Origin: a virus
IMG/VR virus record: IMGVR_UViG_3300005647_000003
Span: 1 to 35,864 of that record
Length of the DNA stretch: 35,864 nt
Reading direction: 5' to 3' (one strand)
Shown: piece after piece, positions 1-35,864 of the stretch
How positions within the stretch are numbered: the stretch's first letter is position 1
Layout: each line of letters begins with the position of its first letter
Made by a program: the position numbers and the translations under genes
The notes under the pieces: generated by a model
What the model was told of the DNA's origin: nothing
Databases searched by the model: none
The model's input: only the letters and a program-made list of their open reading frames with translations

Positions 1-51
1 TGCTGGCAAACGAGCTGGATTTGACGACACCAGAGGGACTCTCTTTTTTGA
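1..51. repeat. Terminal direct repeat (copy 1), circular closure
   Basis: The first 51 bases are identical to the last 51 (35814-35864). The methyltransferase reading frame continues through the join without interruption. This is what an assembler leaves when a circular or circularly permuted molecule is cut open, so the unique genome is 35,813 bp. A true 51-bp physical terminal repeat cannot be excluded from sequence alone, but its position inside a coding frame makes an assembly overlap more likely. Confidence 0.93.
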
Positions 52-1024
52 CATCGCAAGGATTCTCAAAGAAAAGAAACCCAAACATCTGGTACTCGAA
101 AATGTTAAAGGTCTACTTAGTCATGACAAAGGACGAACTTTCCAGACAATCATTGGGGTTCTCTCCGACTTGGGCTACAGAGTGGAATGGCAGGTACTTA
201 ACAGCAAAGACTTCGGAGTTCCCCAAAACAGAGAGCGGATTATCATTATCGGACATCTTAGAGACAGATGTGGACGACAAGTATTTCCTATCCTCGGAAC
301 AACAGGGCAAGATATTAAGCAAATTGGCAACATCCACGAACACAGAGCCAGACCAAACCCAAACACAGGCAGGATCTACGGAACAGATGGGGCAAGCCCA
401 ACCTTAAGCACTATGCAGGGTGGGGGGCTTGAGCCGAAGATTGTAGTAGCCAGAAAACACAGAACAGAATATCAGGAGCAATCCATAGCCGGGACTTTGA
501 CTTCTAGCTATAGAGGGTCTCCAGACGGCGATGGCAGGAATGGGGTTATAGTCGCTCAAAGAGGTAGAGGTAATCCCCCTGTGCAAACTATTGAGGCGAG
601 AAAAGATGGCAATACAAATACCATTACATCAGTTCAGAAAGATAACTATGTAGCTATAAAAGAAGCTACCAAGAAAGGCTATTCAGAGGCTCAGGATGGC
701 GACTCGATCAACTACACCCACCCTAACTCTAAGACTAGGCGTGGCAGAGTTGGTAAGGGTATCGCTAATACGCTCGATACTGCCTCAACGCAAGGGACTT
801 TAGATAATTCAAAAATACGCAAGCTAACCCCTAGAGAATGTGAAAGATTACAGGGATTTCCGGACGATTGGACTAAGTATGGAGGTGACACTTATGGAGT
901 AGACGACTACGACATCTCAAATACCCAGCGTTACAAGATGTGTGGCAATGGGGTGACTACAAATGTTATCGAGGCTGTGTTTACGGCGATGATTGAACGG
1001 GGTTGCTATGAGGAGGCAAAATGA
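2..1024 (+). CDS. C5-cytosine DNA methyltransferase, 3' part (split by the window edge)
   Basis: This is the C-terminal part of the gene that starts at 35428; joined, the protein is 469 residues. The segment carries the motif VI ENV (LVLENVKGLLSHDKGRTF), motif VIII (DFGVPQNRERI), then a long glycine/threonine-rich target-recognition region, motif IX (RKLTPRECERLQGFPDDW) and motif X (CGNGVTTNVIEAV). These are the ordered motifs of Dcm-type enzymes that methylate carbon 5 of cytosine. The recognition region contains loosely repeated 'SPTLSTMQGGG', 'AGTLTSS' and 'ANTLDTAS' elements, a pattern I associate with phage Dcm-like enzymes. The stop overlaps the glutaredoxin start (ATGA at 1021-1024). 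The likely role is protection of phage DNA from host restriction; the target site cannot be read from the sequence. Confidence 0.95.
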   Translation, partial: AGKRAGFDDTRGTLFFDIARILKEKKPKHLVLENVKGLLSHDKGRTFQTIIGVLSDLGYRVEWQVLNSKDFGVPQNRERIIIIGHLRDRCGRQVFPILGTTGQDIKQIGNIHEHRARPNPNTGRIYGTDGASPTLSTMQGGGLEPKIVVARKHRTEYQEQSIAGTLTSSYRGSPDGDGRNGVIVAQRGRGNPPVQTIEARKDGNTNTITSVQKDNYVAIKEATKKGYSEAQDGDSINYTHPNSKTRRGRVGKGIANTLDTASTQGTLDNSKIRKLTPRECERLQGFPDDWTKYGGDTYGVDDYDISNTQRYKMCGNGVTTNVIEAVFTAMIERGCYEEAK

Positions 1025-1257
1025 TTCTATATAGCGGCAACGGGTGCCCATCTTGCGAGATGGTCAAGAAATATTTAAAATTCAAAGGCGTGGAATTCAA
1101 AGAAGTGAATGTTGATGAAGACCCCACACTCACTCGCGGATGGTTGATGCAAGAATTTCACACAACTACAGTCCCAGTCATTACCCACGCCAACGAGATA
1201 GTCATAGGGTATAAGCTACCACTGTTAAGTGAAATGATTGCGGGCATGGATGACTAA
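1021..1257 (+). CDS. Glutaredoxin/NrdH-like thiol-disulfide protein
   Basis: A 78-residue thioredoxin-fold protein with the redox-active CPSC at residues 9-12 and the cis-proline loop TVPV at residues 50-53, the two landmarks of glutaredoxin and NrdH redoxins. Length fits the family. Such proteins reduce ribonucleotide reductase or other disulfides; no ribonucleotide reductase gene is visible here, so it would have to serve a host enzyme. The start overlaps the methyltransferase stop (ATGA), and the stop overlaps the next gene, which places it in a tightly coupled rightward operon. It has no Shine-Dalgarno of its own beyond the purine-rich GAGGAGGC just upstream, inside the previous gene. Confidence 0.88.
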   Translation: MILYSGNGCPSCEMVKKYLKFKGVEFKEVNVDEDPTLTRGWLMQEFHTTTVPVITHANEIVIGYKLPLLSEMIAGMDD

Positions 1258-2641
1258 GGAAGTAGACAACGGAGAGCGCAAGCCGGTAAAGCTTATCCTC
1301 TCTGAAAGATTATCGAAGAATGTGCGCATCGCCCGTTTTAAAGGGGCAACCATAATTGAAGAAGACGGCATGTGGGTGGATATGACTAGCGACCGGTTTG
1401 CGGAGGCTTGTTATCGTGCTTTTGGTTTCGGTACTGGTAAATCTCGTATCAGTGATCTCGAGCACCTCTTTAGGACCACTGCAGAAGACATGAGCAATAA
1501 AGATTGCTATATCGCATTTGGTGGCAAGGTCTGGGATATGAGAACTATGAAGTGGACTGATAAGCTCACTCCTGACGATTGTGTTTACCGAGTAGCCCAC
1601 GATGGAGGTACTGACTATTCAGGAGAGGATTTCGTGGACAGTAATGGCAGACTGAAATTTGTGATGGAGTTAGCCAAAGGGGATAAAGGGGTCTATGGAG
1701 ATATTATGCAATCCGTAGCGCCATTAATAATGTATAAAAAACCAACCGGAGTGATCTGGTATTTAGGAGGAGGAGCAAATGGAAAGTCAACACTGGTACA
1801 CTTACTTTACAAGATATTCGGGCCGTACCTTACGGAGATTACGGTTAAGCAACTCGAAGACGAGCGAGACACACCACAACTCAATGGAAAGCTCGGGAAT
1901 GTTTGCAAAGAATCTTCAGAGGGATTTATTGAAGATACTAGGACCTACAAGTCGATCGGAACGCATGAAAATTTTTCAGTTCATAAATTCCACTCACAGG
2001 ACATGGTCGAGATCGAGGGAAATGTACATCACATCTTCTCTGCTAATAATATCCCCGCGTTCGGAGATAAGAGTTACGGTGCTCGTAGACGAACACTGGT
2101 CATACCGTTTAATAATAGATTTAAGCCGGACGAAACATACGAAGATCGCACATTCACTCCGAAATTCATCGACGCTTTTGTCGGTGAAATGATTAAGTAT
2201 GCGCTAAAGCTTAAAGAGCAGGACTATGAATTTAGGTTCAGCGACACCACTACTCAGATGAAAGAGAAATACGACACTGATGCCAACACTGCACAGACTT
2301 ACGCAGACGACCTAGTAGCGAATGACATTTATGGATTCAAGAACTACAACAGCCTGAAAAATGACTATGAGTTCTGGTGTTCAGAACATGGCTACAAGGC
2401 ATCCTCGATAAATGTACTCAGAAGAGCTATGGATGAAAAAGGCTTTACCCGTCGTTCAGCTAGAGATGAGACCGGCAAAGATCTCAAGATGTATCTACTG
2501 GGAGATGCCTCATACAAAAACTTAGCCCAGGTTGAAACCCGTTTAGGCCTCTACCAAGAAGCTAACAGTGACGCGAGGATTGATAACCTAACACTAGTAG
2601 AGCAAGACAGCCTACTTAAAGATTGGAGCAGAGATGCCTAG
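1250..2641 (+). CDS. SF3 helicase (D5/phage primase-helicase C-terminal type)
   Basis: A 463-residue protein with an N-terminal D5_N-like region and a superfamily 3 ATPase core. Walker A is GGGANGKST (about residues 173-181), followed by a B-type motif (NVCKESSEGF) and motif C with sensor and arginine residues (HIFSANNIPAFGD ... GARRRTLVIPF). These proteins unwind DNA at replication origins. The usual N-terminal primase domain is not visible, so this is the helicase half only, with a C-terminal helical DNA-binding-type tail. I chose the ATG at 1250; a TTG at 1238 would add four residues. The start lies inside the end of the glutaredoxin gene and has no clear Shine-Dalgarno, suggesting translational coupling. 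It is the best candidate for the replication initiator helicase. Confidence 0.9.
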   Translation: MTKEVDNGERKPVKLILSERLSKNVRIARFKGATIIEEDGMWVDMTSDRFAEACYRAFGFGTGKSRISDLEHLFRTTAEDMSNKDCYIAFGGKVWDMRTMKWTDKLTPDDCVYRVAHDGGTDYSGEDFVDSNGRLKFVMELAKGDKGVYGDIMQSVAPLIMYKKPTGVIWYLGGGANGKSTLVHLLYKIFGPYLTEITVKQLEDERDTPQLNGKLGNVCKESSEGFIEDTRTYKSIGTHENFSVHKFHSQDMVEIEGNVHHIFSANNIPAFGDKSYGARRRTLVIPFNNRFKPDETYEDRTFTPKFIDAFVGEMIKYALKLKEQDYEFRFSDTTTQMKEKYDTDANTAQTYADDLVANDIYGFKNYNSLKNDYEFWCSEHGYKASSINVLRRAMDEKGFTRRSARDETGKDLKMYLLGDASYKNLAQVETRLGLYQEANSDARIDNLTLVEQDSLLKDWSRDA

Positions 2642-2930
2642 AGACAAAACAACACTGATGGGCTCAATGCTCGCTAAATACCGGATCACTAGAGACAACG
2701 CTATTCGTGCTGCTAAACATGACCTCTGGGTTGACAATAAAATGGCTAAACCAGAGGACCGGTCTGGTCATGAATTAAGAGAAAAGTCTGTGGTCAAATC
2801 TGGAGGGCAGACAGTGGTCGATATATCCCTGTGGAAAAGAATCGACACCAAGCGAGTAGTAGTATCATCGAATATTCAAGCTGAGACCATCGAAGCTAAA
2901 GTAGAGGACCTTGACGATTTAATGAAATAG
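2634..2930 (+). CDS. Hypothetical protein in replication operon
   Basis: A 98-residue, basic-to-mixed soluble protein that I do not recognise. It overlaps the helicase stop by 8 bases and has a GGAG upstream of the ATG. Residues 1-45 are rich in K/R (RITRDNAIRAAKHDLWVDNKMAKPEDRSGHE without long hydrophobic runs) and the C-terminus is acidic (KVEDLDDLMK), so it could be a small DNA- or helicase-binding protein. Function is unknown; only its coupling to the SF3 helicase hints at replication. Confidence 0.75.
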   Translation: MPRDKTTLMGSMLAKYRITRDNAIRAAKHDLWVDNKMAKPEDRSGHELREKSVVKSGGQTVVDISLWKRIDTKRVVVSSNIQAETIEAKVEDLDDLMK

Positions 2931-2940
2931 AAAGGGCACA

Positions 2941-3192
2941 ATGAGGGTGTGCGACACAAAGAAATTTTACGACACTGAATTTCAGGCGCAAAGAGCAGCG
3001 TCAAAAACAGAATGGAGTTTAAATGCTGAAATGATTCACTACCCTTGCGGGACTCATTGGCACATAAGCCATAAGAATAAATCTGAAAGACGAGGCTATG
3101 GTCACAACTACTGGCGGTGCCCTCATTGCAAACAAATAATTAAAAAATCAAAAATCGACAAACATCGTTTTTCGTGTAACATGAAACCATGA
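2941..3192 (+). CDS. Small zinc-finger phage protein
   Basis: An 83-residue protein with two metal-binding-looking parts. The N-terminal part has CDTKKFYDTEFQAQRAA followed by YPCGTHWHISH, which resembles small phage proteins of the 'CxxKxxYxTexxA ... C..WH' kind. The C-terminal part CPHCKQIIKKSKIDKHRFSC has C-x2-C and H-x4-C spacing, a C2HC zinc finger. An AAAGGG lies seven bases upstream of the ATG. The stop overlaps the next start (ATGA). Role unknown; a nucleic-acid-binding regulator is a reasonable inference. Confidence 0.8.
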   Translation: MRVCDTKKFYDTEFQAQRAASKTEWSLNAEMIHYPCGTHWHISHKNKSERRGYGHNYWRCPHCKQIIKKSKIDKHRFSCNMKP

Positions 3193-3950
3193 GCAAAACA
3201 GAGAGAGGGCAGTTAGGGCAGTTTTTAGAAGAAGTCATCCACTGGACATGGGACGAATTCTGCAAAGCAGAACTTGATACTGACTACAAGGGTTATCAGG
3301 GTGCAGTTTTGTCCCTGGTTAGGCAATGTGCAGATGGCAAGCTCGGACCAATAAAGCTGGCAATCGACCGAGTCGACGGGAAGATAGAGACCCCAGTTAG
3401 AGTCGAATACCCGCAGGTCTTCATGCTGTTCCCCGAAGCCAAAAAAGTCGCGCTCGGCCCGGCTGAACCCGGAAGCCCGGCTGCGGCTCTGGCAGCGCCC
3501 GAAACCTTTGACACCATAAAAGAAGCCCCCGAAGAAGACTCAGATGATAAAAACATAGCCACAATGACTCTCAGGGAGACATTAACAAATATGGCTGATA
3601 CCCCTCGTAAAGTACCTCTGATGATTCACGCTAGAAAAGATCAGATAGAGACTGCGATGAAGAAAGGTGAACCTCTAGGCGATGAAACCACCATACCTCT
3701 AGTGAAGTCTGTCATATCTGCAAACCTCTTGTTGCTTGCTGAGAGTGGAAAGTTTGAAGCTATAACTGAGGTATTTGACCAGATTGATGGCAAGCTAGTT
3801 GAGACCATAAGAGTTTTGGGTGAGGATATGTACTTAGTCAGCTATGTCCTAGAAGCACCATTTGGGGCTGTGAAAAATAAAGATGGGGTGTATTACTTGC
3901 AAGCTCCACAGATATCGGATGCTTGGGAATCTAAATTTAAGAGTAAATGA
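3189..3950 (+). CDS. Hypothetical protein, possible small terminase subunit
   Basis: A 253-residue protein. An N-terminal helical part (WTWDEFCKAELDTDY) is followed by CADGKLGPIKLAIDRVDGKIETPVRVEYPQ, which resembles the 'DRVDGK' segment I associate with phage small-terminase-like or terminase-neighbour proteins. The same arrangement returns near residue 195 as SGKFEAITEVFDQIDGKLVETIRV, so the protein contains two divergent copies joined by a Pro/Ala/Glu-rich linker (about residues 85-120). The linker DNA is visibly more GC-rich than its surroundings. It sits directly before a VRR-NUC nuclease and far from the large terminase. The small-terminase reading is tentative; an unrelated DNA-binding protein would also fit. 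Confidence 0.55.
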   Translation: MSKTERGQLGQFLEEVIHWTWDEFCKAELDTDYKGYQGAVLSLVRQCADGKLGPIKLAIDRVDGKIETPVRVEYPQVFMLFPEAKKVALGPAEPGSPAAALAAPETFDTIKEAPEEDSDDKNIATMTLRETLTNMADTPRKVPLMIHARKDQIETAMKKGEPLGDETTIPLVKSVISANLLLLAESGKFEAITEVFDQIDGKLVETIRVLGEDMYLVSYVLEAPFGAVKNKDGVYYLQAPQISDAWESKFKSK

Positions 3951-4240
3951 TGAGCTCAGAAAAAAAGACTCAGGCTAATCTCGTTAAATACCTAAAATCA
4001 AAGGGTTGCTATGTTATTAAAACTAGACCAGGTCCGGGAGTCCCTGTTGGTTGCCCTGATGTAATAGCTTTTCACGAGGGCTGGTGGGGAGGCTTTGAAA
4101 TAAAAGGAGCTAAGAATTCTAAGTTCCAACCGCTACAAAAAGAGACTATTGTCAAGTTTGAAGATTGGTCTACTGGCATGGTGGTGTATCCTGAAAATTA
4201 TGACGATTGTATCTCAAAGCTAGATTTATTTTTTGATTGA
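3947..4240 (+). CDS. VRR-NUC domain nuclease
   Basis: A 97-residue single-domain nuclease of the PD-(D/E)xK superfamily. It shows the GxPD aspartate (VGCPDVIAF, D38), the E-x-K pair (FEIKG, E51 and K53) and the following QPLQKE glutamine, the order expected for stand-alone phage VRR-NUC proteins. These are thought to be structure-specific nucleases acting on replication or recombination intermediates. The start overlaps the upstream stop, and it is the last gene before a late promoter. It probably processes branched phage DNA before packaging. Confidence 0.88.
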   Translation: MMSSEKKTQANLVKYLKSKGCYVIKTRPGPGVPVGCPDVIAFHEGWWGGFEIKGAKNSKFQPLQKETIVKFEDWSTGMVVYPENYDDCISKLDLFFD

Positions 4241-4250
4241 CTTTTTACCA

Positions 4251-4280
4251 TTGTTGCGAGTGTAGTGTTTATGCTATTAT
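4251..4280 (+). promoter_or_regulatory. Late promoter with extended -10
   Basis: TTGTTG at 4251-4256, an 18-bp spacer, and TATTAT at 4275-4280 preceded by TGC (extended -10). The block GTTTATGCTATTATGAAGTT is almost the same as the one in front of 19466 (GTTTATGCTATAATCAAGTT), which supports a shared promoter class for virion genes. The predicted start is about 30 bases before the ATG at 4318. Confidence 0.75.
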
Positions 4281-4317
4281 GAAGTTATTAGAATTTTGAA
4301 ATTTAGGAGATTATTTT

Positions 4318-5409
4318 ATGCCACTAGTAAACGGAAGATGGGTCAATGCGCCAATACCAGTAAACAATGATACAAAAGAATTTATAACTGCTCAGTCAAT
4401 AGTAGATGCCAGACTTGCCAGTGGGAATAACACAACCTCTATGGTTGGGCCTTATTCTGCGGAAGCCTATGCTATCGCTGACCGGACTACAAACGCCATC
4501 AATAATAAAGCTGCTCAAGAAAATGTACTTGGTGCTACATCCCCTACCCCTAGTTATTCTGGTGGTTCTTCTAGCTATTCTGCCCCTAAAGCGGCTGTGG
4601 CTGCTCCTGCCCCAGTCCTAAATTCTGCTGCTATCAACAACACAAACAAAGCTATAAAAAGTTTAGACACTGAAAAGTCTATTGGTTATGACAACATTGA
4701 TGATAGTTATGACTCCCTCATTAAGAAATATGACCGAGAGGCTACTCGTACTAAAGGCGAATATGATGAATCTTCTGACTTAAATACAAACAACCTACAA
4801 CGGAATAAGCAGAACTCTCTAGTATCTGCTGCGCAGGGCTTGAGAGGTCTTCGTGGTGTCCTTGGTTCTATCGGTGCTTTGAATGGTGATGGTCGCAACC
4901 TTGCCAACCGAGCAGTGACCTCTGAGGTTAATGCAGATATTGGTGGTGCAGTTGAGACTTCGGCTATAAACGCCCAGGGTCTTGACAAAGCTTATGATAA
5001 GTTTGAAGAAGAGGACGAAGATCGTAGGAACGAAGCTTCTACTTCTCGTACTAACCAGAGGACTGCCCTAGAGGGGTCTATCGCTGGGAAGAGGCAAACT
5101 TTCTTGCAGAAGTTGGCTGAAATATACAATGATGCAGAGCAAACATCTAACTCTAAGAAGTATCTTGACCAAGCTGGCGACCTTAATGACACTATCGCTA
5201 AGAAAAGTCGTGTCCAGGCTGCTCCACTGTCAGCCAAGGGTGCTGAATATAATCCAGCAGACCTAGAGAGCTACTTAGCAGGAGCTGGTGATAAGACAGT
5301 AGAAATAAGAGGTGGTAATCTTGGAGGTGGAGTATCCAGTAATGGAATATTTACTCCTCAAAACGCTCAAGAGGATGAAGAGAGCCGCAGAAGATTAGCA
5401 GTAGTTTAA
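4318..5409 (+). CDS. Putative internal virion (ejection) protein
   Basis: A 363-residue Ala/Asn/Ser-rich protein without cysteine-based or enzymatic motifs. Residues about 75-105 form a Ser/Tyr/Ala/Pro-rich linker and residues about 135-290 are mostly charged helical sequence with coiled-coil character (RKRQ-rich, EEEDEDRRNEAS). It is the first gene after the late promoter, with AGGAG nine bases before the ATG, and precedes the 1560-residue virion protein. By position and composition it resembles small ejection or core proteins of short-tailed phages. No specific family is recognised. Confidence 0.6.
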   Translation: MPLVNGRWVNAPIPVNNDTKEFITAQSIVDARLASGNNTTSMVGPYSAEAYAIADRTTNAINNKAAQENVLGATSPTPSYSGGSSSYSAPKAAVAAPAPVLNSAAINNTNKAIKSLDTEKSIGYDNIDDSYDSLIKKYDREATRTKGEYDESSDLNTNNLQRNKQNSLVSAAQGLRGLRGVLGSIGALNGDGRNLANRAVTSEVNADIGGAVETSAINAQGLDKAYDKFEEEDEDRRNEASTSRTNQRTALEGSIAGKRQTFLQKLAEIYNDAEQTSNSKKYLDQAGDLNDTIAKKSRVQAAPLSAKGAEYNPADLESYLAGAGDKTVEIRGGNLGGGVSSNGIFTPQNAQEDEESRRRLAVV

Positions 5410-5423
5410 TAAGGGAGTTCTAA

Positions 5424-8400
5424 ATGGGCCTTTTTAGCAGCATATCCAGAGCGTTCCAAAAGGCAGATTTTTGGGACAAAGAAGAAAACCAGCGCCAACA
5501 GGCTCAATGGGATCGTGAGGATGCTGAAAAATTAGAAGCAAAACGCAGCGCTGCGGTAAATAGTATTTTCTCAAGTTCTTCTAGCCCTTATTCTCGTACC
5601 AACACTAATAACTACAGTCAGCCGTCAAATCAGGGACCTCTTGCTCCATCTGTTTTAGATGCTCAAGCTCAGGAACAACAGAAACCACTAGAGAAAAAGC
5701 CTCTTGCTGCTTTTAACAACCCTTTATTCTATCAACAAGAGCAAGCTCCTGTGAGTCCAGAGCAAGAAAAAACTCGGATTTTAGAGAAGCTTTACGAGGC
5801 TAACTTAGAGAAAGCCAAGAAACAAACCAACGATGGAGAGAGTTGGCTTAGTCGTAATTTGGTGAACAGGGGCGCTGTGAATAATCGTGCTGAAAGTCGC
5901 GCTAGAACTATGGCTGCTCAAGATTATATGAAAAAGTACGGCACAGGAGACTCCGTTTTATCAGAGTATATGAAGAAAACGACCGACGATGGGGCTGCTG
6001 AATCTGCTAGATTGAAAAAGGGTATAGACCACCTTAATGTTGTTAGTGATAGATTATATAAAGTTGCAGAGAAAGGCTCGTATGTGCCTGGCTTTGGTAC
6101 GGCTTTCAACTTGGGCTTGGCAGGGTCTGAAAAACTAGCCTCGAGCTTGGGTAATGAAGAATATGCAGATGAATTAGGGGCTATGAGGACTAAAGTTGAT
6201 TTTGGTATGACACAGGAAGAGTTCGACGCGCTCGACCCAGAAATGCAGAATAAGCTGAGAAATCTCCAGAAACTAGGATTAATCGCATCACCCCTAGATT
6301 TAGTCGGTTCTGGCGCTCTTGCCAAGTCTGCAGTGGTTGGTTCAGGTAAAGCCGCTTTTAAACAGAGTATAACCCAAGGTACAAAGGCTTATGCGACTAA
6401 ACAAGCAATCAAGGCTGGAGGGAAAACAGCTATAAAAGAATCTGCTGTGCCTTTCGTTGCCGGTACTGCGCTCGGAACCGGAGCTCAAGCTTATCTCGGG
6501 GGGACAGAAAATTTGAGTATTGCCGACGCTCTTAAGGCTGGTGTTACTGGTGCTGGTTTGAACCAACTAGTCCCTACTATGAATCCTAAAAAAATGGGAG
6601 TTACCTCTGCTATTGATAGCGCTACAGATGCGAGCACTACTGCCGCTAAGACTATCGAAGCACCAGAGTTGCCGGGTATAATAAAGAAAACAGGGGCAGA
6701 ATCGAAACCATCTATCGAGATCGAAGCAGGGGTGAAATCGACTAATGCAGCCAAAATCCCTGACCCAACCAGTAATTTTGCACTTGCTAAAGCGGCCGAC
6801 TCTATCAGCAGTGAAGTCCCTATGGCTGACTTTAAGAACCCAGTGGATGGGTCTCAACTAAGGAAGATGGACCCTAGAACCGAAGAATTAGACCGGGCTA
6901 TGGATATCGTGGCCTCCGCCGACTCAGCAGAACAGCTCAACAGAGCCCAGGCTACTGTCGACTCTCTTAGAGAGCAAGGTGTGGTCAGCTCGGCCGACTC
7001 AGCCCCAACACCAGAAGTAGCTCCAGTCGGGGGCGTTGACTCTAATGGCAACCCATTATTGGTGTCTGATGCCCAAGCAGCGCAAGAAGCCCTTGACAAT
7101 GGAATAATCCCTCAGGCTGAGGGTAGTGTTTCTGCTTCTCGCGAAGCTGAGATGACTGCCGCTAAAGAGGCTTTATTAGCCGAAGAGTTTAAAACTCCTG
7201 CTCCAAGGACTCGTCAGCAAGTTATAGAGAGGATAGTAGATGATGGAGCTAGAGCAGAAGTTGAAGAGACTTTATTGCCTAAAGGTAGTGCACTCAATAT
7301 AGAAGAGGTTCAGGCAGAGGCTAAAATTCGTGTGAGACAAATGGATGATGCTGCTTTAAGTGAAAAATTCGCCAGTGAGATAGTTATTAACAACCCTAGC
7401 GAGTATTTCGAGACAGTAGCGGCAGTTGATCGATTAGGCCGTTCAAACACTCCTGAGGGCGTTAGAGCGCTAACCAACGCTATGGAGAGTATCCAAATGT
7501 TCTCTAGCAACGCTGGTCGCGACTTGAGAATGGTTAAGGAATTATTTAAGAATATGCCAGCTCCAATGAAGAAAAACTACATGATAGACCGAATCGAGAA
7601 GAAGTTGGGTGCTGATTTGCCAGACGCTGAAAGAGCTTCGCTTATAGAAATGATAGATAGCGCCACTGGCGAAGAAGTCTCTGTGAACAGCTTGAAAGAT
7701 AGTTTAGACGCTTTGAAAAACGATATTGAGACAGGAATAGAAGTAGACCCAGAAGTAGGTTCTGCACTTATAAAGAAATACCGAGAAGCTCAAAGCAACT
7801 ATGAATATCTACAAGGTGATGTTTGGGACTATTCTCAGTCGCTAATGCCTAAAAGCAGTGTAGGTAAAAGAGTAGCGCAAGGAGTCAAGACTTCTATGCT
7901 TTCTTCTCCTTTGAGGAGACTTTCTGACCCTCTAGTGACTGGTGTAACTCAAATGGCAGATGTTCGTGACAGCGCAGTTTCTGGCTTGATAGGTAAAGTC
8001 TTGAACAAGGCTACCGGCAACTCTGGTCAATACCGCGAGTTCGCCCCCTCAGATGTTAAATCCTTAGTAAAAGGCAACCTTGAGGGCGCAGTTGAGAGTG
8101 CGAAAACCTTAAAAACAGATAGAAGACGAGTGCCTGATTTCATGGGAGAACTCCAAAGAGCTACTCGTGCAGATTCACAGAGTACAAGAAGAACCAGAGC
8201 AGGTCGTTTTGTTGGTGATATGACTGAGGCTGCTACCAAGATGACGCAGGGTTCAGAAGTGATGAGGGCTCGTGAGTTAGCTCGACAGGATGGTCAAAAA
8301 TTGAAGCTAAAGGGCAAAGATTTAGACCTTTACACAGATATCGGAGAGGTTACTCTGAGCACCAAACAGCGACTAGAGGCGCAAGATTTCCACATGAAGA

Positions 8401-10106
8401 CCAACAACCTGCACCAGACTAAGCTAAATTCAGTCATAACCGGTATGCAGGGGCAAATAGAAAGAGCCTTGCCTAATGCTGGACCTCTTATTAATGCCGC
8501 GACTCTACCTTTCAAAAGCTGGCAAGCAGGTAACCTCACAAGGCTCGTAACAGACAAGAATATGGCATACAATGTCTATAGCACTATTAAGAATATGCGT
8601 AATGGCAACACTCAGGGGGCTATTGACGATATTGGTCGATTTGCGGGCAACGCTTCTGAATTGGCTCTATTGGGCTTAGTCCTGTCTCAGTCTGGAATGA
8701 TATCCGACACTGACGATAATGGCGAAGATTTCAACGGTCCATTCGTCCAGGTTGCGGGCAAATCTATCCCTGTTTCATCTCTAGGACCCTCAATGGTAAA
8801 TGTTATAGGTGGTCATACAATAAGTAAGTACATGGACAGTGATGGCGACCCAGCAGTGTTCAACGAGTTCGCAGAGCAGTTTATATCTTCTACAGGGGCA
8901 TCTAACTTGGTTGGTGACAACCCACTACAGGAGATGGTTTCAGGTTATGGAGACTTTAGCGATAGAGCCGTTAAAGCTACAGGGGACATACTCAGGAGAC
9001 CTATCCCCTCTGCTCTAACTGATGTGAACTCAGTAATAGACCAGACAGGCTTGAACCCTACAGGGGAGAGGTCTGATACTAGGGTCGAAAACCCTGATGG
9101 CACTAAAGACTATCTGAGCACAGAGCTGAATAAATTTAAGAATAAAATCCCTGGCTTATCACAAACACTGCCTAGAGCAGAGGGCAAGAACGCCAAGAGC
9201 CCTCTGGACAGGGTGACTAACGGCACTAGTGCCGTTGAAGCCAACGAAGAAACTCGGATACAGGAGAGCAAAGACCTGAGTCTCGGAGACCAGAAACGAC
9301 AGCTAGACAAGCTAAAAATCCCAACAACCGCAGAACGACTAGCAGACTTGGCAGAGGAGGGTGACTACAAAAGCGCTGTACTTGGAGCTCAATACAAGGT
9401 CAATGAGGTTGCGGCTGACCCAGATTCTACAAACGGAGAAAAGCGCCGGGCGCAAGAAAAGCTTGAAGATTACCAATTTGGTGAAGAATATGGCTATATT
9501 CCTAGTTCTGACAAGGCTGTTGATGCTCGAGCCGAAAGAGGCGAATATGATGCCGCTATAGCTGGTTATGAGTATAGACTTGCGAGGGCTAAGTTAGACC
9601 CTGATGCTAAAGACAGCGATATAAAGGCAGATGAGGACGAAATTGGTCGTTATAAGATATATAGAGATGGTGAAGTAGAACCAGAAATGGTGACTGCTTA
9701 TGAGAAAAGGTCTTCGTCTGACGGGGGTATTGGAGTTACTAAGTGGCGAGAGTTGATGGCATCTGGAGATGCTGATGAAGTTGCTTATGCTGAGAAATTA
9801 GCTAAACTTGATGAAGCGCTGTTTGATGCTGGACTTGTAGAGAAGAAGAAGTATTATTACTTAGGAGGCAGTTCAGGCTCAAAGGGTAGGAGTAGTAGTG
9901 GTGGTGGTAGTGGTGGTAGTGGCAAGGCTGCGAAGTTCTCTACGAATATTGCCACAAATAACGCTAAAGGTTATAGTTTTACTCCACTGCAAGCTAAAGG
10001 TGCTACATATTCCCAGGCACAATCTAGCATCCCACAACTACAGAAAGTCGCGAGCTATAGTCGAAAATTAAAAAAGATTGGGGTTAACAAAGGAGGTAGA
10101 GGGTGA
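5424..10106 (+). CDS. Large internal virion / DNA-ejection protein
   Basis: A 1560-residue protein, in the size range of the large internal core proteins of podoviruses. The N-terminus is Gln/Ala/Ser-rich; about residues 280-370 contain Gly/Ala-rich semi-hydrophobic helices (LVGSGALAKSAVVGSGKAAF); about residues 1080-1110 include a hydrophobic stretch (ELALLGLVLSQSGMI) that could enter a membrane. The C-terminus has charged helices with repeated 'EYGYIPSSDKAVDARAERGEYDAAIAGYE'-like pieces, then a Gly/Ser tract (SGSKGRSSSGGGSGGSGK). No lysozyme or transglycosylase active site is evident. A GGGAG lies upstream of the ATG. It overlaps the adaptor gene by four bases. Most likely ejected with the DNA to form a channel. 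Confidence 0.7.
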   Translation: MGLFSSISRAFQKADFWDKEENQRQQAQWDREDAEKLEAKRSAAVNSIFSSSSSPYSRTNTNNYSQPSNQGPLAPSVLDAQAQEQQKPLEKKPLAAFNNPLFYQQEQAPVSPEQEKTRILEKLYEANLEKAKKQTNDGESWLSRNLVNRGAVNNRAESRARTMAAQDYMKKYGTGDSVLSEYMKKTTDDGAAESARLKKGIDHLNVVSDRLYKVAEKGSYVPGFGTAFNLGLAGSEKLASSLGNEEYADELGAMRTKVDFGMTQEEFDALDPEMQNKLRNLQKLGLIASPLDLVGSGALAKSAVVGSGKAAFKQSITQGTKAYATKQAIKAGGKTAIKESAVPFVAGTALGTGAQAYLGGTENLSIADALKAGVTGAGLNQLVPTMNPKKMGVTSAIDSATDASTTAAKTIEAPELPGIIKKTGAESKPSIEIEAGVKSTNAAKIPDPTSNFALAKAADSISSEVPMADFKNPVDGSQLRKMDPRTEELDRAMDIVASADSAEQLNRAQATVDSLREQGVVSSADSAPTPEVAPVGGVDSNGNPLLVSDAQAAQEALDNGIIPQAEGSVSASREAEMTAAKEALLAEEFKTPAPRTRQQVIERIVDDGARAEVEETLLPKGSALNIEEVQAEAKIRVRQMDDAALSEKFASEIVINNPSEYFETVAAVDRLGRSNTPEGVRALTNAMESIQMFSSNAGRDLRMVKELFKNMPAPMKKNYMIDRIEKKLGADLPDAERASLIEMIDSATGEEVSVNSLKDSLDALKNDIETGIEVDPEVGSALIKKYREAQSNYEYLQGDVWDYSQSLMPKSSVGKRVAQGVKTSMLSSPLRRLSDPLVTGVTQMADVRDSAVSGLIGKVLNKATGNSGQYREFAPSDVKSLVKGNLEGAVESAKTLKTDRRRVPDFMGELQRATRADSQSTRRTRAGRFVGDMTEAATKMTQGSEVMRARELARQDGQKLKLKGKDLDLYTDIGEVTLSTKQRLEAQDFHMKTNNLHQTKLNSVITGMQGQIERALPNAGPLINAATLPFKSWQAGNLTRLVTDKNMAYNVYSTIKNMRNGNTQGAIDDIGRFAGNASELALLGLVLSQSGMISDTDDNGEDFNGPFVQVAGKSIPVSSLGPSMVNVIGGHTISKYMDSDGDPAVFNEFAEQFISSTGASNLVGDNPLQEMVSGYGDFSDRAVKATGDILRRPIPSALTDVNSVIDQTGLNPTGERSDTRVENPDGTKDYLSTELNKFKNKIPGLSQTLPRAEGKNAKSPLDRVTNGTSAVEANEETRIQESKDLSLGDQKRQLDKLKIPTTAERLADLAEEGDYKSAVLGAQYKVNEVAADPDSTNGEKRRAQEKLEDYQFGEEYGYIPSSDKAVDARAERGEYDAAIAGYEYRLARAKLDPDAKDSDIKADEDEIGRYKIYRDGEVEPEMVTAYEKRSSSDGGIGVTKWRELMASGDADEVAYAEKLAKLDEALFDAGLVEKKKYYYLGGSSGSKGRSSSGGGSGGSGKAAKFSTNIATNNAKGYSFTPLQAKGATYSQAQSSIPQLQKVASYSRKLKKIGVNKGGRG

Positions 10107-10837
10107 CAAATTTAGAACAAATACAAGCTTTTACTCAGGAAGTAAATTTAACTATCTATAATCGTTTGATAGTAGATATAGGTGAAGCTGACGGCCAAGA
10201 GGCAGTCGCTAAGACTACTATATGGTTGAATCTATTTCTCGATGAATTAGCTTTTGAAAAGAACCCTGACGATACTCCTGTTAATTGGTTGTTTTTGAGG
10301 AAAAACGACACTGAAATAGGTGAAATTGACGAAGCGACCGACACTTTCGATTTACCTAGAGATGCCTTGAGGTTAGTGTCCGAAGAGGATAGACCCCTTT
10401 ATATAACCCAAGATGGCACAGTTATCAGTACTTGGGATGTTGTTGAGCCAGACCAACTGACCTCAAGAAATGACTACATTAATAGAGATAACAGAGTTAG
10501 CTATGTTGGAGAGCAAATAGTATTCTCACGACCCCTGAATGACACTGAAATAGGGGGTACTATCTTTGCAGATGTAGTGAATAAATTCCCTCAACTAGTC
10601 AGTACCAGTGGTTCTGAAAATGTAGATTTATTCAAATTACCTATCCCTAGACAGTTACTCGTGCTTGGTACAGCGAAAAATGCCAGTTTACCGGATATCG
10701 TTCAGGGTGGATTATCTCCATCCTACGCTCAAAAGTACGACAACTTGTTAGAGGGGGTCAAAGCTGCGAATATGCAGAGTGCGGCTGCTAATCAGGTAGT
10801 TGTAGAGGATTATAGTGATATAACGGGAGTCTACTAA
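10103..10837 (+). CDS. Head-tail adaptor / tail tubular protein A-like
   Basis: A 244-residue protein starting at GTG with a strong AAGGAGG upstream. The N-terminal part (QAFTQEVNLTIYNRLIVDIGEADG...ETTIWLNLFLDELA-like helices) followed by a beta-rich part (TFDLPRDALRLVSEEDRPLYI ... IVFSRPL) is typical of podovirus adaptor proteins (P22 gp4 or T7 gp11 type), which sit between portal and nozzle. Its place directly before the nozzle gene supports this. The assignment is by size, secondary-structure style and neighbourhood; sequence similarity to a named family member is not obvious. Confidence 0.65.
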   Translation: MTNLEQIQAFTQEVNLTIYNRLIVDIGEADGQEAVAKTTIWLNLFLDELAFEKNPDDTPVNWLFLRKNDTEIGEIDEATDTFDLPRDALRLVSEEDRPLYITQDGTVISTWDVVEPDQLTSRNDYINRDNRVSYVGEQIVFSRPLNDTEIGGTIFADVVNKFPQLVSTSGSENVDLFKLPIPRQLLVLGTAKNASLPDIVQGGLSPSYAQKYDNLLEGVKAANMQSAAANQVVVEDYSDITGVY

Positions 10838-12921
10838 TGGCGATCACCAAACCAGTAAAAGTGCCAACAAAGAAGATCGGTAGCCTTGATCTTGATGGTT
10901 GGTCTGGTGGTCTGTTCCTTAATGGGGAGCAGCTGGCTGCGGGCAATCAATTTATAGAGAGTAAAAATGTTGAATTATCTCAAAAAGGTCGTCTTCGTAA
11001 CAGAAAATCTCTACAACAATGGTTGCCAGATGCAATAGATACTGTCTATGAAGTCTCTGCAGTTGTGGCTCAAGGGGGTGTGTATAATTTTGTGGCTGAT
11101 GATGGAAAGATTAGATTCTGCCAAGACAATGATCCAGGCTGGACAGAGTGTGGTGGGGATAACTCTGTAACCACCAACAATGGAGGTAAACCAACATTCT
11201 TAAGGGCTTTAGACGCTCTCCTTATATTAAATGGTAGCAATGGGGATAAGCTTGCCTATGTCGATCTGACTAGCCCTACTTTTGATGTTGTTAAGTATGA
11301 TTTAGTAGCCAACCCTACTACAGCACTTTCTGCATCACCAACAGGTATCACAAACTCCGGCAGTTTTAAGATATACGCAGGTTATACCTATAGCTCTGCA
11401 ACAGGAGAAACCGAAATCTCTGATATCTTAGAGTACACAATAAATAAGCCTAGAGACCAATGGGACGAAGATGGCTCTGAATATTTGACATTCACTCGAC
11501 CGGGGACTGCCCCTGCTGGCGCAACATACTGGAACTTTTATATAGCTTTAGCCGCTAATGGTGGCTCTATCCAGTCGTCTGACATGCTTATGCTCGCCCC
11601 CGGACTCGACCTGAACACGAGCAAATTTGTCGACAACAACACCCTTGCAATAGATGTGGGCAGGGGCAACCCCCCTACAGTAAACAGCACAGACGGCCCC
11701 AGAGCCGACTTGGGCATAGAAACTGACGGACGGCCTATATTGTTCGGAATCAAGGACGAAGACGGCAACGACACAGGCGAAATCTACATCGGTGGTGACG
11801 GGGACAAAGCGCTCGACTTCTCTTCTGCTAATGGCGGTTTTCGGGCGGAGCCGTCAAAGGGGACTAATTACTTCCCCTCAAATGTTGTAGGGTTTAGGAA
11901 TAACCAGGGTATCCCATCCTTAACTGTGTTATTTAGCAACACTCAAGGTATCTCAAAGCAGGGTATTTTAGAGCAACAGACCATTAATTACGGCAACCAA
12001 TCCTTTGTTGTATGGGGCTTTACAGAGCAGAACTACGGGGCTGCAGGTGTTTCATCACCTTATGGAGTTGTGAATTACAAGGGGCAACTAATGTTCGCAT
12101 CTGCTGATGGGCTTGTTTCTATGGATACTAAAGCCCAGCTACAGAATGTTCTCCAGATAGACAATGTAGACCAAGATATTGAAGAGTATTTCCGGAGAGT
12201 GAATGTATCTGCATTACCAGAGATAGTTGGCGCTGGTTGGAATAATAAGTTTCACTTCATTGTCCCTGCTTATGGGCACACCACCCCAACAGAAATATTG
12301 ATTAGAGACTTGGACAATGGTGGCTCGTTCTACACTCTCGAAATTGAATCTCAGTGGATAGGTGTCGTATCACCCCCAAGCTCGGCCGCTTTTGTGTATA
12401 TCTGCCAAGGCAATAAAATACTTAAACTCTACGATACATTCGGTACAGTTGACTATACTAGCGAGGGGGCAAAGCCTTTTGCGACTTCTGCAACTGGAGC
12501 TATGGTAGGGGTTAACGATGCCCACAACGCATATCAAGCTATGGTTCAAGCAGTTTTCTACATCCTGGACATAGTTGGGGAGATAACTGTTGGAATCCGT
12601 TATAAAGACCAGAATGAGCGAATCAGGGTTAAAGAGAAGACCTTTGAGGGTCCTACTTATGTAAGGTCTTCATCTGGCGGTTTTTCTGACCCAATGTATG
12701 TGTACAATAGTCAGCCATCGCCTAATTTGCAACAATCGACCCAGTTCACAGAGTCGTCATCTTCGTTGAATAAAGTCGATAAAAGAATAAAAGTCCCTAT
12801 TAATGACTTAGCCTCAGAGGTTCAATGGTACTACAGGACTCCGGTGGGATACAATTCATATCTACTCCGCACAATCTCTTACGAGGGAGAGAATCTTGGA
12901 GTTAAGCCGGACTTAAGGTAA
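10837..12921 (+). CDS. Tail nozzle / stabilisation protein
   Basis: A 694-residue beta-rich protein. The N-terminal signature 'W-GGL....QLAAGNQFIESKNVELSQKGRLRNRKS' (about residues 22-58) matches the pattern of podovirus nozzle proteins (P22 gp10/T7 gp12 type), where G-G is followed by N-V and R-R before a series of propeller-like strands. Later segments (NYKGQLMFASADGLVSMD, NNKFHFIVPAYG, ILIRDLDNGG) also resemble beta-propeller blades. The start overlaps the adaptor stop (TAATG) with GGGAG upstream. It forms the end of the short tail tube through which DNA leaves. Confidence 0.78.
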   Translation: MAITKPVKVPTKKIGSLDLDGWSGGLFLNGEQLAAGNQFIESKNVELSQKGRLRNRKSLQQWLPDAIDTVYEVSAVVAQGGVYNFVADDGKIRFCQDNDPGWTECGGDNSVTTNNGGKPTFLRALDALLILNGSNGDKLAYVDLTSPTFDVVKYDLVANPTTALSASPTGITNSGSFKIYAGYTYSSATGETEISDILEYTINKPRDQWDEDGSEYLTFTRPGTAPAGATYWNFYIALAANGGSIQSSDMLMLAPGLDLNTSKFVDNNTLAIDVGRGNPPTVNSTDGPRADLGIETDGRPILFGIKDEDGNDTGEIYIGGDGDKALDFSSANGGFRAEPSKGTNYFPSNVVGFRNNQGIPSLTVLFSNTQGISKQGILEQQTINYGNQSFVVWGFTEQNYGAAGVSSPYGVVNYKGQLMFASADGLVSMDTKAQLQNVLQIDNVDQDIEEYFRRVNVSALPEIVGAGWNNKFHFIVPAYGHTTPTEILIRDLDNGGSFYTLEIESQWIGVVSPPSSAAFVYICQGNKILKLYDTFGTVDYTSEGAKPFATSATGAMVGVNDAHNAYQAMVQAVFYILDIVGEITVGIRYKDQNERIRVKEKTFEGPTYVRSSSGGFSDPMYVYNSQPSPNLQQSTQFTESSSSLNKVDKRIKVPINDLASEVQWYYRTPVGYNSYLLRTISYEGENLGVKPDLR

Positions 12922-12937
12922 GATATAAGGAGAAATT

Positions 12938-14704
12938 ATGATAGAAGAATACAAGACACCTCAAGCAGTTAAAGACCTTGACATGAACGAGCTCATCGGT
13001 GAGTGGGATACTTCTCGCTCTAACAGGGAAAAACATACAGAAGACTTCCCCCAATTAGATAACATCGTTGATGGTGTACCTCTTAATAAGCAGAAAAATG
13101 CCGCTTATGTTGGAGACACTACTATTGCTGGTCTAGTTAGGCAGATATCGAGAAATTCACTACAACAACTGCCCATATATTCATCTGTTATCAACGGCAC
13201 TAAAAACAGCATAAAAGCTCAATTAGGCTCATTCTTCTTGCGTAAATATGTTTTCAATGAAGACACTTTTGGCAAGAGCCTTTTGGCAACTATGCAAATG
13301 GGCACAGAACAGGCTGTAACTCATGGCTATGCTCCTCTTATGACTAAAACTGGGACTATGATGGATGAATTTGGTACAAGCATGAGACTTATGCATTACT
13401 CAGATGTAGACCCAGAGCCAGGCATCCAAGATGCCAGTGAAGCAGGGTACTTCTATGTTGTTGCTAACCTAACAAAATCGAGAGTTCGTAAAATACTCAA
13501 GGCTGCTAAGTCTAACCCTAACACTAGCTGGAATGTCCCTGCCTTAACAAGGTTGCTAGAGATAGAACCTGAAACTATGATGAAATATTCCATCTACCAA
13601 TCAGATGCCAGAGCCAAGGCTGCAGAGGAGTATTCTGCTAATACTTATCAATTAGTCACTAAATACGAAGTCGGCAAAGGCGGTAAATTCTGTACTTTCT
13701 GCCCTCAACTGGAAGAAGAGGGACTGAGGGCTATACCTAATAAGTCTAAGTTCGGTTATCCTCGGATTAACTTCCTCGTGATAGACCCGGCTCCGCTAAC
13801 GCCTTTCGGTGTGTCCCGCGTCCGTCTGGCATCCCCGAACCAGAACCTAGCTAACATTTATTACCAAAACATAGCTTCCATGCTTTTACTAAACAGCAAG
13901 CCCCCTGTCTTAAAGCGAGGTAGATTTACGAAACCTATCCAGTTGAAACAGGGTACTGTTTGGGAGGCGCTAGACCAAAACGCTAAGGCTGAGTTGGTCG
14001 CTATGGATAATGGAGCTTTAAGCCAATTTAAGCCTATGATGGAGTTCTTATCTGGGCAGATACAGAATATAATGGGGCAACCATTTAGCGCAGTGAATAA
14101 TGGTGGTAACTTTTCTAAGACAGGTCCAGGAGTTAAGCAGCAGAACTCAGTTCAGGACAGTGTGACTAACCAGATAACCAACCTTATAGAAAGCTTTTTA
14201 AGACAATATGCACTTGTTGCTCTTGATACTCTGGTTGCAGAGCAGGTTTTAGATGTGAATATAGACCCAGAAAGCAATGAAAAGATACCTAATGAAGCAG
14301 AGATAATCTTGGACGATGAGGCTAAAACTGCTATAAATCGCATCTCTGAGTCTAAGTTCGTCCCAAGTGAAGAAACACCTGAGTATGTCCCGGCAGTCGG
14401 TGATGATAACAAAATCACTATAGACTGGAATGACTACTATAATTCTATTGAATCTTGGAGTGTTGAGATCGAGCTTAGTATCGGCAAGGATGAGCTTGAA
14501 GAGAAGACCCTAGAGGGCTTGCAGGACATGCTAGTAACAATGACTCAGAACGCTGACCCTAATGACTTCGAGAAGCAAAAGAAGATTAGCGAATTAGAGG
14601 ATAGAATCCTTGAAAAGACAGTCCCTAGTAGCTCAAGATTGCAACCACAGCCAGCAGCACCACTTCTTCCACAGTTCCCTGAAATGCCTGGTGTACCTCA
14701 GTAA
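12938..14704 (+). CDS. Portal protein
   Basis: A 588-residue protein with a good AAGGAG Shine-Dalgarno. It has the features of podovirus-type portals: an N-terminal helical segment, a mixed wing region, FGVSRVRLASPNQNLANIYYQNIASMLLLNSKPPVL (a long stem-region helix, positions about 290-325), then PMMEFLSGQIQNIMGQPFSAVN and a helical crown with a Pro-rich end (LQPQPAAPLLPQFPEMPG). It contains one CxxC (FCTFC, about residue 250). Portals are twelve-subunit rings that thread DNA during packaging and ejection. It is followed by scaffold-like genes, the usual neighbours. Confidence 0.82.
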   Translation: MIEEYKTPQAVKDLDMNELIGEWDTSRSNREKHTEDFPQLDNIVDGVPLNKQKNAAYVGDTTIAGLVRQISRNSLQQLPIYSSVINGTKNSIKAQLGSFFLRKYVFNEDTFGKSLLATMQMGTEQAVTHGYAPLMTKTGTMMDEFGTSMRLMHYSDVDPEPGIQDASEAGYFYVVANLTKSRVRKILKAAKSNPNTSWNVPALTRLLEIEPETMMKYSIYQSDARAKAAEEYSANTYQLVTKYEVGKGGKFCTFCPQLEEEGLRAIPNKSKFGYPRINFLVIDPAPLTPFGVSRVRLASPNQNLANIYYQNIASMLLLNSKPPVLKRGRFTKPIQLKQGTVWEALDQNAKAELVAMDNGALSQFKPMMEFLSGQIQNIMGQPFSAVNNGGNFSKTGPGVKQQNSVQDSVTNQITNLIESFLRQYALVALDTLVAEQVLDVNIDPESNEKIPNEAEIILDDEAKTAINRISESKFVPSEETPEYVPAVGDDNKITIDWNDYYNSIESWSVEIELSIGKDELEEKTLEGLQDMLVTMTQNADPNDFEKQKKISELEDRILEKTVPSSSRLQPQPAAPLLPQFPEMPGVPQ

Positions 14705-14738
14705 TGCCTGTGGATAAAGCGCTTATGCCTGTGGGTAA
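14704..14738 (+). repeat. Tandem DnaA-box-like repeat, 21-bp period
   Basis: ATGCCTGTGGATAA (14704-14717) is repeated as ATGCCTGTGGGTAA (14725-14738), exactly 21 bp apart. The core TGTGGATAA is the reverse complement of TTATCCACA, the strongest known DnaA box; the second differs by one base. A two-helical-turn spacing puts both on the same face. They lie just upstream of a consensus promoter, so the sites could mark an origin or make that promoter respond to host DnaA. Confidence 0.6.
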
Positions 14739-14762
14739 CTATCTAGTATGGTCAGATGGTGT

Positions 14763-14791
14763 TTGACATGGGGCATCCAGTGAGTTATCAT
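14763..14791 (+). promoter_or_regulatory. Sigma70-like promoter before scaffold-region genes
   Basis: Perfect -35 TTGACA at 14763-14768, a 17-bp spacer and TATCAT at 14786-14791. It reads toward the gene at 14821, about 30 bases downstream, and lies after the DnaA-box-like repeats. It would give the scaffold region transcription independent of the late promoter at 4251. Confidence 0.75.
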
Positions 14792-14820
14792 GGACTTAAT
14801 ACCAAGCAAAGGGTTAACAA

Positions 14821-15108
14821 ATGAATCAAGACGAAGAAATACCATTTTTTTCACCAGCAGCAGCGCCAGCTCCAGACCTCGCCACTGATAATGACGAGGC
14901 TGATTATACGACCTTAACGGCCGTCTCTAAGCATTTGAAAGGTGGAATGGATAGATTAAGGATGGATTTTAATAGCGTTGATGCCAAAGATGTTGGGAAT
15001 GTACAGATAGAAATATTGGCTAGGCAGAAAGCTTATGCTATATTAGCTCCCATAGATGAGCAGGTTGACTCAGCGATTGATGCGGTTAAAAACTTAAGGA
15101 AAGGGTAA
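14821..15108 (+). CDS. Hypothetical structural-region protein
   Basis: A 95-residue acidic protein: an N-terminal Pro/Ala-rich linker (FSPAAAPAPDLATDND) and a C-terminal helical part (LTAVSKHLKGGMDRLRMDFNSVDAKDVGNVQIEILARQKAYAIL). It follows the promoter at 14763 and lies between portal and scaffold-like genes. I do not recognise the family. A minor virion or scaffold-associated role is an inference from position. Confidence 0.7.
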   Translation: MNQDEEIPFFSPAAAPAPDLATDNDEADYTTLTAVSKHLKGGMDRLRMDFNSVDAKDVGNVQIEILARQKAYAILAPIDEQVDSAIDAVKNLRKG

Positions 15109-15110
15109 CA

Positions 15111-16166
15111 ATGGATCCAGATGAAGTAAACAACGACGCTACAGGTGGTGATGAAGTCGAGAATACTGAGGCTGATGAGTGGGAAGAAGCGACTGCTGAA
15201 TTCCTTGCCGACAAAGATGTAGAGATATCAGAGCCAAAAGATGATGATGACGAGGACGATGATGACGAGGAAGATGAGGAGAAGCCTGAGAAAGATGGTG
15301 AGGAAGAAAAACCTGACAAAGAAGATGACGACCCAGAAAAGAAATCTGAGAAAAAAGAAAATCCCGAGGAAGAGCCAGGGGATGATGGTGATGAAAAAGA
15401 TTCTGACCCAGAAAAAGCAGAAGAAGCAGAAGAAGATGAAGAGGATACACCAGAAGAAAAACCAGTTTTAGATCCTCGCGAAGCAGAGAGGCTGCAAAGG
15501 ACAACTCAACTCGAGATTGAAGCCGACCGAAAAGAAATCGCGGCAGATGTTCGTGAACAGATGTTTTCTGAAATACCCACTGAATTACTTGATGCCGACG
15601 GAGACCCAATCACCTCAATCGCAGATGTTATGGCGTTGCAGAACCCAGCTACAGAGACCAATTTCACTGCCGTAGAGGCTACCCAGTGGCTGATGCAAGC
15701 GCAGAGGCACTTAGAGAAACAGCAGGACGAAGTATCTTCTAAGATAGAAAATATCGTTGGTGAGAACATAAGAGTTAAAGATGAAGCTGATTCTGTTAAA
15801 GCTGAGTACGGCAAAGTTTTGGACAATATGCCAAACTTGAGCAAGAAAATCATGGCTGAGTACAGGAAAACGCTTGTTATAGACAAGAACACTGGCATTA
15901 TTACCAGCGCGCCAGTATCGATGAAGTCTTTTTACGATGCTGTTTTACCCCCTTATGTCGAGCAGATAAATGCCGAAATAGCCAAGAGTAAGGAGGGCGA
16001 AGAAGAAGCAGAGGTCGTTGCTAAGAAGAAAGCAGAAGTCAGTAAGAAAAAGAAAAAAACACAATCTGACAGAGAGGATTTACTCTCTAACAATAGTCAG
16101 AGCGACAACATGGACCCAGAAGAAAAAGAGTGGGCACAGGCTGCTAAAGAATATTACGAAGATTAA
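15111..16166 (+). CDS. Putative capsid scaffolding protein
   Basis: A 351-residue, very acidic protein. Residues about 20-120 are almost entirely Asp/Glu with Lys and Pro (EPKDDDDEDDDDEEDEEK), after which helical segments follow (LQRTTQLEIEADRKEIAADVREQMF; FTAVEATQWLMQAQRHLEKQQDEV) and a Lys-rich patch (KKKAEVSKKKKKTQSDRED). An acidic, coiled-coil protein with a basic C-terminal section next to the portal is the usual profile of phage scaffolds, which template the procapsid and bind the coat through basic residues. The highly repetitive purine-rich DNA creates spurious open frames on the other strand. Confidence 0.68.
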   Translation: MDPDEVNNDATGGDEVENTEADEWEEATAEFLADKDVEISEPKDDDDEDDDDEEDEEKPEKDGEEEKPDKEDDDPEKKSEKKENPEEEPGDDGDEKDSDPEKAEEAEEDEEDTPEEKPVLDPREAERLQRTTQLEIEADRKEIAADVREQMFSEIPTELLDADGDPITSIADVMALQNPATETNFTAVEATQWLMQAQRHLEKQQDEVSSKIENIVGENIRVKDEADSVKAEYGKVLDNMPNLSKKIMAEYRKTLVIDKNTGIITSAPVSMKSFYDAVLPPYVEQINAEIAKSKEGEEEAEVVAKKKAEVSKKKKKTQSDREDLLSNNSQSDNMDPEEKEWAQAAKEYYED

Positions 16167-16180
16167 ATAAAGGAGATTAT

Positions 16181-16723
16181 ATGTCATTAACATTTTTTAA
16201 CATAAAGAGCGGTGAAAGAAGAAACTGCGAAACAGAGCCAATGATTGCAGCTCACTTTAATACCAGCGATCGCAACCCAAATGCCCATCAAGGGCAGGAC
16301 TTAGGGTGGAGAATAGCGCCTGAGACGATTGTCGAACTTGAGCGTATATTGAAAGATCCAACGCAAATGCAAGCGATTGCAAACGCTCGTAAGGTTTTAT
16401 TAGAGAATGTCACAGAGACTGATGTCCTGCTACACATCTCTAATATCAACGATAAGAAGAACACTGGCGTTGAAAAATCTGATAAAGATTTTGGGGAAAT
16501 CTATGAAGCAGATGTGCGAAAACTGAAAGATGAGCAGAAAAAAAGAGATGAACTAATAGCCAAAGAAAAAGAAAATGGTGGCCAGAGTGTTGAGAGTCCT
16601 GACACCCCAGCAGATGAAGATACTGCTAAAGCTAAAATTCCAGCTTCTCCTACCCAAACACCCCCTGCGAATGGTAATATTAGTCCAGAGCAAAGCTCTA
16701 CTAGTAAACCTAATAAGAAATAA
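16181..16723 (+). CDS. Hypothetical structural-region protein
   Basis: A 180-residue protein preceded by AAAGGAG. The first 85 residues look folded (LTFFNIKSGERRNCETEPMIAAHFNTSDRN, then helical ETIVELERILKDPTQMQAI), the middle is a charged helix (ADVRKLKDEQKKRDELIAKEKE), and the last 45 residues are a Pro/Ser/Thr-rich tail. No family recognised. Its place between scaffold-like and terminase genes suggests a head-assembly or decoration role, but nothing in the sequence proves it. Confidence 0.68.
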   Translation: MSLTFFNIKSGERRNCETEPMIAAHFNTSDRNPNAHQGQDLGWRIAPETIVELERILKDPTQMQAIANARKVLLENVTETDVLLHISNINDKKNTGVEKSDKDFGEIYEADVRKLKDEQKKRDELIAKEKENGGQSVESPDTPADEDTAKAKIPASPTQTPPANGNISPEQSSTSKPNKK

Positions 16724-16735
16724 GGAGTCATAATT

Positions 16736-17050
16736 ATGGCAGACGGAAACACAACTCAAAATGATGCAACTAAGACCGCTACAGATGCAGCGAAGAAAAA
16801 GGCTGCAGAAGCTGAAAAAGCAGCTAAAGAACTAAAGGCTAAAGAAGCCGAGGATCGCAAAAAAGAACAAGAAGCATCTCAAAAAGAAGCAGCAGAAAAT
16901 GCTAAAAAAGATTCTGCACCAGCAGAAGAAGATAGCGGTGAAGACTCTGAAGAGACTGAAACCCCTGTTGAATCTCGGAATAAGGCAATGAAAGTTGCTC
17001 AAGCCGAAGCTAAGAAGAACGCTAAAGTAGACCAGAAGACTAAGGCCTAG
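16736..17050 (+). CDS. Low-complexity Ala/Lys/Glu coiled-coil protein
   Basis: A 104-residue protein made almost wholly of Ala, Lys and Glu with heptad-like spacing (KKKAAEAEKAAKELKAKEAEDRKK), an acidic patch (PAEEDSGEDSEETETP) and a Lys-rich end. It has AAGGAG upstream of its ATG. It ends in CTAG, which also encodes the stop of the opposite-strand terminase (17047-17050), so the two genes share their last four bases. A second scaffold-type or DNA-condensing protein is possible; function unproven. Confidence 0.65.
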   Translation: MADGNTTQNDATKTATDAAKKKAAEAEKAAKELKAKEAEDRKKEQEASQKEAAENAKKDSAPAEEDSGEDSEETETPVESRNKAMKVAQAEAKKNAKVDQKTKA

Positions 17051-18402
17051 TAACTCGGAGAGTACATATTGGTCTGAATCTCTTCTGATTCATAAAGTTC
17101 TGACTGTCCAACCTGCGAGTGATAAAGCTCGCAGGTTTCTTGATTAAACTCTTGTTCAATAGCAACACCAACATACCTAAATGCATCCGCTCCATGAGCC
17201 TGGGTCTTCTGATCTGGACCCTCATAGTTGCCTGTGGTGCCATTGAACTTGCGCTTATAAAGCACTAGCTTGGCTTTTAATGTCTTCTCAAGCAAAGTGT
17301 CCATAATGGTAAGTTTAAGCATAGATACCACTCTTTTTATGCCCTCTTCGACTGGTTCTCTTCTTAGTAGGCTAGAATTGACCAAACCAAAGTCTCTGAA
17401 TTTTTCTAACCTCGTTATGCCGTCGCTCTGGTCTTTTACAGCACCATCATGGGGGAAGAAGTGCCATCCGTAATTGTATGGCTTAGAGAGCACGAATTTG
17501 GCTATTGGCTCGTTACCTATAACATGAGTCTCATAATAGTCAATTATATGGAGCTGAGGCTTGTTATTCACTAAATAATACTGGAAAAACACTATCGCGG
17601 TCCTACCAAGGTCCCATGCAGTGTAGACCTTTTCTTGGTCATTATAAACATGACCGACCTCTCTGCCCTCTTCTCGCATCTTTTTGAGAGCCTCTCCATA
17701 ATAAGATGTTTGTGATGTTTGACCCCAGTCGCAAAGGAACTCTTGGCGAAACAGGAAATCATTGCCATATTCCTCTATATACTCCTGCCGGACTGATTCT
17801 AACTGCTCATCACTGAGATACTCTTTAGCTGTAATAAGGGACGCATACTGGCCTTTTTTCTTTTTAGCTGAGTTGAATAATCTCTGGAATGTAGCCCCAG
17901 AAACACCATCTATCTTCGGTGTCGACTGTATGATTATTTGACCCCCGTTAACTGCAACAACAGGGCGCAAGACACCAAGTAGTCCAGGAGGGAGGTCGAC
18001 AAATTCTGAGAGTATATATAGTTTTCCGTTCGCTCCACGAAGCGCGTCCGGGTCGGTCGCTCCGAGCAGCGTTATGGTCGAGCCGTTAATCAGGGTGATG
18101 CTCATGTCGTCTTTAGTTGAGCTCTTCTTGGCTATCAGCCCCTCCGGGATCCGGTCGAGGATAGCAACCCCGTCGTTATCCACAGCCGTCCAGAAGTTCT
18201 TGAACCCCTGGACTTTGGTAGGCCAGATAATCACGACATTCATCGGGGCTTCGACAGCTTTCTTAATCCCATAACAGAACGCAGTTAAGTCTTTGCCCCC
18301 TCGCCTTGACCAACACCAGACAGCGAAATTAGCACCATTTTCTAGTGCTCTTATAGCCTTAGATTGGTACCATCTTGCGTTAAAGTATAGAGGTATTTGC
18401 AT
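17047..18402 (-). CDS. terL: Terminase large subunit
   Basis: A 451-residue packaging motor from the ATG at 18402 (MQIPLYFNARWYQSK). The ATPase domain shows an adenine/entry segment (NARWYQSKAIRAL), a Walker A of the RRGGKD form (WCWSRRGGKDLTAF, about residues 31-39) and a Walker B where the usual Asp-Glu is Ser-Glu (KLYILSEF, about residues 127-134). The nuclease domain shows AWDLGRTAIVFF, HFFPHDGAVKD and HGADAFRY, giving the acidic triad. It cuts concatemeric DNA and pumps it through the portal. It is the only leftward gene among the virion genes. No Shine-Dalgarno precedes 18402; a TTG at 18459 would add 19 residues. GTAAAATAG just upstream could be a -10 element giving a leaderless or short-leader message. 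Confidence 0.9.
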   Translation of the reverse strand: MQIPLYFNARWYQSKAIRALENGANFAVWCWSRRGGKDLTAFCYGIKKAVEAPMNVVIIWPTKVQGFKNFWTAVDNDGVAILDRIPEGLIAKKSSTKDDMSITLINGSTITLLGATDPDALRGANGKLYILSEFVDLPPGLLGVLRPVVAVNGGQIIIQSTPKIDGVSGATFQRLFNSAKKKKGQYASLITAKEYLSDEQLESVRQEYIEEYGNDFLFRQEFLCDWGQTSQTSYYGEALKKMREEGREVGHVYNDQEKVYTAWDLGRTAIVFFQYYLVNNKPQLHIIDYYETHVIGNEPIAKFVLSKPYNYGWHFFPHDGAVKDQSDGITRLEKFRDFGLVNSSLLRREPVEEGIKRVVSMLKLTIMDTLLEKTLKAKLVLYKRKFNGTTGNYEGPDQKTQAHGADAFRYVGVAIEQEFNQETCELYHSQVGQSELYESEEIQTNMYSPSY

Positions 18403-18430
18403 AGATATAGCTATTTTACCACAAATCCTA

Positions 18431-18458
18431 TTGCGCTTGTCGTTGTCTTTAATATACA
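18431..18458 (+). promoter_or_regulatory. Possible capsid-gene promoter
   Basis: TTGCGC at 18431-18436, a 16-bp spacer and TATACA at 18453-18458, facing the major capsid gene about 60 bases downstream. The capsid gene needs a promoter close by because the preceding gene is on the other strand. The match is only fair, and an alternative further downstream cannot be excluded. Confidence 0.4.
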
Positions 18459-18516
18459 ATGTCTTTAAGCAAAAAGGGTATTTTACTTAAAATTTAGATA
18501 AACTTGGAGGTTTAAA

Positions 18517-19362
18517 GTGGCATACGGCACAAGAACTGCTAACATAATGGATGTTCCACTGAAAATTAGTTCAGTAGTAGTCCCTTATCTTAGCGACAAC
18601 AACTACAAACATAAAGATGCTCAAAGTATTCGCGTACTGAGTATCGCTAATGGCTCTCTTGCTACATACGATGAGGCTAACTCAACTGCTCCTTTTGGTG
18701 CTGCTGATTTAGTTGTCCCTGTAGAGCAGGTATTGACACTTGCATATAACAAGTCAATGCTTTTGAGAATTCAGAAGACCCAAATGCAAGACATCCCTGT
18801 CGGTCAGTTCACCAAAAAGGTTGCTATGCAGCAAGTTGACCAGGTATTCATTCCTGCTCACGATGCGTACTCCCTTGCTAAAATCCTTGCATCTCGTCCT
18901 GCAGGTAACAAAATAGAGATTGATCTAGCTACCGAAGCTAGTACAATCCCATTGCGTTTTGCCCAAACTATCAACAAAGTGCGTACTGGTGGTGGTGTTG
19001 CCGGTAACATGGTTGCATGGGTTGGTTATGAGTTTGGTGCCCAGTTGAGCGATCAGATTAACTTTACAGGCGCTGACACAGGTTACGCCGACGCAAAGAA
19101 TGGTTACTTAGGTAAGCATAAAGGCGTTAAAATTGTTGAAGTACCTGATCTTTACCTAACAGCTACTGTTTACATGATTGTTGCAGATAAGAACGCTGTG
19201 ATTAATGTTAAACCTAAGATGGACCCATCTACGGATGGTATGGTTGTGATCGAGAAAGTTCCTGGCTTCGGCGGAACTGAGATCCAACTTCGCGATCGAG
19301 GTGATACATTCGTTCTTAGTAAGAAAGTTGACGGCGTTGCTTCTCTTGAAGAAACTCCTTAG
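18517..19362 (+). CDS. Major capsid protein
   Basis: A 281-residue protein starting at GTG with a perfect GGAGG six bases upstream. It has the style of HK97-fold coat proteins: N-terminal arm (NIMDVPLKISSVVVPYLSDNNYKHKDAQSIRVLSI), a long spine-helix region (IPAHDAYSLAKILASRPAG), KVRTGGGVAGNMVAWVGYEF and a C-terminal axial domain with GYLGKHKGVKIVEVPD followed by TVYMIVADKNAVINV, a motif common in phage coat proteins. Codon use here is smoother than in neighbours, and the gene has its own strong terminator, both consistent with high expression. Confidence 0.83.
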   Translation: MAYGTRTANIMDVPLKISSVVVPYLSDNNYKHKDAQSIRVLSIANGSLATYDEANSTAPFGAADLVVPVEQVLTLAYNKSMLLRIQKTQMQDIPVGQFTKKVAMQQVDQVFIPAHDAYSLAKILASRPAGNKIEIDLATEASTIPLRFAQTINKVRTGGGVAGNMVAWVGYEFGAQLSDQINFTGADTGYADAKNGYLGKHKGVKIVEVPDLYLTATVYMIVADKNAVINVKPKMDPSTDGMVVIEKVPGFGGTEIQLRDRGDTFVLSKKVDGVASLEETP

Positions 19363-19383
19363 TCAGTAGTTCTTAGCTAAATT

Positions 19384-19410
19384 AGAGACCCTCCGGGGTC
19401 TCTTTTTTTA
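19384..19410 (+). terminator. Rho-independent terminator after major capsid gene
   Basis: An 8-bp GC-rich stem AGAGACCC-TCCG-GGGTCTCT (19384-19403) followed by a run of T to 19409. It isolates the capsid gene as its own transcription unit and is followed at once by a new promoter. Confidence 0.92.
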
Positions 19411-19440
19411 TTGAACTATTATATTCGTTTATGCTATAAT
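19411..19440 (+). promoter_or_regulatory. Late promoter with extended -10
   Basis: TTGAAC at 19411-19416, 18-bp spacer, perfect TATAAT at 19435-19440 with TGC in front. The surrounding 20 bases nearly match the block at 4266-4285. It serves the unit beginning at 19466. Confidence 0.85.
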
Positions 19441-19465
19441 CAAGTTAAATCAATGAGGAGTTACA

Positions 19466-20182
19466 ATGTCAGATAGAGGTTATGACGAGCTGAGTGTGAG
19501 CGATGGTACAGGCGAAGCAGTAGTTATGAACATCGAAAATGATCGTGCTATCTCTGCTGCGACCCTGGATGTCGACTCTGTGGAAAACTTGCCGAACAAG
19601 TTCATAGTCGTCACTGGCGACAAAACTGTGGAAAACTATATAGATCCTAATAGTATGACTGTCATGTATGGGCATGAAGACTCTGGGGATATAGTCATAG
19701 ATGGCTACGCTCCAGGCTATACAGATACAGGGAACACTTCGGGTCAGATAGCAGTTATCAAGCCTACTACATACCAGATGGATGAATTGGTCAGGCTTGC
19801 AAGAGTAGCTCACGATAACGATGGTAGACAAAAAAGAACCAACTACGATTCTGCCTACACTGAGCAATCTATTGTTTCTACAGTCTCAATAGCGAACATA
19901 AATCTTGTGGGTAGCACATTGACTGCTGCTTTCAGTTTTGAAATTGGTTCAGCAATGGGCGATGGTAGCACCAACCTAGTGCAGTTAGACCTTTCGGCTA
20001 TGGGGATAGCATCCATAAGCAGGTCATTCGCTTGTGGTTACTCAGATGGAGGAAACGGGATTGTACAGATAGACACTACATCCGCCGGAATGGCAAGAAG
20101 TGTAGGTGTAGAACCTGCCGACTTATCATCAGGAGACTTCGTTCAGTTCACTATAGTCGCGAATGTAACAGGTTGGGTATAA
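19466..20182 (+). CDS. Putative minor structural protein
   Basis: A 238-residue protein preceded by GAGGAG. The first half (SVENLPNKFIVVTGDKTVENYIDPNSMTVMYGHEDSG) looks like the short domain found in phage structural proteins that handle baseplate or neck attachment; the second half is a beta-rich, Ser/Gly-rich domain (STLTAAFSFEIGSAMGDGSTNLVQLDLSAMG) such as head fibres or decoration proteins carry. First gene of the second late unit. I cannot assign it to a named family. Confidence 0.65.
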   Translation: MSDRGYDELSVSDGTGEAVVMNIENDRAISAATLDVDSVENLPNKFIVVTGDKTVENYIDPNSMTVMYGHEDSGDIVIDGYAPGYTDTGNTSGQIAVIKPTTYQMDELVRLARVAHDNDGRQKRTNYDSAYTEQSIVSTVSIANINLVGSTLTAAFSFEIGSAMGDGSTNLVQLDLSAMGIASISRSFACGYSDGGNGIVQIDTTSAGMARSVGVEPADLSSGDFVQFTIVANVTGWV

Positions 20183-20185
20183 AAC

Positions 20186-20341
20186 ATGGAAACAGTAACA
20201 AAACCAGCACTAACATTAGCAGTAGCGACCACAGGTTTCATAGCGAGCCTACTAACAAACACCATAGTAATCTACCTGATGGGTATATTGACCGGATTAC
20301 TATTAAGGGAGGGAATAAGGCATGTCAGAAAAACAAGATAA
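20186..20341 (+). CDS. Small single-span membrane protein
   Basis: A 51-residue protein too short for usual gene calls: hydrophobic residues about 8-42 (LTLAVATTGFIASLL ... IVIYLMGILTGLLL) and a basic tail (REGIRHVRKTR). It starts four bases after the structural gene and overlaps the next gene by 20 bases (its stop is at 20339-20341). No clear Shine-Dalgarno. With the next gene it forms a pair of small membrane proteins upstream of the amidase, the usual place for holins or antiholins. Confidence 0.65.
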   Translation: METVTKPALTLAVATTGFIASLLTNTIVIYLMGILTGLLLREGIRHVRKTR

Positions 20342-20531
20342 ATTAGCCAAAAGGACAGTACAGTTGATCGGGTTTGGGAGCGCAGCTCTTTTATTCATAA
20401 TTAAAATGGGGTTAGCTATTATGACTCACGAAGCTACAGATCAGATCCCCTGGTATGTGATAATGGGTGCTTTTGGTGTAGGTGTATCAGCAGACTTCGA
20501 TATAACTAAAGTCTTTGGAGGCAAGAAATGA
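20322..20531 (+). CDS. Holin-like membrane protein
   Basis: A 69-residue protein with two likely membrane segments (TVQLIGFGSAALLFIIKMGLAIM, about residues 12-34, and IPWYVIMGAFGVGV, about 42-55), a charged N-terminus and a basic end (GGKK). GGGAGG lies upstream of the ATG. Size, two-span layout and position before the amidase are those of class II holins, which make the hole that releases the endolysin. Family assignment is by topology only. Confidence 0.62.
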   Translation: MSEKQDKLAKRTVQLIGFGSAALLFIIKMGLAIMTHEATDQIPWYVIMGAFGVGVSADFDITKVFGGKK

Positions 20532-21001
20532 AGCAATTTTTAAACAGTTTGGCATTTTTTGTCATATTTGTAGTGGGATTCCAACTTGTGCAATCTTCTA
20601 TCACGAATATCTATTATGATGTTTTTAACGGCAATTACTTCTTGAATGTGAAGAGCCTTGAAATTGGCGGAGATCAAGAGTTCACCACAGAGGAAAAAAT
20701 ACCTTTTATTTTTTGTAGAGAGCCTAAAGTCAGAATAGTGGCCAGAGAGAACATTAGAAACTATTTCAGAGATATAGATGGACGATCTGTCTCTGTTAAG
20801 GAGCGAACACTGCCAGATGGCATCAGTTATGAAAGACAGGGCGATGCTTGTACTGAGCTAAACCTATTTCCGGACAATACTCCAGAAGCTCCCGGCACAT
20901 ACATATTTTGCCAAGAATTCACATTCGACATTGGAGACAAAGTTAAAACAGCAGACTTTTGTTCAAATGAATTTAAAATAATTGAGGAGGAGAAGATATA
21001 A
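20528..21001 (+). CDS. Membrane-anchored or secreted protein of lysis region
   Basis: A 157-residue protein with an N-terminal signal or anchor (FLNSLAFFVIFVVGFQLVQ, about residues 4-22) followed by an extracytoplasmic domain with four cysteines (FCREP, DACTEL, FCQEF, FCSNE) that could make two disulfides. No lipobox is evident. The gene overlaps both neighbours by four and one bases and lies between a holin-like gene and the amidase. It might aid lysis, or block superinfection from outside the membrane. No family recognised. Confidence 0.7.
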   Translation: MKQFLNSLAFFVIFVVGFQLVQSSITNIYYDVFNGNYFLNVKSLEIGGDQEFTTEEKIPFIFCREPKVRIVARENIRNYFRDIDGRSVSVKERTLPDGISYERQGDACTELNLFPDNTPEAPGTYIFCQEFTFDIGDKVKTADFCSNEFKIIEEEKI

Positions 21002-21963
21002 TGGCTTATAAAGTAGTAACAAACAGGCTTCCTACGAGCAAATATGCAAGGAAGAGTCCGAGGACCATGAAACCAACGAGTTTGACGATCCACAACACAT
21101 CTAACGATGCTAGTGCAAGAAACGAAATAGCCTATATGGTTAGTAATAACATGGCTACAGCTTATCACGAAGCTATAGACGATATAGAGAATGTCCGCTC
21201 AATCTCTCATAATCGCATGGCATTTCACGCTGGGGATGGCTCATATGGTAAAGGCAATAATACCAGTATAGGCCTAGAGATCTGTTATTCGCTCTCTGGC
21301 GGTAGTAGATTTACTAAAGCTGAAATAAATGGAGCGCATCGAGCAGCAGCAATTCTACACGAGCGAGGCTGGACTACTAAGCAAATGGTTCAACATCATC
21401 ACTGGACTGGCAAGAACTGTCCTATGGAAACTAGAAAGCGCGGCTGGACTAGGTTTGTTAAGATGGTTGACGCTGAATTGGCTAAACTTAAAAAGCCTGT
21501 TAAGCCTTTGTATAAAGTTGTAGTTAATAGCAAGCAGACTGGCGCATATTCAACCCTGACTAACGCCAAGAAAAAACTCGGTAAGACTATCGGCAAAATC
21601 ACATTGAGCAATAAGACTGTTTTCGAGAATAAGAAACCTGTTGCTAAACCTCTTTATAAGGTAGTGGTTAGCGGTAAGCAGACTGGCGCATACAGCACTT
21701 TAGCCAACGCTAAAGGCAAGTTGGGCAGTAAAGTTGGTATAATCACTCTAAGTGGTAAGACTGTCTTTCAAAACAAGACTGCTCCAAAGCCAGTTGCCAA
21801 GCCAACACCTACTAAAATAGATGTAGCTCAAGATAAAGACATTGAGGCTGTCGAGGCTGTAAATAAGAAACAAGATGATAGACTAGATAGTGTCGAGAAA
21901 GATATAAGTTGGATCAGAGAGTTATTGACCAAAGTGGCGATAGCGTTCGGATTTAAAAAATAA
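21001..21963 (+). CDS. N-acetylmuramoyl-L-alanine amidase endolysin with two wall-binding repeats
   Basis: A 320-residue endolysin. The N-terminal amidase_2-like domain shows LTIHNTS (zinc ligand H31), AYHEAID, AFHAGDG and QHHHWTGKNCP, the pattern of zinc amidases that cut the bond between muramic acid and L-alanine. Then come two near-identical repeats of about 45 residues (LYKVVVNSKQTGAYSTLTNA... and LYKVVVSGKQTGAYSTLANA..., about residues 170-265), SPOR-like modules likely to bind peptidoglycan. A Pro/Lys linker follows, then a coiled coil and an amphipathic end (WIRELLTKVAIAFGFKK). GAGGAG precedes the ATG. Confidence 0.88.
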   Translation: MAYKVVTNRLPTSKYARKSPRTMKPTSLTIHNTSNDASARNEIAYMVSNNMATAYHEAIDDIENVRSISHNRMAFHAGDGSYGKGNNTSIGLEICYSLSGGSRFTKAEINGAHRAAAILHERGWTTKQMVQHHHWTGKNCPMETRKRGWTRFVKMVDAELAKLKKPVKPLYKVVVNSKQTGAYSTLTNAKKKLGKTIGKITLSNKTVFENKKPVAKPLYKVVVSGKQTGAYSTLANAKGKLGSKVGIITLSGKTVFQNKTAPKPVAKPTPTKIDVAQDKDIEAVEAVNKKQDDRLDSVEKDISWIRELLTKVAIAFGFKK

Positions 21964-21972
21964 AGGAGTATT

Positions 21973-22242
21973 ATGGACGGATTTGATATAGCATTACTAA
22001 CAGCAGGAGCATCAGGCTTCGGCTCACTATATAAATTAATTAGAGCAGCTCTGGCTGCGACTAGCTCTCAGGCTAGGAATAAGAGCATTAAGAGTGTTCT
22101 GACTATTGTCGCTGTAATTGGTGGCGCAGTGTTAGGTGGTAGTCTAAGCGATATCGATGCAGGGATTGTTGATTCAATACTTGTCGGACTTGGTGCTGTC
22201 GGTGTTAATACTACTGTTAGAGATAACGGCAAAAACAACTAA
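21973..22242 (+). CDS. Membrane protein, second holin candidate
   Basis: An 89-residue protein with hydrophobic stretches at about residues 5-28 and a strong one near 42-62 (SVLTIVAVIGGAVLGGSL), then about 66-82 (AGIVDSILVGLGAVGVN). AAGGAG is upstream. It directly follows the amidase, so either this or the 69-residue gene upstream could be the holin, with the other as a partner. Assignment is from topology and context. Confidence 0.6.
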   Translation: MDGFDIALLTAGASGFGSLYKLIRAALAATSSQARNKSIKSVLTIVAVIGGAVLGGSLSDIDAGIVDSILVGLGAVGVNTTVRDNGKNN

Positions 22243-22250
22243 GGAGGTTT

Positions 22251-22649
22251 ATGGGAAAGACAATAGAATTCAAGAGAGGCGACAGAATAGAGCACTATTT
22301 TGATATTGCTGCGGACGACTATGTCTCTACCGACACCCTACAGTTTATAGCGAAACCGGCTGTCGATGACGACGGCACGAACTCAAAAGCAGTCATTACA
22401 GGCACTTTTACATCCGCAGATGTCTCAGACATCACAAAAACCAAGAGAGGCGTGGATACAGCGTATAAACGCTATACCTGTGTCTTCCCTGGTTCTGCAA
22501 CGACCGGCATAATATTTAACGGCCAAACAGAACTCAGTTATTTAGGCGAGTTCCAACTTGTGCCAGTTTCGGGTGACCCAACATCGTTCCCAGGCAATGA
22601 TGATTTCTTTGATGTTGTAGTGTATCCGGACTTAAAAATAGGGTCTTAA
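22251..22649 (+). CDS. Putative tail-fibre-associated protein
   Basis: A 132-residue beta-rich protein with AGGAGG three bases before the ATG. The opening 'IEFKRGDRIEHYFDIAADDYVSTDTLQFIAKPAVDDDG' resembles small phage proteins with an N-terminal 'RGDT' segment found beside receptor-binding proteins. Stop and the next start are contiguous (TAAATG). Probably a baseplate or fibre adaptor for the collagen-like protein downstream. Confidence 0.6.
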   Translation: MGKTIEFKRGDRIEHYFDIAADDYVSTDTLQFIAKPAVDDDGTNSKAVITGTFTSADVSDITKTKRGVDTAYKRYTCVFPGSATTGIIFNGQTELSYLGEFQLVPVSGDPTSFPGNDDFFDVVVYPDLKIGS

Positions 22650-23762
22650 ATGGCCTCTGAAATAACAGTATCATCTGAAAAGGGGACAACTGCCTCTGTA
22701 TCAAAGCCTAGCCAGGTTAATATTGAGGTAAAAAAAGCCGAACCAAAAACAGTAGAAGTCTCTGGTGCTTTAAAGGGTGCTACTGGTGCTACGGGTGCGA
22801 CTGGAGCTACTGGAGCTAAGGGTGACACTGGGGCAACAGGTAATGATGGTGCAGATTCGACTGTGCCGGGTCCTGTTGGTCCTACTGGTCCTACGGGCGC
22901 TACAGGGGCAACCGGTGCTACGGGGTCTACTGGTGCCACTGGCGCAGACTCTACTGTTCCTGGTCCTAAAGGTGACACTGGAGATACTGGGCCACAAGGT
23001 ATTCAGGGTATCCAAGGCGTAGCTGGCAACGATGGTGTTGATGGTGCAGATGGGGCTGATGGAGTGGATGGCACGAATGGTACAGACGGCAATGACGGGG
23101 CTACTGGTCCAGCAGGAGCTGACGGGGTAGATGGTGCTGACGGTGCTGGTGTAGCTATAGGAGGTCTTGTTGGTCAAGTTATAAGAAAAGCCAGTGGTAC
23201 GGATTATGATACTGAATGGCATAGTTTGGTAAAAGCTGATGTTGGCCTAGGCAATGTTGACAACACTAGCGATTTAGCCAAGCCTATATCTACTGCCACT
23301 CAAACCGAGATTGACGATAGAATAGAAAAAGTTACTGATATTATGTTCTTTGCAGAAAAGACTGCGACTCAAACGACTGGATCAGATAACGGAACTCATG
23401 TTATAACATGGCAAGCTAAAGAAGAATCCGACACTGAGGACAATTTCTCTTTAACGAACAACCTTTGGACTGCTCCTGCTGATGGGTGGCTGGACATTTC
23501 AGGTACTTTATCTATAACAGGTGGTACTGGCTCTGACGACTCTATGCGCTGGGGTGTTTGGCTCGATGGGGTTAAGAAGATTGATGTTATTGATAACTGG
23601 CGATTCCAGTCCGAGTCCGGCAAAGAGTATGTTACTAGCCTATCTGCTGCGTTTAAAGTTACTTCTGGCGAAGAGATAGATTTGAGATTCTCCGGATTAG
23701 CATATTCGATAAGTATTGTTGCTGATTCCTTTATACGAGGGAGATTCACCCCTAATAAATAA
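22650..23762 (+). CDS. Collagen-like tail fibre with C1q-like tip
   Basis: A 370-residue protein. Residues about 45-170 are Gly-X-Y triplets ([19 protein letters not shown], then [13 protein letters not shown] and [13 protein letters not shown]), predicting a collagen triple helix. After that comes the phrase [25 protein letters not shown], widespread in phage fibre proteins, and a C-terminal beta-sandwich of C1q/TNF style (residues about 225-370, with [17 protein letters not shown] and [14 protein letters not shown]). The tip probably binds the host receptor. The triplet DNA is repetitive and may shift in length by recombination. Confidence 0.85.
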
Positions 23763-23846
23763 GGGGCAAATTAGCGCTAACGCTAAAACAGGTATATACT
23801 AGTAGCAGTTAAGGGAAATCCCCTTGGCACATTGAAAGGGGTTCTA
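23763..23846 (+). promoter_or_regulatory. Intergenic region with inverted repeats and weak promoter
   Basis: Contains the inverted repeat TTAGCG-CTAA-CGCTAA (23771-23786), a possible -10 TATACT at 23795-23800 without a good -35, and overlapping hairpins AAGGG-AAAT-CCCCTT and CCCCTT-N10-AAGGGG that cannot form together. It could be an attenuator or regulated promoter for the two small genes downstream. Confidence 0.35.
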
Positions 23847-23936
23847 GTGAAACCCATAAACAAACAGTTGCACAGGCACAACCAATTTGTGCTTAGGCGC
23901 AGACGATCTCGGAAGAGGAGAAGAAGTTATGTATGA
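23847..23936 (+). CDS. Possible 29-residue arginine-rich peptide
   Basis: A short frame from GTG at 23847, with AAAGGGG upstream, ending at the TGA that overlaps the next gene's start region. The product begins KPINKQLHRHNQFVL and ends RRRRSRKRRRSYV. Ten of the last thirteen or so residues are Arg or Lys, like RNA-binding peptides or protamine-like condensers. The same purine-rich bases also serve as the Shine-Dalgarno of the 23929 gene, so chance is a real alternative. Confidence 0.35.
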   Translation: MKPINKQLHRHNQFVLRRRRSRKRRRSYV

Positions 23937-24183
23937 AACCTATAGCGATGACTTGTTGCACGCGCTGATGCGCTACAACACTGTGGTCGCAGAAGATCTC
24001 AACTCCACCCCAGATGAAGTCCGCGAGGCGCACATCTGCATGGTAGAGATTCAATCAGAACGGCGTTATCGCCGGGAAGAAAGAAACACCTACCAACGCC
24101 GGGAGCGCATACTCAACCTGTTTGGATTCACCCAAGGAGGTGGTGGAGTAAAGAGCAGTGAACAACTGCAACTCCATATCTAG
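23929..24183 (+). CDS. Small helical hypothetical protein
   Basis: An 84-residue protein from the ATG at 23929 (MYETYSDDLLHALMRYN), chosen over an ATG 42 bases upstream because GGAAGAGGAG lies just before it. The chain is mostly charged helix (EDLNSTPDEVREAHICMVEIQSERRYRREERNTYQRRERIL). Last rightward gene before the convergent junction. Function unknown. Confidence 0.6.
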   Translation: MYETYSDDLLHALMRYNTVVAEDLNSTPDEVREAHICMVEIQSERRYRREERNTYQRRERILNLFGFTQGGGGVKSSEQLQLHI

Positions 24184-24240
24184 TACGCCCCGACAAGGCC
24201 AGCATGGGATGAAATCACTTCATCGTGGTCTCATGCTAAA

Positions 24241-24277
24241 CAAAAAAGCCCCCAGACTATCATTGGTCTGGGGGCTT
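24241..24277 (-). terminator. Strong terminator of leftward operon (second of tandem pair)
   Basis: A perfect 12-bp stem AAGCCCCCAGAC / GTCTGGGGGCTT (24246-24257 with 24266-24277) and a six-base T run on the minus strand (24242-24247). The hairpin could also slow rightward transcription, but no T run follows it on the plus strand. Confidence 0.88.
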
Positions 24278-24284
24278 CATAACC

Positions 24285-24328
24285 TGCTAAAAAATAAAGG
24301 CCGACTGATCTCGCAATACAGTCGGCCT
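24285..24328 (-). terminator. Terminator of leftward operon (first of tandem pair)
   Basis: A perfect 10-bp stem AGGCCGACTG / CAGTCGGCCT (24298-24307 with 24319-24328) followed on the minus strand by TTTATTTTTT. Together with the next hairpin it closes the leftward early operon. The 175-base gap 24184-24358 also holds the inverted pair AGCATG/CATGCT around GATGAA/TTCATC (24201-24237). Confidence 0.85.
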
Positions 24329-24358
24329 AGGCGTGGATGAAACCTTATCTATTATACA

Positions 24359-24631
24359 TCAACGCTTGCGCTTATGTCCAGTAGGTCTTCTCTTTTTCCC
24401 CGCATCAGGATTAAAACTCCGAGTACTTATAACAGAGGAGATGTCGAACGCCCCTCCGCAACGACAGCTCCGACCCCTGGTGTAACCGTTCAGCTCGACA
24501 TGCATCTCCAGCGTGCCCTCAATCTCTGTCCAGTCATAACAAACAAGACACTGTGCCATCACGAAATACTCATCCGTTTTACTTACCTGGGTGTCCCCCA
24601 TCAAGGCTCTAATCTCATCTACCTCGCTCAT
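24359..24631 (-). CDS. Small zinc-ribbon-like protein
   Basis: A 90-residue protein with a CLVC pair near residue 28 and a second pair CRCG near residue 56, as in a zinc ribbon, and a strongly basic end (GKKRRPTGHKRKR). The start overlaps the upstream stop (ATGA). Last gene of the leftward operon. It probably binds nucleic acid; no named family recognised. Confidence 0.72.
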   Translation of the reverse strand: MSEVDEIRALMGDTQVSKTDEYFVMAQCLVCYDWTEIEGTLEMHVELNGYTRGRSCRCGGAFDISSVISTRSFNPDAGKKRRPTGHKRKR

Positions 24632-24774
24632 ATATCAAACCATTTATCAAGGGCTTGCTCTTTTGTGATTTTGTCTTTTTTCATCCAGCTTTTTATAACT
24701 CCGACGAATAATTCATAATCCCAAACTGCATCGACCTTGCCTTTCCATTCTATTTTTCTAGCTTTTAACATCAT
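24628..24774 (-). CDS. Small hypothetical protein
   Basis: A 48-residue protein starting MMLKARKIEWKGKVDAVWDYE. I placed the start at 24774 (or the next ATG at 24771) because AGGA lies just upstream and because the longer frame to 24828 would begin inside a terminator hairpin. It is mostly helical and basic and is coupled to the next gene by ATGA. Function unknown. Confidence 0.62.
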   Translation of the reverse strand: MMLKARKIEWKGKVDAVWDYELFVGVIKSWMKKDKITKEQALDKWFDI

Positions 24775-24785
24775 AATCCTACTTT

Positions 24786-24855
24786 CAAAAAAGAAGAGAG
24801 CCCCGATAAAGGAGCTCTCTGCAAGCAAATGGGTTTGTCTAACCGAAGTAAGACA
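24786..24855 (-). ncRNA. Possible short RNA: hairpin plus terminator between early genes
   Basis: On the minus strand an extended -10 TGTATAAT (TATAAT at 24866-24861) is followed by a hairpin (12-base arms 24829-24840 with 24851-24862, one mismatch, loop containing UUCG) and then by a terminator: AGAGAGCUCC / GGGGCUCUCU (24811-24820 with 24795-24804) plus TTCTTTTTT. A transcript from about 24855 would be about 70 nt. The -35 is poor, so these may instead be intercistronic hairpins and an attenuator that lowers expression of the last two genes. Confidence 0.5.
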
Positions 24856-24868
24856 ACCCCATTATACA

Positions 24869-25480
24869 CTATTTACCTTGACTTTGGAGCTTTTCTTTGT
24901 TTGCAAACTGTTTTTCACCCCATCTCTTGTCTGCATTGGCCGCTAAAGTGAAGAATGTATAGGTGTCTACAATGACCTCATCTTTAGCACCTTTACGCTT
25001 TTGAGCCCTGTTGGCTTTGACTTCACTTTGAGTGCTAACATCGTAAGTACTGAGAACCTCTAATTCTATCAGTCTTCTCATTGCAATCATTACATCATGG
25101 GCTGGGAATCCCGCAGTCCAGTTAGCAAGGTAGTTTTCCTCTACATCGTCTTCGCCCTCGTTAACCTTGCCTATGGCGTAAGGGATCATCTCCATAAGGT
25201 GATTTACAAGTTCGCCAAATTCCCACTCGAAACCTACTGGCAAAGGCTTAAACTCGACGCTTTTGTCATCATTTATGCCGATTAAACCTAGTTCAACTGC
25301 GCCCCATGCTGCGATATTGAAGTCTATTGGCGATGTTTGGAAGAGTCCGGCGATGCCATTGTCCTCTTGAGTTTCCTTGTTCATGTCTGTTATTTTCTTT
25401 TGAGGGTACTCCCTTACCAGAAAATACATCTTGTGGATATTCTCCATCGTCCTCTTATTGAATTTTGAATTGTCTGCCAT
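24869..25480 (-). CDS. Hypothetical early protein
   Basis: A 203-residue acidic protein with AAGGAGG before its ATG. It appears to be a soluble alpha/beta protein (GIAGLFQTSPIDFNIAAWGAVELGLIGIND; DVMIAMRRLIELEVLSTYDV), with a basic stretch near residue 160 (KANRAQKRKGAKD). It lies nine bases after the exonuclease gene, so it is likely expressed with the recombination module. I do not recognise the family. Confidence 0.75.
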   Translation of the reverse strand: MADNSKFNKRTMENIHKMYFLVREYPQKKITDMNKETQEDNGIAGLFQTSPIDFNIAAWGAVELGLIGINDDKSVEFKPLPVGFEWEFGELVNHLMEMIPYAIGKVNEGEDDVEENYLANWTAGFPAHDVMIAMRRLIELEVLSTYDVSTQSEVKANRAQKRKGAKDEVIVDTYTFFTLAANADKRWGEKQFANKEKLQSQGK

Positions 25481-25488
25481 ATTCCTCC

Positions 25489-26220
25489 TTAGAAATCCTT
25501 AAGTTCATCTTTTGTTATTGTTGGCTTTTCGATAGGGTCTACTGTTAAATCTTTTTCTGCAATAGGGTCCCCTATCTCATGTACCCCATCAAGGTCAAAT
25601 TTTTCCATCACTATTGGTTGTTTTAGGGAGGCCTCAAGGGATTTGAAGTATTCCTTGTCTGGGAACACCCTTATGATTATCATTTTGCCAGTAGTTTCAT
25701 TACAAGCTGCATAATCAGTCCACTTTAAGCCACTAGCGAACATTTGACCCTGACACTGTTTCCAGTGATCTGCTTGGCCATTAGAGACATAAGGCTTTTT
25801 GGTCAATAGCACCTCTGTCCAGTTAGTGTCTTTAAGCCACTTAATCTCAAGATGGCCTTGGGGGTCCTTGATATTTGGCTCTTTTACATTACCATCTGGG
25901 CTTGCTCGGAAGAATTCATTGTACCAACAACCGACTTCTTCAACAGTGTTCCCTGTAACTCTTTCATACTCCTTGCGGGCGAAAGCCTCGAACTCAGTCC
26001 CGTCTCTCATAGCCCCACTAACGAACTTAGAGAATGTTTGGTTAAACTGTCTCTCGAACATCAACTCTTTCTCGTAATCAGCTCGAGCTTTTAATGGTGT
26101 AACTCCATCTTTTTTCGAGACTGCTTCCCAGCGATAGAGGTTGCTTGCTGTAACAACCCCCATCCCAAGACCAATCCACTCTTCGCTCAACTGCGGGGCT
26201 GCCGAGTATTTAAACTTCAT
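25489..26220 (-). CDS. YqaJ/lambda-type exonuclease
   Basis: A 243-residue nuclease. Landmarks of the YqaJ viral recombinase family are present: WIGLGMGVVTASN near the start, RDGTEFEAFARKEYERVTG, the catalytic SPDG aspartate (about D109), the E-x-K pair (LEIKW, about E125 and K127) and the late QCQGQM glutamine. These enzymes degrade one strand of double-stranded DNA to give 3' overhangs for annealing. The start overlaps the SSB-like stop (TAATG), and it works with the SSB-like protein and Sak4-like ATPase upstream. Confidence 0.88.
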   Translation of the reverse strand: MKFKYSAAPQLSEEWIGLGMGVVTASNLYRWEAVSKKDGVTPLKARADYEKELMFERQFNQTFSKFVSGAMRDGTEFEAFARKEYERVTGNTVEEVGCWYNEFFRASPDGNVKEPNIKDPQGHLEIKWLKDTNWTEVLLTKKPYVSNGQADHWKQCQGQMFASGLKWTDYAACNETTGKMIIIRVFPDKEYFKSLEASLKQPIVMEKFDLDGVHEIGDPIAEKDLTVDPIEKPTITKDELKDF

Positions 26221-26780
26221 TAAAAGTCTGCCATGTTTACATCGTCGGCTGCTGTTTCTGCTGGCGCTGCTGCTGGGGCTGAGTCTGAGTCTGCTTCTGG
26301 GGCACTAACTTTTGCTGGTGCTGGCTCATACCCGGTCACATTACGATTGTAGCTATTATAGGTTTTGCCATCTTTAGTGTAGGTTCGGTTAGGGTCTTCT
26401 GAGACTTGATACCAAACTTCCTTTTCAATAAGAGCTTCACAAAGCTTTGCAAGATCTTTAGTTCCTTTAACAGCATCAACTTTCTTAGAGATAGCTTCTT
26501 TGTTCTCTTCTTTAGCGTTGTGCGAGAACATACCCTTAATAGTGTTAAAGCTATATTTACGAGCGCCTGTAGTGTGGAACCATAGACGAGCTTTGCCCTC
26601 TTTTTCGATATTGTCTGGGTCTACTACTACGAATTCTGCGAAGACTCTAGGGTCATCACCCTCTGTCTGGTCAAATTCTACTGAAAGGACTTTAACCTTG
26701 TGTATCCCTAATTCAAAATACGCTCCGCCCATCTCTTCTTTTTCTTCGTCACTAAAACTTACATCTGCTACTTTTGACAT
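26220..26780 (-). CDS. Single-stranded DNA-binding protein-like
   Basis: A 186-residue protein with a beta-rich N-terminal domain of OB style (YFELGIHKVKVLSVEFDQTEGDDPRVFAEFVVVD), a middle helical part and an Ala/Pro/Glu-rich tail ending DDVNMADF. The acidic, phenylalanine-final tail is the classic protein-docking end of SSBs. Good AAGGAG upstream of the ATG. It sits between the paired RNA elements and the exonuclease. A related 'SSAP-partner' phage protein family is an alternative to true SSB. Confidence 0.72.
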   Translation of the reverse strand: MSKVADVSFSDEEKEEMGGAYFELGIHKVKVLSVEFDQTEGDDPRVFAEFVVVDPDNIEKEGKARLWFHTTGARKYSFNTIKGMFSHNAKEENKEAISKKVDAVKGTKDLAKLCEALIEKEVWYQVSEDPNRTYTKDGKTYNSYNRNVTGYEPAPAKVSAPEADSDSAPAAAPAETAADDVNMADF

Positions 26781-26801
26781 AATTGTCTCCTTATCTTATT
26801 T

Positions 26802-26960
26802 AATTAGTAAAGCCAGTGCAAGTGACTAGCGTTTTTAAGTGGCGTATTTTTAATATCCAGACCGGCTGGAGTGCGCGTTGGCTGCCACCGTCATGGTTGC
26901 CCAACTAGCGTAGCGCTGACTAGTTAAGTCAGTTACTCACCTGCAACAGCTTTACTAATT
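26802..26960 (-). ncRNA. Structured element B (159 nt) with long closing stem
   Basis: On the minus strand the element starts AATTAGTAAAGC and ends GCTTTACTAATT, a perfect 12-bp stem. The stem continues inward through two wobble pairs and a mismatch to TGCAGGTGA / TCACTTGCA, about 23 pairs in all. Inside are hairpins CTGACT-TAACT-AGTCAG, GTTGG/CCAAC and TCCAG-CCGGT-CTGGA. No reading frame of note is present. It ends 21 bases before the SSB-like start codon, leaving just room for its Shine-Dalgarno. Confidence 0.62.
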
Positions 26961-26978
26961 TGTTAATTTACTTTATTT

Positions 26979-27138
26979 ATATGGACTGCTATCAGGGGTC
27001 GGCTTCGATCTGATTTTTCCTTGCCTAAGCGCGAATTCTATCACCATTATTGGCTGGTTTGTCTACTGGCTGGGATCTTGGTATAAAACTTTCTTAAGGA
27101 GTTCTATACCTCAACCGACCACCCATAGCAGTCCATAT
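26979..27138 (-). ncRNA. Structured element A (160 nt) with perfect 14-bp closing stem
   Basis: ATATGGACTGCTAT at 26979-26992 pairs perfectly with ATAGCAGTCCATAT at 27125-27138. Inside this stem GGTCGG pairs with CCGACC, and a further hairpin GGTATA...TATACC (27080-27110) has an additional AACT/AGTT step. It begins six bases after the stop of the Sak4-like gene and is followed by element B after 18 bases. Both elements are followed on the plus strand by TTGTTAATT. Function unknown. Confidence 0.65.
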
Positions 27139-27144
27139 TGTTAA

Positions 27145-27753
27145 TTATTGTTTACTACCTTGGAACTTTTTGATTGCGTCATCTACCAATTTTATGTCGT
27201 TAGGTATTGTCGCCTTATCAAACATTCCCATTGGTGATTTAACACCTTTGCCATCGGTTCTGACTCTGAACACAAACTCATCATCTACAATTTCGTTTGT
27301 AATCACTATGTTAGTCAGACCCTCAAGCACAATCTTCTCTGACAGCATTTTGCCAGTAGTCTTAAACCTTAGTTTGCCGTCCTCTTCTTCCGAAGCGTGA
27401 GCTAACAGGTAAAAGGTCTGGTCACTATCTTTGTCGATTATGCGTTTGAAAACTTGGAACATGTTACCGGCCATTTGTGTAAACTTGGCATAACCAGTTT
27501 CACCAACCCTGTTCATTTCCTCAAAGCTCATCATGTAGTTGATATCATCAATAACTATAATAGGCTTTTTACTTTTTTCAATGACATTGAACACATCAAT
27601 GTAGGTTTTAGGTACTATAGTACTCAAGTCATGCTTGAATGGTAAATCCTTACCACTGCACAAAACTACTGCTGCTTCTTTCTTGTTTAAATTCCGCAGT
27701 GAACTAGATTTACCAGTACCACTCGCAGAAATTACTAATACTAGATTAGCCAT
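27145..27753 (-). CDS. Sak4-like RecA-fold ATPase (single-strand annealing)
   Basis: A 202-residue P-loop ATPase starting MANLVLVISASGTGKSSS; I chose ATG 27753 because GGAGG lies six bases upstream, rather than the longer frame to 27774. Walker A is SGTGKS (about residues 11-16) and Walker B is IIVIDD (about 65-70); YLLAHASEEEDGKLRFKTTG is the later sensor-like segment. This is the layout of phage AAA_24/Sak4 proteins, RecA-core ATPases that help anneal DNA with SSB. It neighbours SSB-like and exonuclease genes, as expected. Confidence 0.85.
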   Translation of the reverse strand: MANLVLVISASGTGKSSSLRNLNKKEAAVVLCSGKDLPFKHDLSTIVPKTYIDVFNVIEKSKKPIIVIDDINYMMSFEEMNRVGETGYAKFTQMAGNMFQVFKRIIDKDSDQTFYLLAHASEEEDGKLRFKTTGKMLSEKIVLEGLTNIVITNEIVDDEFVFRVRTDGKGVKSPMGMFDKATIPNDIKLVDDAIKKFQGSKQ

Positions 27754-27907
27754 TTTTGACCTCCACTTTCTCATTCATCTTGTCCCTAATCATGGCGCGG
27801 ATAATCTGGCTTCTAGTCAGATCTTTCTCGTCCATGAAATCATTCAGCCAGTCGTCTTGCGACTTTGGCAGGGTGAATGTTCTGTTTATTAATTTGTCCT
27901 CAGGCAT
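27746..27907 (-). CDS. Ribbon-helix-helix DNA-binding protein
   Basis: A 53-residue protein missed by length cut-offs. A beta strand (NRTFTLPKSQ) is followed by two helices (DDWLNDFMDEKD and TRSQIIRAMIRDKMNE), the CopG/Arc arrangement in which the strand of a dimer reads the DNA. AAGGAG lies six bases before its ATG, its start overlaps the helicase stop (TAATG) and its end overlaps the Sak4-like start. A likely operator for such a protein is the palindrome at 33612-33628, but that link is inference. Confidence 0.8.
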   Translation of the reverse strand: MPEDKLINRTFTLPKSQDDWLNDFMDEKDLTRSQIIRAMIRDKMNEKVEVKNG

Positions 27908-29142
27908 TATTTACTCCTTCCTGATCTTAGTTTTTTATCGAACTCTCGGATGTTTTCGTCCATTCTGAACGCCTCACCCCCAAGCCCCACAAGGAACAGC
28001 CCATCCAAGCTCCTAACCCGACTCAGGGCTACATAGCCCATGCCCGGGGTAAAAGCTTTGCTAAGGTCGACCTCTGCAGAGTCTAAGCTCATCCCCTGCG
28101 ACTTGTGAACTGTTACAGCCCAGGCAAGTCTCAAAGGATATTGCTTAACTTCTGCTATTACCACCTGTCCTTGCTCATCGTAAGATTTCCAAGAGTGTTC
28201 TACGACATGGATTTTCTTGCCATCGTCAGTCACTACTAGAGGTACATTGCCGTCAAATCCGGTTATTCTACCTCTAGTCCCATTCACAAAACCCTCTTCC
28301 CAGTTATTGGCCACAAACATCACCTCAGCACCAACAGCTAGGTACAAAATATCTGGGGCTAATATACCCCTTTTCATAGCCTTGACCCTGTAACCGTCAC
28401 CACTCTCAGTCATTCTGTAAGACTTGATAGGAGTGCCTAAAGCTTCTAGCTTTTGGTGATTCATTTGGTCGACATCTTTATTGTGGGTATACAGTCGGGT
28501 GATTTCTTCCGGAGGGGACTGACCAACCCTGGTCTCAAGTGTCTGTATCTCATCGTCCGAAAAGTCTCCCTCTCTCATTGACTGCAGCAACCCAAGTAGC
28601 TTATCGTCTGCACCTTGCCTGTGTTGCTCTGTCAAATAGGCAACTTCAAGGTCTAACGACTTCCATGCCTCGCTCTCGTGAGAAAAGCTTGGGTCATCAT
28701 TTTGCGACACTGGGGGGAGCTGGAACAGGTCACCGACAAGAATAACTTGGAGCCCGCCGAACGGCTTATCGTTTCTTCTTATCATACGAGCTGCCCTGTC
28801 TATCATGTCGAGATAGTAACCCGGCAACATGGATATCTCATCAATAATCAAGATATCACATCGCCGGTATTTATCTGCTATATAAGGCTTGTAGCTCATA
28901 GTATCAAGCTCATGGTCCTTTATACTGGTTTTTATACCAAGGCCACTCCAAGAGTGCACAGTAATGCCGTCTATGTGACTGGCTGCAATCCCAGTAGATG
29001 CAGTAATAGCCAGTCTCTTGCCAAGGTCCCGCGAGTGCTTGATAAACTTTGTTAATGTATAAGTTTTCCCTGCACCTGGTTCACCAGTCAAGAATAAACT
29101 CTTGCCGTCCAACATCATTTCTATTGCTTTGTCCTGGGTCAT
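27907..29142 (-). CDS. Pif1/RecD-like SF1 helicase
   Basis: A 411-residue helicase. Walker A GEPGAGKT (residues 20-27), motif Ia TASTGIAASHI (about 48-58), Walker B IIDEISM (about 99-105), motif III LVGDLFQLPPV (about 135-145), motif IV region (EQHRQ), then the C-terminal RLAWAVTVHKSQGMSLDSAEVDL and YVALSRVRSLDGL motifs. The TVHKSQG plus VALSR pair is the mark of Pif1 and RecD2-type 5'-3' helicases. It probably unwinds recombination or replication intermediates. The start is one base from the upstream stop. Confidence 0.93.
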   Translation of the reverse strand: MTQDKAIEMMLDGKSLFLTGEPGAGKTYTLTKFIKHSRDLGKRLAITASTGIAASHIDGITVHSWSGLGIKTSIKDHELDTMSYKPYIADKYRRCDILIIDEISMLPGYYLDMIDRAARMIRRNDKPFGGLQVILVGDLFQLPPVSQNDDPSFSHESEAWKSLDLEVAYLTEQHRQGADDKLLGLLQSMREGDFSDDEIQTLETRVGQSPPEEITRLYTHNKDVDQMNHQKLEALGTPIKSYRMTESGDGYRVKAMKRGILAPDILYLAVGAEVMFVANNWEEGFVNGTRGRITGFDGNVPLVVTDDGKKIHVVEHSWKSYDEQGQVVIAEVKQYPLRLAWAVTVHKSQGMSLDSAEVDLSKAFTPGMGYVALSRVRSLDGLFLVGLGGEAFRMDENIREFDKKLRSGRSK

Positions 29143-29427
29143 TTATCGCCTATACATATCTAGCGCTTCATCATCGCAGTCAACTAACTTTCTGATATTT
29201 GGAACGCCTCTAAGTTTATTGCCACTTTCTCGGACAAACTTTTCGTCCTTGTCTGCAAAATGCACATATATACACCAGTCATGTATTTCACCACGACAGG
29301 CGACCCACCTGAGCATTTTGCCAGTATTATCGACATTGATTCCCTCTGCGCTATCTAGCACTAATCCAGTGTCTATTATACTACCAGCTTCCATCTCTTT
29401 AAGAGACTTAATCGTCAATTTTTCCAT
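29143..29427 (-). CDS. Hypothetical early protein
   Basis: A 94-residue protein from the ATG at 29427 (MEKLTIKSLKEMEAGSIIDTG), preferred over a start 39 bases upstream because AAAGGG lies at a normal distance. The sequence KMLRWVACRGEIHDWCIYVHFADKDEKFVRESGNKL suggests a small alpha/beta fold with two cysteines. It sits between two helicase-related genes. No family recognised. Confidence 0.72.
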   Translation of the reverse strand: MEKLTIKSLKEMEAGSIIDTGLVLDSAEGINVDNTGKMLRWVACRGEIHDWCIYVHFADKDEKFVRESGNKLRGVPNIRKLVDCDDEALDMYRR

Positions 29428-29469
29428 TTGTAAACCCTTTGCTTGTTTATGATTTAATAGTACCACGCC

Positions 29470-29700
29470 TTACTGAGCCTTGTCAACGACTTTTCTTGGT
29501 TTCTGGTCTTTGAACTTGCTCCTCTCTGCAGTGTGTATTGTTTTTGACTTTTTTGTTAGAGTGAATTGAACCATCTTTGTTTCTTCGCCAAACAGACCAA
29601 CCTGCCAATGCGTGCTGACTATATAGACATGTCTCCAAGTACCGTCCACCTCTATATATTTTCGGAACTCTCCTGTTGGTACTTGGATATTTTCATTCAT
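29470..29700 (-). CDS. Hypothetical early protein
   Basis: A 76-residue basic protein (EFRKYIEVDGTWRHVYIVSTHWQVGLFGEETKMVQFTL, then a Lys-rich end KSKTIHTAERSKFKDQKPRKVV). Beta-strand-rich first half with a basic tail; could bind nucleic acid. The start overlaps the SF2 helicase stop (ATGA). Family unknown. Confidence 0.72.
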   Translation of the reverse strand: MNENIQVPTGEFRKYIEVDGTWRHVYIVSTHWQVGLFGEETKMVQFTLTKKSKTIHTAERSKFKDQKPRKVVDKAQ

Positions 29701-30956
29701 TTATTGTCCTGTTCTAACTTGTTGAACCATTGTGCTAATTGGAAGTCGTTCTTGCCTCTTAGCGTTTCGTAGATTTCTGCCTCTATCGAACTTGGTGTCC
29801 TGAAATTGTAAAAAGTTGTTTTTTCCTTTTGACCATTCCGGTAGACTCGGCCAATCGACTGCAAGTAATCCGCGAATGAATATGTTGGGCTAAAATATAC
29901 AACCTGTGTTGCATAAGTCATTTCAACGCCAGTAGAGCCTGACCTATAGTGTGAAAGAGTGACAGAGTTTTTAACTCCTGCCCAATCTTCTTTCTTTGGT
30001 AGCTCGTGCTTCTCGCCGTCCATTCTAAAAACCACTTTGTCTTTCAAGTCTTTTTTAGCTAACATCTTCAATATTTCTTCACGCTCTGAAACATAGTTGT
30101 AGAATATAACAACATTTTCAGTCGTTCCGACAAGAAGATCTTGTAAGTAAGAAAGTTTCGGGCTGGTAAGTGTCTGGCGTAGGGCGTGGGCTAGTGCCGG
30201 GGCGCTGTCCAAAACTTCGCCATCATCGTTTTTTCTGTCCAAGATAGTTTTGACATATTTTGCTGGTCGCTTGAAATTAACGCCAACGAATGTTCGTTCT
30301 GGCATGTCAAGCGCGTCTGCTTTGTCTAGCTTCTTGCTGATAGACTGCCACTGTTGAGTTAGCTCGTCTTTTCTGTGGTAGTCCACAATCTCGGGGAATC
30401 CTTTGTAATCCTCGATTTGACAATATCGCTTTTTAAAGTGGGTGATGTGCTTAACAAAACCAAATATTTTGGAGTAGTTAGCAAAATCAATCCAGCCGTT
30501 CGGCAATGGTGTCGCTGATAGACCTATAAAGAAGTCTGCATCTTTAGTGGCTGCGAATACTCGCTTGCCTATGCCTGACTGTGGGTTCTTGGCTCTGTGT
30601 ACCTCATCGCATATAACAGCATGTTGTACGCCACCAAACTTAGGAACAAACTGGTGCCAGATAGCTCGGCCGCCAGCCTTGAATTGCTTTACGCTTGGGT
30701 CTCGGCTGAACTTCTCATAACTGAATATTTGGTACTCAGGCTCGTTACCTGCTCCGAAATACTCGGTTATCTCGCGTTCCCAGTCGCCTGTTCTTATCTT
30801 TGAGGCTGGTGCTAAGATCAATAGTGGTTGCTTGCTGTGCTCTTTGTAGTGGGCTAGAGACATGAATGTTTTGCCTGTGCCTGTGTCTGCTGCCATGATT
30901 GCTCTAGGAGCTAAATCTGACAGATATTTCTTTTGGTAGTCGTATAGTTCAATCAT
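29697..30956 (-). CDS. SF2 DNA helicase/translocase (SNF2/DEAD-type)
   Basis: A 419-residue protein with a full two-lobe SF2 engine: Q-like YDYQKKYL, Walker A ADTGTGKT (about 23-30), motif Ia LILAPASKI, motif II DEVH (117-120), motif III GLSATP (about 145-150), then the second lobe with motif IV (VVIFYNYVSEREEIL), motif V (SGSTGVEMTYA) and motif VI (QSIGRVYRNGQ). The arginine-ending motif VI is typical of SNF2-like translocases seen in many phages. AAGGAAAGGAA precedes the ATG. Likely replication or recombination remodelling. Confidence 0.92.
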   Translation of the reverse strand: MIELYDYQKKYLSDLAPRAIMAADTGTGKTFMSLAHYKEHSKQPLLILAPASKIRTGDWEREITEYFGAGNEPEYQIFSYEKFSRDPSVKQFKAGGRAIWHQFVPKFGGVQHAVICDEVHRAKNPQSGIGKRVFAATKDADFFIGLSATPLPNGWIDFANYSKIFGFVKHITHFKKRYCQIEDYKGFPEIVDYHRKDELTQQWQSISKKLDKADALDMPERTFVGVNFKRPAKYVKTILDRKNDDGEVLDSAPALAHALRQTLTSPKLSYLQDLLVGTTENVVIFYNYVSEREEILKMLAKKDLKDKVVFRMDGEKHELPKKEDWAGVKNSVTLSHYRSGSTGVEMTYATQVVYFSPTYSFADYLQSIGRVYRNGQKEKTTFYNFRTPSSIEAEIYETLRGKNDFQLAQWFNKLEQDNK

Positions 30957-30968
30957 GGTTTCCTTTCC

Positions 30969-31220
30969 TTATTTCTTCTTAGTTGGTTTTTTCTTCTTCT
31001 TCGCAGTTACTGTAACTTTGGTCGGTTTCTTGTTGCCGTCCTTGACTTTGATTATCTTGCCATGACCTCGGGCCATGTCTGCATACATATTGCAAGTGTC
31101 GACTAAGTCGTTGTACTTATGTTTCAACTCGGTCAATTCTTCAAGATATTGTTCGTTCTCGACTCTCAACAAATCAATTTCAGGGTCTTCGCCTAAAAGT
31201 TTATCAATTATCTTCTTCAT
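30969..31220 (-). CDS. Small coiled-coil protein with Lys-rich tail
   Basis: An 83-residue protein with a leucine-rich coiled coil (DLLRVENEQYLEELTELKHKYNDL, about residues 17-40) and a poly-lysine end (TAKKKKKPTKKK). GAGGA is upstream of the ATG. Overlaps the zinc-finger gene by 17 bases. A DNA- or RNA-binding dimer is a fair guess. Function unknown. Confidence 0.72.
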   Translation of the reverse strand: MKKIIDKLLGEDPEIDLLRVENEQYLEELTELKHKYNDLVDTCNMYADMARGHGKIIKVKDGNKKPTKVTVTAKKKKKPTKKK

Positions 31221-31515
31221 CGTTGTCGTCCTCTAATAGTCTTTCTACTAGTGCTATTAAAGCGTGGGCCATAGCTTTGTTAATCTCTATATTGATAGTG
31301 TCAGAGTCGTGCAGCTTATCTGCCTTTGCCAATGCCTCTCTAGCTAGTTTTAAGTTGATATTGTTACTCAAGGGTGGTGTTTCCTTTCCTTTTACTTTAA
31401 TTGGTGACCTCGGGACAATTCTTACAGCTTCACAGTGTTCTAGGTGCTTGTCCAATATGAACTGGGTCCATAAGCTCCTGTTACATCTGTGACAGATGAA
31501 AGTTTCTTCTTCCAT
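31204..31515 (-). CDS. Small C2H2-like zinc-finger protein
   Basis: A 103-residue protein with a CHRC pair (about residues 8-11) and an H...H/C set (DKHLEHC, about 22-28), a single zinc finger. The rest is helical (NLKLAREALAKADKLHDSDTINIEINKAMAHALIALVERL) with an acidic end. A GGGGG run precedes the ATG. Probably a nucleic-acid-binding regulator in the early operon. Confidence 0.75.
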   Translation of the reverse strand: MEEETFICHRCNRSLWTQFILDKHLEHCEAVRIVPRSPIKVKGKETPPLSNNINLKLAREALAKADKLHDSDTINIEINKAMAHALIALVERLLEDDNDEEDN

Positions 31516-32112
31516 TTATTTACCCCCGTAGTGTGTTACATAAATATAATCACCTCTGAAAGGCATTACAGAAATTCCAATGGTCTCATGGTTGGGGTTA
31601 AACATATTTTCCGCATGGCTAGGGCTTAACTCCCACTGTGGGACTACATCGTCAACGCTGTCAAAGTCCCAAGCCAAATTCTCTGAAACATCTTTACCCC
31701 AGCCTAAATTCCTAGGGAATGAATACCAGGTTGTGCCGTTGGGGTTGTTATGTGCCCAATAGTCAAACTCGATATGGTCCAAAGCTTTTAAGTCTGCTGA
31801 TTGCTCTAGTATTGAATTATATACTACAGCCTCAAGCCCTCGCTCTGCTCTTATCTCGTTAATGTCTTCAAATATGTCTGCCTCAAGGTCGTCTACAGTT
31901 GGGGGCGCTACTTCTGGCTCGTTGACTGTCTCGTCTACTACTTCGTGATGTATACAGGCGCTGTCTCCGTTAATGTCGATGGCCTTGTATTCGTCCTCGA
32001 AACAGTCAAACGATGTTGAGGGTTTCTGGCCTCCGCCTGTCAACGCCACTAGAACGATGATAGATACTACCAACGAGACTAGTGTTATTATTAGTTTTTC
32101 TCTAGTTGTCAT
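31516..32112 (-). CDS. Membrane-anchored CAP/SCP-domain protein (YkwD-like)
   Basis: A 198-residue protein. Residues about 7-24 form a membrane anchor (LIITLVSLVVSIIVLVAL) after a short basic start; a linker with two cysteines (DCFEDEY, DSACIHHE) follows. The C-terminal part is a CAP domain: DINEIRAERGLEAVVYN, the YWAHNNPNGTTWYSF histidine segment, VSENLAWDF and SHAENMFNPNHETIGISV. These are the ordered motifs of bacterial CAP proteins, which act outside the cell. AAGGAG precedes its ATG. Early expression suggests changing the infected cell surface rather than lysis. Confidence 0.87.
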   Translation of the reverse strand: MTTREKLIITLVSLVVSIIVLVALTGGGQKPSTSFDCFEDEYKAIDINGDSACIHHEVVDETVNEPEVAPPTVDDLEADIFEDINEIRAERGLEAVVYNSILEQSADLKALDHIEFDYWAHNNPNGTTWYSFPRNLGWGKDVSENLAWDFDSVDDVVPQWELSPSHAENMFNPNHETIGISVMPFRGDYIYVTHYGGK

Positions 32113-32228
32113 ATTCTCCTTTGATTAATTTAAGTCGAGTGGGCGCAAGAGTTTCTAAATTGCTGTCTTTTATAGATTAGCCGTACAAAAATGCGAAAGA
32201 AAAGCACTGGCTATCACCCACGAAATTA
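32113..32228 (-). other. 116-base gap with weak structure
   Basis: No gene is visible. On the minus strand GTGGG and CCCAC bracket about 75 bases and AGCC/GGCT lies inside. A -10-like TATAAA without a good -35 precedes the CAP gene. A leader or weak promoter for the CAP-domain gene is possible. Confidence 0.3.
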
Positions 32229-32546
32229 CTAGGCTTGCAATTCTTTTATTTTGCCTTGTAACTCCTCTATTATGTTCTCGGCTCCGCTTAACTCGGCCGT
32301 TAATCTTTCAATCTCGTCATTTAACTCGTCTTCTCTATACTCGGCATCGTCAAGCGCTGCTCTCATGTCGTCTGTAGTGTCTTCAAAATCTGATGCTGTT
32401 TTTTCGAGTTCGTCAATGTGATTAAATAGGTCCTCAATCACATAATCCCGGGAATCTACTCCTGGGGCTATTTGCTCGGGTAGAACTTCCAGCAAATCCA
32501 TTTTTAAGCGCTCTCTTTGTGTTGGGTTGTCGAAATTTATGCTCAT
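32229..32546 (-). CDS. Small acidic coiled-coil protein
   Basis: A 105-residue acidic protein. Residues about 40-105 form one long coiled coil (FNHIDELEKTASDFEDTTDDMRAALDDAEYREDELNDEIERLTAEL...). AAGGAG precedes the ATG. Such proteins often act as adaptors or inhibitors of host factors, but no function can be read from it. Confidence 0.75.
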   Translation of the reverse strand: MSINFDNPTQRERLKMDLLEVLPEQIAPGVDSRDYVIEDLFNHIDELEKTASDFEDTTDDMRAALDDAEYREDELNDEIERLTAELSGAENIIEELQGKIKELQA

Positions 32547-32589
32547 TGTTTAATTCTCCTTACTATTTAACCTTAATTACTCCTATCTA

Positions 32590-32733
32590 TTAGACACTAA
32601 TCTCAATCTTTTCGCTGCCTTTATGAGCGTAAAGAACTTGCTTGTTAATTGTGTTAATGTAATTGGTAACAGTCCAGCCGTCATCAATTAATAGTTGATA
32701 GTTTTTAGCGTGTGTTTCTCTTATTGTGTACAT
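32590..32733 (-). CDS. 47-residue hypothetical protein
   Basis: A short gene below usual cut-offs: MYTIRETHAKNYQLLIDDG, ending KGSEKIEISV. An AGGAG lies eight bases upstream of the ATG. It overlaps the upstream 53-residue gene by 13 bases, the packed arrangement seen through this operon. Beta-strand-rich; function unknown. Confidence 0.7.
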   Translation of the reverse strand: MYTIRETHAKNYQLLIDDGWTVTNYINTINKQVLYAHKGSEKIEISV

Positions 32734-32882
32734 GTTAGTTGCTCCTGTTCTTTTAGTGTGTGTATATGTAGTAGCTCTTGCTTTGCTTCGTATATATAGG
32801 TTGGCATGTCGTCATCGTCTGGGTATTCACTTTCGAGCCAATCAATAGCTCTGTTTAAAGAATTGTGTATATATGGGTTCAT
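32721..32882 (-). CDS. 53-residue hypothetical protein
   Basis: A short acidic gene: MNPYIHNSLNRAIDWLESEY, then PDDDDMPTYIYEAKQELLHI. AAGGA precedes the ATG at about nine bases. Overlaps the next gene by 13 bases. Probably helical; function unknown. Confidence 0.68.
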   Translation of the reverse strand: MNPYIHNSLNRAIDWLESEYPDDDDMPTYIYEAKQELLHIHTLKEQEQLTCTQ

Positions 32883-32888
32883 ATTTAA

Positions 32889-33065
32889 TTATTCCTTAAT
32901 CTTTACTAGGTCTAAGCTGTAGCTATCTATATCTGATTTACTCTGCATGAACGGTTGCATTAAGTATTGCTCTGTTCGGCAATTGCTACAATCTACTACA
33001 TACTGGTTCATTACTAACATGCAATTATTGCAACGCACTTTGTCGGTTGTAAGTGTGTTATTCAT
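32889..33065 (-). CDS. 58-residue zinc-ribbon protein
   Basis: A short gene with two C-x2-C knuckles (CNNC at residues 12-15 and CSNC at 26-29), the layout of a minimal zinc ribbon. AAGGAG precedes the ATG. Spacing to neighbours is small on both sides. Small zinc ribbons of this kind in early phage operons often contact RNA polymerase or DNA, but the target here is unknown. Confidence 0.75.
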   Translation of the reverse strand: MNNTLTTDKVRCNNCMLVMNQYVVDCSNCRTEQYLMQPFMQSKSDIDSYSLDLVKIKE

Positions 33066-33066
33066 T

Positions 33067-33258
33067 TCAATTACTCCTTAATTTTAATTCTTCATTTGCT
33101 ATTGTGAGCGTATCAATCACCTCTAATATAGTGTCGCCAGGGTTAATGTAGTAGCTACTTACTCCAGTGTAGAAAAAGACTCCGCCAAACTTGCTGGCTC
33201 GAGTCTTTGCTTCTGGGAAGTAAGTGTTTAAGATATATTTTATCTCTCTAATTGTCAT
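33067..33258 (-). CDS. 63-residue hypothetical protein
   Basis: A small alpha/beta protein (MTIREIKYILNTYFPEAKTR...FGGVFFYTGVSSYYINPGDTILEVIDTL). Only a weak Shine-Dalgarno (CGGGT). Two bases separate it from the upstream stop. Family unknown. Confidence 0.7.
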   Translation of the reverse strand: MTIREIKYILNTYFPEAKTRASKFGGVFFYTGVSSYYINPGDTILEVIDTLTIANEELKLRSN

Positions 33259-33260
33259 TT

Positions 33261-33578
33261 CTATACCCGTTCTACATATTTAATATTTACTCTCCGGCCT
33301 AATAGCTCTATGAAATTAGCTCCAAAACTGGCATTCGCTAATAGTTTTCTCAAGCTGTCAATTTCTGTATCGTTGAAGCCATTGCTTCGCATCCAGTGTC
33401 TAAAATACTTTGCAGTGGTTCTGCTGTAATTGTAGTGCTGGCTAATAGTTATCTCGCCCCCTTTCCATTTTGCTATTGGTGTTTCATAGCTTTGAAATAT
33501 TTCTTCGTCTTTCGATTGAATAATGAACTGGTTCGCAACTTTATTTCCGTTGCTGTTGGTTATGTTTGTTACTTTCAT
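33261..33578 (-). CDS. First protein of leftward early operon, hypothetical
   Basis: A 105-residue basic protein (KWKGGEITISQHYNYSRTTAKYFRHWMRSNGFNDTEIDSLRKLLA). The middle part could be a helix-turn-helix-like DNA-binding region. AAAGG lies 11 bases upstream of the ATG. It is the first gene after the structured leader and the palindrome at 33612, so an early regulator is a plausible role. Not recognised by family. Confidence 0.72.
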   Translation of the reverse strand: MKVTNITNSNGNKVANQFIIQSKDEEIFQSYETPIAKWKGGEITISQHYNYSRTTAKYFRHWMRSNGFNDTEIDSLRKLLANASFGANFIELLGRRVNIKYVERV

Positions 33579-33611
33579 ATTGAAGTAAGCCTTTCATATT
33601 ATTTTATTAAT

Positions 33612-33628
33612 TGTTGTCATTGACAACA
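33612..33628 (-). promoter_or_regulatory. Palindromic operator-like site upstream of first early gene
   Basis: TGTTGTCA-T-TGACAACA is a perfect palindrome with a one-base centre. On the minus strand TTGTCA could be a -35 with AATAAT 17 bases downstream, a weak promoter. A related half-site GACAAC recurs at 33923-33928. The site would suit a dimeric repressor such as the ribbon-helix-helix protein encoded at 27746. Confidence 0.55.
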
Positions 33629-34200
33629 TGAGAGCCACCGGGGGTGGGCACCGTTGACCCTCATATTATCAATGAATTTATCTAGTAGCGAGCAGGGTGG
33701 AGACCACTCATCAGGGGGGATAAAATGGCCTCCGCCTTACTCGCTACTACTGTTCCGCACCGAGACTCGCAGGTCGTTGTGCCGAACTTATCATGTAGCT
33801 AGTGCAAAGCACGGCTGTTGGCATAAGGTTCTAATGGTATCTTAAGAGGTATAAACAGCAAAATTATCTCTCTCGCCTCTATGCTTTGCAACAGCTACAT
33901 GATTTAAATCTAATACAACAATGACAACACAAGCTGTATTATTCTATGTTTATACATAAGCAGTTATAGCCTCGGCATCTGTACTTATATTGCCAGTGTT
34001 GTATTAGATCGATGAGAACTACACCACAAGCAAAGATTCTGTTATTGGTTGTGTCGTGGTAGTTCTGTTTGTTAAGGTGATTCTGTCCTAGTTGTCGAGC
34101 CTGTAGCGTTACTATGGTTGTTTTGTAACGGTTAGTGTTCCGTTGGTGCTAGGGGCTTGAACTGTTAGGTGCTTGTCGTCAGTGTTTGTTGCTTGCTGAC
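33628..34200 (-). ncRNA. Large structured leader RNA (about 570 nt)
   Basis: Between the promoter at 34207-34235 and the first early gene there is no convincing frame; instead eight stems follow each other. Arms: 34196-34200/34178-34182; 34154-34162/34091-34101; 34060-34066/34015-34021; 33997-34009/33908-33920 (13 bp perfect); 33893-33903/33790-33800 (11 bp plus 8 bp inside); 33779-33787/33752-33760; 33740-33749/33683-33692 (10 bp plus 9 bp inside); 33660-33664/33628-33632. Gaps between elements are 2 to 24 bases. The predicted transcription start is the first base of the first stem. Size is comparable to ornate phage RNAs such as ROOL, but I cannot match it to one. Confidence 0.62.
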
Positions 34201-34206
34201 ATAACC

Positions 34207-34235
34207 AGAATACATGGCTGGGTCATGTTTGTCAA
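34207..34235 (-). promoter_or_regulatory. Leftward early promoter
   Basis: On the minus strand TTGACA (34235-34230), a 17-bp spacer and TATTCT (34212-34207). With a normal distance the transcript starts near 34200, exactly where the first hairpin of the leader begins. This is the best promoter for the leftward operon of 33.6-24.4 kb. Confidence 0.82.
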
Positions 34236-34643
34236 TACTTTTTTATGTTTAATATTGTGAGGGGGATTTTGCGGACACTTGTAAGTGTCTACAAATTAGT
34301 AATTCTTACAACAGTTGGGATTGGGGTTTTTAACTGGGGTGTGTGGTTGTACTCAAATCGTATAAGATACCCCTGTTTCGTTTGTAGACACTTACGGTGT
34401 CACTATTAATAAAAAACATATATATGTATATACACTCTTTTTTATTTAAAACTAAGACCGTAAGTGTCTACAGATTTTCATACATATTATGCCATGATTG
34501 TATTGCGACATGGTGGCTACCCCTGTTAACGCAGGTCGTACAAGATACATTGTGCGACATAGAATGGTATCTGACCCCTGTTACTGCATTTCGGATATAT
34601 CAATCTGTGTCAATGGGTGGGTGTATATATATGTCGCGGCCCC
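34236..34643. repeat. Control region with 13-bp and 9-bp repeats
   Basis: GTAAGTGTCTACA occurs at 34281-34293 and 34460-34472 and inverted at 34383-34395; two of these are centres of small palindromes (GACACTT-GT-AAGTGTC at 34274-34289; GACAC-TTACG-GTGTC at 34387-34401). ACCCCTGTT occurs at 34369-34377, 34519-34527 and 34574-34582, the last two preceded by GCGACAT. An imperfect palindrome GTCGTACA...TGTGCGAC lies at 34536-34559. Repeated sites of this kind fit an iteron-type origin or a cluster of regulator sites. No supported gene. Confidence 0.6.
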
Positions 34644-34718
34644 GGGGGTGGGGTGGGTAGGGCGTGCAAGGGGGTGGGGTACCCCCTCAATAGGGGGCGG
34701 GGGGGTGGGTGGTCGGGG
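34644..34718 (+). other. G-quadruplex-forming G tracts
   Basis: GGGGG-T-GGGG-T-GGG-TA-GGG at 34644-34662 and a second set of G runs at 34693-34718 (5, 7, 3 and 4 G separated by one to five bases) both meet the usual G4 rule. Between them GGGGTACCCC (34676-34685) and CCCCC-TCAATA-GGGGG (34682-34697) can form hairpins on either strand. The base composition differs sharply from the AT-rich flanks. Confidence 0.7.
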
Positions 34719-34774
34719 TCCCGGCTGTCCCCTATATTACCTCCCACCCGCCAGATTTTAGATTTTTACCCTTT

Positions 34775-34815
34775 TTGACAAACACTAATTATATGTTATA
34801 ACCATGTGTTATACT
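34775..34815 (+). promoter_or_regulatory. Rightward promoter pair
   Basis: TTGACA at 34775-34780, 16-bp spacer, TATAAC at 34797-34802 with TGT in front. A second extended -10, TGT-TATACT (34807-34815), follows. Together with 34207-34235 it makes the control region divergent. It drives the rightward early genes across the numbering origin. Confidence 0.8.
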
Positions 34816-34817
34816 TC

Positions 34818-34906
34818 ATCAGTGAGGTTTTGGAACACTGATCTTGCTTCGTTAGTGGGTTACCCGCAGTTTTCCCACTTTTAGTGTTTAATCGACTTAA
34901 CCTCAC
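34818..34906 (+). promoter_or_regulatory. Rightward leader with mutually exclusive hairpins
   Basis: ATCAGTG (34818-34824) pairs with CACTGAT (34836-34842). The overlapping GTGAGGTT (34822-34829) pairs instead with AACCTCAC (34899-34906). Only one can form at a time. GTGGG...CCCAC followed by TTTT (34856-34882) looks like a weak terminator inside the larger loop. This is the geometry of an attenuator or RNA switch. Confidence 0.45.
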
Positions 34907-34912
34907 ACCTTT

Positions 34913-34918
34913 TATGAT
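34913..34918 (+). promoter_or_regulatory. Possible -10 element for a leaderless gene
   Basis: TATGAT with TCGACT about 15 to 16 bases upstream (34892-34897). A start at the usual distance would fall within a few bases of the ATG at 34930, so its message would be nearly leaderless. Confidence 0.4.
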
Positions 34919-34929
34919 AGAATGGGCTT

Positions 34930-35115
34930 ATGAATTTTCCCCGACATTGTGACCATATAGAGCATGACGGATATCTATATTGTCCCTACCCTGACGACCT
35001 CAGACTTGAGATCGGGGACGACCCCCTAGGACCAGAAGACTCCGACCCAGAGCCGCCAATTATCCGCCGACGCAGACCGACCCCAGCACCACCCCAGACT
35101 CAATCGATTACTTAA
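34930..35115 (+). CDS. 61-residue hypothetical protein
   Basis: A small protein with acidic middle (DDLRLEIGDDPLGPEDSDPEPP) and a basic Pro-rich end (RRRRPTPAPPQTQ). An H-C-x-H plus C (HCDHIEHDGYLYC) near the start may bind metal. There is no Shine-Dalgarno before its ATG, unlike nearly all other genes here. First gene of the rightward early region. Not recognised. Confidence 0.55.
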   Translation: MNFPRHCDHIEHDGYLYCPYPDDLRLEIGDDPLGPEDSDPEPPIIRRRRPTPAPPQTQSIT

Positions 35116-35169
35116 TAGTGCCTTTGCCCTGCAGCCGTACGCTACATGCATTAGTTTTATGGAAAGTGC

Positions 35170-35200
35170 TTGCAATTAGACCCTTATTGCATGTTATATT
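35170..35200 (+). promoter_or_regulatory. Possible promoter for methyltransferase operon
   Basis: TTGCAA at 35170-35175, a 19-bp spacer (long) and TATATT at 35195-35200 with TGT before it. It lies in the 142-base gap before the gene at 35258. Confidence 0.45.
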
Positions 35201-35257
35201 GTTAGTCACGACACAAAGCAAATGGGTCGTAGGATAACTAAAAATAAGGAGGCGTAG

Positions 35258-35431
35258 ATGGTAAAGAAGACCACAAAACCGGGTATGAGTACCGAGAGGT
35301 TTTGGAATATTAAGTGTTTTTTAAGAGGACATAGGTGGAAGACTGCATTAGTTACCCCACACCTTGTCTGCCCCGTTTGTTGCAGTAAGATCGATGTGCT
35401 TGCTCTCAATGGTGAGAGTGAGTCCAAATGA
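35258..35431 (+). CDS. 57-residue small zinc-binding protein
   Basis: A short basic protein with AAGGAGG upstream. KCFLRGHRWKT followed by VCPVCCSK gives the C...GH.W...CPxC pattern common in small phage zinc proteins (DUF1660-like). The stop overlaps the methyltransferase start (ATGA), so it heads the methyltransferase operon. Function unknown. Confidence 0.75.
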   Translation: MVKKTTKPGMSTERFWNIKCFLRGHRWKTALVTPHLVCPVCCSKIDVLALNGESESK

Positions 35432-35864
35432 GTAAAGAATTAAAATATTTAAGCCTATTTAGCGGCATAGGAGGATTTGAAATTGGAATATCTAGGGCTT
35501 TTGATGTACAGGCGGAGCGAGGAGGGCAAGCGACAGCGCAGGGAGTCGATGGCAAAGGGGGTCGACTACACACCCTTTCAGAGCAAGATCCCGGTGCTAC
35601 TGCAGACCCAGATAATGAACACACTGACGGGGGCTCTAACCAAGGACAACCTCATTGTATTGGTTACTCCGAAATCGACAAATACGCAACTAAAGTCTAC
35701 GAAAGGAACTTCAATGGACACACTAACTATGGAGACATCACAAAAATCAACGAAAAAGAACTCCCCGACTTCGACACAGTGGTTGGAGGATTTCCATGCC
35801 AAGCTTTCAGTGTTGCTGGCAAACGAGCTGGATTTGACGACACCAGAGGGACTCTCTTTTTTGA
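35428..35864 (+). CDS. C5-cytosine DNA methyltransferase, 5' part (continues at base 2)
   Basis: The N-terminal part: motif I LSLFSGIGGFEIGI (residues 9-22, SAM binding), the motif II segment YSEIDKYATKVYERNF (about 80-95), motif III/IV GDITKI and GGFPCQAFSVAGKR with the catalytic PCQ cysteine (about residue 124). Between motifs I and II, where about ten residues are usual, there is an extra Gly/Asp/Gln-rich stretch of about 50 residues (26-76). It is in frame and followed by intact motifs. Start ATG 35428 overlaps the previous stop. The frame continues through the circular join to 1024. Confidence 0.95.
   Translation, partial: MSKELKYLSLFSGIGGFEIGISRAFDVQAERGGQATAQGVDGKGGRLHTLSEQDPGATADPDNEHTDGGSNQGQPHCIGYSEIDKYATKVYERNFNGHTNYGDITKINEKELPDFDTVVGGFPCQAFSVAGKRAGFDDTRGTLFF
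35814..35864. repeat. Terminal direct repeat (copy 2)
   Basis: Identical to bases 1-51; see copy 1. Duplicate of the start, so it should be trimmed when the circular map is drawn. Confidence 0.93.

What the first reader, a model, noticed from the sequence alone, without database searches (positions are those of the whole stretch)
33628..34200. Large, densely structured RNA at the head of the leftward early transcript
A consensus promoter (TTGACA, 17 bp, TATTCT) points to a start near 34200. From there 573 bases have no credible gene but contain eight stems in series, several perfect over 10-13 bp with arms up to about 100 bases apart, separated by only 2 to 24 bases. The first stem starts at the predicted first transcribed base. 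Known ornate phage RNAs (GOLLD, ROOL) are of this size and kind, and HK022 put RNA shows that a structured early leader can alter RNA polymerase. Whether this belongs to one of these or is new is open.
Basis: partly seen in the sequence, partly recalled or inferred. Interest (0 to 1): 0.85.

Follow-up and report, generated by a model that had tools for sequence, protein, structure and literature searches.

The report
Mismatch hairpin array heading phage transcript
The early messenger RNA of this uncultured phage begins with about 620 untranslated bases folded into a row of very stable hairpins, most with a mismatch about one helical turn above the base, and related phages carry similar hairpins just before their genes; they are probably cutting or ribosome-access signals rather than a giant free-standing RNA.

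Summary
The minus-strand leader (34200 to 33579) has no credible gene and folds far better than shuffles (z -9.2; -10 to the first gene). The strength lies in four hairpins, A-D (34010-33617); the first ~190 nt are weakly structured. There is no Rfam match and no sequence homologue.

Related phage contigs show what it resembles: many begin their early operon with unrelated sequence that forms the same kind of hairpin. It has 9-14 basal pairs, a mismatch (mostly A/U opposite C) at positions 10-15, then more pairs and a variable 27-146-nt cap. In single-hairpin leaders the base usually sits 19-24 nt before the start codon. The window has three such hairpins plus an uninterrupted one, and two more just before its SSB gene (z -7.4). 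Sixteen such helices pair at 159 of 160 basal positions with 4-5 pair types each. The pattern fits RNA, not DNA.

The geometry resembles T7 RNase III sites. Best explanation: RNase III-type processing or 5'-end-protecting hairpins, here in tandem. Cleavage is untested, and translational control without cutting is a serious rival. New variant of a known kind.

The parts
34207..34235 (-). early promoter P1 (TTGACA-17-TATTCT)
   Evidence: relatives have promoters at the same place
33579..34200 (-). untranslated structured leader of the early leftward transcript
34178..34200 (-). weak 5-bp hairpin at the predicted 5' end (GUCAG/CUGAC), contains AAGCAA
34015..34066 (-). weak hairpin
   Evidence: z -2.5
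33907..34010 (-). hairpin A: 14 bp, C.U mismatch, 13 bp, ~50-nt cap
   Evidence: z -6.4
33790..33903 (-). hairpin B: 12 bp, U.C mismatch at 13, 10 bp, ~70-nt cap
   Evidence: z -5.5
33752..33787 (-). small hairpin between B and C
   Evidence: z -2.3
33683..33749 (-). hairpin C: 12 bp, A.C mismatch at 13, 2 bp, C.A, 11 bp
   Evidence: z -8.0
33617..33675 (-). hairpin D: 21 uninterrupted pairs including wobbles; base 39 nt before the first gene
   Evidence: z -6.1
33261..33578 (-). first gene of the early operon (105 aa, unknown function)
26781..27144 (-). second structured non-coding region of the same kind, between an ATPase gene and SSB
   Evidence: z -7.4
26979..27138 (-). hairpin ssb1: 14 bp, G.G at 15, U.C at 18
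26802..26960 (-). hairpin ssb2: 14 bp, U.C at 15, 9 bp; base 22 nt before SSB start; shares AGCUGUUGCA/UGCACURGCU with hairpin B
34266..34480 (.). inverted repeats of TTTGTAGACACTTAC upstream of P1 (operators or iterons), also in relatives

Best explanation
The leader is a tandem array of long RNA hairpins, three of four interrupted by a central mismatch, in the sense strand of the early polycistronic transcript. They belong to a structural class used across this phage family, usually as a single hairpin whose base lies about 20 nt before a start codon. Most likely each hairpin is an RNase III-type processing and protection signal: host RNase III binds the two-turn duplex, the central mismatch directs or limits the cut, and the downstream mRNA gets a defined 5' end about 30 nt before the start codon, as at T7 R sites and the lambda N leader. 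In this phage the leader carries four in a row, which would shed ~60-115-nt fragments, and two more precede SSB. Shown: stable hairpins, their recurrence, the restricted mismatch position, the near-fixed distance to the start codon, sense-strand selection. Inferred: binding and cutting by RNase III and any effect on expression.
For: Fold z -9.2 and domain folds. Long helices 7 against 0-1 in shuffles in the window; 30 against 2 in 26 family sequences. First mismatch at 10-15 from the base in the leader and operon hairpins; tally over 15 hairpins: positions 1-10 hold 137 Watson-Crick, 12 G.U and 1 mismatch, positions 11-16 hold 11 A.C, 5 U.C, 4 others. A/U opposite C makes up about three quarters of the mismatches (my count 18 of 24) against 7 of 60 in unrelated phage loci, where first mismatches begin anywhere from position 1 (binomial p ~8e-11 for a 15% background). 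Sixteen hairpins: 159/160 basal positions paired, 4-5 pair types per position, re-dealt arms mean 73, max 111. Sense strand: basal G.U 12 against A.C 0, centre 9 against 13, Fisher p 6e-4. Base to ATG 19-24 nt and mismatched C to ATG 31-37 nt in L053, L058, L067, L070, L072, L031 and window ssb2. Phages fetched later: L129 A.C at 13 and base ~21 nt before ATG; L117 mismatch at 13 and base 19 nt. T7 early hairpins upstream of 0.3, 0.5, 1 and 1.3 fold as stem, interruption, stem. T7 R1.1 is a 49-nt stem cut on one strand, and full pairing makes the cut double (PMC8708148).
Against: No cleavage data and no known host (genome scans empty). T7 sites have small loops, here 27-146 nt. RNase III is not known to me to require A/U opposite C. 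The element is not universal: short or weakly folded leaders in L059, L060, L062, L069, L102; none in L107; no hit at the threshold in L111, L121, L137. L136, L002 (5364-5537) and window hairpin D have no central mismatch, L117 has G.G, window ssb1 G.G first. Hairpin D lies 39, not ~20, nt from the start codon, and L071's lies further too. The profile was defined on most of the hairpins it was counted on; only L117, L129 and L136 are independent.
Confidence: 0.5

Rival explanations
1. Translational control without cutting: the hairpin abuts the 5' edge of the ribosome footprint and shields or exposes the ribosome-binding site, or is an operator for a phage RNA-binding protein that reads the mismatch.
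For: Near-constant 19-24 nt from base to ATG; a base preference at the mismatch; identical AGCUGUUGCA and UGCACURGCU around the mismatch in window hairpins B and ssb2.
Against: Tandem arrays far from any start codon (A-C lie 105-330 nt upstream) are not needed for this; no RNA-binding protein recognised among ten early proteins.
Confidence: 0.27
2. A put-like RNA that binds RNA polymerase and makes it ignore terminators.
For: Sits at the head of the early transcript, next to the promoter.
Against: put is ~70 nt with sequence shared between copies; here hairpin sequences are largely unrelated even within one genome, and two sit ~7 kb downstream in the operon.
Confidence: 0.07
3. A free-standing ornate non-coding RNA (ROOL/GOLLD-like) that happens to start at P1.
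For: Size and density of stems.
Against: No Rfam match, no homologue in phage records or fetched relatives, no intrinsic terminator found between leader and first gene, length varies several-fold at the same place in relatives.
Confidence: 0.08
4. A DNA-level feature: origin hairpins or inverted-repeat mobile elements.
For: Iteron-like inverted repeats lie just upstream.
Against: Wobble pairs are tolerated along the helix but A.C only at the centre, which marks the early-sense RNA strand; copies share almost no sequence; position tracks start codons.
Confidence: 0.04

Closest known systems
Phage T7 early RNase III sites (R0.3, R0.5, R1, R1.1, R1.3)
   Same: Hairpins in the early polycistronic mRNA, mostly a short way before start codons, two roughly 10-bp helices split by an interruption (folds; PMC8708148).
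   Different: Cutting is shown for T7, unknown here.
Phage lambda N leader (nutL and RNase III hairpin)
   Same: Structured leader between the early left promoter and the first gene, processed by RNase III (own knowledge; the review mentions RNase III regulation of N mRNA).
   Different: No nut site, N gene or sequence similarity found here; the lambda leader fold differs.
HK022 put RNA
   Same: Structured RNA near the start of the early transcript.
   Different: ~70 nt, two stem-loops, shared sequence, acts on RNA polymerase.
ROOL and GOLLD RNAs
   Same: Large, stem-rich, in phages.
   Different: Conserved families often near tRNA islands, forming nanocages (PMC12286853); no match here.

Membership tests
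ROOL / GOLLD / other Rfam RNA families | matches the family covariance model | tested here: not met
   nothing at gathering score; only chance-level miRNA/snoRNA hits at E<=10 (that both families are in Rfam is own knowledge)
ROOL / GOLLD | location near a tRNA island (common, not obligatory) | tested here: not met
   no tRNA in the window
HK022 put | ~70-nt pair of stem-loops with sequence shared between copies | tested here: not met
HK022 put | suppresses termination through RNA polymerase | not testable with these tools
   needs a transcription assay
RNase III processing site (T7 R type) | about two turns of duplex with a central interruption | tested here: met
   (hairpin D lacks the interruption)
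RNase III processing site (T7 R type) | lies a short way before a start codon in the early operon | tested here: met
   for relatives and window ssb2; window hairpins A-C lie further off, D 39 nt
RNase III processing site (T7 R type) | small terminal loop | tested here: not met
   caps mostly 27-146 nt
RNase III processing site (T7 R type) | cut by RNase III in vivo and in vitro | not testable with these tools
   needs enzyme assay; host unknown

The most novel reading that the evidence does not exclude
A new class of phage RNA module defined by structure, not sequence: a duplex with an A/U.C mismatch about one helical turn from its base, recognised by an unknown host or phage factor, placed at a near-fixed distance before early genes and multiplied into arrays in some phages.
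Probability: 0.3. Interest if true: 0.75.

Novelty: new variant of a known kind. Interest (0 to 1): 0.6.

Why it matters
It suggests that phages far from T7 and lambda use the same trick, structured hairpins that set the ends or translation of early mRNAs. It gives a rule (mismatch 10-15 bases from the helix base, about 31-37 nt before the start codon) with which such elements can be sought in uncultured phages although their sequences share nothing. Sequence-based RNA searches miss them.

Tried and rejected
Rfam scans of the window and relatives: nothing. Nucleotide searches with the leader in phage records and fetched relatives: nothing beyond promoter-sized matches. Host search through capsid and ATPase proteins in genome contigs: nothing, so the host is unknown. 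Exact search for the motif shared by hairpins B and ssb2: 14 hits, all chance, without the outer helix. tRNAs in relatives' leaders: none. The conserved GAAAGGGTGGGAAGG string overlaps a coding or ribosome-binding region of another gene, not this element. Long-helix density alone is not specific: unrelated phage loci also exceed shuffles, 31 against 8; mismatch type and position are what separate the family. A covariance model of the leader was not built because no alignable homologue was found.

Full report
Setting. The window is a complete or nearly complete circular phage record: its last ~50 bases repeat its first, and a DNA methyltransferase gene spans the join. It has rightward virion genes and a leftward early operon (helicases, exonuclease, SSB). 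The only named relatives by portal protein are Microbacterium and one Arthrobacter phage at about 22-25% identity. The host is unknown. Helicase and ATPase searches gave a family of uncultured phages with the same early operon: L053 72% helicase identity, L054-L056 67-70%, G001 61%, L058-L065 ~52-55%, L066-L072 ~42-45%, L002/L027 ~40-42%.

The observation. From the promoter at 34235-34207 the minus strand runs about 622 bases to the first gene at 33578 with no plausible reading frame. The RNA folds with z -9.2, -10.1 to the gene. The plus strand is weaker by the same test (z -5.1). The strong part is four hairpins in series: A 34010-33907, B 33903-33790, C 33749-33683, D 33675-33617 (domain z -6.4, -5.5, -8.0, -6.1). 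The first ~190 nt fold only slightly better than chance.

Relatives. No relative shares sequence with the leader, not even L053. Between L002 and L027 the nucleotide alignment breaks off about 75 bases into the leader, so the leader is exchanged or turns over quickly. Yet at the same place, between promoter and first gene, many relatives have a stable long hairpin. A scan for helices of at least 17 of 20 weighted pairs with loops up to 150 found 7 on the window's whole minus strand against 0, 0, 1, 0 in shuffles. Four are A-D, two lie in the 364-base gap before SSB (27138-26979, 26960-26802; region z -7.4) and one is in the repeats upstream of the promoter. In 26 family sequences it found 30 against 2 in shuffles; apart from four inside coding frames they lie in leaders, operon gaps or promoter-proximal repeats.

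A common anatomy. Laid out from the base, the leader and operon hairpins agree: 9-14 pairs, a mismatch, then a second helix, then a variable cap. Over 15 hairpins, positions 1-10 hold 137 Watson-Crick pairs, 12 wobbles and one mismatch; positions 11-16 hold 11 A.C, 5 U.C and 4 other mismatches. In unrelated phage loci scanned the same way, first mismatches start anywhere from position 1, and A/U.C makes up 7 of 60. Each basal position carries 4-5 different pair types across 16 hairpins, with 159 of 160 cells paired, against a mean of 73 when arms are re-dealt. Because the hairpins are not alignable homologues, this shows a shared architecture, not descent. Each helix was chosen for being paired, so the paired count is partly built in; the restricted mismatch position and type are not. 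Wobbles occur along the helix but A.C only at the centre and above (Fisher p 6e-4). On the opposite strand or in DNA the constraint would look different, so selection appears to act on the early-sense RNA.

Position. Where one hairpin precedes a gene, its base is usually 19-24 nt before the start codon and the mismatched C 31-37 nt before it: L053, L058, L067, L070, L072, L031 and the window's hairpin before SSB. L071's hairpin lies further off. Two phages fetched afterwards fit: L129 (A.C at 13, base ~21 nt from ATG) and L117 (G.G at 13, 19 nt). A third, L136, has two hairpins without a central mismatch. The element is not universal: L059, L060, L062, L069 and L102 have short or plain leaders, and L107 has a related first gene without such a leader.

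How it probably works. A two-turn duplex with a central interruption shortly before a gene in an early polycistronic phage mRNA is the anatomy of T7 RNase III sites. The T7 hairpins folded here show stem, interruption, stem. From the annotated start codons and cut positions known to me (890, 1468, 3138, 6447; only 5887 for R1.1 was confirmed in a paper), T7 cuts fall 28-35 nt before the start codons of 0.3, 0.5, 1 and 1.3, close to the 31-37 nt here. In R1.1 the imperfect stem gives a single-strand cut that matures and protects T7 mRNAs (PMC8708148). I therefore favour processing and end protection by RNase III (about 0.5), then ribosome-access or protein-operator control (0.27). Free-standing ornate RNA, put-like antitermination and a DNA element are unlikely. 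Nothing here shows cutting, and why the mismatch should favour A/U opposite C is unexplained.

What is special in the window. It has the longest such leader seen, with four strong hairpins in tandem, plus two before SSB. Hairpins B and ssb2 share AGCUGUUGCA and UGCACURGCU exactly around the mismatch although their lower helices differ. That could be sequence-specific recognition, an old duplication, or chance: a shared 10-mer between two regions of this size is not rare, but its sitting at the mismatch in both is. A search of viral contigs for that motif found only chance matches.

Verdict. The feature is a new variant of a known kind of phage mRNA hairpin, with a structure-defined signature that deserves testing.

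Noticed in passing
L031 6046-6070, L066 4795-4820, L067 5109-5135 and 11105-11130, L069, L070, L072, L137 3243-3275; window 34200-34178: Early transcripts of this family often begin with a conserved AAGCAA(n)GGAACGC element 10-15 bases after the -10 box, at both the first and an internal early promoter; the window has the shorter AAGCAAC. Possibly a nut-like or initiation element.
   Followed up: partly
L053 ~6030-6095; L031 ~7145-7190; also L066, L070, L072: A conserved non-coding stretch of the form TGACC..GGCCGGAAGTC..AAAA..CGGCTCACCA that could form an H-type pseudoknot, upstream of a small membrane-protein gene; not seen in the window and no Rfam match in the loci scanned.
   Followed up: partly
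L002 5345-5575: Operon gap with an uninterrupted 26-bp stem closing a ~120-nt domain (fold z -5.6), base 35 nt before the next gene.
   Followed up: partly
L053 5080-5106: The cap of the leader hairpin holds GCUGGCGGUUCAAAUCCGCUCCCUCCA, which looks like a tRNA T arm and acceptor end; ARAGORN calls no tRNA.
   Followed up: no
window 34266-34480: Inverted and direct repeats of TTTGTAGACACTTAC upstream of the early promoter, with related repeats in L053, L058-L060, L065, G001, L051, L102: probable operators or replication iterons.
   Followed up: partly
window 24041-24400: Strongly structured region (plus strand z to -8.4) near where rightward and leftward genes converge, with a 13-bp terminator-like hairpin on the minus strand.
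   Followed up: no
window 5424-10106 and 10103-12921: A 1560-aa protein with no PHROG or Pfam match, followed by 244-aa and 694-aa proteins with no PHROG match (the 694-aa one has no Pfam match either).
   Followed up: no
window 31516-32112 (-): Early-operon protein with an N-terminal hydrophobic segment and a CAP (cysteine-rich secretory) domain.
   Followed up: no
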